64,000 nucleotides of DNA, from NCBI RefSeq assembly GCF_901538355.1, contig NZ_LR593887.1:3572920-3636919 (forward strand). Reading direction: 5' to 3'. Positions 1 to 64,000 of this stretch are shown piece by piece (within the stretch, counting starts at the first letter, position 1; each line of letters opens with the position of its first letter). Both the position numbers and the translations under genes were made by a program. Origin of the DNA: Tuwongella immobilis. GTDB lineage: Bacteria; Planctomycetota; Planctomycetia; Gemmatales; Gemmataceae. The notes beneath the pieces were generated by a model. It saw only the letters and a list, made by a program, of their open reading frames with translations, was not told the DNA's origin and made no database searches.

Positions 1-909
1 GAAAGCGGCCTGGATGCAGTCGAAACGGCAGTCAAATTTGAGCGATTCGGCGAAATGCGCGAGGGATTACGCGGCATGGAATCGGCATTGGGCAAGACCG
101 CCGAACAAGTCGAACGGATCGGCCGATTCAGCTACCCGGTCGTCAAATTTCAAGGGCTTAAGCCCGATGTGCAACAGCAGCCGTTTTTCCCCGCGGCAGG
201 CGAAATCGCCGAAGGAATGAACAAATCCGCCAAGGGGATCAACGCAGCCGGCGAAGAAATGGACAAATTCGCCACCGCACTGCCCAAACTGCGCGATTCG
301 TTATCGGCATCGCGAGCGATTTTGGGCCGAACCCGCGAGACACTCGGCAAAGCGCTGTCGCAAGAATCGGCCATTGAATCAACGCTCCAACGATTGCCGA
401 AACAGACCGCCCAAATCAGCGAACAACTCCCGAAGATCGCCCGTGAATTCGCATCCATGTTGCGAAAAACCGAGCAATTCCAGAAATCGGCACAATCGCT
501 GCGAAAAACCGGCGACTCGTTGCAAACCATCGCCGATCGCTGGCCGACCATCCGCGAGCAAATCGGGCAATCTGCGAAGGCACTTACCGTCATCCGGGGC
601 CAATTGCAAAAACTGCTCAATCAACGCGATACCACCGACCAAAATTTGCAGGAAGTCCGCGAAATTGTGGGTCGATTTGCGACACTCACGCCGTTGGCTC
701 AACAGCAATTCGATGCCCGACTCTCCACGCAAATCGAATCCATGGAACAGTTTGAAGCACTCTTTACGGATGTCGATCGGGAAATTGCGAAGACGGTCAA
801 CGTGTTGCAACGAATCTCGTGGGTTGCCACGGGGTTACTCGTCGCCATGGCTGGGTTGACGCTGACACAGTCGATCGGAATCCTACGACGAGATCGACCT
901 TCCGATTGA
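1..909 (+). CDS. Coiled-coil membrane-anchored protein, 5' end outside window
   Basis: The reading frame is open from base 1, so the true start lies upstream; about 302 residues are visible. Almost the whole length is Gln/Glu/Lys/Ala-rich with heptad-like spacing, typical of long alpha-helical coiled coil. Residues near the C terminus (about 277-296 of the visible part) form one hydrophobic segment followed by a short basic tail (ILRRDRPSD). This suggests a tail-anchored protein with a long helical domain. No enzymatic motif is recognised. It resembles in style the coiled-coil parts of chemoreceptor-like or MlaD-like proteins, but I cannot assign a family. The next gene, 69 bp downstream on the same strand, is also membrane anchored. 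Confidence 0.7.
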   Translation, partial: ESGLDAVETAVKFERFGEMREGLRGMESALGKTAEQVERIGRFSYPVVKFQGLKPDVQQQPFFPAAGEIAEGMNKSAKGINAAGEEMDKFATALPKLRDSLSASRAILGRTRETLGKALSQESAIESTLQRLPKQTAQISEQLPKIAREFASMLRKTEQFQKSAQSLRKTGDSLQTIADRWPTIREQIGQSAKALTVIRGQLQKLLNQRDTTDQNLQEVREIVGRFATLTPLAQQQFDARLSTQIESMEQFEALFTDVDREIAKTVNVLQRISWVATGLLVAMAGLTLTQSIGILRRDRPSD

Positions 910-978
910 CCCTGAGTCGGATTCGCCCTATCATCGAATCTATCTCATGAGTTCCGTGATTCGATAGGAGCGTCCCGC

Positions 979-2106
979 ATGAAAGCGGAAGATCGCAAAC
1001 CCGTGACACCTGCCGCAACTCCACCCGCCGCCCCCGAGGTACCCGATACGTCGGTCAGCTCGGCGTTGACGGATGCGAAAGACCGACTCAAAAGCATGTC
1101 CGGCTTTTTGGTGAACGGTCTGCTCAGTGTCGCGTTGGGAGTTGTGCTCGTATTACTGTACAACGTCTTCGCGGGCTGGGGTGCTGGCGAAAATTCCAGC
1201 CGTTGGCTTCAGCTCGACATGGCGGATGAACGGGTTCTGGGGGAACTGATCACCCGAGATGGCGATACCCTTCCCGGCAAGATCGCTCGCGTTTACGAAG
1301 CCCGAAGTTTGTTCGGTCCGCGCGGGCTGAACAACCTCAGCAGCCAAACGCCGGCGACGCGCCAAAATGCGATCGACTCCATCGAAAAAGCCCGCGACAT
1401 CTACGAAAAATTAGTGAGCGAATTGGCCGATGAGCCGGTGCTGCGCTACGAAGCGGCCATCAATGCCGCCCGCGCGGAAGAAACGCTGATTGGCATTCCC
1501 AAGAAAGACAAGCCCAGCGAATTTCGTGGGGATCTGGCCAAGGCCCAATCGCTATACGAACAAGCGGCAAAATTCCGCGATGCGCTTCGGAAATCCGCTC
1601 CGAAGACCGCCGCTGAGCTGGAAACGCTCGCCGATTTGGACAAAGTTGCGCTCGATCCCGCCGCGAAGGCCAAAGAGCTGAAGGAAAACGCCGATTCCAT
1701 CAAGGCGTTCTACACGCAGTTGAACGATTTTCTGGCGAAGAAAGAACGCGCGGAAATTCCCGCCGCTCCGGTCATTCCTGGTGCATCAGGCGTGACTCCG
1801 GGTGGGGAAATCCCCGGCTTCGGTCCGCTGATCATCCCCGATGCCACGAAGGACGCCCCGAAGACGGATACCAAGATGGCCCCGCCACTGGTGATTCCGC
1901 CCGAAACCAAAGACGCTCCAAAGGGCGAACCGAAGGCCGAGCCAAAGGCCGAGCCGAAGACAATCACCCCGATGCCGAAGGCGGAACCCAAGGCTGAGCC
2001 GAAAGCCGAGCCCAAGGTGGAGCCAAAGGCCGAGCCAAAGGTGGAGCCAAAGGCCGAACCAAAGGCCGAGCCGAAAGCCGAACCGAAGGCCGCAGAAAAG
2101 AAGTAA
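979..2106 (+). CDS. Membrane-anchored protein with Lys/Ala/Glu/Pro repeat tail
   Basis: 375 residues. The start has a good ribosome binding site (AGGAG, about 8 bases upstream). An N-terminal Pro/Ala-rich cytoplasmic stretch precedes one transmembrane helix at about residues 35-58. A helical, TPR-like region follows (about 100-255) containing ARDIYEKL and EAAINAARAEETL. The last 60-65 residues are a low-complexity tail of EPK/AEPK units. Function is unknown. Tails of this type often span or bind the cell wall or other envelope polymers, but that is inference. A terminator hairpin follows at 2154-2195. Confidence 0.75.
   Translation: MKAEDRKPVTPAATPPAAPEVPDTSVSSALTDAKDRLKSMSGFLVNGLLSVALGVVLVLLYNVFAGWGAGENSSRWLQLDMADERVLGELITRDGDTLPGKIARVYEARSLFGPRGLNNLSSQTPATRQNAIDSIEKARDIYEKLVSELADEPVLRYEAAINAARAEETLIGIPKKDKPSEFRGDLAKAQSLYEQAAKFRDALRKSAPKTAAELETLADLDKVALDPAAKAKELKENADSIKAFYTQLNDFLAKKERAEIPAAPVIPGASGVTPGGEIPGFGPLIIPDATKDAPKTDTKMAPPLVIPPETKDAPKGEPKAEPKAEPKTITPMPKAEPKAEPKAEPKVEPKAEPKVEPKAEPKAEPKAEPKAAEKK
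1921..2103 (+). repeat. 12-bp tandem repeat encoding AEPK units
   Basis: Within the 3' end of the preceding gene the sequence repeats units of the form AAGGCCGAGCCG with small variations, encoding about a dozen AEPK, VEPK or GEPK units. One interruption encodes TITPMP. The unit is in frame, so changes in copy number would alter tail length without a frameshift. Confidence 0.85.
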
Positions 2107-2153
2107 TCAGGCAATTGCTGCGAGATTGACCTGACGAACCGGAACCATCGTCG

Positions 2154-2196
2154 GCAGGGTGGCCTCATTGGGAGTGTCACCCTGCTTGTCGTTTTT
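2154..2196 (+). terminator. Rho-independent terminator after the 979-2106 gene
   Basis: An 8-bp stem, GCAGGGTG (2154-2161) with CACCCTGC (2178-2185), is followed directly by TTGTCGTTTTT. It lies 48 bp after the stop codon of the preceding gene. Its position also argues that the next gene starts at 2216 and not at the in-frame GTG at 2159 inside the hairpin. Confidence 0.75.
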
Positions 2197-2215
2197 GCAG
2201 ACAGAGATCCTTGGT

Positions 2216-3268
2216 ATGGCGATGGACGATGTCGACGATTTGGAAGATCTCGATGGGCCACTCGGTCCGGCGGATGTCCCACACACACGCGAACCCGTTG
2301 AGATTGATGTCACCATTCGCGCAGATGGAATGCGACTCGATCATTATCTCGCGCATCAATTTACGGATACCAGCCGTTCCGAGATGCAAGAGCTGATTAA
2401 GGCCGGGAATGTCACCGTCAACGGCAAACCGACCAAGGCGAGCTACAAGGTTCGCCACGGCGATCAACTCAAAGTTCGCATGGTGGTCGCGGTCTTTGAT
2501 GGCCCCAAACCCGAAGATATTCCGCTCGACATCTTGTACGAAGATCAATGGCTTGCGCTCATCAACAAGCCAGCGAATATGGTGGTTCACCCGGCGAAGG
2601 GGAACTGGTCTGGCACGCTCGTCAACGCATTGGTGCATCATTTCCGAGAATTGAGCGTCGCCAATGGCAAATATCGGGCCGGAATCGTCCACCGACTCGA
2701 TCGCGATACCAGCGGAGTCATTCTGGTCGCCAAAGACGACAAGGTGCATCGAGAATTAGCCTTGAAGTTCGAACATCGAGAGATGTTCAAAGAATATCAC
2801 GCCATCACCTGGGGCGTGCTCGATCGGGATTCGGATTACGTGGAACTCCGCATTCGCCATCACCCGCATGATCGAATCAAGATGATCACGACGGATGATC
2901 CGCACGACACGCACGCCAAAGATGCGTGTAGTTTCTACGAGGTCATCGAGCGATTCCAGGGCTTCACCTATGTGAAGATCCAGCCGAAAACGGGACGCAC
3001 GCACCAAATTCGGGTGCATTTGGCGAGTGCGGGTTGCCCCGTGCTGGCGGACAAAGTCTATTCCGGCCGCGATCAACTGCGACTTAGCGATGTGGTGCCC
3101 CGATTGCTCCCCGAAGACGACCGGCCGCTGATGGTGCGTCAGGCCTTGCATGCGGCCCGGTTGCGATTCCAGCATCCGCGGACGCAAAACTGGCTGGAAG
3201 TCACCGCCCCGTTGCCGCCCGACATTCAAGAAACCCTCGAAACGATGCGAAAATATCGGCGTCGATGA
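2216..3268 (+). CDS. RluA-family RNA pseudouridine synthase
   Basis: 350 residues, in the normal range for RluC/RluD-type enzymes. They isomerise specific uridines in rRNA (or tRNA) to pseudouridine in the cytoplasm. An acidic N-terminal extension (about 30 residues) precedes an S4 RNA-binding domain (about 38-85) and the catalytic domain. The RluA signature HRLDRDTSG is at 159-167, with the catalytic Asp at 162; GRTHQIRVHL is also present. ATG 2216 was chosen because an upstream in-frame GTG falls inside a terminator; ATG 2222 is an alternative. Which RNA position it modifies cannot be read from the sequence. Confidence 0.95.
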   Translation: MAMDDVDDLEDLDGPLGPADVPHTREPVEIDVTIRADGMRLDHYLAHQFTDTSRSEMQELIKAGNVTVNGKPTKASYKVRHGDQLKVRMVVAVFDGPKPEDIPLDILYEDQWLALINKPANMVVHPAKGNWSGTLVNALVHHFRELSVANGKYRAGIVHRLDRDTSGVILVAKDDKVHRELALKFEHREMFKEYHAITWGVLDRDSDYVELRIRHHPHDRIKMITTDDPHDTHAKDACSFYEVIERFQGFTYVKIQPKTGRTHQIRVHLASAGCPVLADKVYSGRDQLRLSDVVPRLLPEDDRPLMVRQALHAARLRFQHPRTQNWLEVTAPLPPDIQETLETMRKYRRR

Positions 3269-3338
3269 TTGGGGAAGCGGCGCAAGTTGGCGAGCGATTC
3301 CCGTTCGCGGATTGCACCCACTCTTCCCCCAGAGTGGC

Positions 3339-3368
3339 GGGGCATCCCGGGACGGTCTCGGGTGCCCC
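3339..3368. terminator. GC-rich hairpin between convergent genes
   Basis: GGGGCA (3339-3344) pairs with TGCCCC (3363-3368), and an inner CCCG/CGGG pairing extends the stem with a bulge. It sits between two convergent genes (ending at 3268 and 3389) and could stop transcription from either side. No T-tract is seen, so the call is moderate. Confidence 0.45.
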
Positions 3369-3388
3369 CTGCGCACTCACCGAAGTGC

Positions 3389-4249
3389 TCACGCCTGCGG
3401 CAACTCTCCACGCTCGGACAAACTGCGAGCGCTGGTATCGTGCTTATCCTTCAACCAGGCAACATTCGATTCATCATCTGCAAACCGCTTGATTCCCACA
3501 TCCCGAATCGCCGAATCTGGCACAACTTGCAGCGGCGTATACCGCGGATGATGCGAATCTTTGTACGGATCATTCCGAGCGGCATTATAGCAACAAATCA
3601 TCGACCAACGCGGAAATTCCGAGCGATTCTGGTCGGAGCGATGCAGCAAATTCGCGTGGAAAAAGAGCGCATCTCCCGGCTCCATCTCGACATACACCAA
3701 TTCGAGCCGTTTCAGGAGTTCATCGACTCGTTCCCGATTGGCCCCAGCTTGATCGCCAGTCAGCACATGCTCAATTCGCCCACAATGGTGCGATCCTTTG
3801 AGCACTTGCAGGCAGCCATTCTCTTTTCGAGAGGGATCGACGGCGATCATCACGCTGGTCAAAAGCGGGAACAGTACCCCATTCTGATACCAATACCCAT
3901 AATCCTGATGCCACGCCCATGCCCCACCGACGCGGGCATCCTTCATAATCATCTTCGAGTGATAATGATACACTTCGCCGCCGAGAAGCTGTTCGCAAAC
4001 CCGAACGATGCGTTCGGACCGCGCGAACATGCCATAGATTCCATCGCCGGGATGATTCCACAGCGCCAGCCGCACCTTCCCCCCCTCACCATCCGCGCGG
4101 CCAAACGAATGTTGGTCCAACGCATGATCTTCCTTGGCGGCTCGGCGCAGCAAGTCGATTTCATCCGCAGCATAGAAACCTTTCAGCAGCAAATAGCCAT
4201 CGGTTTCGTACTGCTGAAGCTGGTCGGGTGTCAGTGGAGAGGCGGGCAT
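3389..4249 (-). CDS. Phytanoyl-CoA dioxygenase (PhyH) family protein
   Basis: 286 residues, typical for this family of non-haem Fe(II)/2-oxoglutarate oxygenases. Iron-binding residues are visible as H-Q-D at 114-116 and a distal His at 203 in LLHRSDQN, with Arg205 and Arg214 as possible 2-oxoglutarate contacts. The sequence around HQDYGYWYQNG and the ENGCLQVLKGSHH motif are characteristic of PhyH. ATG 4249 has GGAG 9 bases upstream. It follows the CitG-like gene by 122 bp on the same strand and may be read through from the C1 operon, but no overlap supports that. The substrate is unknown. Confidence 0.9.
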   Translation of the reverse strand: MPASPLTPDQLQQYETDGYLLLKGFYAADEIDLLRRAAKEDHALDQHSFGRADGEGGKVRLALWNHPGDGIYGMFARSERIVRVCEQLLGGEVYHYHSKMIMKDARVGGAWAWHQDYGYWYQNGVLFPLLTSVMIAVDPSRKENGCLQVLKGSHHCGRIEHVLTGDQAGANRERVDELLKRLELVYVEMEPGDALFFHANLLHRSDQNRSEFPRWSMICCYNAARNDPYKDSHHPRYTPLQVVPDSAIRDVGIKRFADDESNVAWLKDKHDTSARSLSERGELPQA

Positions 4250-4371
4250 GGGAAGCACTCCGATCGTGGTTCGATTCGAGACCTTCGCGCTGCTTGTAGT
4301 GTACGCGATTCCGTGAGAAGTGAAAGGAATCGCCGCCCCGATTTCGCCCAGTGTGCGGATGCAAATGCCGA

Positions 4372-5223
4372 TCAGCTCGTGGTTTGCAACGGGCTTTTGC
4401 TCCAGCAAATCGGGCCACTCGGGAGATGGCCGTCTCGAAATGCCGCAAATAATGAAGCGGTTACGAGATCGGCGGTCGTTCCGGGATTGCGGCCGGTGCC
4501 TTGAGCCCGCAGCCAGGCATCGAATTGATCGATGGTCCATTCGCCCGCAAGGACTTTTCCCGCAAGGAGTTGGGATTGTTGCGATTCGGCGATTCCGCGT
4601 TTTCGGGCGATTAACGAATCGCCACCGGTGGCCAACCACACCAGATGGCAACCGAGGATGGCCGATTCCAAATCCCCGCATTGCTCCCAGGCGCGTACCA
4701 ACGCGGGCACACCGATCTGAAAGATCTCTGAGAATCCCTCGGCATATTGTTTGCCAATGCGATCATAGCTTGCAGCGAGTGTCATTGCTTGTTGCAATGT
4801 GACGGTCGGCTGATCGGCCACATCTTGCGAATCGACTTTCGCTAGCCCGCCCGGTGTTGCAAGTCGAATTGCTTCATAGACTTGTGTACAATCCGCCACA
4901 GTCGTAGCGCCGATCACCCCCCGAATTCCATCGATCAGACGCAAATGCATCGGCACCGCCGCCAACGGTGCGAGCAGCAGAATGATGCCCAAATTGGTGT
5001 TGGTATTGACCACCGCCCGCGTCGCGCGAACGGCTTCCAGAATCGTCGTCCCCAGTGGTTGCGAGGACGCATTTCCCAGAATCGGAGCGATTGCTCCTGC
5101 GCTCAGGAGAAAATCCATCAGTGTCAAATCTGGAAAATCACAAATCCGATTGACATTTCCCGGTTTCCGGGCTGTCACTTCGCTAATGCACGCACGATAG
5201 GCCGCAAATGCGACGGGATTCAT
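4372..5223 (-). CDS. CitG-like triphosphoribosyl-dephospho-CoA synthase family protein
   Basis: 283 residues. Family motifs include EVTARKPGNVNR near the N terminus and DSLIARKRG later, as in CitG/MdcB. Those enzymes transfer a ribosyl-triphosphate unit from ATP to dephospho-CoA and release adenine. No citrate or malonate lyase genes are near. The gene instead overlaps the RimK-like gene by ATGA (5220-5223) in an operon with mch, so a role in H4MPT-type cofactor synthesis is more likely (inference). ATG 5229 is an alternative start two codons upstream; the overlap favours 5223. Confidence 0.85.
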   Translation of the reverse strand: MNPVAFAAYRACISEVTARKPGNVNRICDFPDLTLMDFLLSAGAIAPILGNASSQPLGTTILEAVRATRAVVNTNTNLGIILLLAPLAAVPMHLRLIDGIRGVIGATTVADCTQVYEAIRLATPGGLAKVDSQDVADQPTVTLQQAMTLAASYDRIGKQYAEGFSEIFQIGVPALVRAWEQCGDLESAILGCHLVWLATGGDSLIARKRGIAESQQSQLLAGKVLAGEWTIDQFDAWLRAQGTGRNPGTTADLVTASLFAAFRDGHLPSGPICWSKSPLQTTS

Positions 5224-6089
5224 GGGCATTTCCCCAATCGTTGGTGCAATTCGGCGAGGATGGCCGATGCGACATCCACTCCGCAAGTCGGGGCCAACGC
5301 CCGCCAGCCGGGGACCGCGTTGACCTCGAGCAAATACCACCCGCCCTGCCCATCCGGGAGTAAATCGACGCCGGCCACCCAGGTACCGACCGCCTGTGCG
5401 GCTTGTTTGGCCAGTTCGACCGCTTCCGGTTCGGGCACCACCGCAATCGGTTCGCCACCTTGCGCGACATTGGTCCGCCACCCCGCACGGGCGTAGCGAC
5501 GCATTGCTCCAACAACCGTCTCGCCAATCAAAAAAATGCGTAAGTCCCACCCTGGATTGGGGATAAATTCCTGAAGGTAGAGAATCGATTGGGTGCGCTC
5601 GATCGCGCGAAAGGTCCGCCAGGCCAGGTCCGGGTCGCTGATCCGCATCATCCCCCGGCCTTCCGAGCCGAACAACGGCTTGACAATCACATCACTGCCG
5701 AGTTGTTCAAATGCGATCATCGCCTCGTCGGAGCGTTGCGCCACCAGCGTGGATGGCACTCGTAACCCGTGATGCAGCATGCGGATACAGGCGAGATACT
5801 TATCGATGCAGATTTCCAATGAACGTGCGGGATTCAGCACCGGAATCCCCAGTGATTCCGCGACATGAAGCATATCCATCCGAACAACCACTTGTTCTAA
5901 CGAACCAGGCGGCATTGTTCGCACGATAATCGCATCAAGCGGTTCGAATGGCTCTAGTCGCGCTCGCCCCCAGCCGTTGGCGAGATGGCGAAAGTCGAGG
6001 ACGTGACAGGAATCCCCACGAAGGGTGGCCGCGCGTTGGAGATCCCGGACATGCCACCCGGTTCCTCCCGAGAGAATCCCCACCTGCAT
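5220..6089 (-). CDS. RimK-like ATP-grasp ligase of the C1 cluster
   Basis: 289 residues with the ATP-grasp fold of RimK/MptN-type ligases, which join an amino acid such as glutamate to a carboxylate through an acyl-phosphate. Visible motifs are VIVKPLFGSEGRGM (ATP-binding lysine and glycine-rich loop), YLQEFIP, DLRIFLIG and the metal-binding LLEVNAVPGW. It starts 12 bp after the mch stop and overlaps the CitG-like gene by ATGA. The archaeal enzyme MptN adds glutamate to the H4MPT side chain. A similar tail-building role here is inference from context. Confidence 0.85.
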   Translation of the reverse strand: MQVGILSGGTGWHVRDLQRAATLRGDSCHVLDFRHLANGWGRARLEPFEPLDAIIVRTMPPGSLEQVVVRMDMLHVAESLGIPVLNPARSLEICIDKYLACIRMLHHGLRVPSTLVAQRSDEAMIAFEQLGSDVIVKPLFGSEGRGMMRISDPDLAWRTFRAIERTQSILYLQEFIPNPGWDLRIFLIGETVVGAMRRYARAGWRTNVAQGGEPIAVVPEPEAVELAKQAAQAVGTWVAGVDLLPDGQGGWYLLEVNAVPGWRALAPTCGVDVASAILAELHQRLGKCP

Positions 6090-6101
6090 GTCGCGGTTCC
6101 C

Positions 6102-7052
6102 TTACTCGCCAATGGACTTACGGTAAATGTCCGGAGCCAGTTGACCGAATCGGTGGGTTCGCCCGCTCGTGAGATTGTGGAAGACAATTTCAGCAGGCGA
6201 AAAGAGCATCGGGTCAATCTTGTAAAAATCGCCAGCGCGTTTGAAAATCTCTTGGAACGGTGCCCCGTAATCGCTCGAACCCGAGGAAGGAACCTTCGGC
6301 CCAAGTTCGGCGAGTTGGTCATCATCCGCTCGCACCCACAGCACGACTCGACCGGCATACAGGATGGCGTCGTTGGTCCAACCGATCGCTTTGAGTTCTT
6401 CATTTGCGATCGGGGGCAATGGCGCAACCCCGTATCCCGAAATGATTTCCGATAATGGGAAATGCAGCGTATGCAATTTGTGTAACGCCGTTTCCAATGA
6501 TCGAGCGACGACTTGCACGGAACCCGCAATGCTCGAAGCTGGTGCGAACGCAAGTGTCAGTGCCCGCACGCTTTTCGGCAATTTCTCGACCAGATAGCTG
6601 ATGACTTCCTCGGTCGGGACTTTGCGGGTCTCGAGTGCGCCAACGGCGACGGGTGGCGTTTCGTGCCCCGGAATCTCGCTGAAGAGTTTTTCGATATTCG
6701 CAGCCGCCCGCATCGGCCCGGAACCCATCGCAAAGTATTTGCCCACTTGGACTTGCCACCCGGCGTATTGCGAGGCGAGACACGCTCGAATCGGATCATC
6801 GCTGACCACCTGAACTAGCGGTCCCGGAATGCCATCGAGTCCGCCGGGTTGCATGGAGACTTCAGCACGATCGGACAAGCATAAGCGTGCGAGCAACACT
6901 CCGGCTTGCAATCCGCCTGGCATGGTTGCGCCGCAATCGAGGAGCCGGGCACCGCCGACCTCCGAGACACCGATGCGCAGTGCCGCCGAGCGAAACTCCA
7001 TCTCGTCGGCACAGATCGCCGCTTGTTCGTTGAGCGTCGCCAAGCTACTCAT
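6102..7052 (-). CDS. mch: Methenyltetrahydromethanopterin cyclohydrolase
   Basis: 316 residues, the usual Mch length. The enzyme interconverts 5,10-methenyl- and 5-formyl-H4MPT in cytoplasmic formaldehyde oxidation. Recognisable stretches include CGATMPGGLQAG, VGKYFAMGSGPMRA, GALETRKVPT and SGYGVAPLPP. ATG 7052 overlaps the TGA of the ATP-grasp gene as ATGA (7049-7052), which fixes the start and indicates translational coupling. Its neighbours are cofactor-type genes, but the other pathway enzymes (fhc, mtd, fae) are not in this window. Bacterial H4MPT genes are established in planctomycetes and methylotrophic proteobacteria. Confidence 0.95.
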   Translation of the reverse strand: MSSLATLNEQAAICADEMEFRSAALRIGVSEVGGARLLDCGATMPGGLQAGVLLARLCLSDRAEVSMQPGGLDGIPGPLVQVVSDDPIRACLASQYAGWQVQVGKYFAMGSGPMRAAANIEKLFSEIPGHETPPVAVGALETRKVPTEEVISYLVEKLPKSVRALTLAFAPASSIAGSVQVVARSLETALHKLHTLHFPLSEIISGYGVAPLPPIANEELKAIGWTNDAILYAGRVVLWVRADDDQLAELGPKVPSSGSSDYGAPFQEIFKRAGDFYKIDPMLFSPAEIVFHNLTSGRTHRFGQLAPDIYRKSIGE

Positions 7053-8233
7053 TGCACACCCTCCATCGCGTAGGCATTCAACCAATCCAGCACGGACTGC
7101 TCGTTTTGGCTCAAAAATTCCGCACAGTGGAATGCATTTGTCGCCTTTGCGAACACCGTCAACACGGGTTGCCCGGCCTCGATCGCATCTCCGGCATGCG
7201 GAATATCCGCATAGTCGGGGAAATCACTCCCGGAGTGCAACGACCGATTCCACGGGGCATCTTCGGGAATGGTATAGGGTCGCGGCGCATAAACAATCGC
7301 TTTTCCGCAGATCGGTGCCTGGTTCGGGACGGGAATCGGCACGAGTTGACCTGTTTCGCAGGCAATTCGATGCGCGGCGAGCAGCGAGACACCCCAGGCA
7401 TACTCGTACAATTCAACGGATGCCGTATAACGGGGATTGACTTCCAACGGCAAAATCCGCCCCGAATCCGACATCGAGGTCAGAACGACATCGATCCCCA
7501 CCAGACCGCGGATACCGGCCGTGAGCAGCAGCGCATCCCCAATTTGCTCAAATCGTCGATTCAGCGATGACGGCAACGTGATCGGGCCAAGATTGCCAGC
7601 GTATCGGAACGTATCTTCTCCGTTGGCATCGAGTTGTGTGCGGATGCGGGTGAATCCGAGGAACTGCGCGGACTCGGCACCGACCAGGAATAACCCACTG
7701 CCGACAATTCCACCTTGGAACTGTTGCCAATAGGTATTCGCGTGTGCCCGTGCGATCGGTCGGTTGGAAGTATAGGGCGAAAAGACATGGATTCGGTTGC
7801 CACCAGCGCTGGCAATCGGCTTCTCCAGCCAGCGTTCATGGGGATTCCAGACCGGCGGCGAAAATCGGATTGGGAGCGCATCCAGTTCTGCTGCTTGGAG
7901 TTGCGCCACGATCCAAGCGGGGTCGCGGAGTTTGGCAATCGCCTCCAGCGGCCCGCCCAGCAGTGTGCCACTCGCCGCCAACGACGTAAGCACCGCTGGG
8001 GCATTCTCTAATCCACCGGTGAACATCCAGGGACTGTTCGCGGCGAAATCGAGATGCTCCAACAGGCTGAGCGGATAGCGTTCGGGATCGCATCGACAGA
8101 CCGGCCCCAACTGGTGGGTATCCGCATCGGCGAAGAGATCGACGCCCGCAGGCGACCACCCGGCACGCCGGGCGGAAGCCATGAGCGAGCGAACACTTGC
8201 GCCGATGCAGCGGAACACGAACGGCTCACTCAT
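7049..8233 (-). CDS. ATP-grasp protein of the H4MPT C1 cluster (COG2232-like)
   Basis: 394 residues. The central and C-terminal part is ATP-grasp: a basic/Gly stretch SAGGNRIHVF, then GIDVVLTSM and the metal-binding LPLEVNPRYTASVELYE. ATP-grasp proteins of this type recur in bacterial H4MPT gene clusters, where genetic work has tied several accompanying genes to cofactor synthesis. The exact reaction is unknown. It overlaps mch by 4 bp downstream and the spermidine-synthase-like gene by 8 bp upstream (8226-8233), so it is translated as part of the operon. Confidence 0.8.
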   Translation of the reverse strand: MSEPFVFRCIGASVRSLMASARRAGWSPAGVDLFADADTHQLGPVCRCDPERYPLSLLEHLDFAANSPWMFTGGLENAPAVLTSLAASGTLLGGPLEAIAKLRDPAWIVAQLQAAELDALPIRFSPPVWNPHERWLEKPIASAGGNRIHVFSPYTSNRPIARAHANTYWQQFQGGIVGSGLFLVGAESAQFLGFTRIRTQLDANGEDTFRYAGNLGPITLPSSLNRRFEQIGDALLLTAGIRGLVGIDVVLTSMSDSGRILPLEVNPRYTASVELYEYAWGVSLLAAHRIACETGQLVPIPVPNQAPICGKAIVYAPRPYTIPEDAPWNRSLHSGSDFPDYADIPHAGDAIEAGQPVLTVFAKATNAFHCAEFLSQNEQSVLDWLNAYAMEGVQ

Positions 8234-10709
8234 CGTCGCTCACAGGGGCACCCATTCCAAAGAAGGCACGGAATTTGCGCACCTGTTTGAACCGCAGGAC
8301 GCTCAGCAAGCTGCTGAAATCGTCGGTCCAAACCGGCACATATTCATCGACATCCAACTTCGTCCAACGCGGATCGGCGGTGAGCGGCTCAATCGCTTTT
8401 TCGGTACGGGTCATCACCACCCAGGTCGAAGCCGTCTTGCCGAAATACTGATCATCACCATCATTCATGACGCGGGCGGTTACCCCCAATTCCCGTGCCA
8501 GTCGTTCGCAGACAAACTCCAAATTCAAGTGGCGATTGGAGATATGCAAACAGACAAACCCATCCGCTTCCACGCGGTCGAAGTACAGTTTCAGTGCTTC
8601 CAGGGTCAAAAGGTGGACTGGGATCGCGTCGGAACTAAACGCATCCACAAGCAAGACGGAGAATTTTCGATCGGTGACTTCTTCGAGCTTCAAACGGGCA
8701 TCACCCATTTGATATTCGATGATGGCACCTTGTTCCCGGGCACGCTTCAGATACGTGAAGTAGGGATCGCTCGGCTCCGGGAGATTCTCGACGATGTTGA
8801 CCACTTTGGTGTCAATTTCAAAAATCGTGCCGCGTTGCCCCGGTTTGAGGTAGCAGGTGAGCGACCCCGTGCCGAGGCCGATCATGCCAATTTCGCCCTT
8901 GGGGTTGACCCGTTCCATCGCTTTGAAGATCGATCCGACCGGCCCGGTACGGTGGTAGTACGTTTCGGGGGTGCGACCGAGCGGGGCTCGCCAGACTTCA
9001 TCGGCCTCTTGCAGCACGATGGGAATCAACATTGGCGAGGTGAGGCCCATGGGTGCCAGGGTCGAGACGATTTGGAACTCCAGGGCGTAGCGATTTTGTG
9101 TCCCGTGAAGTGTCGTCCCGTGGACCAAGCGATTGCTCAGTTCGTCGGATTCGACCTTCAGCACACCGAAAAAGCTGCGTTCGCGGAGTTTCATGCGTTC
9201 ATTGAGGAATCGCATGTCCGACTGATAGCCGAAGACGAACAACAACGCGACGGTCAACGCAAACCGAACCGGCCGTTCGACGAAGAAATAGGCAATCATT
9301 GCTGGGAAACCATAAATCACAACCAACGCAAGATTATCGAACGGAATCTTCAAATTTTGCTGAATCGTTCGGGTGACATCCGCGAGTTTTTCGGAGTTAT
9401 CCTCCAATTGGATTGCGAGGATATAGACAACCAGCGGCAACATGATATCGAGCATGTGCGAGCGAAACGACGACGGGCCGGTGACTTCGAGTTTTGGCAG
9501 CACCAAGCAGGCAATCACCAAGGTGATTTGATATTCGAAGGTCGAATTGAATACCAACGGGGCGATCAGCCCGTTGAACAGCCCGCCAAGCATGCCACCC
9601 ACCGACATCCACAGATAGAATTCCGTCAGATATTTCGTCGAAGGCCGTTGTCGTGCCAGTTCGCCGTGGCAGACGATTGCCAGGACGCCAAAGTTGATCA
9701 CGTGCAGCAAAAGCTTGATGGCGTAATCCGGTTCGTTCCCGGAGTTCATCATGAACAGCAGCAGCAAGATGAAGACTGGCGCGCACAGCGTCAGGATCGT
9801 CATGAACAACGGCGGCATCTTGGCGAATGCAATGATGAAGCTAATGAGATACAGCGACAGCGGAATCACCCACAGCAACGCCAGCGAGGCAATATCCGTG
9901 GTGATGTAGGTGGTCACGCTGAGCATCAAGCTCGAAGGAACAAACGACAGCGCAATCCACTTCAGCCGCGTGATCAAACTCGGAGCGGGTGAATCATCGG
10001 CAACGACCTTCACGTCGTTCAACGGTTTCACCGGGGGAGTCAATTCCATTTGCCGCCAAAGCAGTTGCGAGCACTGATAGATGGCAATCGCGAGCAACCC
10101 GAAACCGAATGCCCACATCCAAGTTTGCGAACGAACGACCAGCATCGATTCGATGAAGAACGGATATCCCAGCAACGCGATCAAGCTGCCGATGTTGCTT
10201 GCGCTATACAGAAAGTAGGGATCTTTGGCGGATGGGTGTCCGGATTCGGAGAACCACTTTTGCAGCAACGGCGCGGAGGTCGAGACGGCGAAGAACGGGA
10301 GTCCGATGGCGACGGTGAGCACCGCCAAAATCCCGAGATAGGGATATTTCAGCCCTTGCGGCGACAGGCTCGACAAAACCGCGATCGCGGAGTGGTTGGA
10401 AGTCAGGAGCGTGGCAACGAGCATCGAGGCGAATGCCAGCCCGAGAACCCCCAGATGCACTTTCACTTGTTGTCGCAGTGCCAGTCGCGTTCCGACGACG
10501 TGGGCGTAGATATAGCCCAGGAGGAGCAAGATTTGGAAGAACAGCATGCAGGTGTTCCAAACCGCTGGGGTTCCGCCCAGAAGCGGCAACACCATGCGCC
10601 CCACCATCGGCTGCACCATAAAGAGTAAGGAGGCCGAGAGAAACAGCGTTAAGGCATAAAACAGCGGCACGGAGGCATACTCCTGGCGTAATGGCAGCGA
10701 ACGGAACAC
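8226..10709 (-). CDS. Fused polytopic membrane / spermidine-synthase-like protein
   Basis: 827 residues. The N-terminal 430 or so residues contain about ten or more hydrophobic helices in the style of fused MFS/spermidine synthase proteins, including PMVGRMVLPLLGG and GYIYAHVVG. After further membrane segments, the C-terminal 300 residues form a spermidine-synthase-type Rossmann domain with the nucleotide loop GMIGLGTGSLTCY, an acidic residue in FEID, and VDAFSSDAIPVHLL. Whether it makes a polyamine is unproven; many fused members are uncharacterised. Its 3' end overlaps the ATP-grasp gene by 8 bp, linking it to the C1 operon. Confidence 0.85.
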   Translation of the reverse strand: MFRSLPLRQEYASVPLFYALTLFLSASLLFMVQPMVGRMVLPLLGGTPAVWNTCMLFFQILLLLGYIYAHVVGTRLALRQQVKVHLGVLGLAFASMLVATLLTSNHSAIAVLSSLSPQGLKYPYLGILAVLTVAIGLPFFAVSTSAPLLQKWFSESGHPSAKDPYFLYSASNIGSLIALLGYPFFIESMLVVRSQTWMWAFGFGLLAIAIYQCSQLLWRQMELTPPVKPLNDVKVVADDSPAPSLITRLKWIALSFVPSSLMLSVTTYITTDIASLALLWVIPLSLYLISFIIAFAKMPPLFMTILTLCAPVFILLLLFMMNSGNEPDYAIKLLLHVINFGVLAIVCHGELARQRPSTKYLTEFYLWMSVGGMLGGLFNGLIAPLVFNSTFEYQITLVIACLVLPKLEVTGPSSFRSHMLDIMLPLVVYILAIQLEDNSEKLADVTRTIQQNLKIPFDNLALVVIYGFPAMIAYFFVERPVRFALTVALLFVFGYQSDMRFLNERMKLRERSFFGVLKVESDELSNRLVHGTTLHGTQNRYALEFQIVSTLAPMGLTSPMLIPIVLQEADEVWRAPLGRTPETYYHRTGPVGSIFKAMERVNPKGEIGMIGLGTGSLTCYLKPGQRGTIFEIDTKVVNIVENLPEPSDPYFTYLKRAREQGAIIEYQMGDARLKLEEVTDRKFSVLLVDAFSSDAIPVHLLTLEALKLYFDRVEADGFVCLHISNRHLNLEFVCERLARELGVTARVMNDGDDQYFGKTASTWVVMTRTEKAIEPLTADPRWTKLDVDEYVPVWTDDFSSLLSVLRFKQVRKFRAFFGMGAPVSDDE

Positions 10710-10769
10710 CCGCCGCGCGCCTTGTCTCGGTTACGGCCCAATGGGGCATCCTCGCCCCAATTTGCCGAT

Positions 10770-11804
10770 TTATTCCAGATCCAACCCTGCGCCAAACCCG
10801 GTATCGGCGATGACCGTGCGTTTGGATGGCGGTGCAATCGATTCAACCCCATGTCCCGCATTTGGTTGCGGTTCGAGATCAGCCGGTTCCCGATCCGGAA
10901 TCCTCACCGGAACCGCGGTAGCCGTCGCGGGAGCGGCTTCGTCGGTCGGCCCGATTGGTACCGTCTCAGCCCGACGCTTTTTCTTCAATTTGAGCTTCGA
11001 TCGCTTTTCCGGGTCAGATTTCGTCGCGGGCTTCGGCTCCGTTCGCGGCTCCGAGCCGAACCGCGTCACCACGTAGTTACCAGCGGTTTTGTGGCGTTCC
11101 AGTTCCAACAGGCCGAATTTCTGCGCATCTTCCAGCAGTTCGGAAAAGGTTCGATAGCCATGATACTCTTCATTGAAGGATGGCTTTTTCCGCTTCATGG
11201 TGTCCTTAATCATGGACGACCAGAGGACTTCTTTATTCTCCCGTCGCAGTGCCAGCAACGATTCCATCAACAAACTGAAGACTTTCCGTTTCGATTCCGG
11301 CACCGTCGTTCCCGGCAAGAAGGCACTGGCGGGCGCGGGTCGGTCCAGATCCTCATAGTAAATGAACTCGTCGCAGTTATCGCGGAGCAGATCCGAAGTC
11401 GATTCCTGCATTCCCAGTCCGATGACATGCTTGCCCAACTCTTTGAGTTTCGAGACGAGCGGGGAGAAGTCGCTGTCCCCCGAAACAATCACGAACGTGT
11501 CGATATGCAACTTGGAATACGCGAGATCCATCGCATCTACACACAGACGAATATCGGCGGAGTTTTTCCCGGTTTGTGCCCGTTTGGGGATTTCGATCAA
11601 TTCGATCGCCGCTTCGTGCAAGGGTGTAGTGTACAGCGAAAATCGGCTCCAATCGGCGTAGGCTTTCTTCGCAACGATCTTGCCCTTCTCGACCAGTCGT
11701 TCTAACACGCGATTGATTTGAAAACGATCACGGCGATTTGACAGGCCGAGCGCGACATTCTCAAAATCGATAAACACCGCCAGTGCATGGGCACCATTGG
11801 CCAT
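10770..11804 (-). CDS. NYN-domain (LabA/DUF88-type) protein with OST-HTH/LOTUS domain
   Basis: 344 residues. The N-terminal NYN domain (about 8-150) is a PIN-like RNase fold; acidic residues Asp13 (FIDFEN), Asp84 and Asp110/Asp112 (SGDSDF) match the metal-binding set. Residues about 173-249 match an OST-HTH/LOTUS RNA-binding winged helix. The C terminus is a Lys/Arg- and Ala/Pro-rich tail. Such proteins are predicted RNA-processing or decay factors. ATG 11804 is preferred over the ATG 30 bases upstream because it has AGGAA at a suitable distance. It is the first gene of the minus-strand block, 60 bp before the next gene. Confidence 0.88.
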   Translation of the reverse strand: MANGAHALAVFIDFENVALGLSNRRDRFQINRVLERLVEKGKIVAKKAYADWSRFSLYTTPLHEAAIELIEIPKRAQTGKNSADIRLCVDAMDLAYSKLHIDTFVIVSGDSDFSPLVSKLKELGKHVIGLGMQESTSDLLRDNCDEFIYYEDLDRPAPASAFLPGTTVPESKRKVFSLLMESLLALRRENKEVLWSSMIKDTMKRKKPSFNEEYHGYRTFSELLEDAQKFGLLELERHKTAGNYVVTRFGSEPRTEPKPATKSDPEKRSKLKLKKKRRAETVPIGPTDEAAPATATAVPVRIPDREPADLEPQPNAGHGVESIAPPSKRTVIADTGFGAGLDLE

Positions 11805-11851
11805 TGCAGATTTCCTAACTGCGTTACGAGGCAACCGGTTTCGACCGAATC

Positions 11852-11879
11852 ATCGTAATCACGATTAGGAGCCAAGCAA
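11852..11879 (-). promoter_or_regulatory. Possible sigma70-type promoter for the NYN/C1 block
   Basis: Read on the minus strand, TTGCTT (11879-11874) and TACGAT (11857-11852) are separated by 16 bases. The -10 element is about 48 bases upstream of ATG 11804. Matches are partial. Confidence 0.3.
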
Positions 11880-11964
11880 GCAGAAACTGCGACAAGTGAC
11901 ATCAATCGTGCGATCCATGCCGACACGATCCGGGTAAACCGCCCAGGCACCAACCGTCTTCTCT

Positions 11965-11994
11965 TGACAAATGGAATGCCAATTCTTTACCGTA
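11965..11994 (+). promoter_or_regulatory. Possible promoter for the 12108 membrane protein
   Basis: A perfect TTGACA (11965-11970) is followed after 18 bases by TACCGT (11989-11994). The stretch 11805-12107 has no gene and separates two divergent genes; apart from this element and the weak minus-strand promoter I see nothing else in it. Confidence 0.35.
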
Positions 11995-12107
11995 CAAGAA
12001 TTGTTACTTCAGGAGTGAAACGGATTCCTTCGTCGATGGAACTGATCGCCCTCTCCGAACTTGGGCAGAGTCGTCTTTCCCGCCAGTCCATGTAGGGGTG
12101 TGTTGTC

Positions 12108-13562
12108 ATGGCGATTTTCGCGTTTCTGACGGAGTTCAACCTCCCGAACGCAACGACGTGGTTTTACTTCTCACTCCTGTTGGTGATTGCCCTGTTCTTC
12201 AAGTTCACACGCTTGCTGAGCATGCGCAACTGGGATCTGCTGGCCCTGTTCCTGCTGGCACCGGGCTTCTTGCTCATTCAAGATGCGTCCCACTTGAAGG
12301 CCAGCATCTACTCCACCCCTCGCACTCCCGAAGAAATCGCCGCGATTAAATCAACTGTGCAGTCGTTGACCATCTACGGATACGTCTGGCTAATCTCCGC
12401 ATCAGGATACTGGCTCATTCGTTGCATCGTCGATCTGGCCATGATTCGACGTCCGGCATTGAGCACGAATTTGAATTTCTCCGGACTGGCGTGGCTCGCC
12501 ATTGCCCTCTTCGCATTCCTGACCGTGGTCGCATTCCGGCCCAATCGCGACGAGTTCGGCCCGGTCGGACGTGGCCCCATTGCCTTGCAGCAAGTCGAAG
12601 AAGGGGCCGCCAAACTGGTCAGCACGTCGCAACTGGTCAGCGAACCACAAGATCCGGAATCGCAACGAAATATCCGATTTTGGGTCAGTCGCAGTGTCTC
12701 GATGACCTGCCACCTCGCTATTTTGGTCGGATTGGTAATGATTGGCTGGCGGCATTTTGGCGATCCCACTACCGGCATGGCGATGGCAGCCATGCACGTG
12801 CTGCTCCCCTACACGGCCTTCATGGTTGGCCAGGTTCACCATATTCTGCCCGCTGCACTCATTTTGTGGGCAGTCTTCACTTTCCGACACCCCGGATTGA
12901 GTGGGTTGCTGTTGGGAGTCGCCGCCGGCAGCTCGTTCTTCCCACTGTTATTGTTTCCCCTGTGGTGCGGCTTCTTCTGGAATCGCGGCGCGACCCGCTT
13001 TAGCTGCATGTTTGTCTTGGCCGCCGTCATGAGTCTGTCGATGACGGGGGTCGTCCTCTGGTGGCAGGGTCAGTTGCAGCAAGTGATTCAGGAATTGTGG
13101 TTGCAGCACGATTGGCAGCCCTGGAAGATTCCACAGAACGAGAGTATTTGGACGGGCGTGCATTGGGCCTATCGCATGCCGGTGTTCATCGCGTTTCTGG
13201 CCATGTGGATTGTCGGCACCTTCTGGCCAGCGCCGAAGAACCTCGCCCAACTGGTCGCTCAGACCGCCGTCATTCTGTTGGGAATCCAATTCTGGTACAC
13301 CGATCAAGGCGGACGCTATGTGCTCTGGTATCTTCCGCTGCTGACGGTATTAGTCTTCCGTCCCAATCTCGCCGAGATGCGGCCATCATTGGCCACCAGT
13401 GAGCGCGATTGGATGGTGCGCTGGCGAAAAGCCATTACCTCGCGGATTCGCGGCACCGAACCATCGGTCAGCACCGTTGAGGTTCGTCAAACCGCAATCC
13501 GCACACCGGTGAAATCGAATTCCGGCGTGCAGAAATCTTGGTCCGAATCGACCTCCGGCTAA
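12108..13562 (+). CDS. Polytopic inner-membrane protein of unknown function
   Basis: 484 residues with about nine to eleven hydrophobic helices. The first spans about 20-40 and the last lies near 410-425, followed by a basic cytoplasmic tail rich in Arg, Ser and Thr. A short polar insert (about 145-185) lies in the first half. The general look, including the HHILPAAL and GVHWAYRMP segments, resembles glycosyltransferase-like multi-pass proteins, but no catalytic motif is certain. It is followed 47 bp later by the phosphatase gene on the same strand, so the two may be co-transcribed. Confidence 0.75.
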   Translation: MAIFAFLTEFNLPNATTWFYFSLLLVIALFFKFTRLLSMRNWDLLALFLLAPGFLLIQDASHLKASIYSTPRTPEEIAAIKSTVQSLTIYGYVWLISASGYWLIRCIVDLAMIRRPALSTNLNFSGLAWLAIALFAFLTVVAFRPNRDEFGPVGRGPIALQQVEEGAAKLVSTSQLVSEPQDPESQRNIRFWVSRSVSMTCHLAILVGLVMIGWRHFGDPTTGMAMAAMHVLLPYTAFMVGQVHHILPAALILWAVFTFRHPGLSGLLLGVAAGSSFFPLLLFPLWCGFFWNRGATRFSCMFVLAAVMSLSMTGVVLWWQGQLQQVIQELWLQHDWQPWKIPQNESIWTGVHWAYRMPVFIAFLAMWIVGTFWPAPKNLAQLVAQTAVILLGIQFWYTDQGGRYVLWYLPLLTVLVFRPNLAEMRPSLATSERDWMVRWRKAITSRIRGTEPSVSTVEVRQTAIRTPVKSNSGVQKSWSESTSG

Positions 13563-13609
13563 CGTCGGCTCGATCCTTCGGCCCGCCCCTCACGACAGGA
13601 GACCCACGG

Positions 13610-14218
13610 ATGGGCAATGCAATTCGCTGGCTGTTGGGCATCGGCATCCTTGCGATCATCACCATTCCGCCGGTATTGATGATTCGGCATCAGCAAACGC
13701 ATCAGCGCAATCTGCGAGTCGTGCAAGATGGCGTCCTGCTCCGCAGCGGTCAACTGACCCAATCCGGTCTGGAAGCGGCCATTCGGGAACATGGCATTAA
13801 GACCGTTGTCACCTTACGATATGCCGAACGTCCCGGTGAAATTCCCCAAGATGCCGCCGAGGAGCACTGGTGCCTTGCCAATGGCATCCAATATCGGCGA
13901 ATTCAGCCGCGCCGCTGGTCAAGCCCCAACGGGCAGGTTCCCGCTGAAATCGGAGTCAGCGAATTCCTGGAAGTGTTTGAAAATCCCAAGAATCACCCGA
14001 TTCTCGTCCACTGCTTCGCCGGTATCCATCGCACCGGATCGTATTGTGCCATCTACCGCATGGCGGGTCAGGGCTGGTCGCCGGAATCCGCACTTCGGGA
14101 GTTGAAATATCTCGGCTACGACAAACTCGAAACCGAATGGGATGTCTTCAACTACCTGCGAAGTTTCGAGGCCAGTTCGCTCGATCTGCTCCGAACGTCG
14201 AATGATTCGCAACAGTAA
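13610..14218 (+). CDS. Membrane-anchored tyrosine/dual-specificity-type protein phosphatase
   Basis: 202 residues. A single N-terminal transmembrane helix (about 6-25) anchors a small phosphatase domain. The Cys-X5-Arg signature is HCFAGIHRTG, with Cys135 and Arg141, which forms a cysteinyl-phosphate intermediate. The upstream region TVVTLRYAERPGE matches the DSP/PTEN-like fold. ATG 13610 has AGGAG about 8 bases upstream, much better than the longer frame from 13538. The substrate could be a phosphoprotein, phospholipid or phosphosugar. A hydrophobic anchor places the domain near the membrane, with side uncertain. Confidence 0.88.
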   Translation: MGNAIRWLLGIGILAIITIPPVLMIRHQQTHQRNLRVVQDGVLLRSGQLTQSGLEAAIREHGIKTVVTLRYAERPGEIPQDAAEEHWCLANGIQYRRIQPRRWSSPNGQVPAEIGVSEFLEVFENPKNHPILVHCFAGIHRTGSYCAIYRMAGQGWSPESALRELKYLGYDKLETEWDVFNYLRSFEASSLDLLRTSNDSQQ

Positions 14219-14283
14219 CCGATTAGCGATGATCAGAATCAAAATCGGAAGCGGCCCGCTGCCAGCAGTTGCGAAAAGTGGAC

Positions 14284-14312
14284 TTGGCACCACGCTGACC
14301 TTCCGGTATAAA
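14284..14312 (+). promoter_or_regulatory. Sigma70-type promoter of tRNA-Thr
   Basis: TTGGCA (14284-14289) and TATAAA (14307-14312) are separated by exactly 17 bases. The predicted start is a few bases before the tRNA at 14327. Confidence 0.75.
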
Positions 14313-14326
14313 TCGAGTGTCGATTC

Positions 14327-14398
14327 GCCGACATAGCTCAGCGGTAGAGCACCGCTTTCGTAAAGCGGGGGTCCAGGGTTCAAATCCCTGTGTCGGCT
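14327..14398 (+). tRNA. tRNA-Thr (anticodon CGT)
   Basis: The acceptor stem GCCGACA pairs with TGTCGGC. The D arm contains AGCTCAGCGGTAGAGC, the anticodon stem CCGCT/AGCGG holds loop TTCGTAA with anticodon CGT, and the T arm contains GGTTCAAATCC. It is 72 nt long with no encoded CCA. A promoter precedes it and a terminator follows. Confidence 0.95.
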
Positions 14399-14401
14399 CA
14401 T

Positions 14402-14441
14402 AAGCCGATCCGATTCATTCGGGTCGGCTTGTTCTATTTTT
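14402..14441 (+). terminator. Rho-independent terminator after tRNA-Thr
   Basis: A 12-bp stem (14402-14413 with 14419-14430, one G-T pair) with a 5-base loop is followed by GTTCTATTTTT. It begins 4 bases after the tRNA. Confidence 0.85.
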
Positions 14442-14587
14442 GTGGGTCTCTCGATTCACATCGTTCCACTTTCGAATCACTCGATATCCTTCACAATCCG
14501 AATCGTCGTTAAACTCGGATTAAGTTCCTCAATCGATTCCACCGATACTTCCATCCATACCGATTGATTTGGGGTGGGAGAACGGCC

Positions 14588-15973
14588 ATGCGATTCGGGA
14601 TGTGGAATCGGATTTGGATTCTCGCGGCGGTCATCATCGCAGGAACATCAACGCAAGCACGCGCACAGCCGGGGTTTTTACTCCCTGGCGGCGGCGCGGC
14701 CCATGCGGGGATGGCGGGGGTTTCCACCGCGGCTCCAGTCGATGCGATCGGTGCCCTGTATTGGAACCCGGCGGCGATCGGGCGATTGGGGCGATCGGAA
14801 GTATCGATCGGCGGCTCGTTCATTTATCCGGACATCTCCGTTTCATCGAGCTTTCCCCGACCGCTCCAACGACGGGTCGATACGGGACGCACTCGAAGCG
14901 ACAACGGTTTCCCGCTCACTTCCAGTCTGGGCGTTGTGTATCAACCCGAAGATGAGCGTATGACCTATGGCTTGGGGTTGTTCACACTCGGCGGCGGTGG
15001 TGTGAACTATCCTGCGGATGCGAATAATCCGATTCTGTCGCCCACTGGTCCGCTGCGTCAGAATGTGCTGGGTCCGATTTATTCGAATCTCACGATTTTG
15101 CAGCTGGCACCGACTGCCGCCTATAAGCTGACGGATCGATTGACCATTGGTGCAGGCCCGACCGTCGATGTCACGCTGCCCTCGTTCGATCCGGCATTCT
15201 TCGCGCCGCCGGATGATGCCAATGGCGACGGGATCGGGACGTTTCCCGCGGCCACGCATGCCCGACCGTTCTGGGGTGGTGGCTTTCGACTGGGGATTCA
15301 ATACGCGCTCGATGATTGGGATTTCGGGTTCGGCTACACAAGTCCGCAGTGGCTGGAAACTTGGCAATTCCACGCTCGCGATGAACTGGGCAATCGCCGT
15401 GATCTTTCGCTGAAGGCGTCACTCCCGGCCATCTATTCGTGGGGCATCGCGTACCACGGCATTGAACGGCTGAATCTCGGCTTGGATCTTCGCTATGTCG
15501 ATTATGCGAATACCGACCTTTACGGTACGTCGGTCCGTGATGGTGGGCTGGGTTGGGACAGTTCGTTCGTCGTCGCCTTGGGCGGGCAGTATCAGGTTAG
15601 CGACCGAATCGCACTGCAGGCGGGGTATCAGTACAACACGAATCCACTCTCGAACACCTCGACGCTGTTCAATGTGCAAGGCCCAGCGATTGTGCAGAAT
15701 ACCATCTCCTTCGGTACCACCGTTGCCATCAGCGAATCGCTGTCGATGTCGCTGGGGTATGCCTATGGCTTCAATAATTCGGTGACTGGGACCGCTCGCG
15801 AAATCCCGAATGCGACGATCGAAATGGAAGCGTCGAGTCATTCGCTGCTGTTCGGGTTGCAAGTGAAATTTGGTGCGAGCAAACCGACGGCGTCCACGGT
15901 CTGCCCAACGTGCGAATCCACCTCGGCGATGCGCATCGATGCCCCGCCTTTGATGGAACAACCCGCGCGATAA
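14588..15973 (+). CDS. OmpP1/FadL-family outer-membrane protein
   Basis: 461 residues. An N-terminal signal peptide (hydrophobic core WILAAVIIAGTS, cleavage near ARA-Q) is followed by a Gly/Ala-rich FadL-type start (GFLLPGGGAAHAGMAG, then ALYWNPAAIG) and a long beta-strand-rich region. The C terminus has SLLFGLQVKFG followed by a short Cys-containing tail. FadL proteins are outer-membrane beta-barrels that import long-chain fatty acids or other hydrophobic compounds. The start at 14588 has GGGAG upstream and gives a clean signal peptide; an ATG at 14564 does not. The gene stands alone between the tRNA terminator and the next gene. Confidence 0.88.
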   Translation: MRFGMWNRIWILAAVIIAGTSTQARAQPGFLLPGGGAAHAGMAGVSTAAPVDAIGALYWNPAAIGRLGRSEVSIGGSFIYPDISVSSSFPRPLQRRVDTGRTRSDNGFPLTSSLGVVYQPEDERMTYGLGLFTLGGGGVNYPADANNPILSPTGPLRQNVLGPIYSNLTILQLAPTAAYKLTDRLTIGAGPTVDVTLPSFDPAFFAPPDDANGDGIGTFPAATHARPFWGGGFRLGIQYALDDWDFGFGYTSPQWLETWQFHARDELGNRRDLSLKASLPAIYSWGIAYHGIERLNLGLDLRYVDYANTDLYGTSVRDGGLGWDSSFVVALGGQYQVSDRIALQAGYQYNTNPLSNTSTLFNVQGPAIVQNTISFGTTVAISESLSMSLGYAYGFNNSVTGTAREIPNATIEMEASSHSLLFGLQVKFGASKPTASTVCPTCESTSAMRIDAPPLMEQPAR

Positions 15974-16032
15974 GCGAATCGGGAATCGGAACATCGGCAA
16001 AATTGGATGAAGCATTGGCCTCCGAAAGCGAG

Positions 16033-16038
16033 TATACT
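16033..16038 (+). promoter_or_regulatory. Possible -10 element before the DUF1553 gene
   Basis: TATACT lies 33 bases before ATG 16071, but no good -35 is seen at 16-18 bases (nearest TTGGAT is too far). A strong SD (GGAGGAGGT, 16062-16070) follows. Confidence 0.3.
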
Positions 16039-16070
16039 GCGTGAAAACGCTGTCACTTTCTGGAGGAGGT

Positions 16071-19016
16071 ATGATGCTCATCTCTCCTTGGTTGGCATCG
16101 CTTCTGCTGGCGGCACCGCCAGTTGCGCCGAAGCCCAAACCAATGCCTGTGGCCCAAACTGCCCCTGCAACCGCCACCGCTCCCGCAAAACTTCCGCCGG
16201 CTGTCCCGAAAATCGCCACCGAACTGCTGCCAAAGTCGGGTGTGCGCGTCGAGATTGCCGATGTGGAACTGCCCACGGCCACGAGTTGGCCCACGACCTC
16301 GCCCGCAGCAGTTGAGACATTCACCGCACCGGCGTTCGCTTTCTCACGCATTCCGCATCGGTATATTGACACAGGGGTTCGGGTCGATCGGCCCAATCCA
16401 TTCCTGATGCGAGTCGCCGCGAAGGTGACACTCCCCGCCGGAACGCACCGATTCGTGCTCCGAGGTCGCGGCGCTGCTCGCCTCTGGATCGACGGGGCGC
16501 TGGTGCTGGAAACCCCCTTCCCACCATCCGTCGGCGATGGCTCCGATGGACGCGATCCCTCCAAGAAAGAATATCTCGATCTCGGCCCAGACTTCCGCTA
16601 TGCCCCGCCAGGAAATCGGGAGAAGTGGACGAGTTTCCGAACCACCGGCAGCCATCTGGTGATTCTGGAAACCATCGTCGGCGGCAAAATGGGGAAAACC
16701 AACCACCATCGGCCCGACCTCGGCGAAACCGTGGTCGCCGTCTCGCTGGCCGGAACTCAGCAGTTCACGCTGTTGGGAAGTTCTCCAGCAATTCCATACA
16801 CCGACGCCGGTTGGAATCGATTCGCCGAGCAAGAAACGGAATGGCTGGTTCAGGAGGAAGCGAACCGCCGTAAAGCCGCATTTGCGACTCATTCCGAGGA
16901 GTGGAACGCGCGACGAGATCATGCCCGCAACTGGTTGGCATCCACTCCGGAAGTCGCGATTCCGACGCTGCCAGAAGGATATCCGGCTCAGAATGCCGTC
17001 GATCACTTTATCGCCGAGAAGATCGCCGACGCCAAGCAACGGATTCAGCCCAACGGCAAAATTCGCTACGGTCGTGATATTCAACCGATTCTCGCGGCCA
17101 AATGCTTTAGTTGTCATCAGGGGAATCAGGCGAAAGCCGATCTGCGACTGGATCGGCCATCCGATTCGATCGTTCCCGGGAAACCGGCTGAGAGCGAATT
17201 GCTGATTCGAGTCCATGCCAGCGGTGACGAACGGATGCCGCCGCAAGGTGAGCCGCTCTCCGCCCGCGAACAACAACTTCTGAAGGATTGGATTGCCGAA
17301 GGTGCGGCCTATCAAGATCCACCTGGCGCAATCACAGCCCGCTCAGACGACCTAACATTCTTGCGTCGATTGGCATTGGACACTGTTGGGGTTCCGCCGA
17401 CACTCGCAGAAATCGAACAATTCCAACGCGATCCCGAAGCGCAACGACGCGAGCAATGGATTAACCGCTACCTGAACGATCCCCGGCACGCCGATCATTG
17501 GATGGGCTATTGGCAAGATTTGCTGGCCGAGAATCCGAATATCCTCAATCCGACGCTCAACAATACCGGGCCGTTTCGGTGGTGGATCTACGAATCGATG
17601 CGCGATCACAAGCCGCTCGATGTGATGGTCACCGAACTGATTCGGATGCGCGGCAGTGTGCGGGATGGCGGCCCGGCCGGGTTCAGCGTCGCCTCCAGCA
17701 ACGATGTTCCGATGGCCGAAAAGGGAGTCATTCTGGCAGGTGCGTTCTTGGGCACGAATATGCGCTGTGCCCGCTGCCATGATTCCCCGGCGAATTCGTC
17801 CACGCAAAAACAACTGTTTCAGATTGCGGCGATGCTGCAAGAAAAGCCGATCGTCGTGCCCAAAACCAGCAGTGTGCCGCAAGATAAACTGCATACCGGG
17901 CGGAAAGCGCTGATCCGCGTGACGCTCAAACCGGGGACGAAAGTGGATCCCGCGTGGCCGTTCGATGCGACAAAAGCCGCGCCCTCACGATCGGCCTCGA
18001 CTCGGGATCAGTTGGCGGCAGCCATTACCGCGCCAGAAAACACGCGATTTGCCGAAGTGATGGTCAATCGCATCTGGAAGCGATTGATGGGACGCGGGAT
18101 CGTCGAACCAGTCGATGATTGGGAGCGCGGATCGCCGAGCCATCCCGAATTATTGCGCTATCTGGCCCGCGAGTTCGTCCGCTCCGGATACGATCTGCGA
18201 ACAATCGAACGACTCATCTTGCGTAGTCACGCCTACCAACGTGCCGCCGATGCGAATCGAACCGAGGTCGATGCCTATTTCTCCGCACCGATCCACCGTC
18301 GATTGACGGCGGAACAGATCGTCGATTCGTTATTCGCCACCACGGGCAAGTCGATGGGTGTGGGCGAAATCAACCTGGATGTTGATGGTGGACGCGATTG
18401 GGGCAATTCGATTTCGCTGGGGGTTCCGCGCCGATCGTGGGAATTCGCCTCGACTTCGAACGAACGCGATCGTCCCAGTCTGTCGCTGCCACGGGTGCAG
18501 GCGGTGGTCGATGTGCTGAGCATGTTCGGCTGGCGGGCATTCCGCCCCGATCCCACCAGCGAGCGCGATGTGGCTCCCGAAGTGCTGCAACCGGCGATTC
18601 TCTCCAATGGAACGGTCGCCGTTTGGGTGACGCGATTGTCCGACGATCACGGGATCACACAGCTTGCGTTGGATGCTCGCTCTCCCGAAGCCCTGGTCGA
18701 TGCGCTGATGCTCCGGATTCTCACCCGTCCGCCGACGGCAGAAGAACGTGCCAGCATGGTCGGGCACTTGCAGACCGGATTTGCCCAGCGCGTACTGCCC
18801 CCCGCCCCGGCCCCGGCCACCGTGCGGCAGCCGCCTCGATACGTCTCCTGGTCAAACCATTTGACCGAAGAGGCCAACCGCATCAAGGCGGAACTGGAGA
18901 TTCAAGCCCGTCGTGGCGATCCACCATCGGCTCGACTCGAAAGCGAATGGCGACAACGATTGGAAGATGTGCTTTGGGCGATTTTGAATTCCCCGGAAAT
19001 GGTGTTTACTCCCTGA
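16071..19016 (+). CDS. Secreted DUF1549/DUF1553 protein with cytochrome-like and PA14-like domains
   Basis: 981 residues, in the normal range for planctomycete members. A signal-like N terminus is followed by a Pro/Ala-rich linker, a PA14-like segment (about 100-220), a Planctomycete cytochrome C-type region with CFSCH near residue 344, a DUF1549 region with a second CxxCH-like motif CARCH near residue 566, and a C-terminal DUF1553 from about 640 (VMVNRIWKRLMGRGIVEP). These proteins are abundant in planctomycetes and paired with DUF1501 genes; the biochemical role is undetermined. ATG 16071 or 16074 directly follows GGAGGAGGT. The DUF1501 partner starts 32 bp later. Confidence 0.92.
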   Translation: MMLISPWLASLLLAAPPVAPKPKPMPVAQTAPATATAPAKLPPAVPKIATELLPKSGVRVEIADVELPTATSWPTTSPAAVETFTAPAFAFSRIPHRYIDTGVRVDRPNPFLMRVAAKVTLPAGTHRFVLRGRGAARLWIDGALVLETPFPPSVGDGSDGRDPSKKEYLDLGPDFRYAPPGNREKWTSFRTTGSHLVILETIVGGKMGKTNHHRPDLGETVVAVSLAGTQQFTLLGSSPAIPYTDAGWNRFAEQETEWLVQEEANRRKAAFATHSEEWNARRDHARNWLASTPEVAIPTLPEGYPAQNAVDHFIAEKIADAKQRIQPNGKIRYGRDIQPILAAKCFSCHQGNQAKADLRLDRPSDSIVPGKPAESELLIRVHASGDERMPPQGEPLSAREQQLLKDWIAEGAAYQDPPGAITARSDDLTFLRRLALDTVGVPPTLAEIEQFQRDPEAQRREQWINRYLNDPRHADHWMGYWQDLLAENPNILNPTLNNTGPFRWWIYESMRDHKPLDVMVTELIRMRGSVRDGGPAGFSVASSNDVPMAEKGVILAGAFLGTNMRCARCHDSPANSSTQKQLFQIAAMLQEKPIVVPKTSSVPQDKLHTGRKALIRVTLKPGTKVDPAWPFDATKAAPSRSASTRDQLAAAITAPENTRFAEVMVNRIWKRLMGRGIVEPVDDWERGSPSHPELLRYLAREFVRSGYDLRTIERLILRSHAYQRAADANRTEVDAYFSAPIHRRLTAEQIVDSLFATTGKSMGVGEINLDVDGGRDWGNSISLGVPRRSWEFASTSNERDRPSLSLPRVQAVVDVLSMFGWRAFRPDPTSERDVAPEVLQPAILSNGTVAVWVTRLSDDHGITQLALDARSPEALVDALMLRILTRPPTAEERASMVGHLQTGFAQRVLPPAPAPATVRQPPRYVSWSNHLTEEANRIKAELEIQARRGDPPSARLESEWRQRLEDVLWAILNSPEMVFTP

Positions 19017-19048
19017 TTCGTTCGTGAGATTGATCGGAGTTGATTTCG

Positions 19049-20350
19049 ATGGCAGCATCTCAATTCACTCGCCGCAACTTCCTCACGACGAGCGGTGTCG
19101 CCCTGGCGGCATCGAGTTTGGGAGTCGCCGATGCGGGATTGGCCCGCGCTGAATTCGCCGCCCAACCGCCACGATTGGGCAAAGCCGATTCGTGCATCTT
19201 CATCTGGCTGGGCGGCGGAATGGCCCAGATCGATACGTTCGATCCCAAGCAGATCGGCGATCCCACCGCGAAAAAGGCCGGTTCCGCTTACCCCAGCATC
19301 GATACCGCCGTCAGTGGCGTGAAGGTGTGTCAATTTCTGCCGAAGTTGGCCCAAGTGATGGATCGCGTGACGGCGGTGCGAACCGTCAATCATAATGAGA
19401 TTGACGAGCACGCCGCAGCCACTCACCGCGTGCATACCGGTCGCCCACTCGCCGGAACGATCCAATATCCTTCGGTCGGTTCGGTCGTCGCCCATGTTCG
19501 CGGGGCGGCCGATTCCGGGGTGCCAGCCTATGTGCTGATCGGTTATCCCAACGTCTCACGCGGTCCGGGCTTTCTCGGGCCGAAGGCGGGATATGTCTAT
19601 CTGACGGATACGCAAGCTGGCCCCGCGGGGTTGTCTCGACCAGCGGATGTCTCCGCAAGCCGACAATCCGCCCGAGAACGCCTGTTGAGCAGTCTGCGGC
19701 ATCGTGTCCCGGCTGGCAGTCCATTGGCGACCTATGACCAAGCGATTTCCGAAAGCCTGCGGTTGGCCGGCCCTAAATTCATGAGCGTGTTCGATCTCAG
19801 CAGCGAATCCAAATCGCTACGAGCATCCTACGGCGGCGAGTTTGGACAACGCTGTTTATTGGCACGGCGACTGACCGAATCCGGCGTGCGTTTCATCGAA
19901 GTATCCCACAATCTGAACTTCTTGAACGGAACGGGTTGGGATACCCACAATCAGGGGCAACTGAAGCAGCATTTGCTGATCGAAGAATTGGATACCGCAA
20001 TGGCAGCGTTGATCCGCGATTTGGAACAACGCAACCGATTGGATCGGACGTTGATCGTGATTGGGACCGAGTTCGGTCGGCCTGCGGAATTCGATGGCGG
20101 TGGCGGGCGTGGGCATCAAGGTTCGGCGTTCTCGATGGTGTTGGCTGGCGGCGGGCTTCGCCACCAAGGTGCGTATGGCACCACCGATGAACTGGCGAAA
20201 AAGATCGTCGATGGGCCTGTGTCGATGGCCGATTTTCATGCGACGATTTACGCCACGTTGGGCATCGACCCCACAAAGGTGCTCACGGGTGGCCCGCGAC
20301 CGGTCCCCATCACCGACGACGGGAAACCGATCGCAAAATTGTTTGCGTAA
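19049..20350 (+). CDS. DUF1501 protein with twin-arginine signal
   Basis: 433 residues. The N terminus carries a Tat-type motif (TRRNFLTTS) and an alanine-rich hydrophobic core, so folded export is expected. The body matches DUF1501, a sulfatase/alkaline-phosphatase-like fold: [17 protein letters not shown], a conserved His-rich stretch (HTGRPLAG), [13 protein letters not shown] and [10 protein letters not shown]. It is the usual partner of DUF1553 genes and follows one by 32 bp. ATG 19049 has GGAG about 10 bases upstream. Whether it acts as a hydrolase is not known. Confidence 0.92.
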
Positions 20351-20357
20351 TCCATCC

Positions 20358-20391
20358 GAAACCGCGAAGCGAGCGATCACTTCGCGGTTTC
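20358..20391. terminator. Bidirectional hairpin between convergent genes
   Basis: A perfect 12-bp stem, GAAACCGCGAAG (20358-20369) with CTTCGCGGTTTC (20380-20391), and a 10-base loop. One arm is also the last codons of the minus-strand gene ending at 20377. There is no clear T-tract. Confidence 0.6.
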
Positions 20392-20784
20392 AAAAATGAT
20401 CAAATACGGCATGGCCGGTGTTCCCGCTTCGTCCTGGAAGCCGGTCAGCTTTGGCGTATTCACCAGAATCGAGTACGTTTTCCCCGCGTCCAGTTTCACC
20501 GGCAGAATACAGGTTTTCCCGTCGTCCAAAAATTTCGGCTTGCCGTTCAATGTCGGGAACGACTCCTTGGACACCATCCCCCAGGACCAAGTCCCGAGCT
20601 TCATCGGCTTGCTGAACACCACGCGAATTTCTCGAGTCGTCACCGGCACGCCTTGCGTTCCGGATTCCGGCATCGTCTTCACGACGACCGGCGGTGCCGA
20701 TTGGAGCGAATATTCGTCGGCTTTCGCATGGCCCACGAAAAGAGTGCCGCACATCCCCAACACCATGATCATTTTGCGAATCAT
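20377..20784 (-). CDS. Small secreted protein with bacterial Ig-like (SbsA-type) fold
   Basis: 135 residues. A signal peptide (VLGMCGTLFVGHAKA-D) is followed by one domain with PESGTQGVPVTTREIRVVFSKPM and AGKTYSILVNTPKLTGFQD, typical of Big_5/SbsA-like Ig repeats found in secreted proteins. The function is likely structural or binding. ATG 20784 has GGAG at 5 bases; a nearby downstream ATG is possible. It converges on the DUF1501 gene. Confidence 0.75.
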   Translation of the reverse strand: MIRKMIMVLGMCGTLFVGHAKADEYSLQSAPPVVVKTMPESGTQGVPVTTREIRVVFSKPMKLGTWSWGMVSKESFPTLNGKPKFLDDGKTCILPVKLDAGKTYSILVNTPKLTGFQDEAGTPAMPYLIIFETAK

Positions 20785-20890
20785 CGATTCTCCAGGTCTC
20801 GGGCTAGGACCGTCGCGAGTTTCGGGATAGAATTGTAACTTAGCAGATGGTTCGCTGAATCGGCTGAAATCTTTACTGAGAACTGGATCG

Positions 20891-21988
20891 ATGATTCGAT
20901 TTGGAACGCCCGCGCTGGTATTGGCCCCGATGGAAGGGGTGACCGATGCCCCGATGCGCGCCTTGATGGGGAAAATCGGCGCATTCGATTACGCCGTCTC
21001 CGAATTTTTCCGCATCAATTGGACGGTTCCACAACCCAAAGAATTGCTCCGTCACATTCCGGAACTGCGTCAATCGAGCCGCACGCCAACCAACCTTCCC
21101 GTGCAAGTTCAACTGCTGGGCGGCGATCCGGATCGGCTGGCGGCGGCGGCGGTAGTCGCGGTCCAACTCGGTGCCTGCGGAATCGACTTGAATTTCGGCT
21201 GCCCCGCGAAAACCGTCAACCGTCACGACGGCGGCGCAACCCTGTTGAAATTCCCGGATCGCATTCGCACGATTGTTCGCACGGTGCGGGATGCGGTCCC
21301 GCTTCCGATCCCTGTTTCCGCGAAAATGCGACTCGGTTGGGATACGCTGGATGCCATTCAAATCAATGCGGATCGTGCGATTGAAGGCGGCGCGTCGTGG
21401 ATCACCATTCACGGGCGGACTCGCGCTGCGGGCTACGCGCCGCCAATCCATTGGGAACCGATTGGCGAACTTCGCAAGCGGAGTCCGATTCCAGTGATCG
21501 CTAATGGCGATATTTGGACGCTCGATGATTTTCGGCGCTGCCGAGACATCACGGGCTGCGAGCATTTCATGTTGGGGCGCGGCGCATTGGCCAACCCGCA
21601 TCTGCCGCAAGCCGTCGCTCACGAATTGGGGACACGCTCCGCCCCCTGCCCGGATTCCCCCGTGAATTGGGAATTCTGGTTGACCCAGCTGCAATTCTGG
21701 TCGGAAGGATCGCCCCGACATCCGCCGCAGCTAATGATTCGCCGGTTCAAACAGTGGCTCAGCCTGGCCGCAGCGCATAGCGATTTCGCTCACTTCGACA
21801 TCGTAAAGCGGGCGAAATCGGTTGAGGAACTGCTATCCGCACTCGCAAATCCGATAGCCGCTGCTTCTGGAATGCAAAGTCATCCGGAGTCGGCCACCAA
21901 ATCGGAATTCGCCGATCTGGAGCCGACTTGCGATTGCTCAACCGCAGGGAATCCGGTTACGATGTGGATCGACGAATCGGTTCCGTGA
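20891..21988 (+). CDS. dus: tRNA-dihydrouridine synthase, DusC-like
   Basis: 365 residues, slightly longer than usual because of a C-terminal tail. It is an FMN-dependent enzyme that reduces uridines in the tRNA D-loop or elbow using NADPH. Motifs include LAPMEGVTDAPMR at the start, DLNFGCPAKTVNRHDGGA (catalytic Cys), VSAKMRLGWD, ITIHGRTRAAGY, VIANGDIW and MLGRGALANP, closest in style to DusC. The tail past about residue 300 is Glu/Ser-rich. Its last 32 bases overlap the 3' end of the convergent ferredoxin gene. Confidence 0.93.
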   Translation: MIRFGTPALVLAPMEGVTDAPMRALMGKIGAFDYAVSEFFRINWTVPQPKELLRHIPELRQSSRTPTNLPVQVQLLGGDPDRLAAAAVVAVQLGACGIDLNFGCPAKTVNRHDGGATLLKFPDRIRTIVRTVRDAVPLPIPVSAKMRLGWDTLDAIQINADRAIEGGASWITIHGRTRAAGYAPPIHWEPIGELRKRSPIPVIANGDIWTLDDFRRCRDITGCEHFMLGRGALANPHLPQAVAHELGTRSAPCPDSPVNWEFWLTQLQFWSEGSPRHPPQLMIRRFKQWLSLAAAHSDFAHFDIVKRAKSVEELLSALANPIAAASGMQSHPESATKSEFADLEPTCDCSTAGNPVTMWIDESVP

Positions 21989-22232
21989 TTCCCGGTGCAA
22001 TGCGCGCCAACCGGGCGTTCAGCGAAATCGCCGCGATCCATTGTGTCGGAACCTCATCCTCCGGATAAATCGCATTCGTAGGACATTCCGCAGCACAGGC
22101 ACCACAATCGATGCAAACCTCCGGATCGATGACAAGCTGTTCACCCGCGTCATGGAACGCATCGGTGGGACAAACAACCACACAATCCGTTGACTTACAG
22201 CCAATACAGGGATCGGTCACAACCATTGCCAT
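21957..22232 (-). CDS. fdxA: 7Fe-type (3Fe-4S/4Fe-4S) ferredoxin
   Basis: 91 residues. Cysteines at 9, 12, 17, 21, 40, 43, 46 and 50 fit the FdxA pattern: CIGCKSTDC-CP and CIDCGACAAECP, followed by YPEDEVPTQWI. A. vinelandii ferredoxin I homologues carry one 3Fe-4S and one 4Fe-4S cluster; the same set of Cys positions is present. It is a low-potential electron carrier in the cytoplasm. It is shorter than the A. vinelandii protein, lacking most of the C-terminal extension. ATG 22232 or 22226 could be used. It is divergent from the sigma-kinase gene, 101 bp away. Confidence 0.9.
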   Translation of the reverse strand: MAMVVTDPCIGCKSTDCVVVCPTDAFHDAGEQLVIDPEVCIDCGACAAECPTNAIYPEDEVPTQWIAAISLNARLARIAPGITEPIRRSTS

Positions 22233-22333
22233 GGGGAAACTCCCATCTCGAAGACGCAATTGAACACCCGAAATGGGGATACCCGTTTCCGGCCAATGCT
22301 CGCCAAAATGGGAAAAAATGGAGGAATTTCCGG

Positions 22334-23842
22334 ATGGAACACTCCAGCGCGGTTCTCTTGCATCGTCTTCAAGGCGGGGATGGCGAATCTGCAACCATCA
22401 TCTGGAATCGCTATGTTCAACGCCTGACCCAACTGGTGCGGCGGCGATTGGGCCGGGGCGCGAATCCGATTATGGACGCGGATGACGCGGTCGCTTCCGC
22501 ATTTCGCAGCTTTTTCCGTCGATCGCAGACCGCCGATTGGCAGGCGCAGCAACCCGGCGATTTGTGGCGACTATTGGCGACGATCACACGCCACAAATTA
22601 TCCCGACAACTCCGGTGGCAATCCGCTCAGCGTCGGTCGCTGCCGGCCAACCTGATTCACTCAATTCCCATGGAATCGCTGGCCAACCGCAACGCGCCAT
22701 CGCCGTTGGAATCGTTAATCGCATTGGATCTTCTGGAACAATGGCTGATGCCATTGGATCCCATCGATCGCCAAATCGTCGAAGCGCGATTGCAGGAAAT
22801 GACCTGGGCGGAAATTGCCCAAACGACTGGGATTCCCGCGCGGACCGCTCAGCGTCGGCTCGCCCGCTGGATTGCCGTTTGGGAAGCGGCGATTCGGAAA
22901 TCGGACACGCCCCAGGACTCACCCGCGACGGACTCGCCGAATGACTCGGACAATGCTCGGCGTGAAGCGACTTCGACTCACCTAGTCGCTTCGGCTGAAC
23001 TGCGTGAACCGCTCCAACTCCCCGCACCGCAATTGGAATCGGTGTCGCTGGAACGCTATCGGTTGGTTCGTTGTTTGGGCCAAGGCGCAACCGGAAAAGT
23101 CTACGCCGCTTACGACCAAGTCACCGATGAAGCCGTGGCCGTGAAATTGCTCCGCCGCCCGATCTGGAGCGATCTCGCCGCAATGTCTCGATTCCAGCAA
23201 GAAGCCGAACTCTTGACACAGCTTCAACATCCGTCAATTATCCGCTTGCGTGCCATGGGGCAACTGCGTTCCGGCGGGTGGTTCCTGGTGATGCCAGCGT
23301 ATCGGACCTACCCACGCCAATGGTCGCAACGTCCGCGCCAGCAACGACTTCGGGATCTCGTCGGAGTCGTCGATGCGTTAGCTGCCGCTCACCAACAAGG
23401 CATCGTGCATTGCGACTTGAAATGGAGTAATTTTCTGCTGGATGAATCGGATTCACCGATTCTCAGCGACTTCGGATTTGCACGACATCGGCGCGAATCG
23501 TCGGGAATGGATGGGGGTACGCCCGGATGGATGGCACCTGAGCAGCTCGATTCCCGTCTCGGCGAGATTTCGCCCGCAACCGATTGTTTCACCATGGGGT
23601 TGTTGCTGGCCGCCGCCTGGCTTGGGCGAGCCGTCGATTGGGAATCGAAGTTGCGAGCGTGGATGCGTGCCGATGCCCCGTGGCCGACGTGGTTGGAGGT
23701 TGCCGACTTGACGAACGGCCCGCCATCACTCCAACAAACGATTCGGGATTGCTTGCAAATCGATCCGCAACGCCGCCCGCAACACGCCGGTGAACTCGCG
23801 GCAATCTGGAAATCTTCGCTCTCCGAATGGGAATCCGCATGA
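22334..23842 (+). CDS. ECF-like sigma factor fused to a Ser/Thr protein kinase
   Basis: 502 residues. Residues about 1-185 carry sigma-70 region 2 (WNRYVQRLTQLVRRRLG, then DADDAVASAF and LATITRHKLSR) and region 4 (LDPIDRQIVEARLQEMTWAE, TAQRRLARW). A Ser/Thr/Asp linker (about 190-238) leads to a protein kinase domain (about 242-495): glycine loop GQGATGKV, Lys271 (VAVKLL), Glu290, HCDLKWSN with Asp361, DFG at 379-381, and APEQ at 401. The catalytic loop has Cys360 instead of Arg, so it is a non-RD kinase. ATG 22334 has GGAGGA 8 bases upstream. The 3' end overlaps the next gene by ATGA. Confidence 0.93.
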   Translation: MEHSSAVLLHRLQGGDGESATIIWNRYVQRLTQLVRRRLGRGANPIMDADDAVASAFRSFFRRSQTADWQAQQPGDLWRLLATITRHKLSRQLRWQSAQRRSLPANLIHSIPMESLANRNAPSPLESLIALDLLEQWLMPLDPIDRQIVEARLQEMTWAEIAQTTGIPARTAQRRLARWIAVWEAAIRKSDTPQDSPATDSPNDSDNARREATSTHLVASAELREPLQLPAPQLESVSLERYRLVRCLGQGATGKVYAAYDQVTDEAVAVKLLRRPIWSDLAAMSRFQQEAELLTQLQHPSIIRLRAMGQLRSGGWFLVMPAYRTYPRQWSQRPRQQRLRDLVGVVDALAAAHQQGIVHCDLKWSNFLLDESDSPILSDFGFARHRRESSGMDGGTPGWMAPEQLDSRLGEISPATDCFTMGLLLAAAWLGRAVDWESKLRAWMRADAPWPTWLEVADLTNGPPSLQQTIRDCLQIDPQRRPQHAGELAAIWKSSLSEWESA

Positions 23843-25374
23843 CAACGCGACTCCGCATCTGCCTGGGAATGGTCTTGGTGATTCTGGCGACCTGCCCGAC
23901 AATCGGCTGGTCGCAGCCACCTCGGCGTGAAGTTCCAATCACCGAAATTCGCTTCCTGGATTCTGAGACGGGCGAAGGCATTCCGCTGATTGAGGCAATC
24001 AGCGTGAACTCGCTGCGCTGGGTCAGCGATAATGCCGGGCGAATTGCCATTCAGGAACCTGGTTGGGATGGGCAAGAGCGATTCTTCCAGCTTCGCACGC
24101 ACGGCTACGAAATCCCCAAAGATGGCTTCGGAATCGCTGGCATTCGCGTGACGCTGAAGGCAACCACGCCAGCGATTGTGAAACTCCGTCGCGTCAATCT
24201 GGCAGAACGACTCTGTCGGCTGACCGGCGAAGGACTCTGGCGGGATTCGTGGATGCTGGGCTACCCCGTCCCGCGAATCGATCCCCAGCCGCGCGGACTA
24301 GTCGCTGGGCAAGACTCGATTCAAACCGCGCTCTATCGTGGGAAAATCCGTTGGTTTTGGGGCGATACCAGTCGATTGAGTTATCCGCTGGGGCTATTTC
24401 GGATGGCGGGTGCGGTAAGTGATCCGCCGGGAGATTCGGTCGATCTGCGAAATGGCATCGATTACCAGGTTTTCACGGATACGAACGGGTTTGCGCGTGC
24501 CATGATGCCGCTACCGGAACGTCCGGAAGGTGTGATTTGGCTTGATGGATACGTGGTGGTACCCGATGCGGAAGGCAAGGATGTGCTGATCGCCCACTAT
24601 TCCCGTCGAAAAGGTCTCGCCGAAGAGTTGGAGCATGGCATCGCCCGCTATGCCGATGCGACCGATCGATTCGAAGTGATTCAAACTCGCCCGCTCACCG
24701 ACACCTGGCGAGTTCCCCATGGGCACCCGATTATTCACGAAATCGACGGCAAAAAATGGTTGTATTGTGGGAATGGCGGCCTGAATGTTCGCGTGCCAGC
24801 GACGCTCTCGGCGATTTTGGATGCCAGCCAATATCAAGCGTTTCGCCGAGAGGGGAATCAATGGTCCTGGCAGTCGAAACAGCCCCCCACACAATCGGCA
24901 GATGATCTCGCGGCTCTGAAAGCAGGGACCCTTTCCGATTCAGCGGCATATTATGCACCGCGTGATGTGGAGAATCCCGATCAGCGGATTCAGTTGCATC
25001 ACGGCAGCGTCCGCTGGAATCCGGCCCGCAAACGCTTTGTCATGGTGATTACGCAAATCATGGGCAAACCGTCCATGCTCGGCGAAATCTGGTATAGCGA
25101 ATCCGATCAGCCGAATGGACCATTTCGCCACGCGATTCGCATTCTCACCCATGATCGCCAGACGTTTTACAACCCGTGCCATCATGATTTTCTGGATCGT
25201 GATGGCGGTCAGGTAATCCATTTTGAGGGAACGTACACGAGCGATTTTTCGGGGAATCCCGAGAAAACCGCTCGATACGACTACAATCAGATGCTTTATC
25301 GACTCGATCTGCGAAGCAAGCGAATGGCGTCGCTGCTCCAGCGAATGGACAAAGTCACCGATCCGAAACAATGA
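23839..25374 (+). CDS. Secreted protein with beta-propeller-like fold
   Basis: 511 residues. A signal peptide (MTTRLRICLGMVLVILATCP) is followed by a short Ig-like or carboxypeptidase-regulatory-like beta domain (about 30-120) and a larger beta-rich domain with IRWFWGDTSRL, VPHGHPIIHEIDGKKWLYCG and LHHGSVRWNPARKRFVMV. Those strips resemble five-bladed propeller glycosidase-like proteins (DUF4185-style), but no catalytic pair is certain. ATG 23839 overlaps the TGA of the sigma-kinase gene, so translation is likely coupled. The substrate is probably a carbohydrate (inference). Confidence 0.75.
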   Translation: MTTRLRICLGMVLVILATCPTIGWSQPPRREVPITEIRFLDSETGEGIPLIEAISVNSLRWVSDNAGRIAIQEPGWDGQERFFQLRTHGYEIPKDGFGIAGIRVTLKATTPAIVKLRRVNLAERLCRLTGEGLWRDSWMLGYPVPRIDPQPRGLVAGQDSIQTALYRGKIRWFWGDTSRLSYPLGLFRMAGAVSDPPGDSVDLRNGIDYQVFTDTNGFARAMMPLPERPEGVIWLDGYVVVPDAEGKDVLIAHYSRRKGLAEELEHGIARYADATDRFEVIQTRPLTDTWRVPHGHPIIHEIDGKKWLYCGNGGLNVRVPATLSAILDASQYQAFRREGNQWSWQSKQPPTQSADDLAALKAGTLSDSAAYYAPRDVENPDQRIQLHHGSVRWNPARKRFVMVITQIMGKPSMLGEIWYSESDQPNGPFRHAIRILTHDRQTFYNPCHHDFLDRDGGQVIHFEGTYTSDFSGNPEKTARYDYNQMLYRLDLRSKRMASLLQRMDKVTDPKQ

Positions 25375-25376
25375 CG

Positions 25377-25416
25377 TTCCCCCGGTTGAGCGTGAGCATC
25401 GCATCAACGGGGGGAA
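25377..25416. terminator. Bidirectional hairpin between convergent genes
   Basis: A 13-bp imperfect stem (25377-25389 with 25404-25416, one G:G mismatch) with a 14-base loop lies between the stop codons at 25374 and 25423. Confidence 0.55.
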
Positions 25417-25422
25417 TTCCGA

Positions 25423-28400
25423 TCAATGCGAGCCAGGATTGACGGCCGATTTCGCATCCGGTGAAGCTGCATCGGCCACCGCATTTGCCGCCGGAGCGGG
25501 TGGATGCGGAACGGCTGCCGGTGACGCAACGGGTTGTGGTGTCGTCGTTTCGGTCGATTGCGGCGATTTCCGGAAGCGTTCGAGCAACACATAAAACACG
25601 GGCGTGAAGAAGATCCCGAACACGGTCACGCCCAACATGCCCGAGAAGACCGCTGTACCCAACGCCCGGCGCATCTCCGCCCCAGCCCCCTCGGCGATCA
25701 CGAGCGGAACCACGCCCAAAATAAACGCAAACGAGGTCATCAAAATCGGCCGCAAGCGTTGCTTGGAGGCTTCCAGCGCCGCCTGATCTCGATTCATCCC
25801 CTCTTCGCGTTTCTGCTTGGCATATTCGACGATGAGAATCGCGTTTTTACAGGCCAAACCGACCAACACGACTAAGCCAATCTGCGTAAAGACGTTCAAA
25901 TCCAATGCCGCCACCTGCAAGCCAATGACGGCACATAACAAACACATTGGCACAATTAACACCACGGCCAACGGAAGTAACCAACTCTCATATTGGGCCG
26001 CCAACACGAGAAAGGCCAATAATACACTCAGCCCGAAAATTAATAATGTCGTATTCCCCCGAAATTCAAAGACGCCGGGAATCGCAACACGCGTGTTGGC
26101 AGCCGCGACTTCTTGATATGCCATATCCGTCCACAGGAATGACATCCCTTGAGGGAGTTCACGTTTCGCCAGTGCTTCCATTCGAGCGATTGCATCCCCC
26201 GAGCTAATCATCGTGGGGATATTAAATCCGTTAATATCAGCGGCAGGTCGCATCTGGTAGCGATTCACTTTACTCGGACCGGCGATTCGCTCCACACGAA
26301 TAAGGCCGGAAATCGGCACCATTTTGCCACTGGGCGATCGAACTTTGACCTGACGCAGATCCTCTTCGCGGGCGCGAAATTGTGCATCCGCCTGGACATT
26401 CACTTGCCAGTTTCGATTAAACTTGGTGAGGTCGTTGACATATAACGATCCGAAATAAATCTGTAAGGCTTGATTCACGGCTTGCACATCGATGCCCATT
26501 TTCTGGCAGCGACTGCGATCGACATGCACATACAATTGCGGGGCGGCTGAGCGAAACGTGCTGAAACTGCCCACAATTCCCGGCTCGCGCGTGGATGCTT
26601 CCACCAGGTTCCAGGTCATCCCTTCCAAGACCCCCAAGCCCAAACTCGCTTGATCCTGCACTTGCATCTTAAATCCGCCGGCATTCCCAAGCCCCAAAAT
26701 CGGCGGAGCGCCGAAGGCTTGGATCATCCCTTCTTCAATCGTGGCTAATTTCGCATTCACTTCTTGTAGAATTTGATCCGCCGTGCGGCCTTTTCGCTCT
26801 TCAAATGGAGCTAACGAAAGATATGCGCCACCCGCATTCGAGATATTCGCCGACGCAAAAATGGAATAACCTGATAACGCCGTCACGTGGGCCACACCGG
26901 GTACCCCGCCACCATGATGATCGTCGAGCAACAATTCGGTCACCCGTTTCATCACAGCCTCGGTTCGCAACACAGATGCCCCGTCTGGCAGCGCGGCATT
27001 GACCACCAAATAGCCTTGATCTTGCTGAGGAATAAACCCCGAGGGGATGCTCATGAACCCGCGGCCCGTTTGCACCAGCAAGACGGCATACACCAGCAGA
27101 ATCACAAGCGAAACGCGCATGAACACGCGAACGATCGCCCCATACACCGTCGTGACGCGATCGAACACCCAATTAAATAGTTGGAAAAATACCCTTAATC
27201 CGCGATTGATTCCCCAGGCAACCCCGTATCCGGGGATGGCAAGTGCCACCGTAATCAGAATTCCTTGCCAGAATTCTGGGATGGCCGCTGGCAGCATCGG
27301 GCGAAGCGATCCACCCAAAACGGAGTTGGCGATCCATCCCAACAGCAACGCTAATCCCAAGGGGGGCAACGGGTTGCGTGGCGAGGACTGTTTCGCATCG
27401 TGATTGTGATGCGGCTTCAGCAGAATCGGACACAACGCGGGCGACAAGGTAAGTGAATTAAATGCGGAAATCAATGTGGATACCGCAACCGTGACCGCAA
27501 ATTGCTTAAAGAATTGGCCGGTGATTCCTGGAATAAATGCTGCCGGGAGAAACACCGCTGTCAACACCAAGGAGACACCGATAATCGCTCCAGCGACCTC
27601 CGAGAGTGCTTTTTCCGTGGCGGCTAACGGTGCCAATCCCCGAGCCATGTGAAATTCAACGGCTTCGACCACAACAATCGCATCATCGACCACAATTCCA
27701 ATCGCCAACACCAGTCCAAATAACGTGAGGTTGTTGATCGAGTAGCCCAACATTGCCATGGCACCAAATGTCCCGATTAACGCAACAGGGACCGCCAACA
27801 TCGGAATTAACGCAGCTCGCCAATTCTGGAGGAAGACCATCACCACAATGGCGACTAACACGATTGCCTCAAATAACGTGTGAACCACGGCTTCGACCGA
27901 GGCGGAGACGAATGTCGTCGGATCGAAAACGATGTCATACGCAATCCCTTCCGGGAAGGTTTCTTTGAGGCGTTCCATCGTTTCGCGGACCAGTTGAGCG
28001 GTCTCAAAGGCATTAGCACCGGGCAATTGAAAAATCGGCAGACCGACCGAGGGACGGCCATCTAACATTGCAGCCGAATCATATGATCGGGCACCGAATT
28101 CCACACGACCAACATCTTTCACACGAATGAGTTGTTCATCTTTTCCGGCCCGAATCACGATATTTGCGAATTCTGCTTCTTCGAGTAATCGCCCTTGGGT
28201 GTTGATGACCAACTGAAACGGCTGGTTGCTTGGCGCGGGTTGTTGGCCAATCTGACCCGCCGCGACTTGCTGATTCTGACTGCGAATCGCCGCCGCAACT
28301 TCTTCTGCCGATAGGTTTAACGACGCCATCCGATTCGGATCCAGCCAGATCCGCATCGAGTATTCGCGTTCACCGAACATGAAGACATCGCCGACACCCT

Positions 28401-28968
28401 TGATTCGGGCCAGCTCATCTTTCACATTCATTCGGGCGAAATTACTTACCGTTAACTGATCGAGTTTAGGCTGTTTTGTCTGCGGATCTTCTGGCGAATA
28501 CACCGTGACCACTAACAGAATTGCCGTCGATTGTTTCTTGGTAATCACACCAATTTGCTTCACAACATCGGGCAGTTTTGGTTGCGCGATGGCCACCCGA
28601 TTTTGCACCAACACCTGTGCGATATCGGGATCAGTTCCCACGGCAAAGGTCACGGTCAACCGCAAGGCACCGTCATTGGTACATTGCGATTCCATGTATA
28701 ACATATTTTCGACACCGTTGATTTGCTCCTCAATTGGGAACGCAACCGTATCCGCAACCGTTTGTGCGTTTGCACCGGGATAGGTCGCTGTCACCACCAC
28801 TTGCGGCGGGACCACATCCGGATATTGAGAGATTGGCAGCGCAGTTAAGGCAATCCCGCCGATTAACAACACAACCAACGATAACACGATCGCAAAGATC
28901 GGCCTGTGGATAAAAAAATGGGCGATTCCACCGCGATCACTCTGGTGGGTGAGAATTGCGTGACTCAT
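25423..28968 (-). CDS. RND multidrug efflux permease (HAE1/AcrB family)
   Basis: 1181 residues, longer than the roughly 1050 of AcrB. It pumps drugs or other hydrophobic compounds from the periplasm using the proton gradient. AcrB-type features are the N-terminal FFIHRPIFAIVLSLVV, GVENMLYMESQC, two Asp in TM4 (IVVDDAIVVVEAVE), the TM10 Lys in GLACKNAILIVEYAKQ, and the C-terminal GVTVFGIFFTPVFYVLLERF. The extra length is an insertion of about 80-90 residues with hydrophobic segments (about 510-600), plus a Pro/Ala-rich C-terminal tail. It follows its adaptor by 66 bp on the same strand. No outer-membrane TolC-like channel is adjacent. Confidence 0.95.
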   Translation of the reverse strand: MSHAILTHQSDRGGIAHFFIHRPIFAIVLSLVVLLIGGIALTALPISQYPDVVPPQVVVTATYPGANAQTVADTVAFPIEEQINGVENMLYMESQCTNDGALRLTVTFAVGTDPDIAQVLVQNRVAIAQPKLPDVVKQIGVITKKQSTAILLVVTVYSPEDPQTKQPKLDQLTVSNFARMNVKDELARIKGVGDVFMFGEREYSMRIWLDPNRMASLNLSAEEVAAAIRSQNQQVAAGQIGQQPAPSNQPFQLVINTQGRLLEEAEFANIVIRAGKDEQLIRVKDVGRVEFGARSYDSAAMLDGRPSVGLPIFQLPGANAFETAQLVRETMERLKETFPEGIAYDIVFDPTTFVSASVEAVVHTLFEAIVLVAIVVMVFLQNWRAALIPMLAVPVALIGTFGAMAMLGYSINNLTLFGLVLAIGIVVDDAIVVVEAVEFHMARGLAPLAATEKALSEVAGAIIGVSLVLTAVFLPAAFIPGITGQFFKQFAVTVAVSTLISAFNSLTLSPALCPILLKPHHNHDAKQSSPRNPLPPLGLALLLGWIANSVLGGSLRPMLPAAIPEFWQGILITVALAIPGYGVAWGINRGLRVFFQLFNWVFDRVTTVYGAIVRVFMRVSLVILLVYAVLLVQTGRGFMSIPSGFIPQQDQGYLVVNAALPDGASVLRTEAVMKRVTELLLDDHHGGGVPGVAHVTALSGYSIFASANISNAGGAYLSLAPFEERKGRTADQILQEVNAKLATIEEGMIQAFGAPPILGLGNAGGFKMQVQDQASLGLGVLEGMTWNLVEASTREPGIVGSFSTFRSAAPQLYVHVDRSRCQKMGIDVQAVNQALQIYFGSLYVNDLTKFNRNWQVNVQADAQFRAREEDLRQVKVRSPSGKMVPISGLIRVERIAGPSKVNRYQMRPAADINGFNIPTMISSGDAIARMEALAKRELPQGMSFLWTDMAYQEVAAANTRVAIPGVFEFRGNTTLLIFGLSVLLAFLVLAAQYESWLLPLAVVLIVPMCLLCAVIGLQVAALDLNVFTQIGLVVLVGLACKNAILIVEYAKQKREEGMNRDQAALEASKQRLRPILMTSFAFILGVVPLVIAEGAGAEMRRALGTAVFSGMLGVTVFGIFFTPVFYVLLERFRKSPQSTETTTPQPVASPAAVPHPPAPAANAVADAASPDAKSAVNPGSH

Positions 28969-29034
28969 CGGATATACTCGAGACTGAGAATCGTTGGAGA
29001 TAACGCCATTTAGAATCGTTGGAATCCAACTGAT

Positions 29035-30177
29035 TTACTTGGAGCTGACGAGTTTCGGATTCACTTTCATTCCAGGCCGAACCCGAAGCAAACCATTTAC
29101 GATGACGCGATCGTTGGCCGTGATCCCGCTTAAAATTTCTTGCATGCCGTCGCGCACTTCACCGAGCGTCACTTTGCGTTGTTCCACTTCGTCGGCAGGA
29201 TTGACGACGTAGACGAATTTCTGCGTTTGTTGGCTGCCAATCGCAAGTTCGGTGATCAACAATCGACGACGAGCCGGGCCAGCTTCGACCCGCACCCGAA
29301 CCGAATCGCCAGGGGTCAGAAACCCATCGTCGTTATCGAAAACGCCACGAATTGGGCGAGTCCCGGTATCGCGATCGATAATCGGATCAATGTAATCCAC
29401 CACCCCAGCGCGCTCGGGTAATTCAGGAGAATTGAGTCGAATCCAACACTTTAATTGTTGAGCTGTGCGCGGATTTGGAATGGTCTTGGTGTTATAAATC
29501 CGTTCACGGTACCATAACGATGTTAATTCATCGACATCCCAGAATCCATAAATGGGCGAAACGCTGGTCACCCGTGTCAGCAGTGTCGTGCCTGCGGTGA
29601 CTAAGTTCCCTTCTGTAATCTCCGTCCGCCCGACGAGTCCGGTGGTTTCGGTGCGAATCACAGTATTTTTCAAATCAAATTCGGCCTGTGTGACTTCTGC
29701 ATTGGCGATTGCGAGTTCCCCCTCGGCGCTCGCCAAATTCGCCACGGCACGATCCCGTTCTTCTTCGCTCACGGCTTTGGTTTTGAACAATCCTTGCACA
29801 CGAGCCTCTTCCAATTGAGCACGTTTCAGACTCGCCTTCACTTGCAGAACGTGTCCCTTGGCTTTGTCCAACGTCGCTTGATACGGAATCGGGTCGATCT
29901 CGTATAACGCCTCGCCCGCTTTGACTTTTTGGCCTTCCTGGAAATAGATTTTCTTCAAATATCCACCGACCTGCGCTCGAACCTCTTGATCTTTCACGGC
30001 CTTTAATTGCCCGATGAATTCAAAGTAAGAGGCCAATTCTTTTTCAACGGGATAATCCACAGACACGGGTGGCGGTTCAGGTGGCGTCAATCCCGGTGGA
30101 GCTTTCTGACAACCCAGATTGCCAATCATGGTTATCAACGCCAAACCACCCAGCAGTCGCAATCGGTGAATCAACAT
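29035..30177 (-). CDS. RND periplasmic adaptor (membrane fusion) subunit
   Basis: 380 residues, typical for AcrA-like adaptors. An N-terminal signal with a Cys at residue 23 (MIGNLGC) suggests a lipoprotein, though Asn at -3 makes the lipobox weak. Then come a lipoyl/barrel-sandwich motif (VRAQVGGYLKKIYFQEGQKV), a helical hairpin (KAGEALYEIDPIPYQATL), and the second half containing GLVGRTEITEGNLV. ATG 30177 has GGAGGGG 7 bases upstream and gives the clean signal. It links the inner-membrane permease to an outer-membrane channel encoded elsewhere. Confidence 0.93.
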   Translation of the reverse strand: MLIHRLRLLGGLALITMIGNLGCQKAPPGLTPPEPPPVSVDYPVEKELASYFEFIGQLKAVKDQEVRAQVGGYLKKIYFQEGQKVKAGEALYEIDPIPYQATLDKAKGHVLQVKASLKRAQLEEARVQGLFKTKAVSEEERDRAVANLASAEGELAIANAEVTQAEFDLKNTVIRTETTGLVGRTEITEGNLVTAGTTLLTRVTSVSPIYGFWDVDELTSLWYRERIYNTKTIPNPRTAQQLKCWIRLNSPELPERAGVVDYIDPIIDRDTGTRPIRGVFDNDDGFLTPGDSVRVRVEAGPARRRLLITELAIGSQQTQKFVYVVNPADEVEQRKVTLGEVRDGMQEILSGITANDRVIVNGLLRVRPGMKVNPKLVSSK

Positions 30178-30303
30178 CGGCACCCCTCCGCACGCACACC
30201 ACTTCGGAATAATCTCATCTTTAATGCAGCAAACCGTATTTCGGAAAGGCACTTTTTGAACCTATCGAATCATTTCGCCGGACTCGAAGGGTCAACCAAA
30301 ATG

Positions 30304-30321
30304 ATCTTTTGCAAAAAAGAT
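30304..30321. promoter_or_regulatory. Palindromic A/T-rich site upstream of the RND operon
   Basis: ATCTTTT (30304-30310) and AAAAGAT (30315-30321) form a perfect inverted repeat around GCAA. It lies 127 bases upstream of the adaptor ATG in the 393-base gene-free stretch 30178-30570. It could be an operator for a repressor of the pump; no regulator gene is adjacent. No strong promoter was seen in the stretch; a tRNA-arm-like sequence lies at 30405-30432. Confidence 0.3.
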
Positions 30322-30570
30322 TAATCAGCTTTCACTCGAAATATCTCCGTTCCAGCAACCGCAAGGATCGGACGTTCGACGGTGCAAGAAGTTGGTTCGA
30401 TGCAGGTGCCCCGTCATGGGATTCGAACATGAATTCTGGATTCCGCTTGTGCCGATCATGGATGTGAGCCAACCGACGGGAATTCACCACCGGGATCGCA
30501 TCGCATAGCATTGGCGGGCTACAATCAATTAGCGGGCTGATTCTGGATCGCGTCGCGCTGAGGGTCAAAC

Positions 30571-31332
30571 ATGTGTGGACGCTTCACACTCACCACCCCG
30601 GAAGAACAACTGCGTTCGCTATTTGGACTGGATTTTCCAGAGCCCTATCGGCCACGATATAACATCGCCCCAACGCAACCCGTGCTGACGATTCGCCCGA
30701 ACACACGAGGGAAACGCGAAACGGCGCTGCTTCGCTGGGGATTGGTCCCATCGTGGAGCCAAGATCCGCGAATCGCCAGCAAAATGATCAACGCACGGGG
30801 CGAAACCTTGGCAGAGAAGCCTGCCTTCCGACAAGCGTTCCGGATGCGACGCTGCCTGATTGTGGCGGATGGATTCTACGAATGGCATGAGGCGAACGGA
30901 CATTCGCAGCCGTACTACTTTCATCGGCCAAATCGAGAACCGTTTGCATTCGCGGGGCTATGGGATCGCTGGGTCGGTTCGGATGGCTCCCCCTTGGAGA
31001 CCTGCACCATTGTCAATACAGCATCCGAAGGCAATGCGCGGATGTCGGCGATCCATCATCGGATTCCCGTGTTGCTGGATCCGGATGATTATGATCGTTG
31101 GCTCGATCCCCGCGAAGCGAATGTGGATCGCTTGGCGGAATTATTTCAGCCATGTTCGGAAGATTGGCTAGTCTCGGTTCCAGTTTCCACGGCGGTGAAT
31201 CGCGTTGCCCTGGATGATCCGATTTGTTTGGAACCACTCGGTTCCCAGGTTGATCTGGCAATGACGGATGCCAAATCCAGTTCGCGACGAAAGCCGCTGG
31301 AGCGACCCGATCAACCGTCCTTGTGGGGATAA
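30571..31332 (+). CDS. yedK: SRAP (SOS response-associated peptidase) protein, YedK/HMCES family
   Basis: 253 residues, the normal size. SRAP proteins use Cys2 to form a covalent thiazolidine with abasic sites in single-stranded DNA, protecting them from strand breakage. Visible features are MCGRFTL with Cys2, Asn74 in KMINARGET, GFYEWH with Glu104, and the C-terminal SAIHHRIPVLL with His162 or His163. A GAGGG lies 7 bases before the ATG. The MFS exporter follows within 8 bp, probably co-transcribed. Confidence 0.95.
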   Translation: MCGRFTLTTPEEQLRSLFGLDFPEPYRPRYNIAPTQPVLTIRPNTRGKRETALLRWGLVPSWSQDPRIASKMINARGETLAEKPAFRQAFRMRRCLIVADGFYEWHEANGHSQPYYFHRPNREPFAFAGLWDRWVGSDGSPLETCTIVNTASEGNARMSAIHHRIPVLLDPDDYDRWLDPREANVDRLAELFQPCSEDWLVSVPVSTAVNRVALDDPICLEPLGSQVDLAMTDAKSSSRRKPLERPDQPSLWG

Positions 31333-31340
31333 CAATTCGC

Positions 31341-32657
31341 ATGAATGAGCGAGAACGAGTCGTTGGCCCGCTGCCCAGTTCGCTGCCCCCCACTCCGCGA
31401 CCTTGGCGACTCGCCGTCACCTTTCGCTCACTTCAACATCGGAATTATCGCCTCTATTTTTTCGGGCAGATGGTCTCACTCATCGGAACGTGGATGCAGA
31501 CCACGGCACTGGTGTGGATGGCCTACGCACTCACGGAACAGAGTCGGTGGCCGGCGTTTGTGATGGCCGCGCAGATTCTGCCAACGTTTTTGTTCGGTGC
31601 GTGGGGTGGCTGGTTGGCCGATCACCAACCAAAGCGACAACTCATTTTCCGCACACAACTTGCGTTTCTCGCAATCGCGGTGGCGCTCATGCTTCTGATC
31701 GCCAGTGGACACACCGAAGCGTGGCATCTGGTGCTCATCATGGGCATTCATGGATTGGTCCAAGCGATTGATCTGCCCGCACGATTGGCGTTTGTCCCGA
31801 ATCTGGTTCCACCTGCCGACTTAATCAATGCGGTTGCCTTGAATTCCCTTCTATTCAACGTCGCACGCACCACCGGCCCAGCAATCGCGGGGATCATTCT
31901 GGTCGAATTCGGACCGTTGGCTTGCTTTGTGCTGAATGTGCTGAGCTACTTTGCGGTGCTGCTGGCCTTGCGGTGGATGCAATTCGATACAGAACCCGTT
32001 GCCTCGGTCCATGCCAGCAAGAAAGCCTCGCTGTTCAGTGGCTTCCGCGTCTTGACGGAACAGCCGCGACTGGCGTGGATGATCGCCTTGGCCGGTGGAC
32101 TGGCGGCGACCGGTTGGCCGATGATGAATCTACTCCCAGCACTCACTCGAGAAGTATTCCATCTCGCGGAAGGCAGTTACAGTTTCCTGCTATCGTCGAT
32201 TGGAATTGGGGCGCTCGGAGCCGCGCTGAGTGTGGCAACCTTTGGAACGCCAGAACGACAGCGCAAATTTCTGATCGCTGGCCTGGGAATGGTCGCGCTC
32301 GCCCTGCTGAGTTTGTCGGCGGCCCAGCAGTTGTGGGTCGCATCACTGTGCTGCGCAGGCTTCGGTTTCGGTATGATTCTGTTCTTTGCCACGGGTCAAT
32401 CGGCGGTCCAACTCCGCACGAATGATCAATCTCGTGGGCGAATCATGGGAATTTGGGCGATGATGCTCTCGGGGAGTGTGCCCCTCGGCAACTTGCTGCT
32501 TGGGCCATTGGCGGATCGAATCGGGGTGCCGCTGGTGATTCTGGGACAGGCCATCGCCGCCAGCTTGCTTTGTCTGACGGCTGCCTACCTGTTCCTGCGA
32601 CACCGCGAGTTTCTCACCCGCTCGGAATTGACCAACTCCGGAAAACCGCTAAATTAA
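31341..32657 (+). CDS. MFS exporter (MFS_3 / enterobactin-exporter-like)
   Basis: 438 residues with twelve predicted transmembrane segments. The start HRNYRLYFFGQMVSLIGTWMQ and WGGWLADHQPKRQ (the loop 2-3 motif) are typical of the MFS_3 group that exports small metabolites or siderophores. LPARLAFVPNLVPPADLINAVAL and SRGRIMGIWAMMLSGSVPLG are further family features. ATG 31341 lies 8 bases after the SRAP stop; the SD would overlap the end of that gene. The substrate is unknown. Confidence 0.85.
   Translation: MNERERVVGPLPSSLPPTPRPWRLAVTFRSLQHRNYRLYFFGQMVSLIGTWMQTTALVWMAYALTEQSRWPAFVMAAQILPTFLFGAWGGWLADHQPKRQLIFRTQLAFLAIAVALMLLIASGHTEAWHLVLIMGIHGLVQAIDLPARLAFVPNLVPPADLINAVALNSLLFNVARTTGPAIAGIILVEFGPLACFVLNVLSYFAVLLALRWMQFDTEPVASVHASKKASLFSGFRVLTEQPRLAWMIALAGGLAATGWPMMNLLPALTREVFHLAEGSYSFLLSSIGIGALGAALSVATFGTPERQRKFLIAGLGMVALALLSLSAAQQLWVASLCCAGFGFGMILFFATGQSAVQLRTNDQSRGRIMGIWAMMLSGSVPLGNLLLGPLADRIGVPLVILGQAIAASLLCLTAAYLFLRHREFLTRSELTNSGKPLN
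32628..32655 (+). promoter_or_regulatory. Promoter of tRNA-Leu
   Basis: TTGACC (32628-32633) and TAAATT (32650-32655) are separated by 16 bases, placing the start about 10 bases before the tRNA. The -35 lies inside the end of the exporter gene. Confidence 0.55.
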
Positions 32658-32671
32658 CAGAAACGACTTCT

Positions 32672-32755
32672 GCGAGAGTGGCGGAATTGGCAGACGCACA
32701 GGACTTAGGATCCTGTGCCCGCAAGGGCGTGAGGGTTCAAGTCCCTCCTCTCGCA
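32672..32755 (+). tRNA. tRNA-Leu (anticodon TAG)
   Basis: 84 nt. Acceptor GCGAGAG pairs with CTCTCGC. The anticodon stem CAGGA/TCCTG encloses CTTAGGA with anticodon TAG. A long variable arm (GCCCGCAAGGGCGT) and GGTTCAAGTCC confirm a class II tRNA-Leu. No CCA is encoded. Confidence 0.95.
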
Positions 32756-32765
32756 ATCGTATCGG

Positions 32766-35700
32766 TTATCGACTCATCGGTCGGATCGGCACTTCCCAAA
32801 ACGTCAACGCCGCAATTCCATTCTTGCCGCGCAACACCTGCTTGGGGTTCCAAGCCGCTCCATCCAAGTAACTCACCGTGCCACTCGCCATCGGCGAACG
32901 CAGTTCCAATTCCAACCGATTGCCAATCGCTTTCCCGGCCCGGATTCGTTTCGCATCGCCATCCACCTGGAAATTCCCCATCACGGCATCATCCCAAACC
33001 ACCGGCTGATCGAACTCCAGCACGAGACGCGATGGATCGGTAGCATTCCTGGTGACGGAACGCAAATTTGCTGGCGTGATGGAATGATCGGGAATCACAC
33101 CATAACAATCTCGTTGAACGAGCGGAAAAATCAACCGCGCCATTTCGGCATAACCTGCTGCCGGGTAATGACATCCGCCCGGAGGGTCGATGCCCAACGT
33201 CGACATGATCGCCAGATTCGAGAATGCCGATGGCAGATTCCGCTGCACTTCCCGTAGCCGATTATCCGATCCATTCACACCCATGGCACACGCTCGCGGC
33301 CAAATCTGAAATGCGAACATCCGTTGCAGATTCGGATAATCGCGTTTCCACGATGCCGCCAAATCAATGAATAACGATCGGTAGGTTTCGAAACCGTAGC
33401 CGCCGGTCGGACCATCGGCACTTTGGTCATTTTCGCCCTGATGCCAGAAAATCGCTTTGATTCCGTGCGTCAACTTCGCCTCACGCACCCGCCACAACAG
33501 CCGACCGTAAATCGTCTCGGGATCATCTGGTTTCGTGGAATTGCGCTGATGCTGATCGATCCGCGTGCCCCCGACTGCACCATTCAAGAAGCACACCGGC
33601 ACCTGATTGGCCTCAACCAACCTCCGGCCCAACTCCATCCCCCAATATCCGATCTGATGCGTGCCCCCATCTCGGGAACGATGCACGGCATTTCCCCACG
33701 TCGGTTTCGCATCTCGATTCCCCGACATCGATCCGAAAGTGCGAATCCAATCGCTGCGGAAATCGGGATCGTCTTTGCCAAAATCAGTCGCCACGGCATT
33801 CGATTGTCCCTGAATCAAAAACGCATCGCCGCACTGCAGATTCCCCACCCGATTCGTGACCTCGTCGCCACCCGGTTTGGATCGCCCAAATTCGACACGA
33901 TATTTCACCAATCCTGGCTGCAAAATCACCGCAAATGCATACCAGCCATCGGGTTGTGGCTTCTGCTTTGCGGAAAAGAATGGGCGATCATCCGAAAATA
34001 CGCGCAAAAACACTGGCGTGTCAACATCCGACACCTTGCCCCGATAATGCAGCGTCCCTTGATTGTAGTGATCGCGGGCAAAGAACTGCCCTTCCTGTGG
34101 GATCTCTTCATTCTGCGGAGTGCGATGAATCCAGGGATCCATCGCGGGTTCGGTGACGGCGATTTCGACCGATTGTTGAATTTCCGTACCGCCATTTTCC
34201 AGGGATGCGGTCACCACCAACGTCCCGTGATTCATCGCTCGCCGCAGGATCAGCCGATCCGGCTGCACCTCGCGGATGGTGGCAAAGTCCCGCACAGTCC
34301 AACGCATGCGCACCGTGTCGGCGTTTGCAGCACGTAAGCGATCGAGATTCGTCACTTGCGGTACAATTGCAATCGGCGTGCGACCATTCCATTGTTTGGG
34401 TGCCGACAGGGTGAATTGCGGTTCCGGAATCGCCTCGGTGAAGGTGAGCGTGCTTTCGGAGACTCGAACCGCGTCGGGGTAGACCGCGGTCAGACGAAGC
34501 GTGCCCGACTGATCGCCGACGAATCGCCCAGCCTCCACCGTCATTCGCAAGCGATCAGTTGCGAGAATCGTCTCACGACCATCTCGCAACAATGTCCAAG
34601 TCAACTTCTCAGCGCCGCCGGCTTGCACGGCAATCTCCTGCTTCGATCCTTCGGGGATGCTCAACTTTGCTGGCAACCCGCTCCAGGTGTCGCCGGGTTG
34701 AATCAGAGTGCCGACGAGTCGCTGATTCGCACGCTGATTCTCGTATTGCAAGCGAATCCATTCCGGTGAGCGGGCAACGCTTGAGACCCGCACTTCGTCC
34801 ATCGACCCAACGAAATCGAATCGATCGTACCATCCGCCGATCCAGAGTCGCGCCGGTCGGCGAACCGCTAGCGGTCCCCCATTTTTGAGATTCTCCCCGG
34901 CCAACTCACCGTTGATGAATAACCGCGATGCCCCTTGATCGTAGGTATGCACGACATGCACCCAATCGCCGGTCGGGAAATCGCCCACCGAGCGAACATC
35001 GCCACGCGAAAAATAGCAATCCATGCGAATGTGCGGCGGACTGCGATATTGCATCACGACTTTGCCCTGGGCTTGCTCATTTCCCCAGCCCACCAACGTG
35101 CCATTGGGCCGATCGGCCTTCATCCAGACTTCCGTGGAGCTCGACTCCGCACCGCTGGGGAGCATCGATGTGGGTTGCGTCAGGGCAAGCCCCGCGCCTT
35201 CGGCGCAGAGTCGACCATTCCCGACTCGACCGGCAGCGTCGCGTGTTCCGACATTCCGTAGCGCCAACGTCCCCACCGAATCGGCGAGATCGGCCCCGAA
35301 GTGGAACACACTCAAATATCCATCTTGTCGACGAAAGACTTCGCCCGACTTCGATTCCGCCGCAGCGTTTGGATTTCCCCAAAACATGCGAATCGCCTGC
35401 TTGCGATTGCCTTGAATTTTCGGAATTCGCACCCAAAGCGCCGCTTCACCCGCCTGCGGATTCCATTGTTCAATCTCATAAGCGAGTAACTCGCCTGATT
35501 CGGAAACGAATCGCAGATCATTCCCGTTCGGATGCGCCTGACGGAAATCAAAGGTGTCGCCGACCAATCGGACCAGAAGCGGAAACTGCTCAACCTGGAC
35601 CGATTCCGGAAGGAATACTCCAGCTCGCGTGGTCAAAATCATCATCGATCCCGAATGCTTCCATTCCCGAAGCGAAGGCGGAACGGTCTCCGCGTGGACC

Positions 35701-35771
35701 GACATGGCGGGTCGAGCGAGCCCGACGAATATTCCGAGTATCGACAGAACCAGCCAACTCAACCGAACCAT
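32766..35771 (-). CDS. Multi-domain secreted protein: DUF2341, LamG-like and sialate O-acetylesterase (SASA)
   Basis: 1001 residues. Signal peptide (LVLSILGIFVGLARPAMS), then a DUF2341-like segment (about 40-150), a concanavalin/LamG-like domain (about 165-345, ending SMDEVRVSSVARSPEWIRLQYENQ), a middle beta-sandwich region, and a C-terminal SGNH/SASA esterase domain. The nucleophile is in IQGQSNAV, and GIKAIFWHQGENDQS carries another block motif. Such proteins remove O-acetyl groups from sialic acids or other polysaccharides outside the cell. The stop is 10 bp after the tRNA-Leu gene on the opposite strand. Confidence 0.85.
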   Translation of the reverse strand: MVRLSWLVLSILGIFVGLARPAMSVHAETVPPSLREWKHSGSMMILTTRAGVFLPESVQVEQFPLLVRLVGDTFDFRQAHPNGNDLRFVSESGELLAYEIEQWNPQAGEAALWVRIPKIQGNRKQAIRMFWGNPNAAAESKSGEVFRRQDGYLSVFHFGADLADSVGTLALRNVGTRDAAGRVGNGRLCAEGAGLALTQPTSMLPSGAESSSTEVWMKADRPNGTLVGWGNEQAQGKVVMQYRSPPHIRMDCYFSRGDVRSVGDFPTGDWVHVVHTYDQGASRLFINGELAGENLKNGGPLAVRRPARLWIGGWYDRFDFVGSMDEVRVSSVARSPEWIRLQYENQRANQRLVGTLIQPGDTWSGLPAKLSIPEGSKQEIAVQAGGAEKLTWTLLRDGRETILATDRLRMTVEAGRFVGDQSGTLRLTAVYPDAVRVSESTLTFTEAIPEPQFTLSAPKQWNGRTPIAIVPQVTNLDRLRAANADTVRMRWTVRDFATIREVQPDRLILRRAMNHGTLVVTASLENGGTEIQQSVEIAVTEPAMDPWIHRTPQNEEIPQEGQFFARDHYNQGTLHYRGKVSDVDTPVFLRVFSDDRPFFSAKQKPQPDGWYAFAVILQPGLVKYRVEFGRSKPGGDEVTNRVGNLQCGDAFLIQGQSNAVATDFGKDDPDFRSDWIRTFGSMSGNRDAKPTWGNAVHRSRDGGTHQIGYWGMELGRRLVEANQVPVCFLNGAVGGTRIDQHQRNSTKPDDPETIYGRLLWRVREAKLTHGIKAIFWHQGENDQSADGPTGGYGFETYRSLFIDLAASWKRDYPNLQRMFAFQIWPRACAMGVNGSDNRLREVQRNLPSAFSNLAIMSTLGIDPPGGCHYPAAGYAEMARLIFPLVQRDCYGVIPDHSITPANLRSVTRNATDPSRLVLEFDQPVVWDDAVMGNFQVDGDAKRIRAGKAIGNRLELELRSPMASGTVSYLDGAAWNPKQVLRGKNGIAALTFWEVPIRPMSR

Positions 35772-35997
35772 GGCGCAACCTCACAAGCGAGAGATGGGAA
35801 CAGCGTCCCGATCCATCACTGTCGTGCGATCGATCGCTGTCCGATCCCGCCAGTCTGAACCGAATTGCCCGCAATCACAATCAGATTCTCCACGATTCCG
35901 AGGCGAGGTGATTCCACAATGATTTGCCGACCCATCTGCTAGAATCAATCAGAGCGTGAGAATGATGACGTGGCGTTTCGATGCGTGAATCAACGGG

Positions 35998-36035
35998 ACC
36001 GCCCCGAATCAGTCGCCAGACTCCCTCGGGGCGGT
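35998..36035 (-). terminator. Hairpin after the esterase gene
   Basis: A perfect 10-bp stem, ACCGCCCCGA (35998-36007) with TCGGGGCGGT (36026-36035), lies 26 bases after the minus-strand stop at 36061. On the minus strand it is followed by a mildly T-rich stretch (GTTGATT). Confidence 0.5.
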
Positions 36036-36060
36036 GTTTCCGATCGTCGGCAAATTCCGA

Positions 36061-37020
<960 letters not shown>

Positions 37021-37080
37021 TCATCGCGAATGCGAAAAACTTGGGTGCAGCCGAAATGCGATCACGCTCGATGCGAACAC

Positions 37081-37118
37081 AACCACCCTCTCACGCGAAT
37101 TCGCGTGAGAAGGTGGTT
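37081..37118. terminator. 38-bp near-perfect palindrome downstream of the sugar dehydrogenase
   Basis: Arms of 19 bases (37081-37099, 37100-37118) are complementary except for one C:A mismatch, centred on GAATTC. It lies 70 bases after the stop of the minus-strand gene at 37188. There is no clear T-tract; the sequence following on the minus strand (GTGTTCG) is only mildly T-rich. Confidence 0.5.
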
Positions 37119-37187
37119 GGAAGCTGGAAACCGTGCGGCGGTGCATCCCACCAATGATGTCCGCCAGACGTTTCACTCCGCGAAATG

Positions 37188-39251
37188 TCACTTGGTGAAT
37201 CGATAGATCCCGCGGCCAGCCGCATCGCTCACCGACAAGAAATAGACATCGCCCGGTTCATCTTCACCGAACGACAGGATCGCCTTGCCCGGATTGGCGA
37301 TGGTGCGATTCGCCGTCGCTCGATTGGTCTTCGGATCGAGCTTCAACGCCCAAAGCGTCATCGTAACGTAATCCCCGTACAGGTAATACCCATTCAGTTC
37401 CGGCAAGCGACTGCCACGATAGACCGAGCCGCCCGTGATCGATTTGCCGAGATCGTGATGATATTCCCAGATCGGGTCGTGCATCTTCGCGTTGTGGCCA
37501 ACCGCCTTCGGACCGAACGGATGGAAGGCTTCGCGTTGATTCCAACCGTAGTTTCCACCTTTGTGGATCTGGTTGATTTCTTCGTACAGATTCTGGCCGA
37601 CATCCGCCGCCCACAATTTGCCGGTTTCGCGATCGAAACTCATCCGCCAGATGTTGCGAATGCCATAGGCCCAGATTTCCGGCAGCACGCCCGCCGATTT
37701 GACGAACGGATTATCCGCGGGCACCGAATATTTTTTGCCATTCGAAGCGGAGTTCACATCGATGCGCAGAATCTTCCCATACGGCGAGCCGAGATTCTGA
37801 GCGTTTTCCTTGGGATCGCCGCCCATGCCACCATCGCCATGGACGATGTACAAATACCCGTCCGGCCCGAAGGCGATCGTCCCACCGTCGTGATTCCAGA
37901 ACAATCGATTCTCGAAGCGATAGAGTTGTTCTTCCGAAGCTGGATCAATCTTCATCGGATCTGCCGCACTTCGCTTGAACCGCGAAACGACGTTGACCCG
38001 ATTTTCCTTCTTCGGCGTGTAGAAGACGTAGACTTCGCCGTTGGATTTGTACTTCGGATGGAACGCCAACCCGAGCAGCCCTTCCTCGTTCGTGTTGTCG
38101 TTATATTTCACGCGATCTTGGATATCCAACAGAATCTTGGTCTCGGTGGCCGCCTGGTCATTCGGGAAGGTGTGGACCACCCCGTGTTGCGTTGCCACGA
38201 CAATCTGATTGCTGCCATCGCCAAAGTGCGTCAACACGATCGGACGGAGCGGATTCAATCGGCCATCGGCGGTCTCGGATTCCCAGCCGGTCCACTTCAG
38301 ATTCGGGAAGGCCACTTCCGTCTTCAGCGGCAGTGGTTCATACTGAATTTCATAGCCCGGAATTTGGGCCGGTAACGCATAGAGATCGCCGTTGACCATA
38401 TCCGGCACCAGCAGCAGTCGGCCGGTGACATCCAGGCAGGTATCCGCCGCCGATTTCAGCCCTTCGGCCATCAGAATCGGCTTCATTCCAGGACGGGGAA
38501 TCCCCCACACCTTGCCCGACTTCCACGAGGAAACATACAGTTGGCCGTGATGATTCCAGGTCAGCCCGTCGCCGCCTTCCATCCCATCGGCGAGTTTCTC
38601 GACATTCCCGGAATTCAGATCGATGCGATACAGAACGCCGCTGCCGAAGTCGACCAACAGTAAGCTGGATCGTCCATCCATCGTCAGGCCATTCGGCGTG
38701 TGCAGTTCCTTCAACTTGCCGGAGTCCAGCACCAAATCAATCTTGGGCTTGCCCGTGGGAGCTTGTCCCTTCGGGGCCATCGGCGGGGTCAGCCGATAGA
38801 CGGCTCCGTCGCTCCCTTTCAGATCACCGGAATCGCTGACAAAAACCGTGCCAGATTCCGCGTCGATCGTCACATCGTTCAAGAATTTCGGCGGCTTGGG
38901 AAAGGCATCGGCATCCGCCCAAACTTCAGCCTTGGGCGTCGCTGCAGTCACATCAATCCGCAGCACCCGAGTCACGTCGGTCACGAACAGATATTTTTGA
39001 AAAAAGGCGATTCCCTTCGGATCATTCAATCCCGAAACGAACGTCGTCGCCTTACCATTTTCGATTCGAGCAATCGAGCCATCCCCGTCCACCGTCCCAC
39101 CGACGATCGACACATACATTTGTCGATCTGGTCCAACGGCAACCGATTCGGGATTGCTTAATCCGCGGATCAACGGCTTCGGTAATTCGGCGGCCAAACC
39201 GTCGCTCGCCAGTCCGAAAGCCAACAGAGTCAACATCAACCAGATTCGCAT
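37188..39251 (-). CDS. Secreted double beta-propeller: SMP-30/NHL-like plus PQQ-type sugar dehydrogenase
   Basis: 687 residues. A signal peptide (LMLTLLAFGLASDGLA-A) precedes an SMP-30/NHL-like propeller (about 28-290; LNDVTIDAESGTVFVSDSG) and a GSDH-type PQQ-dependent glucose/sorbosone dehydrogenase propeller (about 310-685). The second half has EEGLLGLAFHPKYK, FWNHDGGTIAFGPDGYLYI, GKILRIDVN and PEIWAYGIRNIWR, typical of Gdh-B-like enzymes that oxidise aldose sugars in the periplasm. The start has GAGGTG upstream. Whether both propellers are active is not known. Confidence 0.88.
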   Translation of the reverse strand: MRIWLMLTLLAFGLASDGLAAELPKPLIRGLSNPESVAVGPDRQMYVSIVGGTVDGDGSIARIENGKATTFVSGLNDPKGIAFFQKYLFVTDVTRVLRIDVTAATPKAEVWADADAFPKPPKFLNDVTIDAESGTVFVSDSGDLKGSDGAVYRLTPPMAPKGQAPTGKPKIDLVLDSGKLKELHTPNGLTMDGRSSLLLVDFGSGVLYRIDLNSGNVEKLADGMEGGDGLTWNHHGQLYVSSWKSGKVWGIPRPGMKPILMAEGLKSAADTCLDVTGRLLLVPDMVNGDLYALPAQIPGYEIQYEPLPLKTEVAFPNLKWTGWESETADGRLNPLRPIVLTHFGDGSNQIVVATQHGVVHTFPNDQAATETKILLDIQDRVKYNDNTNEEGLLGLAFHPKYKSNGEVYVFYTPKKENRVNVVSRFKRSAADPMKIDPASEEQLYRFENRLFWNHDGGTIAFGPDGYLYIVHGDGGMGGDPKENAQNLGSPYGKILRIDVNSASNGKKYSVPADNPFVKSAGVLPEIWAYGIRNIWRMSFDRETGKLWAADVGQNLYEEINQIHKGGNYGWNQREAFHPFGPKAVGHNAKMHDPIWEYHHDLGKSITGGSVYRGSRLPELNGYYLYGDYVTMTLWALKLDPKTNRATANRTIANPGKAILSFGEDEPGDVYFLSVSDAAGRGIYRFTK

Positions 39252-39480
39252 CGTTCACCTCATCTCTCGGCACATGGGGAAAGCATGGCCATGGCATCCG
39301 TGGTGGCATCCGCACCGCACAATCTTCGTCCTGAAGATCGAGAACGGCAGTGATCGTCCACGGATTGGCTGCACTTGCACCAAGATACCGGATGGAGTTG
39401 CGATTGGATACGAAGAACCGGAAAGTGACCAGCGAGAACGCGAAAAAGCGACCTGGATACCCAGATCGCTTTTCATCAAG

Positions 39481-39553
39481 TGGAGCGAAGGGGAGTCGAA
39501 CCCCTGACCTCTGCAGTGCGATTGCAGCGCTCTACCAACTGAGCTACCGCCCC
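39481..39553 (-). tRNA. tRNA-Ala (anticodon CGC)
   Basis: 73 nt on the minus strand. Acceptor GGGGCGG pairs with TCGCTCC using G-T pairs, and the third pair is G3:U70, the alanine identity element. The anticodon stem CTGCA/TGCAG encloses ATCGCAC with anticodon CGC. GTTCGACTCC forms the T loop. No CCA is encoded. Confidence 0.93.
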
Positions 39554-39565
39554 AATGACTTCTGT

Positions 39566-39594
39566 ATCATAGGGGCGAGTAGAATCTTGCTCAA
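39566..39594 (-). promoter_or_regulatory. Promoter of tRNA-Ala
   Basis: On the minus strand, TTGAGC (39594-39589) and TATGAT (39571-39566) are separated by exactly 17 bases. The start falls a few bases before the tRNA. Confidence 0.7.
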
Positions 39595-39622
39595 GAGCAG
39601 TTCCGGTCGATTCTTGAAGATG

Positions 39623-40645
39623 TCAGCGGAGTTCGGCAATCTTGTCCCGGTAAACCTTCGCACGCTCGTCGTCGTTTTGTTCCTCGAAATACTTGCTCAA
39701 CCGATCGAGTGCTTTGAGCCGTTCCGAAGGATCCTGATTGTAGACCATTTCCACCCACAAATACGACCACATGGCATCTCGGGATTTCTTCGCTTGCATG
39801 AAGCAATCCCCCTTGATGTTGTAGCCCAGTGCCTTCAGATTCGGATCCGCTGCATTGTTGATAATGGCTTCCACTTGCGGAATTTTGTCTTCCGGTTTGA
39901 CCTTCGTATCCAACGCAATCGTATACAAATCTAACCGTTGCTTCATCGGATCGGCAGCCGTCAGCCCAATCGAGGCATCGCGAATTCGCTTGGTCGCATC
40001 GGCAGGCTTGGCCGCCGCGATCAGCACGTCGATCGCCAACAATTCGACTTCGTTCTTCACATCCTTCGGGAGGGCCGCCATAGTCCCCAATCGATTGAGC
40101 ACATCGAGCGCTTCGTCGTATTTGGTATCCGCAATGTAAATTCGCGCCAGTTGCCGAGCGGCGATGGAATACTGCCAACCATCCGGATGAGCGGTCAAGT
40201 AAGCGGCCAACTGCTTGGCGGCATCCGTGAGTTGTTCGGGAGTCGAGGCTAATTTCGCTTGCAACACCGCTTTGCGGAATTCGACCTGACGCGACATTTT
40301 TGGCGAATTTTTGAGTTTCGGCAATAACCCAGTGTATTCCTTCAGCGCGGTTTCTTCTTCGCGTCGATCTTCAGCCGTCATAATCGAACTATACAACAGC
40401 CGTTGATCCTTTGGCAAATCGCCATAGGTCACGCGAACAATCTCTTGCAGATCAAAATTCTTAACCGTCGGCCCCGACTTCAGCTTGATCCCGGCAACCG
40501 TGTCGGCCGTGATATCGCCTTTCACGTCCACAACCTTGTCGGTCTTTTTGTCCCGGACATAGACGGTGTCATCCACCGCCAGCAACGAGCAGCCCAATCC
40601 GAGCCAGAACAATCCCGCCAATGTGACAGCATGATTCTTCCGCAT
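39623..40645 (-). CDS. Secreted TPR-like repeat protein
   Basis: 340 residues. A signal peptide (LAGLFWLGLGCSLLAV) is followed by a short beta domain (about 25-80, YVRDKKTDKVVDV) and a region of TPR-like helical pairs (about 105-335; RLARIYIADTKYDEALDVLNRL is one). It starts 50 bp after the larger TPR gene on the same strand and is likely co-transcribed. The function is probably a scaffold in the periplasm or envelope. Confidence 0.78.
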   Translation of the reverse strand: MRKNHAVTLAGLFWLGLGCSLLAVDDTVYVRDKKTDKVVDVKGDITADTVAGIKLKSGPTVKNFDLQEIVRVTYGDLPKDQRLLYSSIMTAEDRREEETALKEYTGLLPKLKNSPKMSRQVEFRKAVLQAKLASTPEQLTDAAKQLAAYLTAHPDGWQYSIAARQLARIYIADTKYDEALDVLNRLGTMAALPKDVKNEVELLAIDVLIAAAKPADATKRIRDASIGLTAADPMKQRLDLYTIALDTKVKPEDKIPQVEAIINNAADPNLKALGYNIKGDCFMQAKKSRDAMWSYLWVEMVYNQDPSERLKALDRLSKYFEEQNDDERAKVYRDKIAELR

Positions 40646-40695
40646 TCCAGCATCTCCAGAGCAATTGAAGTTCGTCAGGTGAATCCAGGAGCAGA

Positions 40696-43600
40696 TTATT
40701 CGGCTTTCGGACTAATCAATTTCCCACCGGCTGCGAGATATTTCTCTTTCAGAAGCGGATATTCTTCGAGCAACGCGCGGATCGAATCTTTCAGGGTGTC
40801 CGAAAGATCTTCGTTCTTGGTTTCCAGCTCCACGAGTGCGGCGGCGATCTTCTCGAAGGCAGCCCCCTTCTTCATTTCATCTTTCAGAGTCGAATCGTTG
40901 GCACGAGTCAAGCAGCGTTGCGTTTCCACGAACAAGTCGAAGTACATCGCTCGATCGTTGACAATGCGTTGGAAGTTCGGATCACCCGCGATTCGTTCCT
41001 TGGGCAATGGCTTCAATCGGGCTTGCCAGACGCGGGCCAGCGACGTCCAGCCCGTCACCGCATCCCGCCATTTGCCTTGATCTTCCAGCAGCAGCAGCGA
41101 TTCCTTGCGGACTTCGACACTCGCAAACGCCCAACCTTTCTGCTTGGCGGTCCCAAGCATCTGATTAATCAACGTCTGCGCTTTCTGATATTCTTTGGCC
41201 TTTCGATACGCCTGAGCCAGCAGGAATTGCACCTTTCGGAACGATTTGACTTTGTCTTCATCCGCGTCCGCTGCCGGTGGGGCGATCCGCTCCAAGAGTT
41301 CGACCGACTTCGCATGCACATCAATGCTGCCATAGCCCGTGGAAAGGAACAGCAACATCGTTTCCGGCAGTTTGTCGCTCTTGGCGATCTGATCCAGCAA
41401 TTCGGTAAAGCTCGTCGCCATCTTGTCGGCTTCGTCGCTCTTCCCTTGTTTCTTCAGTTCGGTAATCTGCCCCCGCACATCGCGGACGACTTCTCGCAGG
41501 GTGTCGATGGTCGATTCGATCGATCCGCCGGCCTTCTGCAACTGCTGCAAAATCTCGTTCGCTCGTTCGACTTTGGAATCTTGCACGCTGGTTCGCAGCG
41601 CCAGCACCAGAATCTTGCGATATTCGCGCAGCAGACTTTCCCGACTGGGGGCAGCATTGTCGGTCTTGGCGATTTCGGCTTCGGCATCCTTGAGTTCGGG
41701 CGCCAACCGCTCGGCAATCTTCGCCAAATCCCGCATCGGCGAGAGCGATTCGCGTTGCGCTTGGCCGAACACCGCACCCACCTTCACCGCACGGGCGGCG
41801 TACGTCAGGTTGTCTCGGTCCGACTCAGCAATCGACAAGGTCGGAATCAGTTTCGCCAATTCATCGCCCAGTCGCTCCGCATCGGCATAGGTCTTAGGAT
41901 CCAGCAGATAGACTTGGCCCAACTGAATTTTCGCTTCGGCGAATCCCTTGGCGATCTCGCCATCGGTGTCTTTGGTTGCCGGGGGCAGCTTTTGAATCGC
42001 CTCGATCGCTCGAGTCATCAGCGCAAGTCGTTGCGCTTCCGGGATGTTCGGTTTGGTCTCCCCGATCCCGGGCGGACGATTCAGCATGAAAATCGCGGCA
42101 CCAAGGTCGCGTCGAGCTTCGTTCAAACTGGCATAATCGGTGGTGATCCGCGCCAGGGCATCGGCCGCGTTGAAATAGTCTCGCAACCGCATCAGATAGA
42201 AGCCAAGTTGGTGCCGGGCCACGTTCGCCAGCGGATCGGTCGGGAACGTGCGATCCATATAACGGGCCAAATCGATAATTTTGTTCAAATCGGCTTGCAA
42301 ATCTTCGGGCGCTGCTTCTTTGTTGGCACTGCGAGCGGTGTTGTACGCATTCAGCGCCAGCATCGCGATTTGCGCCGCTTTTCCGCTGCGAGGATTGGCG
42401 CGTGCCAGGTGTTCGCCCAGCACAGCCGCTTCCATAGGACGATTGATTTGCACATACGCAAAGGTCTGCAGGAATTGAGCTTCCAGCAAATCGCGTTTGG
42501 ATTCCTTCGGAGTCGCCAGCCGAATCCCGCGATCGATCAAACTAATGATCTTGGTATACGTCGACTTGCGAAGGGCTTCCACTTGTTCCGGCGTCATGGT
42601 CGCATCGGAGGAAGCGGCCATTTTCGCCTTCTGATTCAACAGTGCCTGTTCGACTTGAGCCGCCAGATAGCACTGTTCAAAGGTGGTTAGCTTCGAGGGA
42701 TCATCCGCACGTGCGGCCGTCTGATCGATCACGATATTGATACGGTTTCGCACCGCCCGTTCGCTGTATTCGTTATCCGAACTCGCAATCGTCTGATACA
42801 GCGATGCCGCACGATTGAGCAGCGATTGGGCATCCCCCACCGGCGGACTCACCGGCAATCCGGTTTTCGGATCGCGCTTGATCATCTTATCGGCACGCGC
42901 ACGCAAGATCCCGGCTAGGATGTATTGCACCCCCAGCCCTTCCATCGTCAGGCGATCCGAACGTCGGCGATATTGATTGAGCCACGCATCGGCTGCCTTC
43001 TGAACTTCCAGCTCGAATCCTGGGGCACCGTTGCGGGCGGTTTGTCGGAGATTGAAAAACTTGGCGAGTCGAATCCCATCGGAAGCGGCGGGACGTTTGC
43101 GTTCTTCGCCAATCAGCGAGCGATAAGCCCGATCGGCTTCCACACCGGAATCGGTCTCGTACAAACAATAGACGATCCACGCTTTGGCAACCCAGCTCAG
43201 CGGCAGATCTTCGTCTTGCCCGGCGTCGTCCAGCAGTTTCGCCGCTTTCAGGAGTTGGTCGCCCCGCGTGCGGCGATCGCCTTCACCCGCAAACGTCAAC
43301 GCCCGTTCGATTTCGTTGATTCCTTGATCGATCGTCGCTCCGAGTGCCGCCTGACGAAGCCGTTTGACGCGGGCTTTCTCTTCGCTGGAATTCCCTTCGC
43401 CCAGTCCGCTGACCTGTTGCTTCAAGGTCTTGGCAGCTTCTTGGTATTGTTTCGCGGCTTGATCAAAAAATGGCCGTGCGGCGGCGAATGCCTTCAGGCG
43501 TTCTTCTTCCTCATCGATTCGTCGCGCACGAATGGCTTGCGTTTTCCCCTGTTGCGTGAGCAATCGAGCCACTTCCAGAAGGACTTGCGGACGTTCGGGA

Positions 43601-43917
43601 TGATTGGGCGCACTCTTGAGAAACCCTTCGAATTCCCGTCGGGCTTGATCGATCAACCGAACCCGTTCGCTTTCTTCCGGTTCGGTCGGCACCAATTGCA
43701 ACCGCGTGCGTGCCAGTTCCACGGGAAGCAAATCCGCTTGCACGCCGGTCGGCTTCTCTTTGGCGAGCTTCTCCAGGTATTCCAATGCCAGGTCGGACTG
43801 ACCGGATTGGCGGAGACTCTCGACAAAATCGAAGTACGGAGGCGTTTCCGCCTGCCCGCGAAGCGTCACAAGGCCAAGAATTCCCAGGCCCAAGATCATC
43901 CCAAACAGTTGTCGCAT
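40696..43917 (-). CDS. Large secreted TPR/helical-repeat protein
   Basis: 1073 residues. ATG 43917 has GGAG 7 bases upstream and gives a signal peptide (FGMILGLGILGLVTLRGQA). The rest is mostly alpha-helical with TPR-like units throughout: early LRQSGQSDLALEYLEKLAKE, later RHQLGFYLMRLRDYFNAADA and FLLAQAYRKAKEYQKAQTL. Such repeats mediate protein-protein contacts. The gene is followed by a second, smaller TPR protein; a shared envelope complex is possible (inference). Confidence 0.78.
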   Translation of the reverse strand: MRQLFGMILGLGILGLVTLRGQAETPPYFDFVESLRQSGQSDLALEYLEKLAKEKPTGVQADLLPVELARTRLQLVPTEPEESERVRLIDQARREFEGFLKSAPNHPERPQVLLEVARLLTQQGKTQAIRARRIDEEEERLKAFAAARPFFDQAAKQYQEAAKTLKQQVSGLGEGNSSEEKARVKRLRQAALGATIDQGINEIERALTFAGEGDRRTRGDQLLKAAKLLDDAGQDEDLPLSWVAKAWIVYCLYETDSGVEADRAYRSLIGEERKRPAASDGIRLAKFFNLRQTARNGAPGFELEVQKAADAWLNQYRRRSDRLTMEGLGVQYILAGILRARADKMIKRDPKTGLPVSPPVGDAQSLLNRAASLYQTIASSDNEYSERAVRNRINIVIDQTAARADDPSKLTTFEQCYLAAQVEQALLNQKAKMAASSDATMTPEQVEALRKSTYTKIISLIDRGIRLATPKESKRDLLEAQFLQTFAYVQINRPMEAAVLGEHLARANPRSGKAAQIAMLALNAYNTARSANKEAAPEDLQADLNKIIDLARYMDRTFPTDPLANVARHQLGFYLMRLRDYFNAADALARITTDYASLNEARRDLGAAIFMLNRPPGIGETKPNIPEAQRLALMTRAIEAIQKLPPATKDTDGEIAKGFAEAKIQLGQVYLLDPKTYADAERLGDELAKLIPTLSIAESDRDNLTYAARAVKVGAVFGQAQRESLSPMRDLAKIAERLAPELKDAEAEIAKTDNAAPSRESLLREYRKILVLALRTSVQDSKVERANEILQQLQKAGGSIESTIDTLREVVRDVRGQITELKKQGKSDEADKMATSFTELLDQIAKSDKLPETMLLFLSTGYGSIDVHAKSVELLERIAPPAADADEDKVKSFRKVQFLLAQAYRKAKEYQKAQTLINQMLGTAKQKGWAFASVEVRKESLLLLEDQGKWRDAVTGWTSLARVWQARLKPLPKERIAGDPNFQRIVNDRAMYFDLFVETQRCLTRANDSTLKDEMKKGAAFEKIAAALVELETKNEDLSDTLKDSIRALLEEYPLLKEKYLAAGGKLISPKAE

Positions 43918-43985
43918 GATGTCGCTCCGAGCTTGTCCGATAGGAAGTTGCGCGACGGCACCCAACGTCTGCCCATCTGCTACCC

Positions 43986-44037
43986 AAGCCCATACCAGAT
44001 GGGCTTCGTTATACGACCTCGATTGGGTCGGATGCAA
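43986..44037 (-). promoter_or_regulatory. Promoter and leader hairpin for the TPR operon
   Basis: On the minus strand, TTGCAT (44037-44032) and TATAAC (44013-44008) are separated by 18 bases. Immediately downstream, an 8-bp hairpin AAGCCCAT/ATGGGCTT (43986-44006) would lie at the start of the roughly 80-base leader of the gene starting at 43917. Confidence 0.5.
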
Positions 44038-44121
44038 ATGCTTCTTGGATTTAATGTCGATTTCGCAAGTTCCCAATTCGAAGGAGATTCCGAATGCTCC
44101 CAATTCTCCCACCAGGGCCAA

Positions 44122-45051
44122 TCACAATGGATTCTTGACTATCAGAAGATCGCGTAATGCCGGTTCCAACTCGGGAAACGCATATTGGAACCCGGATTGG
44201 AGCACCCGTTCCGGCAGGACTTTTTGACTATCGCAAACGACTTGAACCACTTCGCCCAGCACGATTCGCAACGCCCAGCGCGGTGCGGGTAACCAACTGG
44301 GTCGCTTCATCACCCGCCCCAGCGTCTTGCAGAAATCCCGATTGCGGACCGGATGCGGGGCGACCCCGTTCCAGACGCCTGACAATTCCGGATGATCCAG
44401 CAGCCATTGGACCATTCGGCACAAATCCCCGAGATGAATCCAACTCATCCATTGTTTGCCGGAACCAAGCGGGCCGCCAACAAACATTTGGAACGGAAAC
44501 AGGAATTTCTGCAATGCGCCCCCCGCTGGATCGAGCACAATTCCCGTACGAATCTTCGCCACTCGCACCCCAGCATCCTGGGCGGCTCCCGCGGCCCCTT
44601 CCCACGCAAGGGACAGTTGGTTCAGCCAGCCATTCCCCGGTGCAGAATCTTCGGTAAACTCCGCTTCCGGGTCCGTGGGATAGTAGCCGATTGCGGAACC
44701 ACAAATGAACGTCTTCGCTTTGCCATCCGCACAACGGGGCAATTTCGCCATTGCTTCCGCAATCAGTCGCGTGCTTTGAACCCGACTATCCCAGCATTGC
44801 TGCTTGAATGTCGGACTCCACCGCTTGGCGAAGAGATTTTCCCCCGCCAGGTGGATCACCGCATCGCAACCGGCGAGTTCGTCCAACCAATCCCCGGCCT
44901 GGGTTGGATCGCCAGCAAGCCAGGTGAGTTGGTCGTTGCTGGATGATTTCGGCCGTCGAGAAACCGCGAGCAGGCGATGGCCGCTCTCCAAGAGCATCGG
45001 AACCAGCTTCGTGCCAATCATCCCCGTTGCACCCGTCATCCCAATTCGCAT
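44122..45051 (-). CDS. TIGR01777-type NAD(P)-dependent epimerase (SDR)
   Basis: 309 residues. The start gives GMTGATGMIGTKL, the Rossmann dinucleotide loop. VIHLAGENLFAKRWSPTFKQ and SRVQSTRLIAEAM are typical of the TIGR01777 group, which includes E. coli YfcH and the plant SulA homologue linked to chloroplast division. The exact substrate of the group is unknown. ATG 45051 (6 bases after GGAG) is chosen over an ATG that sits too close to the SD. Confidence 0.9.
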   Translation of the reverse strand: MRIGMTGATGMIGTKLVPMLLESGHRLLAVSRRPKSSSNDQLTWLAGDPTQAGDWLDELAGCDAVIHLAGENLFAKRWSPTFKQQCWDSRVQSTRLIAEAMAKLPRCADGKAKTFICGSAIGYYPTDPEAEFTEDSAPGNGWLNQLSLAWEGAAGAAQDAGVRVAKIRTGIVLDPAGGALQKFLFPFQMFVGGPLGSGKQWMSWIHLGDLCRMVQWLLDHPELSGVWNGVAPHPVRNRDFCKTLGRVMKRPSWLPAPRWALRIVLGEVVQVVCDSQKVLPERVLQSGFQYAFPELEPALRDLLIVKNPL

Positions 45052-45204
45052 CGTCATCTCCAGAATCCGGTTTGTTGAAGCCGTTGCGTCATTGGTAGTC
45101 CGCCACAACCCGGCGAAATCGTGGGGATGCCTCTACTTTTGGCACCCAATCGCACTAAAATGACACCAGTTTTTCCAGTTGGGCAACTGAAAGTGTGAAG
45201 ACTT

Positions 45205-45768
45205 ATGAAATCGATCATCACCGGCAAAGCGTATGTTCTGGGCGACAACATCGATACCGACCAGATCATCCCGGCGCAGTATTTGACCTATAACCCGTCG
45301 ATTCCTGCTGAATACAAAATGTTCGGCAAGTTTGCCCTCAGCAGCGTTCCTGCCGCGCAAGCCGGCCTTCCGAAGGGGCATGTACCGTTCCACACCGATG
45401 ATGAATTTGTCTCCCCGTATCAAATTATCGTCGCCGGGAAAAACTTCGGCTGTGGCTCCTCGCGGGAACACGCCCCGATTGCGTTGGCCGCTGCGGGCAT
45501 TCATGCCGTCGTCGCGGAATTCTATGCCCGGATTTTCTACCGCAACTCCATCAATGGCGGATACTTGGTCCCTTTGGAATCGAAAGTTCGGCTGGTCGAT
45601 CGCATCTGCACGGGTGACGAACTGACCATCGACCTGGAAAACTCCACCTTGACCAACGTGACGACCGGTGAAACGTGGGAGTTGCACGGCCTGGGTGAAG
45701 TGGCCCCGATTTTAGAAGCGGGCGGAATTTTCTCGTATGCGCGAAAAGTTGGCATGCTCCCCGAATAA
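45205..45768 (+). CDS. leuD: 3-isopropylmalate dehydratase small subunit (or homoaconitase-like)
   Basis: 187 residues. It is the swivel domain of the 4Fe-4S dehydratase that isomerises 2- and 3-isopropylmalate in leucine synthesis. The conserved start NIDTDQIIPAQYL, FGCGSSREHAP and ARIFYRNSINGGYL are clear. It is of the short form that works with a separate large subunit (leuC), which is not in this window. A hairpin follows at 45794-45832. A homoaconitase or related role cannot be excluded. Confidence 0.9.
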   Translation: MKSIITGKAYVLGDNIDTDQIIPAQYLTYNPSIPAEYKMFGKFALSSVPAAQAGLPKGHVPFHTDDEFVSPYQIIVAGKNFGCGSSREHAPIALAAAGIHAVVAEFYARIFYRNSINGGYLVPLESKVRLVDRICTGDELTIDLENSTLTNVTTGETWELHGLGEVAPILEAGGIFSYARKVGMLPE

Positions 45769-45793
45769 TGTCCGGATCTTCTGTCGGTTTCGC

Positions 45794-45832
45794 TCTCGCA
45801 GAAATCTCCCATCCGCTTCGATTTCTGCGAGA
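45794..45832 (+). terminator. Hairpin after leuD
   Basis: A perfect 13-bp stem (45794-45806 with 45820-45832) and 13-base loop starts 26 bases after the leuD stop. It lacks a T-tract (CTCCCCCT follows). The gene-free stretch 45769-46075 also holds a possible cdd promoter. Confidence 0.55.
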
Positions 45833-45904
45833 CTCCCCCTTCCCAGATTCCTACCGATCGTTAGTCAGAAATATCGTTTACTCGCCACATTATCGAAAAG
45901 TTTG

Positions 45905-45933
45905 TTGAATTCGCCTATTCATGCAATTAGCAT
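45905..45933 (+). promoter_or_regulatory. Possible promoter of cdd-upp
   Basis: TTGAAT (45905-45910) and TAGCAT (45928-45933) are separated by 17 bases. A 7-bp inverted repeat AATTCGT/ACGAATT (45964-45988) would lie in the long leader before ATG 46076. Confidence 0.3.
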
Positions 45934-46075
45934 CTACAATCGATACAAGACTGTTCTTGGAGAAATTCGTCACCAACTCCAACGAATTCAACAGAATTGA
46001 TCGGATATGTGGTTGCCCACCACGAACAGACAACGTATCTTTAGCGCAATATCGCTCACCACACGGATATTCGGG

Positions 46076-46480
46076 ATGGATCCATCAAACATCGATGATC
46101 TTCTGATTCAGACTGCTTCTCAGGCTCGTCGGTTTGCGGTTGCCGACTTTTCTGATTTTGCTGTCGGTGCGGCCCTGCTGACCAGCTCGGGTCAGATCAT
46201 CCATGGATGTAACATCGAGAATGCGACCTATGGATTGACTGTCTGCGCGGAACGCGTCGCACTCTGGAAAGCACTCTCCGATGGGCATCGGGAGTTCCGC
46301 CAAATTGCGATCGTGACCGATGCTCCAACGCTTACCCCACCGTGTGGAGCCTGTCGCCAACTGCTTTGGGAATTTTGCGGAGACATGAAAATTCTGCTGG
46401 CAAACACAACTGGTCTTGTCCAGAATCATCAATTAAGTATTCTTTTACCATTCCCATTCGACCGTCGTTCTCTTACCTGA
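46076..46480 (+). CDS. cdd: Cytidine deaminase
   Basis: 134 residues, the usual length of the homotetrameric type. It hydrolyses cytidine or deoxycytidine to uridine for pyrimidine salvage. Zinc ligands and the catalytic Glu are in TVCAERVAL (Cys57, Glu59) and PPCGACRQLL (Cys90, Cys93); HGCNIENATYG is also conserved. ATG 46076 gives the standard length, although its SD is weak. upp follows after 17 bp, forming a salvage pair. Confidence 0.93.
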   Translation: MDPSNIDDLLIQTASQARRFAVADFSDFAVGAALLTSSGQIIHGCNIENATYGLTVCAERVALWKALSDGHREFRQIAIVTDAPTLTPPCGACRQLLWEFCGDMKILLANTTGLVQNHQLSILLPFPFDRRSLT

Positions 46481-46497
46481 TTCATCTGGAGTGATTC

Positions 46498-47139
46498 ATG
46501 CCTCCGTCCCCAGTGATTATCTCGCGGCATCCGTTAATCGCTGACAAATTGCTGCGACTGCGCGACAAAGAAACACCACCGGCCGAGTTTCGTCGGCTCA
46601 TCCGGCAATTGGCGCAACTGCTGTTTGTGGAAGCGACCAGCGATCTCGAAACCAAACCGACATCCGTGCGAACTCCGTTGGCCGAATGCCCCGGAATTCG
46701 ACTCGCCAGCCGAATCGGTTTCGTGCCCATTCTGCGAGCCGGCATGGGGATGGCCGAAGCAATGCTCGAACTGGTGCCCGATTCATCGGTATGGCATATT
46801 GGCGTGGCACGCAATCACGAAACTTTGCAACCCGAAGTCTACTACGAACGCTTCTCCAAGCTGCCCCCGAATCTGGACATCGCCTTCGTGCTGGATCCGA
46901 TGCTGGCGACGGGTGGATCGGCAATCGAAGCTGTCGCTCGAGTCAAGGAATGGGGCGTCAAGAAAATTCGCTTCATCGGCCTGATCGCCGCCAACGAAGG
47001 AATCAAAGCCCTGCAAAAAGCGCACCCCAAGGTGCCGGTCTACCTTGGGGCGATTGATTCGCATCTGAGCGAGAAAGGCTACATCATTCCCGGGTTGGGC
47101 GATGCCGGCGACCGGGAATTCGGATCCATTTCGGAGTGA
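46498..47139 (+). CDS. upp: Uracil phosphoribosyltransferase
   Basis: 213 residues. It makes UMP from uracil and PRPP in the cytoplasm. Conserved parts are TPLAECPGIRL, VPILRAGMGMAEAM, YYERFSKLP, the PRPP loop VLDPMLATGGSAIEA and IPGLGDAGDREFG at the end. GGAG lies about 7 bases before the ATG. It follows cdd by 17 bp, and together they salvage cytidine or uracil. Confidence 0.96.
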   Translation: MPPSPVIISRHPLIADKLLRLRDKETPPAEFRRLIRQLAQLLFVEATSDLETKPTSVRTPLAECPGIRLASRIGFVPILRAGMGMAEAMLELVPDSSVWHIGVARNHETLQPEVYYERFSKLPPNLDIAFVLDPMLATGGSAIEAVARVKEWGVKKIRFIGLIAANEGIKALQKAHPKVPVYLGAIDSHLSEKGYIIPGLGDAGDREFGSISE

Positions 47140-47147
47140 GCGTCGAA

Positions 47148-47714
47148 TTATTCTTTGAAGCCCCGTAGCCACTGATCAAACCCAGCACGATAGCGTTTGA
47201 CGGTTGCTGCGGGGCCACTCATGCGAATTTGAAAATTGGCGTTCGGCGTCTCAAAAATGACCCAAATCACCGAATAATTCGCTCGCTGCTCCTCTTTCGA
47301 TTTCGGATCAAACGGACGCTCTTTGAAGACCCACGTCCCATTGACTTCCATTTGCGAAACCTTAGCCTTGCCAACCTGGAATGATTCCATCTTGGAAATC
47401 GATTCCAGCGTTTGATTGGCCGGAGGAATGAACTGCTCACGCCAGCGGAGCATATTCTGCTCGACGCTCCCGCGAACATTCGGTAGAATCGTCACTTCCC
47501 CATCGAATGGTTCCCCTTCCGCCTTCGGGAGTCGATATTGGTAATCGCGTAATCGATTGGCCGGCTTCTCGGCTTTCCATTCTTTGGGTGGCGAGGACTG
47601 GAACGAATCCAACTCGGTTGGCCCGCCCAACTTCGATTTCGGATCGGCTCCCCATGCCGTCGCCCCGATCCAACTCCAGGCCAGAATCCACACGGCACAT
47701 CGAACGATGCTCAT
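47148..47714 (-). CDS. Small secreted protein of unknown function
   Basis: 188 residues. A signal peptide (AVWILAWSWIGATAWGA-D) precedes a beta-rich domain with KEWKAEKPANRLRDYQYRLP and NYSVIWVIFETPNANFQIRMSG. It starts with ATGA, overlapping the stop of the upstream PVC-type dehydrogenase (47711-47714), so translation is likely coupled. The domain resembles other planctomycete hypothetical proteins; no family name is certain. Confidence 0.72.
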   Translation of the reverse strand: MSIVRCAVWILAWSWIGATAWGADPKSKLGGPTELDSFQSSPPKEWKAEKPANRLRDYQYRLPKAEGEPFDGEVTILPNVRGSVEQNMLRWREQFIPPANQTLESISKMESFQVGKAKVSQMEVNGTWVFKERPFDPKSKEEQRANYSVIWVIFETPNANFQIRMSGPAATVKRYRAGFDQWLRGFKE

Positions 47715-50677
47715 GGCTGTTTCTCCGGTTTCGAGCGTTTTTCTTCCGAAATCGAGGTGAGATATGCGACGAGATTCGCAATATCCTGATTGCTCAACGG
47801 ATCCAATAAGCCGCTGGGCATCAGCGAACGGGTCGATGGCCGCTTGCTCACAATCTGATTGGCGTTCAGCCGAATCGTTGCGGTTGCGGTCTGCAACAAG
47901 ACGCCATCGGTTGCTTCATACACAATCATTCCTACAACAATCTGTCCAACATCGGTTTCGTATTCCATGGCACGATATCGGCTGGAAATATCGCGGTCGG
48001 GCTGAATCAGGGCCAAGAGCAGATCATCGCGGCGAAATCGCTTGGTGACTCCGCTGAGATCGGGTCCGAGCCGTAGCCCGCCGCCGCTGGCACCCCCATG
48101 ACAGGCGATGCACCCCGTCTGCTGAAAGATGCGTCGGCCCGCCTCGGCATCCCCCGCCGACCAATCGATTTTCGCCAATCGCTGCTGCCAAGCGGACCAA
48201 TCGACGTTGGACGAACTGAGTCGTTTGGCAATCGCGGGTTTGGCTTGTTCCAACCAAGTTACCCATAACTTTGCATCGCTGCCAAACGTCTGACCGGTCG
48301 ATTCTCGCAAACGTGCGGTCACGATTGGCTTCCATTTTTCGCCCGCCGTCTCCGTTTGGGCCCGCTGCAGCAATCGCACGAATGCGACAATCTCGTCCGC
48401 ATCCCCCGCCCGATTCAGTTGCCCAAGTCCCTTCAAGCAGGCATCCACCACCGCAGGCTGCAACGATTCCAACCCACTCAGCAACAACCGACGATCATTC
48501 TCCTTGGGATCGCGGGCGAGAATACTGACCACGGCATCGCGATTTCCAGATTCGCTCGCCAACCGCTCCAGCACCGACCGAACCGATTCAACGGGCAATT
48601 CCCCCAGTCGAGCGATGATTTCCGGCGGCCAATTCGCATCGGCGTCGCTGGCAGCAATGGCATCGCGATAGCGTTCCGCAGCGCGAATCCGAATCGCCGA
48701 GGAATCATCCAGCCAGATCGCATGTTCCGGCCGACCGAATGCGGGATGCTCCACAACCGCTCGCGAAAAATTCGGCAACGACTCTTGCAAGGCTTGGCGA
48801 GTTTCGCGCATCCGCAGCGGCCAATTGCGATCCCGAGGCAACTGAGCCGCATCCAACCGACGATCCAACTCCAACACCACCGCTACAATCGGGGCCAATT
48901 CCGATTCCGGTCGCGGGGTTGCCCATTGGAATCGACTCATCACGATCAGTCGATGAATCTGCTCCAGCGGATCACCCGTCATCGCCAAAGAATCGAGCAC
49001 CCGTTTCCACAATGTTTCCGAATTCGATCGGATCATCGCCGCCAACCGCAGCAATTCCCGATCCAGCGTCGCATCTCCGGTCGGAAACACCCGCTCCAAG
49101 CTCGCCTGAATCGCCGGCCGACTTGCGACCACCTCACCCCGCAGGGCATACCCTTCCGCAACGCGATTGAGGCTGCGACGATCGCCCAAATCACCCAATC
49201 GACGTTCGATAGCCCGAATCGCCAACAGACGCACCTCGGAATCATTCGACTTTCGTTCCAACAGTGCAATTGCCGTCGGAATCGCGGAATCCGCTTGTCG
49301 ATCCGCCAGTTCGAGCGCAAGCATTGCTTGGATCAGCGGTTGCGACTGATTCACCAGCAGCGTTTGCAGTTGCGACAACGAACAGCGCCGCAGCAACGGC
49401 CCCGCCGCGATCCGCACCATTCGGTCGGATGATCCCAGCGCATCAATCAACTTCGGTTCCCAACTTGCCCAATCGATCGATTCCGCTTGCGCTTCCCGCA
49501 GTAGTTCCCGTTCCAGAGAGCGCTCCGCGGTCAACTTGGGAATCGGTTGCGGATTCCCCGAATCCATGATTGGCGGCGGGCCGGTCCAGCGAACGCGATA
49601 CACGGCACCTTGGGTGCCGCGACCACCGACGGAAATCAACAAATCCCCGCGAGTGGGATCAACGGCTAGGCTTGTCGGGGCGAATCCGACGGAACCAGTG
49701 GTTTCGATAAATCGGCTGGGTTTGTCGGTGCGCATTCCGCTGGCCGGATCGACTGGGATGAACCAGACTTGGCCGAGCGTCCAATCCGCTGCCCAGAAGC
49801 CATTTCGATACGGGGCCGGAAATCGGGACAGATGCGCGGCCACACCCCCCGTGGGCGAGCCGCGACCCAGTTCCGCAATCGGCGGGACGACATCCGGGAA
49901 ATAGGGCGGCATGCGCCACGTTCCCGACCGTTGCGGCGACAACCACCCGTGATGCCCTCCACCGACAATTCGGTAGAAGCGAGTCGGTTCGTACCAGGGC
50001 AACCCGATGCATCGTTCGTTGTCGGAATCGAACGTAAACGCATCCCCCGTCGGGCCGAAATCGAATCCGTAGGCGTTGCGAAATCCGTGGGCCACCACTT
50101 CGACTTGCGAATCATCGGGCGAGATTCGAACCAATGTACCGGCATCCCAAGTCTGCAAGATCGACTTTTTGCTGACTTCTTTTGGGCTAATCCCCGACAT
50201 ATTTCCGCATAGCAGATATAGCCACCGATCTGGCCCACGTCGCAGGGCATGGGCATCGTGTTCCCCACCCGTTTTGACCGAGAGAATCTTTTTCGGCGGC
50301 CCGTCCCAGCGATCATCGCCATCCGCATCCAGCAAGCGCCAAACACCGCCGTTACTGGTCACGGTCAGCGATCCCGCTTCGGCCAGAAGTCCCATCGCGC
50401 CATCCAGAAACGGCGTTTGCAGATCTTCGACGCGGTCATAGATTCCATCTCGATTGGTATCATGCAATCGTCGCAGGTAGCCGCGACCGGCGACAATCAC
50501 CCGCCCCTTCGGATCGCAGGTCATGCAGGTGATGTCAGTCGCCTGGGCATCGGTCGCCACTTGTTCAATGGTGAATCCCGTCGGCACCCGCAACCCATCG
50601 ACACCTGCCGATGCAGTCGCTGCGGACAGAAGCACGAGAAATGCCACGCCCCCGAATCCCCGATCAATCAAACGCAT
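47711..50677 (-). CDS. Secreted PVC-type membrane-bound dehydrogenase with CxxCH haem site
   Basis: 988 residues. Signal peptide (FGGVAFLVLLSAATASA) then a beta-propeller dehydrogenase-like domain (about 20-360; CDPKGRVIVAGRGYLRRL, NAYGFDFGPTGDAFTFDSD), a HEAT-like helical middle part, and a C-terminal cytochrome c-like domain with CIACH near residue 853 and LGPDLSGV. ATG 50677 was chosen for the signal and SD. It overlaps the upstream thiL by 14 bp and the next gene by 4 bp. Electron donors and substrate are unknown; the family is common in planctomycetes and verrucomicrobia. Confidence 0.88.
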   Translation of the reverse strand: MRLIDRGFGGVAFLVLLSAATASAGVDGLRVPTGFTIEQVATDAQATDITCMTCDPKGRVIVAGRGYLRRLHDTNRDGIYDRVEDLQTPFLDGAMGLLAEAGSLTVTSNGGVWRLLDADGDDRWDGPPKKILSVKTGGEHDAHALRRGPDRWLYLLCGNMSGISPKEVSKKSILQTWDAGTLVRISPDDSQVEVVAHGFRNAYGFDFGPTGDAFTFDSDNERCIGLPWYEPTRFYRIVGGGHHGWLSPQRSGTWRMPPYFPDVVPPIAELGRGSPTGGVAAHLSRFPAPYRNGFWAADWTLGQVWFIPVDPASGMRTDKPSRFIETTGSVGFAPTSLAVDPTRGDLLISVGGRGTQGAVYRVRWTGPPPIMDSGNPQPIPKLTAERSLERELLREAQAESIDWASWEPKLIDALGSSDRMVRIAAGPLLRRCSLSQLQTLLVNQSQPLIQAMLALELADRQADSAIPTAIALLERKSNDSEVRLLAIRAIERRLGDLGDRRSLNRVAEGYALRGEVVASRPAIQASLERVFPTGDATLDRELLRLAAMIRSNSETLWKRVLDSLAMTGDPLEQIHRLIVMSRFQWATPRPESELAPIVAVVLELDRRLDAAQLPRDRNWPLRMRETRQALQESLPNFSRAVVEHPAFGRPEHAIWLDDSSAIRIRAAERYRDAIAASDADANWPPEIIARLGELPVESVRSVLERLASESGNRDAVVSILARDPKENDRRLLLSGLESLQPAVVDACLKGLGQLNRAGDADEIVAFVRLLQRAQTETAGEKWKPIVTARLRESTGQTFGSDAKLWVTWLEQAKPAIAKRLSSSNVDWSAWQQRLAKIDWSAGDAEAGRRIFQQTGCIACHGGASGGGLRLGPDLSGVTKRFRRDDLLLALIQPDRDISSRYRAMEYETDVGQIVVGMIVYEATDGVLLQTATATIRLNANQIVSKRPSTRSLMPSGLLDPLSNQDIANLVAYLTSISEEKRSKPEKQP

Positions 50678-51587
50678 GAACGTACCCCCCTGCGGGCAAT
50701 GGCCGACGCGTCCCAGCTTCGTCCAACCACACTCCGGACTCGGCCACCGCGATTCCAACTTGCGAAATGGATAATCCCGTGACCGGCTGAGCGTCGATCA
50801 GTTTTCGTCCATCTTCGGGTGAAACCGTGAACAGCAACTCGAAATCCTCGCCATCGCACAGCGCATGCTCCAACTGCGATTTCCCGTCTTGCTCCGCGAG
50901 ACGTTCGGCGCTCGCATGAATCGGAATTTGCGCGGCATTCAACACAAATCCGCACCGACTCTCTCGGGCTAAGTGATGCACATCCGACGACATTCCATCG
51001 CTCAGATCGATCATCGCATGCAGATCGACACATTCGCTCAGCCAGAGTGCTTCCCGCACCCGCGGCGTGAAGTCGAGATGGTGGCCGAGGATACTCCCCC
51101 CCAATCGCCCGGTGACACAGAGCCAATCGCCGGGTTTGGCACCACTGCGGCGCACCGGTCCACGCGGGTTAGCCTCGCCCAATACCGTCACCGAAATAAC
51201 TAGTTCGCCCGTCCAACTGTTGGTGTCCCCGCCGATGATGGCGACGCCGAATCGGTCGGCGACCTCGCGCATGCCCCGATACAAGTCTTCGGCAATCGCG
51301 CGTCCGCCACTTCGAGGCAGTCCCACGCTGACGACCGCCGCAACCGGCACCCCGGCCATGGCGGCAATGTCGCTGAGATTCACCGACATCGCCTTGCGGC
51401 CCACGCGAAAAGCACCCGCTTCCGCCAGTCGGAAACAGCTCCCTTCCAGCAGCATATCGGTGGTCACCAGCGTGAGCCGATCGCCCGGAAATTCCATGGC
51501 CGCGGTGTCATCTCCCGGCCCAATGCGCACCCGATCCACCGACGGAGTCCGTTCGCGCAACCAATCAATCCAAGCAAATTCACTCAT
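50664..51587 (-). CDS. thiL: Thiamine-monophosphate kinase
   Basis: 307 residues. It phosphorylates thiamine monophosphate to the diphosphate using ATP. Motifs are IGPGDDTAAM near the start, TTDMLLEGSCF (acidic Mg/ATP site), KAMSVNLSDIAAMAG, VAIIGGDTNSW and LSDGMSSD. ATG 51587 (MSEFAW) is the usual start; a longer frame to 51617 lacks support. The last 14 bp overlap the start of the PVC dehydrogenase gene, so the two are translated from one message. Confidence 0.95.
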   Translation of the reverse strand: MSEFAWIDWLRERTPSVDRVRIGPGDDTAAMEFPGDRLTLVTTDMLLEGSCFRLAEAGAFRVGRKAMSVNLSDIAAMAGVPVAAVVSVGLPRSGGRAIAEDLYRGMREVADRFGVAIIGGDTNSWTGELVISVTVLGEANPRGPVRRSGAKPGDWLCVTGRLGGSILGHHLDFTPRVREALWLSECVDLHAMIDLSDGMSSDVHHLARESRCGFVLNAAQIPIHASAERLAEQDGKSQLEHALCDGEDFELLFTVSPEDGRKLIDAQPVTGLSISQVGIAVAESGVWLDEAGTRRPLPAGGYVHAFD

Positions 51588-51718
51588 TCCAGATTCTCGT
51601 CGGGTCAGTCTCGCCAAGCGTGTTCGGGTCCGTTAAACTATTCCCGGATCGACCGTTTCGACAGGCCAGTATCGGCTGTGGATGCGGGTTCGATGCCGAC
51701 TATCGGGAGCATGCGCAG

Positions 51719-53590
51719 ATGACCGCGTTTCACTTCTCGGCACCGCGAACCCCTCCCGGATCGCACTCGCAAGCCAATCGTATCGCATCTCCCACTCTGA
51801 TGACGTTTGGACAACCGCGATTCCAAATTGAGTCCGAAGTGGTCGCCATCCAGTTTACCGAAGAAGAATCGTGCTGGACCATCGAAGAATCGGGAATCTT
51901 GCGTCGTTGGTCGCAAGATGGTGTCCCATGCGAGCGATTCTTTCTCAGCGATACCGAACATCTTTGGTGCTTTGGCCCCACTGCGGAAATGCTCGTCAGT
52001 GCGGGCGATGAACTGATGATCTGGGATATTCCGACCGGAACGCTCGCCGAACGGCTGCCAAGCGACGGCTGGGTGACTGCGATTGCGACATCGCCACACG
52101 GAAATTGGATCGCTGCCGGTCGTGAAGATGGCATGCTGATCGTTTGGGATCGTCGAAATCTGCGACGATTGTTCCAGATTCCGGCACATCCCGGCGCGAT
52201 TGCAGCCATGGCAATCGCACCGAATGGCAATGCGATTGCCACCGTTGGTGAAGATCGGCGCGTGCGCATCTGGAGTCTGCCGCACGGGGGCCGGACCGCC
52301 GATTGGATCGCTGGTTCGGATCGGGTGAGTGCCATCGCGTGGCATCCGCAGCAGCCGTGGGTCGCAACCGCGGGTTGGGATGGTCGCATTCGATTGTGGT
52401 CACCGCCGAATGTTCGGCCGATGCGAGAATGGCAACTACACGATGAGCAAGCGAATTTTCTGCAATTTTCCCCAAACGGCGAATGGCTTGCGACCGCATC
52501 CACTGGCCCAAGTGTGCATCTCTGGCCGCTCGACGACACATCGCCATTGGTTCCGCCGCTCTCGGCTGGCGATGGCGAACTCCGCTGCTTAGCCTTTTCT
52601 CCGGACGGCATGCACTTGGCCACGGCGGGCGAATCGACCGCATTTCGCATCTGGAATCTTCCGGAAGGCGAGTTGCCAGAAGAGGATGCGTCGGCGGGGA
52701 CGGCACCGCATCGGATTGCCTGGCTGGGCGGTCCGCATCCCCGGATTCTCTCCAACGGAACCGGTCGGGTGTGGCTGTGGTCTGCCGATGGACACGAAGT
52801 CCGATCGTTTGTACCGGATTCGTTCGTGCGAGATCTTGCCGTTTCGCCAGATCAGCAGCGGTTTCTCTGCCTCGATCCGGCAGGCCAGATTCGGCTACAC
52901 GATGCGGAAAATGGGCGATTGATTCGTACATTTCTGGGACCAATCGGTGCGGCAGATCATCTCATCTTCGCCCCCGATTCGCAGCAATTTGTAGTGGCGA
53001 GTTTGGACGATGGCGCGGTTTGGCTCTACTCCATCGACCACGAGCAACCGTGTCTGATTCTCGAAGCAGCGGCTGATACTGCGACAATCGAATCGCTGGC
53101 ATTCTCCCCCGATGGACGGGAGTTGATCGTCGGCGGCATCAACATCATGGCCACGAGTGGGCACAGCGGCTGCGTCGCGGTGTGGGATTTGTCCAAAGCG
53201 CGAGTCCGAATCAATCGCATGGTCGGGGTTTCTGCGCTGAGTGTGGCCCCGCATGGCGACCTAATCGCACTCGCAACCGTGGATGAATGGATCGAATTAT
53301 GGAATCCGGCGACCGATTCGCTGCTCCGATCGCCGATGGCGGCTCCCGACTGGGTCGAATGCTTGGCCATTGATCCCACCGGAGCGTGGCTGGTGGCAGG
53401 CTGCCGCGATCGCACGCTGCGAATCTGGTCGATTCCCGATGGCGCCATCGGCGTGGCCCGATCGATGGAAAGCATCGTGCAGCGAATCGCATTCTCCGAA
53501 GATGGTCAAACGCTCATCACCGGAAATGCGAATTCGACCATTCACTCAATTCGCTGGCCCGCATTGCTCGCGGAACTCACCGCCGAATGA
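51719..53590 (+). CDS. WD40-repeat protein
   Basis: 623 residues with about 11-13 WD40-type blades from residue 30 to the end. Blade ends visible include LMIWDIPTG, LIVWDRRNL, VRIWSLPHG, IRLWSPPN, VHLWPLDD, FRIWNLPEG, VWLWSADG, VWLYSIDH, VAVWDLSK, IELWNPAT and LRIWSIPDG. This number suggests two seven-bladed propellers. No enzyme domain or signal peptide is clear, so it is likely a cytoplasmic scaffold. ATG 51719 has GGGAG about 9 bases upstream; a GTG at 51620 would overlap no known domain. Confidence 0.85.
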   Translation: MTAFHFSAPRTPPGSHSQANRIASPTLMTFGQPRFQIESEVVAIQFTEEESCWTIEESGILRRWSQDGVPCERFFLSDTEHLWCFGPTAEMLVSAGDELMIWDIPTGTLAERLPSDGWVTAIATSPHGNWIAAGREDGMLIVWDRRNLRRLFQIPAHPGAIAAMAIAPNGNAIATVGEDRRVRIWSLPHGGRTADWIAGSDRVSAIAWHPQQPWVATAGWDGRIRLWSPPNVRPMREWQLHDEQANFLQFSPNGEWLATASTGPSVHLWPLDDTSPLVPPLSAGDGELRCLAFSPDGMHLATAGESTAFRIWNLPEGELPEEDASAGTAPHRIAWLGGPHPRILSNGTGRVWLWSADGHEVRSFVPDSFVRDLAVSPDQQRFLCLDPAGQIRLHDAENGRLIRTFLGPIGAADHLIFAPDSQQFVVASLDDGAVWLYSIDHEQPCLILEAAADTATIESLAFSPDGRELIVGGINIMATSGHSGCVAVWDLSKARVRINRMVGVSALSVAPHGDLIALATVDEWIELWNPATDSLLRSPMAAPDWVECLAIDPTGAWLVAGCRDRTLRIWSIPDGAIGVARSMESIVQRIAFSEDGQTLITGNANSTIHSIRWPALLAELTAE

Positions 53591-53605
53591 TCGACCGTCG
53601 CGGCG

Positions 53606-54154
53606 TCATTTTTGCAATTCCACGAATGTCTTGCGGAACTTCGAGACTTTCGGCGACACCACCACCTGGCAATATCCTTCGTAGGGGTGGCTGCGGAAAT
53701 ATCCCTGGTGGTAATCCTCGGCCTTGAAGAATGTTGTGGTTGGCACAACCTGCGTGACAATCGGGTTGGGGTAGACGTTCTCGGCTTCCAATGCGGCGAT
53801 CACCTCGCGGGCGACCGATGCCTGTTCCTCATGATGGGTGAAAATCACCGAACGATACTGCGTGCCCACGTCGGCCCCCTGGCGGTTGAGGGTGGTCGGA
53901 TCGTGAATCACGAAGAAAATTTCGAGTAATTGTCGGAATGAGATCACCGTGGGATCAAAGGTGATTCGCACGACTTCGGCGTGGCCGGTCGATCCGCCGC
54001 AGACTTGGCGGTAGGACGGCTGATCGATGTGCCCCCCTTCGTAGCCGGATTCCACGAGTTGGACGCCCTTGACTTGCTCGAACACGGCTTCCAGACACCA
54101 AAAGCAGCCGCCCCCGAGTGTGGCAACTGCGGTTTCTTGCGGTTGGTCGGTCAT
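53606..54154 (-). CDS. msrA: Peptide-methionine (S)-S-oxide reductase
   Basis: 182 residues. It repairs oxidised methionine (S-sulfoxide) in proteins. The catalytic motif GGGCFWCLEAVF has Cys17 (nucleophile) and Cys20. GHAEVVRITFDP, TLNRQGADVGTQYRS and YFKAED-like segments (FFKAEDYHQGYF) are characteristic. The start has GAGGGGGAAATC upstream. Its stop is 15 bp from the stop of the convergent WD40 gene. The 326-base stretch 54155-54480 upstream holds no gene. Confidence 0.96.
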   Translation of the reverse strand: MTDQPQETAVATLGGGCFWCLEAVFEQVKGVQLVESGYEGGHIDQPSYRQVCGGSTGHAEVVRITFDPTVISFRQLLEIFFVIHDPTTLNRQGADVGTQYRSVIFTHHEEQASVAREVIAALEAENVYPNPIVTQVVPTTTFFKAEDYHQGYFRSHPYEGYCQVVVSPKVSKFRKTFVELQK

Positions 54155-54480
54155 GATTTCCCCCTCATGATGGTGACGATCCTGTTACCTTCCATAGTAG
54201 TCACCCGCGTGATGAAAAGACGGCACTCCTTCCGATCCCGACGCCCCATCCACGGTAACAGTCGAAATCGGCGATCGCGCCGGCTGCGCATTTCCGGGTC
54301 AGCGCGGGTTCACGGGCGCGTGATTCGCACGCATCCCAGACGAGGTGCGACCCGAACGATTGGCGCAAACCGTAAATTCCTGATTTCTCCCCTCAAGATG
54401 GGAATCGGGAGATCCGATACATACAGCATCGGGTTCATCCGGTCACACCGGACCAAGAGAACGAGCGAGAGGGGACGGGT

Positions 54481-54699
54481 ATGCGGCGGAAGCTGTTGCT
54501 GGCGATTCTTGCCGGCTGTGGCCTGATCAATTCGGGCTGTCTGATTAATGCGTATTCGAGCGATCCAAACGTTCGCATGTCGCAAATGCTCAACCAGTCG
54601 GAAGACCTCCGACAAATCGGCTACGAATGGCGACGGATTTGGTTCACCGACCAACCGTCTCACCTGACGCCGGAACGTATTCACGGCGGTATTCAATAA
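54481..54699 (+). CDS. Small lipoprotein-like peptide
   Basis: 72 residues. The start has GAGGGG about 6 bases upstream. An N-terminal signal with two possible lipid-attachment cysteines (ILAGC at 13, NSGC at 20) is followed by about 50 polar residues (QSEDLRQIGYEWRRIWF). The function is unknown; envelope location is expected. A hairpin terminator follows at 54723-54795. The stretch 54155-54480 upstream holds its promoter region, but no convincing -35/-10 was found. Confidence 0.7.
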   Translation: MRRKLLLAILAGCGLINSGCLINAYSSDPNVRMSQMLNQSEDLRQIGYEWRRIWFTDQPSHLTPERIHGGIQ

Positions 54700-54722
54700 G
54701 CCTGAGAATCCGGAAGAAAAAA

Positions 54723-54795
54723 CCGGGCATCGTTCGATCGGCCAGGAAGTCGAGTCCCCTGGCACGAATCGCACGATGCCCGGCGTGCGTTTTTC
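54723..54795 (+). terminator. Two-tier rho-independent terminator
   Basis: Outer 11-bp stem CCGGGCATCGT/ACGATGCCCGG (54723-54733, 54773-54783) encloses an inner stem GCCAGG/CCTGGC (54741-54746, 54758-54763). T5 follows at 54791-54795. It sits between convergent genes. Confidence 0.7.
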
Positions 54796-54804
54796 ACCCC
54801 GAGA

Positions 54805-57800
54805 TTACTTCGGTTCCAACGCGAATCGCAGCCCGTCACCACCCGCAATTCGTAGATACATTCCCGAGCCACCCAGGCGATTAATCACCCGGCTCAACAC
54901 GGGATTCCAGCCTTCCTTCAACTCAATCTCGACTCGATCCGCATCGGGAACAGCCGAACGCTCGGCCAGATATTCATGCACGAGCTTGCCATTCACCCAA
55001 ACCCGAATCATATCATCCGATCCCAGCAGTAATGGCACTTTCTGGGCCTTCGGCGAATAGACATACGTCAAAGCATATGCCGACACGCGATCTTTGCCTT
55101 GGAAGATTGGCTCCAGATCGAGGAATCCATCCGCACGGGTTTGCAGCGTTCGCCATGTCACCGATTGCCCCGGCAGTCCGGGATAGGTCGCCTTCCGATC
55201 CAAATTCGTTTCCGGTGGGAAGGTCGTTTGTTGATCGTTCGGGAACGGCCCAACCACATGGAATTCCAGCGCCAGACCACGCAACGATTCTTGCGCATCT
55301 TTGCTCTTGAGGAACGCCAGCAAGTCGATGAATTGATCGTACGTCAACTGCGATGTCGCGTTATCCGGCATCAACGACGTCTTCGAGAGTTTCATCTCTT
55401 CGATGTCATCACGCGGAATGCGAATATCTTTGCCCGTTGCTTCGCGAATCAGGATTTCCTTCGGCATATCAACAATCTTCAGACCGCTGAAGATTTGCCC
55501 CTTGGTGGTTTCCACGGTGTAGGTTTGATAGCCTTCTTTGATTTCCTTGCTCGGCTCGATGATCGATTCCATGATCTTTTCGAGCGTGTGTGTATCCCAC
55601 ACTCGGGTCAGATCGGGCCCGATTTGGCCGCCGATGCCTTCCAACTTGTGGCAGTGGATGCACTGCAACGATTTCGCGTTGAGGAAGATTTCTCGGCCGC
55701 GCATGGCGTTGCCCTTGGTGGCGACCAGCCGGCGCATCTTCTCCACTTCCGCCGGTTGCAGCGACAGCTTCAAGCCGTTTCGCATCACGGCGGTCATCAG
55801 ATTCGCCGCTTCGGGATCGCGGTCATGCTTGCGGAGCGCATCCGACACCACGCCAATGGTATCCGTTGGCAGTTTGCCATCGAGATAGCGTTGCCCCACC
55901 AGCTTGGCACCGGTCGCGTTCGCGCCCAGAATCGGAATCACTTCGTTGAGAATCATCGGGTTCGATTGATCCAACAACTTGGTGGCTGCCGCACTCCCCC
56001 GCGCGGGATTCAACGCCGCCAGCGTGCGCAGCGATTCCAGCAACAACGGCAGCGGCGTCGGCGACTTCGGATCACCGACCAGAAGCTGTTCCATCACCGG
56101 AACGGCGGCCTGATCGTTCAGCACCCGCAAGGCTTGCACCATCGCTAGGCGTTCGGCCAACAGCCGATTCTTGTCCGCGACATACTTCACCAGCGTCCCC
56201 GAGGCCGCCGTCACCCGCGACGTTTCAATGGTTTGGATGGCGACGCGGCGCAAATCGGCCTCATCGCTATCGAGCAGCGTCGTCAGATAGGTCGCAATCT
56301 TCTGCCCGCTCAGGCCACCCGTTTGCGCCAACACATCCAGCCCGGCCAATTGAACCGTCAGCGGCAGATCCGGATTGGCGGTCAGATACTCCACCAACGG
56401 ATCCATCGACAATGGCGGATCGAACAGATAGTTCGGATACGAACGAATGATCGCGGCTCGCTGTTCATCATTCAAGTGCGGATTGGCCAACACCTTGGGA
56501 ATGGCTTCCGCCGCCGCCATGGTGCGGGTCGCTTGAAATGCCGCAACGACTTTCGCTGCCATGGCCGCATCGCCGGAGTTGAGCAGAATCACCAACTCTT
56601 GCATGCCGGCCTTGCCCGTCGCTTCAATCGCACGCAGCAGACCATCGTGCAGGAATACATCTTGGCCATCGTCGAACTTGTACAGATTAACCAACGCCCC
56701 TGCTTCCGAGGCACCGCCGATCTTGCCCAAGGCGATTGCCACCGAGCGACGCACGGCCGGCGCCGCATCCGTGACCGCCTTCGTCAACGCGGAAGTCACC
56801 AGCGGATCGCCCGGCTTCGCGTTCAACGCCAAGCCATCGGCCGCCAACCGTCGCACATCGGGGGCAATGTCATTGAGTGCCGCCACGAAGGCATCGCGCA
56901 CCGCATCATTCCACATCGATTGCAGCACACCGACGACAGCAATTCGGGTGACCGCCAGTTTTTCTCGATTGGCGAGCAATTGCAGTAACGCATCGCGGTT
57001 CTTCTCGCCTCGCTTGCGGAGTTCCGCCTGGGCAACCAAGCGATCGGTTTGATCCGGCAATTCCAGCGCGGCCAACAGTTCCGCATCGCTCCCGCGAACG
57101 ATCTTGGCCCATGAATCCATTCCACGGAGCGGAATTTCCGGCTCCACTTCTTCCGATCCGATCGGTTTGCCACCCACCCAGCGAATGCGATAGATCGCTC
57201 CGTGGACATTATCGCCCCAGAGTTTGCCCGCCCCGCCGGAATCGGTCCGCCAATCGCAGACGTAGATGGCCCCATCGGGACCAGTAATCATTTGGCAGGG
57301 TCGGAACAGCGGCTCGGCGCTCTTGAAAAATTCAAATTCCTTGACGATTTCGAAGGTCGAACCGGTGGCCGAAACTTGGTACGCACGCACCACCTTGCGG
57401 AAGACATCGGGATAGTACAGCCAGCCGCGATAGGCTTCTGGAATGCGCGTGTCGTTATAAATCATCAATCCGGCAGGCGAACCGCGCCCGGTCTTCAGCA
57501 TCGGCGGCATCTTTCCTGGCATTTCGCCATAGACCGCCCCACGCAGATGATCCGGCTTGCAGCAGCGTGCGCCGGGGAACAATCGCCAGCCGAAATCCGC
57601 ACCTTCGACGACGTGCATGATGCGGCAGCCGGTAAACTTGCTGCCGTCTTCGTTGTCGTTATCGACATGGAACCAGTTCATTTTGTCGTCGAACGCGAGA
57701 TCCCGATACGGATTGCGATACCCGATCGAATAGACATGCAATTGCGATCCATCCGGTTTGCAGCGGAACACCGCGCCCGTCCGCAGCACCGTGGCCCGCG

Positions 57801-58485
57801 ATCCATCCGAACCTTCGGCAAAATTGTCATCATCGCCGCTGGTCAGGTACAGCCAGCCGTCGTTGCCAATGGTCATGCCCGAGACTTGATGGTGGTGATA
57901 CCCGCAGAATCCTTGGGCAATCACTTCTTTGACATCAAATGGGCCATCGGCTTTCGATTGCTTGTACCGTCGAACGGTGCCACGACCGCTGAGGTAAATC
58001 CAACCGTCATGCACGAGAATCGACGACGGCAGTTCATCGTGGCCGACAATTTCGAACTTGTCGTAGATGCCCTTTTCCGCGTTGAAGCGAAGGACTTTGA
58101 CCACGTCCTTGACTTGCTTCTTCATCGTGGCGATGACTTTTTTACTGCCATCTTTGTAGGTGAACGTCTCTTTGAATTCGGGGAAGCCCGCGCCGGTGTG
58201 CGGCAGCCATTCCAGCACATAGAGCGTGCCATTGGTATCGAAGGTCATGCCGACGGGGTTGATGATGGTTGGCTCGCTGGCCACCAACTCCATTCGGAAC
58301 CCATCGGGCAGGAAATAGCCTTTGAATTTGGGATCGAATTTCCCTTGATCGACCAGTTCGAGCCCTTCGGGGGCCGGTTTGGGGGGCGATTGCGGCTGGA
58401 CGATATCGATGGATACCTTCTCAGCGGCCATCGCAAGCGACGTCATCCAGACGACGCTAAGCAGTGCGGAGAGTGTGCGAAACAC
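54805..58485 (-). CDS. Large secreted PVC-type dehydrogenase with HEAT repeats, CxxCH and PA14-like end
   Basis: 1226 residues. GTG 58485 is favoured (GGGAG 6 bases upstream, signal peptide FRTLSALLSVVWMTSLAMA); ATG 58518 is the alternative. A propeller dehydrogenase-like domain (about 50-450) carries LPDGFRMELVASEPTIINP, HVDNDNEDGSKFTGCRI and GPDGAIYVCDWRTDSGGAG. A long HEAT-like region (about 470-900) follows, then a cytochrome-like domain with CIHCH near residue 940, and a C-terminal PA14-like part (LLLGSDDMIRVWVNGKLVHE). It shares the architecture of the 47711 gene but is longer. Confidence 0.88.
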   Translation of the reverse strand: MFRTLSALLSVVWMTSLAMAAEKVSIDIVQPQSPPKPAPEGLELVDQGKFDPKFKGYFLPDGFRMELVASEPTIINPVGMTFDTNGTLYVLEWLPHTGAGFPEFKETFTYKDGSKKVIATMKKQVKDVVKVLRFNAEKGIYDKFEIVGHDELPSSILVHDGWIYLSGRGTVRRYKQSKADGPFDVKEVIAQGFCGYHHHQVSGMTIGNDGWLYLTSGDDDNFAEGSDGSRATVLRTGAVFRCKPDGSQLHVYSIGYRNPYRDLAFDDKMNWFHVDNDNEDGSKFTGCRIMHVVEGADFGWRLFPGARCCKPDHLRGAVYGEMPGKMPPMLKTGRGSPAGLMIYNDTRIPEAYRGWLYYPDVFRKVVRAYQVSATGSTFEIVKEFEFFKSAEPLFRPCQMITGPDGAIYVCDWRTDSGGAGKLWGDNVHGAIYRIRWVGGKPIGSEEVEPEIPLRGMDSWAKIVRGSDAELLAALELPDQTDRLVAQAELRKRGEKNRDALLQLLANREKLAVTRIAVVGVLQSMWNDAVRDAFVAALNDIAPDVRRLAADGLALNAKPGDPLVTSALTKAVTDAAPAVRRSVAIALGKIGGASEAGALVNLYKFDDGQDVFLHDGLLRAIEATGKAGMQELVILLNSGDAAMAAKVVAAFQATRTMAAAEAIPKVLANPHLNDEQRAAIIRSYPNYLFDPPLSMDPLVEYLTANPDLPLTVQLAGLDVLAQTGGLSGQKIATYLTTLLDSDEADLRRVAIQTIETSRVTAASGTLVKYVADKNRLLAERLAMVQALRVLNDQAAVPVMEQLLVGDPKSPTPLPLLLESLRTLAALNPARGSAAATKLLDQSNPMILNEVIPILGANATGAKLVGQRYLDGKLPTDTIGVVSDALRKHDRDPEAANLMTAVMRNGLKLSLQPAEVEKMRRLVATKGNAMRGREIFLNAKSLQCIHCHKLEGIGGQIGPDLTRVWDTHTLEKIMESIIEPSKEIKEGYQTYTVETTKGQIFSGLKIVDMPKEILIREATGKDIRIPRDDIEEMKLSKTSLMPDNATSQLTYDQFIDLLAFLKSKDAQESLRGLALEFHVVGPFPNDQQTTFPPETNLDRKATYPGLPGQSVTWRTLQTRADGFLDLEPIFQGKDRVSAYALTYVYSPKAQKVPLLLGSDDMIRVWVNGKLVHEYLAERSAVPDADRVEIELKEGWNPVLSRVINRLGGSGMYLRIAGGDGLRFALEPK

Positions 58486-58537
58486 GTGAAACTCCCTGAA
58501 ACAAACGTAAGGAAGCATTCAATTTACCGTCTCGGGT

Positions 58538-58564
58538 ATCGGCTTGAAAACAACAAAAGCCGAT
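58538..58564 (-). terminator. Possible hairpin after treS
   Basis: An 8-bp stem ATCGGCTT/AAGCCGAT (58538-58545, 58557-58564) with a T-rich loop on the minus strand, 49 bases after the trehalose-operon stop. Confidence 0.35.
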
Positions 58565-58612
58565 GAAGCACAGGCTCCACCGGCGGGGCGTGGTTTGGTC
58601 GATTCGATCCGG

Positions 58613-61600
58613 TTAGTTTACCGCGACGATTCGGGATGGCTCACACAAATCGTCAACCGATTCTCCCATGAGTCGAAGAATCGCGCGGAGTGGAATCACG
58701 GCCCATTCCGGGCGGAATGCCAGATCGTAGTCGATTTCCAGGATCGCTTTTTCGAGTAGGAACAGTTCGATCAGCGTCGAAGTGGCCGATTCCGACGGCG
58801 GAAGCAATCGCGTATCGTCGATTTTGCGACGATATTCCGAGACAAATTCGCGCGAGACACAATCGCACCACGCATCTGCCCATTTGGACAGAATCGCGCG
58901 ATCCTCCGTCCGAATCACCCCCGGCGATCGCCCGCGATGATTCGCCAACCCGCGCAGCACGCTTTGGGCGGCGTAATCGAACGAGCGGAGCATCCCCGCG
59001 ACATCCCGCAGCGGCGATCGTTTGATTTTTCGATCGGTGATCCGCCGCGACACATCCCCTTCAAAATCGATGACCACGAAGTTATTGCCCGTGTACAGCA
59101 ATTGCCCCAGGTGGTAATCCCCGTGGCAGCGAATTCGGAATCCTTCCTGAATGGCAGGATCCAACACCCGTTGGAATCGGTCAACAATATTCCGCTGTAT
59201 GGCAAGGAATCGCTCGGCGAGTGGTCGCACGATCGGCGGCAATTCGTCCCGTTCCCGTTCGAGTCGTTCGGTGAGTTTCCCCATCGCGTTGCGCATCGAT
59301 TGGTAGACGGAACGCTGATGTTGGCGCGAGTAAATTTCTTTGGCAAACGGCGAATCAATCGGGGCCGCCGCCAGGGCTTTGTGCAGCTCGGCCGTGCGAT
59401 TCGCCAGCAGCCGAACGGTATTGATGTACCCGCCCGCGAACCCCTCCAAATCATGCATGGAAACGGTGCACGCTCCGAACATTGGCATCGGCGGCGGCAG
59501 CGGCGGGGATTGTTCTCGGGAATTGGCCGCGACCGATTCGTAGAACAGGCTCAACAAATCGAGTGTGTATTGCCAGGCGTTTCCTTGATTCGGAACATAG
59601 CGATGCAGCACTGCCAACGTGATTGGCTCGGCTCCGCGACGAATCAACTCAATCGCCCCAACCACGGGCGCACTCGGGACATCGGTCGTGACACTTTGCA
59701 GATAGCGCCCCACTTCCAAATCGGGGTTGGTCCCCTCTTCGGCTCGATGGAAGGTTTTCAGAACAAACGATTCACCAAAGATTACCGCAAAGTTATTCCG
59801 TTCGCTGCGATGCACCACCGGCACGGGCAATTCCGTATCGGTTCCTTCCGGGACTGCCTCGGAATCCAGCCAGCGCGCCACGAATTGCCCGTTTTCGGTC
59901 ACTTGCGAACGATTGTTGCGAATGGCGCGAAGCAATCCGTTGTTGTATTCCGGCACCGCTTGCGCTGCGACGAGATCGCCGGTTTCGCCGCCCACAATGC
60001 GAGCAATCACCGCCGTCTCTTCCGGTAACAGGAGCCGACTGCGATCCGATGCCGCCAAACAGAGCACCGGCAACAGGACCGTTTCGGCCAACCCGACGCG
60101 GAATTCCACCCGAAGGAACAGAATCTGCACGCGAATGCGACTGATGGTGATGACCACCGATTTATCCAGTCGCACATTGGTGATGGCCTGCCGACTGCCC
60201 GGAGTTTGCCGTTGGGTGAGGAATCCGACCAGAATTCCTTCCAACTGTTCTTGCGGACCGCCTTCGAGAATTTCTTCCCAGGATCGGTTGACGCGAATTT
60301 CGGGCATCGACAACATCGGCACCCGACTGCTCCCCGTGCGAACCGGGGTCAGCGCGAACCAATAGAAGCCATGCGGTCCCATTGTCAGCGGATACGCCCC
60401 GTCACCAATCGCCGGGAACTGCGTGCGACCAAAAAGTTCCTCGGGAATCATTCCGCGATAATTCGACAGATCCAATTCCGCATATTGCACGAATCGCGAG
60501 AGGTTGGCGACGACCAGCAGCACTTCGTCTTGGTACACACGAATGAAGGCGAGAATTTTCGGATTCGTCGCCAGCAAAAATTGAATGCTACCCCGACCGA
60601 ATGCCCGATAGCGCTTCCGCAGCGCAATCAGTCGCTTCATCCACCACAATAGCGAGGATGGATTGTTCTGCTGGGCTTCAACATTCACCGCTTCGTAGTG
60701 GTATTCCGGATCGATGATGATCGGCAGATAGAGTTTCTGCGGATTGGCCCGGCTGAACCCTGCATTCCGATCCGAACTCCACTGCATCGGCGTGCGAACA
60801 CCATTTCGATCGCCGAGATAGATATTGTCGCCCATGCCAATCTCATCGCCGTAGTACACCACCGGCGTTCCGGGCATGGAAAACAGCAGCGCGTTCATCA
60901 TTTCGATGCGGCGACGATCATTCTTGAGCAACGGAACCAATCGGTGGCGAATCCCCAAGAAGATTCGCGCTTGCCGTTCTTGAGCGTAGGCGCGAAGCAT
61001 GTAGTCGCGCTCTTCGTCGGTAATCATCGCCAACGTGAGTTCGTCGTGATTGCGCAGGAACAGGCACCATTGGCACGATTCGGGAATCGCTGGCGTTTGC
61101 GCAAGAATGTCGATGATCGGAAAGCGATCCTCCTGATGGAGCGCCATAAACAACCGCGGCATCAGCGGGAAATGAAACACCATATGGCATTCATCGCCCT
61201 GCCCGAAGAATTCGACCGCATCTTCCGGCCACAAATTGACTTCGGCCAGAAACATCCGATCCGGATATTTTTCTTCGACGTGCTTGCGGAGGCTTTTGAG
61301 AAAATGGTGCGTTTCGGGCAGATTCTCGCAACTGGTGCCTTCGCGCTCGTACAGATACGGCACCGCATCCAAGCGCATGCCATCCACGCCGAGATCGAAC
61401 CAGAAATCGACCACCGGCATGATCGCATCCCAAACCGCCGGATTGTCATAATTCAGATCCGGTTGATGCGAATAAAACCGATGCCAATAGTATTGCTTGG
61501 CAACCGGATCCCAGGCCCAGTTCGACGTTTCGAATCCCGGAAAGATGATCGGCACATCGGCGAATTTGTCGGGCGTATCATTCCAGACATAGAAATCCCG

Positions 61601-62017
61601 TTCCACACTTCCGCGCGGGCTTTGGCGCGCTCGCTGGAACCACGGATGCTGGTCCGAGGTGTGGTTAATCACCAGTTCGGTGATGACTTTGATTCCCCGT
61701 CGGTGGGCTTCATCCAGGAATGCCTTGAAATCATCGAGCGTTCCGTAATGTGGATGCACCGAGGTATAGTCGGCAATATCGTAGCCATCATCCCGTAGCG
61801 GGGAGGGGTAAAACGGCAGCAGCCACACCGCCGTGACCCCGAGATCCTCCAGGTAATCCAATTTTTGGGTCAATCCACGAAAATCGCCCATGCCGTCACC
61901 GACGCTGTCGTGAAACGCACGCACATGGACTTCGTAAATAACGGCATCTTTGTACCACTGGGGATCATCGGTCGGCATAAATCCATCTCGTTCGCGGACA
62001 TCCTTGGGGCGAATCAC
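58613..62017 (-). CDS. treS: Trehalose synthase (TreS) fused to maltokinase
   Basis: 1134 residues. The N-terminal GH13 TreS (about 14-570) interconverts trehalose and maltose: nucleophile Asp217 (GMRLDAVPY), acid/base Glu259 (FLAEVNLWP), Asp325 (LRNHDELT), and WYKDAVIYEVHVRAFHDSVG. The C-terminal maltokinase (about 760-1120) phosphorylates maltose to maltose-1-phosphate, with CHGDYHLGQLL and VIDFEGD. The start is a GTG overlapping the stop of the upstream gene (GTGA); ATG 61978 is an alternative. The TreS-Mak fusion is known, and the product feeds GlgE. Confidence 0.94.
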   Translation of the reverse strand: MIRPKDVRERDGFMPTDDPQWYKDAVIYEVHVRAFHDSVGDGMGDFRGLTQKLDYLEDLGVTAVWLLPFYPSPLRDDGYDIADYTSVHPHYGTLDDFKAFLDEAHRRGIKVITELVINHTSDQHPWFQRARQSPRGSVERDFYVWNDTPDKFADVPIIFPGFETSNWAWDPVAKQYYWHRFYSHQPDLNYDNPAVWDAIMPVVDFWFDLGVDGMRLDAVPYLYEREGTSCENLPETHHFLKSLRKHVEEKYPDRMFLAEVNLWPEDAVEFFGQGDECHMVFHFPLMPRLFMALHQEDRFPIIDILAQTPAIPESCQWCLFLRNHDELTLAMITDEERDYMLRAYAQERQARIFLGIRHRLVPLLKNDRRRIEMMNALLFSMPGTPVVYYGDEIGMGDNIYLGDRNGVRTPMQWSSDRNAGFSRANPQKLYLPIIIDPEYHYEAVNVEAQQNNPSSLLWWMKRLIALRKRYRAFGRGSIQFLLATNPKILAFIRVYQDEVLLVVANLSRFVQYAELDLSNYRGMIPEELFGRTQFPAIGDGAYPLTMGPHGFYWFALTPVRTGSSRVPMLSMPEIRVNRSWEEILEGGPQEQLEGILVGFLTQRQTPGSRQAITNVRLDKSVVITISRIRVQILFLRVEFRVGLAETVLLPVLCLAASDRSRLLLPEETAVIARIVGGETGDLVAAQAVPEYNNGLLRAIRNNRSQVTENGQFVARWLDSEAVPEGTDTELPVPVVHRSERNNFAVIFGESFVLKTFHRAEEGTNPDLEVGRYLQSVTTDVPSAPVVGAIELIRRGAEPITLAVLHRYVPNQGNAWQYTLDLLSLFYESVAANSREQSPPLPPPMPMFGACTVSMHDLEGFAGGYINTVRLLANRTAELHKALAAAPIDSPFAKEIYSRQHQRSVYQSMRNAMGKLTERLERERDELPPIVRPLAERFLAIQRNIVDRFQRVLDPAIQEGFRIRCHGDYHLGQLLYTGNNFVVIDFEGDVSRRITDRKIKRSPLRDVAGMLRSFDYAAQSVLRGLANHRGRSPGVIRTEDRAILSKWADAWCDCVSREFVSEYRRKIDDTRLLPPSESATSTLIELFLLEKAILEIDYDLAFRPEWAVIPLRAILRLMGESVDDLCEPSRIVAVN

Positions 62018-63348
62018 GGTCCGTTCATGATCGATCCACCGGGTGGTTGGTGCAACCCGGCTTCTCCCGACGGCTCATCGGTTCGGAAACGGAGCCGTCG
62101 CTCGCCCGACTGTTGAAGCGATAGTGCCCAAATGGCACGAAACTCTCGATGCAATTGTTCCCAATCGCGGCGAATGTTCACCAATGGAACATTATTGACC
62201 CGTTGGAATGCCTCTTCGGCATATCGGCTGACATTTGGAATCAAGGCTGCCGGGGCCGCGTGTGGGATGCGCTGGCGCAGTTGTTCCAAGACCCGCCCCG
62301 CTTCCAATCCGGGGAGTTGAAGATTCACCGCTGCCACACGGATTGCCGGAGCAATCGATTCCAGAAGCGGTTCGATACTCTCCCAGTCTGCGCTTGCCCA
62401 GACTTGCCAGCCACGACGACTGAGTTCCAGCAAGCATTGTTGGCGCCGCACCTGGTCGGGGTCAATCAGCAATAACCCCAACGCCGATTCACCAGGGTCG
62501 ATTCCCTCGCAGCATTCGCCCACATTCCGAGTCGATTCGCGCTCCAAATCGGGACCCAACGCGCACAATTGCCCCACCAGAATTTCGAGCACCCGTTGCA
62601 ATTCCGCGGGACTGTCCAAGAGCACTTGCGCGATCGGTGGGGCATCCGGCCCGATTCCCACCGTGATCCCATTGAGTTGGCGAACCACCTGCATCGCCTC
62701 GGTATCGTTGGGCGCATCGCCGAAGAAGATCGGATACGCGGATTCGCCCAAATGTCCCAGAATCGTCTGGATGGCAGTCCCTTTGTCCCAGCCGTCCTGC
62801 GGGGTGATTTCCAACGCTTGAGACACTTCCCGAGCGCGGAGTGCGGGGAAATCCTGCACGATTCGCAAGACTTCGGCGAGAAACTCCCCCGTTGCATCCT
62901 CCGGAATGTGGCGATGATGAATCGCCATGGCAACCGGCTTGCGTTCCAACCACGCCTGGGAAAATCGCTCAATCACCGGCGCCAGCAATTGTTGGAGCCG
63001 ATCCAATTCGCAGCGAAAGGCATCGGCATGCGGATATTCCCAGCGATTGCCATTCAGCCACAGCTCAGCACCCCCCGATCCGGCGAACCAGATCGAGGGG
63101 AGCGCGACTTTCTGCTGGACATCGGCCAACGCGCGACCGCTAATGACCGCGACTTGCACGTTCGGCAGCTCATTGAGCGATGCCAGCAAGTTTCGCATCG
63201 CATCCGAAAGAATCGCCAGACTGGGGTGCGACACAATCGGGGTCAGCGTTCCATCGTAATCAAAGCAGCACGCGATGGGTCGATTTTGCCGAGCAATTGC
63301 CACCAGCGAATCGACCCAATCGGCGAACGGTTGACCATCCACACCCAT
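62014..63348 (-). CDS. otsB: Trehalose-6-phosphate phosphatase (OtsB) fused to degenerate receiver-like domain
   Basis: 444 residues. The N-terminal HAD phosphatase (about 1-265) has DYDGT (Asp30, Asp32), VISGRALADV, DGWDKGTAI and FGDAPNDTEA (Asp211, Asp215), typical of OtsB. A linker is followed by a response-regulator receiver-like fold (about 290-400): LLLIDPDQVRRQ (Asp296, Asp298) and AAVNLQLPG, where the phospho-acceptor Asp is replaced by Asn342. No conserved Lys is obvious. ATG 63348 overlaps the otsA stop (TAATG), and AAGGAG lies 8 bases upstream. The receiver may sense or regulate the operon (inference). Confidence 0.88.
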   Translation of the reverse strand: MGVDGQPFADWVDSLVAIARQNRPIACCFDYDGTLTPIVSHPSLAILSDAMRNLLASLNELPNVQVAVISGRALADVQQKVALPSIWFAGSGGAELWLNGNRWEYPHADAFRCELDRLQQLLAPVIERFSQAWLERKPVAMAIHHRHIPEDATGEFLAEVLRIVQDFPALRAREVSQALEITPQDGWDKGTAIQTILGHLGESAYPIFFGDAPNDTEAMQVVRQLNGITVGIGPDAPPIAQVLLDSPAELQRVLEILVGQLCALGPDLERESTRNVGECCEGIDPGESALGLLLIDPDQVRRQQCLLELSRRGWQVWASADWESIEPLLESIAPAIRVAAVNLQLPGLEAGRVLEQLRQRIPHAAPAALIPNVSRYAEEAFQRVNNVPLVNIRRDWEQLHREFRAIWALSLQQSGERRLRFRTDEPSGEAGLHQPPGGSIMNGP

Positions 63349-64000
63349 TAGGACACTCCTTCCGAAGGGCGTCCCGCAGCACTCAAGCTGGGGAACTCGC
63401 CCGACGAGGTCGGATCGTTCCATTCCCAATCCGAGTCCATTTCCAACGGATCATCCACCATCTTGCCGACTTCGGACAGCAGCCGACCGGCCCAACGATA
63501 GATGTTGTTTTCCGAGACGGTTTTGCGCATGCGGCGCATTCGGCGGCGCTGTTCCTCGCTGGGCATCGATAGCGCCTCGTGGAACGCAGTGGCCACTTCT
63601 TGCACATCAAACGGATTGACCAAAATTGCATCGGTCAATTCGCGGGATGCCCCGGTGAAGTTGGAGAGAATCAGCGCCCCCTGCTCATCCGATCGGGCCG
63701 ACACGTATTCTTTGGCAACCAGATTCATGCCATCATGCAGCGAAGTGACAACACACCCAGCGGCCATCCGATACAGCAGCGTAACATCTTTGGGGCCATG
63801 ATGTTCGTTGAGCAAAATCACCGGCTTCCAGCGATCTTTGCCATGCTTCCAATTGATCTGCTCCGCCAATTGGTGAACACTTTCGTTGAGATCACGATAC
63901 GCTGGCAAATGCGTTCGACTTGGGGCACCAATTTGCAGAAAATGGAATTTCCCCTTCCATTCCGGATGCTGATCCAGCAGCCGATCGACCGCATTGAGCC
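63348..64000 (-). CDS. otsA: Trehalose-6-phosphate synthase C-terminal part, 5' end outside window
   Basis: About 216 residues, running off the window edge. It matches the C-terminal half of GT20 enzymes that join UDP-glucose and glucose-6-phosphate. Visible motifs are FHFLQIGAPSRTHLPAY, LYRMAAGCVVTSLHDGMNLV, KEYVSA, GALILSNFTGA and NPFDVQEVA, which form the UDP-sugar site. The C terminus has a Ser/Glu/Gly tail. It is the first visible gene of the operon, followed directly by otsB. Confidence 0.94.
   Translation of the reverse strand, partial: LNAVDRLLDQHPEWKGKFHFLQIGAPSRTHLPAYRDLNESVHQLAEQINWKHGKDRWKPVILLNEHHGPKDVTLLYRMAAGCVVTSLHDGMNLVAKEYVSARSDEQGALILSNFTGASRELTDAILVNPFDVQEVATAFHEALSMPSEEQRRRMRRMRKTVSENNIYRWAGRLLSEVGKMVDDPLEMDSDWEWNDPTSSGEFPSLSAAGRPSEGVS

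Follow-up and report, generated by a model that had tools for sequence, protein, structure and literature searches.

An ECF sigma factor joined to a non-RD Ser/Thr kinase and paired with a divergent ferredoxin gene in Tuwongella immobilis and related planctomycetes

Kinase-controlled sigma factors are rare in the literature that we found: very few systems are described, and all are made of two proteins. In EcfP-PknT (ECF43, Vibrio parahaemolyticus) and EcfK-PknS (Xanthomonas citri), the activity of the ECF sigma factor depends on a genetically linked Hanks-type kinase (PMC8103513, PMC8999054, PMC13147305), which in the case of PknS is a transmembrane protein. EcfP lacks the acidic DAED motif required for polymerase binding and carries STTA in its place; a phospho-threonine substitutes for the motif and the phosphate restores the charge (PMC8103513, PMC8999054). 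Other ECFs, namely ECF41, ECF42, CorE/ECF238 and IutY, carry a regulatory domain at the C-terminus of the sigma factor, and the available text of PMC8999054 gives these extensions as SnoaL-like, TPR, Cys-rich or anti-sigma, naming no catalytic kinase among them. Planctomycetes, moreover, have ECFs of the PF07638 family with kinases adjoining.

The locus described here lies in a 64,000-nt stretch of the T. immobilis genome (the window; coordinates are window positions) and compares in part with each of these systems. As in EcfP-PknT and EcfK-PknS, an ECF is linked to a Hanks-type kinase, but here the two are one polypeptide; unlike PknS, the kinase has no membrane segment and is non-RD; and the sigma factor keeps the acidic motif that EcfP has exchanged. 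The kinase takes the C-terminal position that the regulatory domains occupy in ECF41 and the others. With the kinase-linked PF07638 ECFs the unit shares the sigma family, the phylum and the adjoining kinase. However, the other such ECFs of the same genome mostly have separate HRD kinases as partners, whereas the clade of the window protein is marked by HCD, HGD or HAD, by frequent fusion and by a ferredoxin partner. A search of the open literature gave no account of sigma-kinase fusions or of the ferredoxin link; the main ECF classification paper lies outside that search and may already list the fusion.

The original prediction had been that an ECF-like sigma factor and a complete kinase are joined in a single polypeptide, and this held. 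The gene is one intact frame, with a GGAGG resembling a ribosome-binding site at 22320-22324, nine bases 5' of the ATG, and its product matches Pfam Sigma70_ECF and then Pkinase, with no other domain in the Pfam scan (Table 1). The sigma part has sigma-2 and sigma-4 and no sigma-3, scores 56.3 bits against the PF07638 cut-off of 21.1, and has its Sigma70_r4_2 match at residues 141-178 (E 1e-6). The kinase domain carries every hallmark of a Hanks-type Ser/Thr kinase (VAVK with K271, H359-C360-D361, N366, D379-F-G and the APE Glu), the predicted catalytic Lys, Asp and DFG among them, and these catalytic residues are invariant among its relatives. It is not of the RD type, a cysteine preceding the catalytic Asp as had been proposed. 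A dead kinase is an unsupported reading, all catalytic residues being invariant in the 56 kinases of this kind, and we infer that the enzyme is active. In the AlphaFold model the kinase domain was confident, with a pLDDT mostly at about 90 or above, and the linker was disordered; Foldseek matched the modelled kinase domain to PknB (E 2e-16) and to many others. The sigma part was weaker, the pTM of the model was 0.58 and the only fusion in the underlying alignment was that of the window, so we claim no interface between the domains. The genome, one contig of 6.69 Mb, gave 116 matches to kinases and 22 to the PF07638 family, in keeping with a planctomycete of the Gemmataceae type.

Table 1. Features of the sigma-kinase locus in window coordinates, with one comparison feature placed on its own locus (L222)
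Feature	Position	Strand	Basis or remark
FdI/FdxA-type ferredoxin gene, 91 aa	21957..22232	-	divergent, upstream of fusion; neighbour comparison and Cys pattern
Intergenic region between the divergent genes, 101 bp	22233..22333	.	read from sequence
Degenerate bipartite element, GGGGATAC-N17-TCGCCA	22275..22305	.	score 6.2, not significant alone
Sigma factor-kinase fusion gene	22334..23842	+	one stop-free frame, 502 aa
ECF sigma domain (sigma-2 and sigma-4), residues 6-177	22349..22864	+	PF07638 E 5e-15; PF08281 E 1e-6
Acidic sigma-2.2 motif D-A-D-D, residues 48-51	22475..22486	+	alignment of linked sigmas
Residues 55-59, holding candidate phospho-sites Ser55 and Ser59	22496..22510	+	beside acidic motif
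Linker, residues 190-238	22901..23047	+	predicted disordered up to residue 230
Hanks-type kinase domain, residues 242-483	23057..23782	+	PF00069 E 6e-33
His-Cys-Asp non-RD catalytic loop	23408..23416	+	read from sequence
Secreted-looking gene overlapping the fusion gene	23827-25374		ATG at 23827, or at 23839 (overlaps stop as ATGA)
N-terminal domain of two-gene kinases, example in L222	about 3622-4092 (L222)	-	alignment of two-gene kinases

The same domain order was present in four further genomes, at 31-39% identity. A sigma-domain profile run over 397 genomes of the class confirmed 45 fused sigma-kinase proteins in all, spread over six family-level groups (f1, f3, f4, f11, f12 and f14). Several of them come from single-contig genomes, so assembly errors do not explain the fusions. 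This disposes of a caveat attached to the original prediction, a sequencing error that joined two genes, and equally of a chance junction. In a sample of the phylum, members outside the class gave no strong match at E 1e-40. A scan of contigs from named organisms returned generic kinases and a single match spanning both sigma and kinase, L096, which was rejected as a fusion: it is an ordinary HRD sigma/kinase pair with no ferredoxin.

The nearest unfused sigma genes have a kinase gene directly 3'. Ten such split pairs have a kinase start codon that overlaps the stop of the sigma gene, mostly by 4-8 nt. In an eleventh (L180, 3947-5476) sigma factor and kinase share one frame that is broken by a single in-frame TAG; this pair sits inside a clade of fusions and represents either a recent break or an assembly error. 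On the kinase-domain tree the 45 fused and 11 split kinases fall on one side of a branch (support 100/98), and the other side is made up of 26 further kinases from planctomycetes, five of them additional HCD kinases of the T. immobilis genome. The middle residue of the HxD motif in the 56 linked kinases is C in 44, G in 9, A in 3 and R in none; pattern counts for the whole T. immobilis genome gave 88 HRD-type against 7 HCD-type. Since glycine or alanine takes this place in some members, a redox role for the cysteine is not general. Fused and split forms intermix on both the sigma and the kinase tree, where the starred branches force at least 5-6 changes; the joint has thus been made or broken several times. 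The genetic link between sigma factor and kinase in the window is certain, and because the nearest unfused relatives are overlapping sigma and kinase gene pairs, the two very likely form a working unit.

The two forms differ in what stands between sigma factor and kinase. Ahead of the kinase domain, all ten two-gene kinases (10/10) carry an N-terminal domain, about 130 residues long, in which the motif [YF]RxRxRWGDxP is near-invariant; two examples scanned gave no Pfam match. None of the 45 fusions matches a profile of this domain; 25-78 residues part sigma from kinase there, and in the window protein the linker occupies its place. The simplest reading of these alignments, given that the domain is absent from every fusion and a linker stands in its stead, is that it probably docks the sigma factor and is dispensable once the two are fused. 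The domain also occurs in several HRD kinases adjoining sigma genes, so two genes plus the domain are probably the ancestral state. Many planctomycete kinases beside sigma genes carry it: of the 48 matches listed for its profile across 10 genomes, about 25 have a PF07638 sigma gene within 1 kb, compared with about 6 of the 112 kinases of the T. immobilis genome that have no such domain.

The conserved partner of the unit is a ferredoxin gene, divergent and upstream. A probe built on the cysteine pattern located it at 53 of the 56 loci. At 51 of these no more than about 370 bp separate it from the sigma domain, and at the other two an insertion lies between; of the three loci without it, one ends at a contig end and two have adequate flanks. 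The pairing is kept in both fused and split forms and across seven family-level groups, and a comparison of neighbours revealed no conserved third gene. Among solved structures the window ferredoxin is closest to Azotobacter ferredoxin I (84 residues, E about 1e-25). It has the C-x2-C-x4-C-x3-C-P ... C-x2-C-x2-C-x3-C-P pattern of the 7Fe FdI/FdxA type and keeps all seven cluster cysteines, the ligands it has in common with Azotobacter vinelandii FdI/FdxA; unlike that protein, it falls below the NCBIfam FdxA equivalog cut-off (96 of 135 bits) and is encoded divergently from a sigma-kinase gene.

One or more FdI-type ferredoxins are present in nearly every planctomycete searched. Across 59 genomes, there were two in all 6 that have the sigma-kinase unit and one in most others; the remaining ferredoxin loci that were checked all lacked a sigma-kinase unit nearby. 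Moreover, the linked copies cluster on the ferredoxin tree, which is built on a short alignment (2 label changes versus 20.5 in shuffles). The two copies in genomes with the unit, the unlinked copies standing apart from it and the clustering on the tree together indicate, at the level of gene content and sequence, that the unit owns a dedicated ferredoxin paralogue. The second FdI-type ferredoxin of T. immobilis (G000:C1:3443207-3443440) is 52% identical to the linked copy.

Spaced-dyad counts and a two-block expectation-maximisation search uncovered a bipartite element in the region shared by the divergent genes. Read towards the sigma gene it is GtgaATgC-N16/17-CGGaCA (family form GTGAATGC-N16/17-CGGACA), and it is present in most of 47 non-redundant intergenic regions, with a log-likelihood of 311 against 77-96 in shuffles. 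A leave-one-genus-out profile separated the 47 linked regions from 23 regions upstream of unlinked ferredoxins (p 9e-11), and the best matches in the linked regions have one orientation in 46 of 47. The window element has the usual place and orientation, and its score of 6.2 falls inside the range of unlinked regions. Two short blocks at a fixed spacing are the layout of a promoter, and the putative promoter could fire towards the ferredoxin or towards the sigma gene. Of the two distances, the one to the ferredoxin start is a little tighter. At one locus the element remains beside the ferredoxin after an insertion; at another (L177) a transposase-like ORF, at about 2197-3348 on the reverse complement, lies between ferredoxin and element, which stays with the sigma gene. 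These two loci disagree, and we rejected them as a guide to direction. The exact pattern gave 18 matches in 18 genomes, 9 of them at the sigma-kinase locus; a genome-wide regulon defined by this pattern was rejected, the matches away from the locus being near chance.

The window protein has a long branch and adjoins its family relative in G009. Sigma factor, kinase and ferredoxin of this genome are all on unusually long branches, and L220, another sigma there, is not; the whole unit seems to be fast-evolving in this genome. Given these three long branches and the degenerate element, the window copy may have drifted in function.

Our best guess, as in the original prediction, is that the kinase would control its own sigma domain. 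The EcfP-PknT scheme, the only characterised chemistry for such control, goes with loss of the acidic motif and is not applicable here, the motif being kept. In place of the uncharged Ser/Thr that mark the EcfP/ECF43 type, the window sigma has DADD, and the linked sigmas have D-x-[E/D]-D in 55 of 56 and D-P-E-E in the remaining one (L222); a phosphate standing in for a missing acidic motif is ruled out. Ser55 and Ser59, adjoining the motif, could be the residues that are switched. Both are serine in all linked sigmas, and these positions are also Ser or Thr in sigmas that lack this kinase (overall, Ser55 in 66/66); a search for a phospho-site specific to the linked sigmas found none, Ser55 and Ser59 being general to the sigma group.

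In the model that we prefer, and to which we give about an even chance, a kinase-tethered sigma factor controls its own ferredoxin, itself or both, as a self-contained transcription switch. A direct physical link would hold the sigma factor to a soluble kinase, of the non-RD Ser/Thr type: the flexible linker in the fusion and, in the two-gene form, probably docking on the N-terminal domain of the kinase. The state of the kinase would set whether the sigma factor engages RNA polymerase, either because the sigma domain is phosphorylated or because the kinase masks it differently; phosphorylation in cis would be the likely step. Active sigma factor would then transcribe from the intergenic element the dedicated ferredoxin, its own gene or both, and the ferredoxin would couple the unit to the status of electron carriers, redox or iron-sulphur; it would be an output and may also feed back. 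We put forward only tentatively, and with some doubt, the fuller reading of a one-protein redox-linked switch in which a tethered non-RD kinase governs essentially one promoter, shared with its own FdI-type ferredoxin, and in which the sigma-docking domain of two-gene ancestors was lost at each fusion.

Alternatively, the kinase could be a built-in anti-sigma factor or scaffold that holds or releases the sigma domain by its conformation, sigma phosphorylation not being the switch. The retained acidic motif, with which core binding needs no phosphate, agrees with this, as do the resemblance of the replaced N-terminal domain to a binding module and the regulation of other ECFs by C-terminal extensions (PMC8999054). 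Invariance of every catalytic residue in 56 kinases would be unexpected for a pure scaffold, however, and we consider this alternative unlikely. Less probable still is that the ferredoxin is the sensor and not the target, its redox or cluster state controlling the kinase and the regulon lying elsewhere in the genome: the near-invariant pairing with a dedicated paralogue would suit a sensor, but the conserved, promoter-like element sits between the two divergent genes and hardly occurs at other places. We give marginally less credence to a sigma domain that delivers the kinase to RNA polymerase or a promoter to act on core polymerase, the ferredoxin or a third factor; a complete kinase on a flexible, predicted disordered linker could work in this way, but the loci hold no conserved third gene besides the ferredoxin. 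Old synteny with no joint function, the element belonging to another, unlinked regulator, is very improbable, because, despite the two loci that have no ferredoxin, the pairing is kept across seven family-level groups, fused and split, and ferredoxin genes outside the unit are also devoid of the element.

The unit, fused and split in many genomes, supplies candidates for a docking domain, for a single target and for a promoter, and this makes several questions directly testable. With it one can ask by what means a kinase acts on a sigma factor whose acid patch for binding polymerase is already in place, what the numerous sigma-adjacent kinases of planctomycetes do, and what a bacterial non-RD kinase senses. 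That the unit almost always faces its own ferredoxin gene, with a short promoter region common to both, suggests that the gene switch is redox-linked.

Finally, the original prediction had pointed to an overlapping downstream gene for a secreted, putatively beta-propeller-like protein. The overlap and the secreted-like start of this gene were confirmed; its role as a partner was not, as no homologue lies beside any other fusion, and its product has no Pfam match, so the beta-propeller likeness is no more than a suggestion. It is thus outside the unit, in which the ferredoxin is the conserved partner. Elsewhere in the window (16041-20350), a large gene whose product has a cytochrome-like CxxCH motif precedes one for a DUF1501 protein bearing a TAT signal; we take the two to be a DUF1549/DUF1553-DUF1501 pair of the kind common in planctomycetes.
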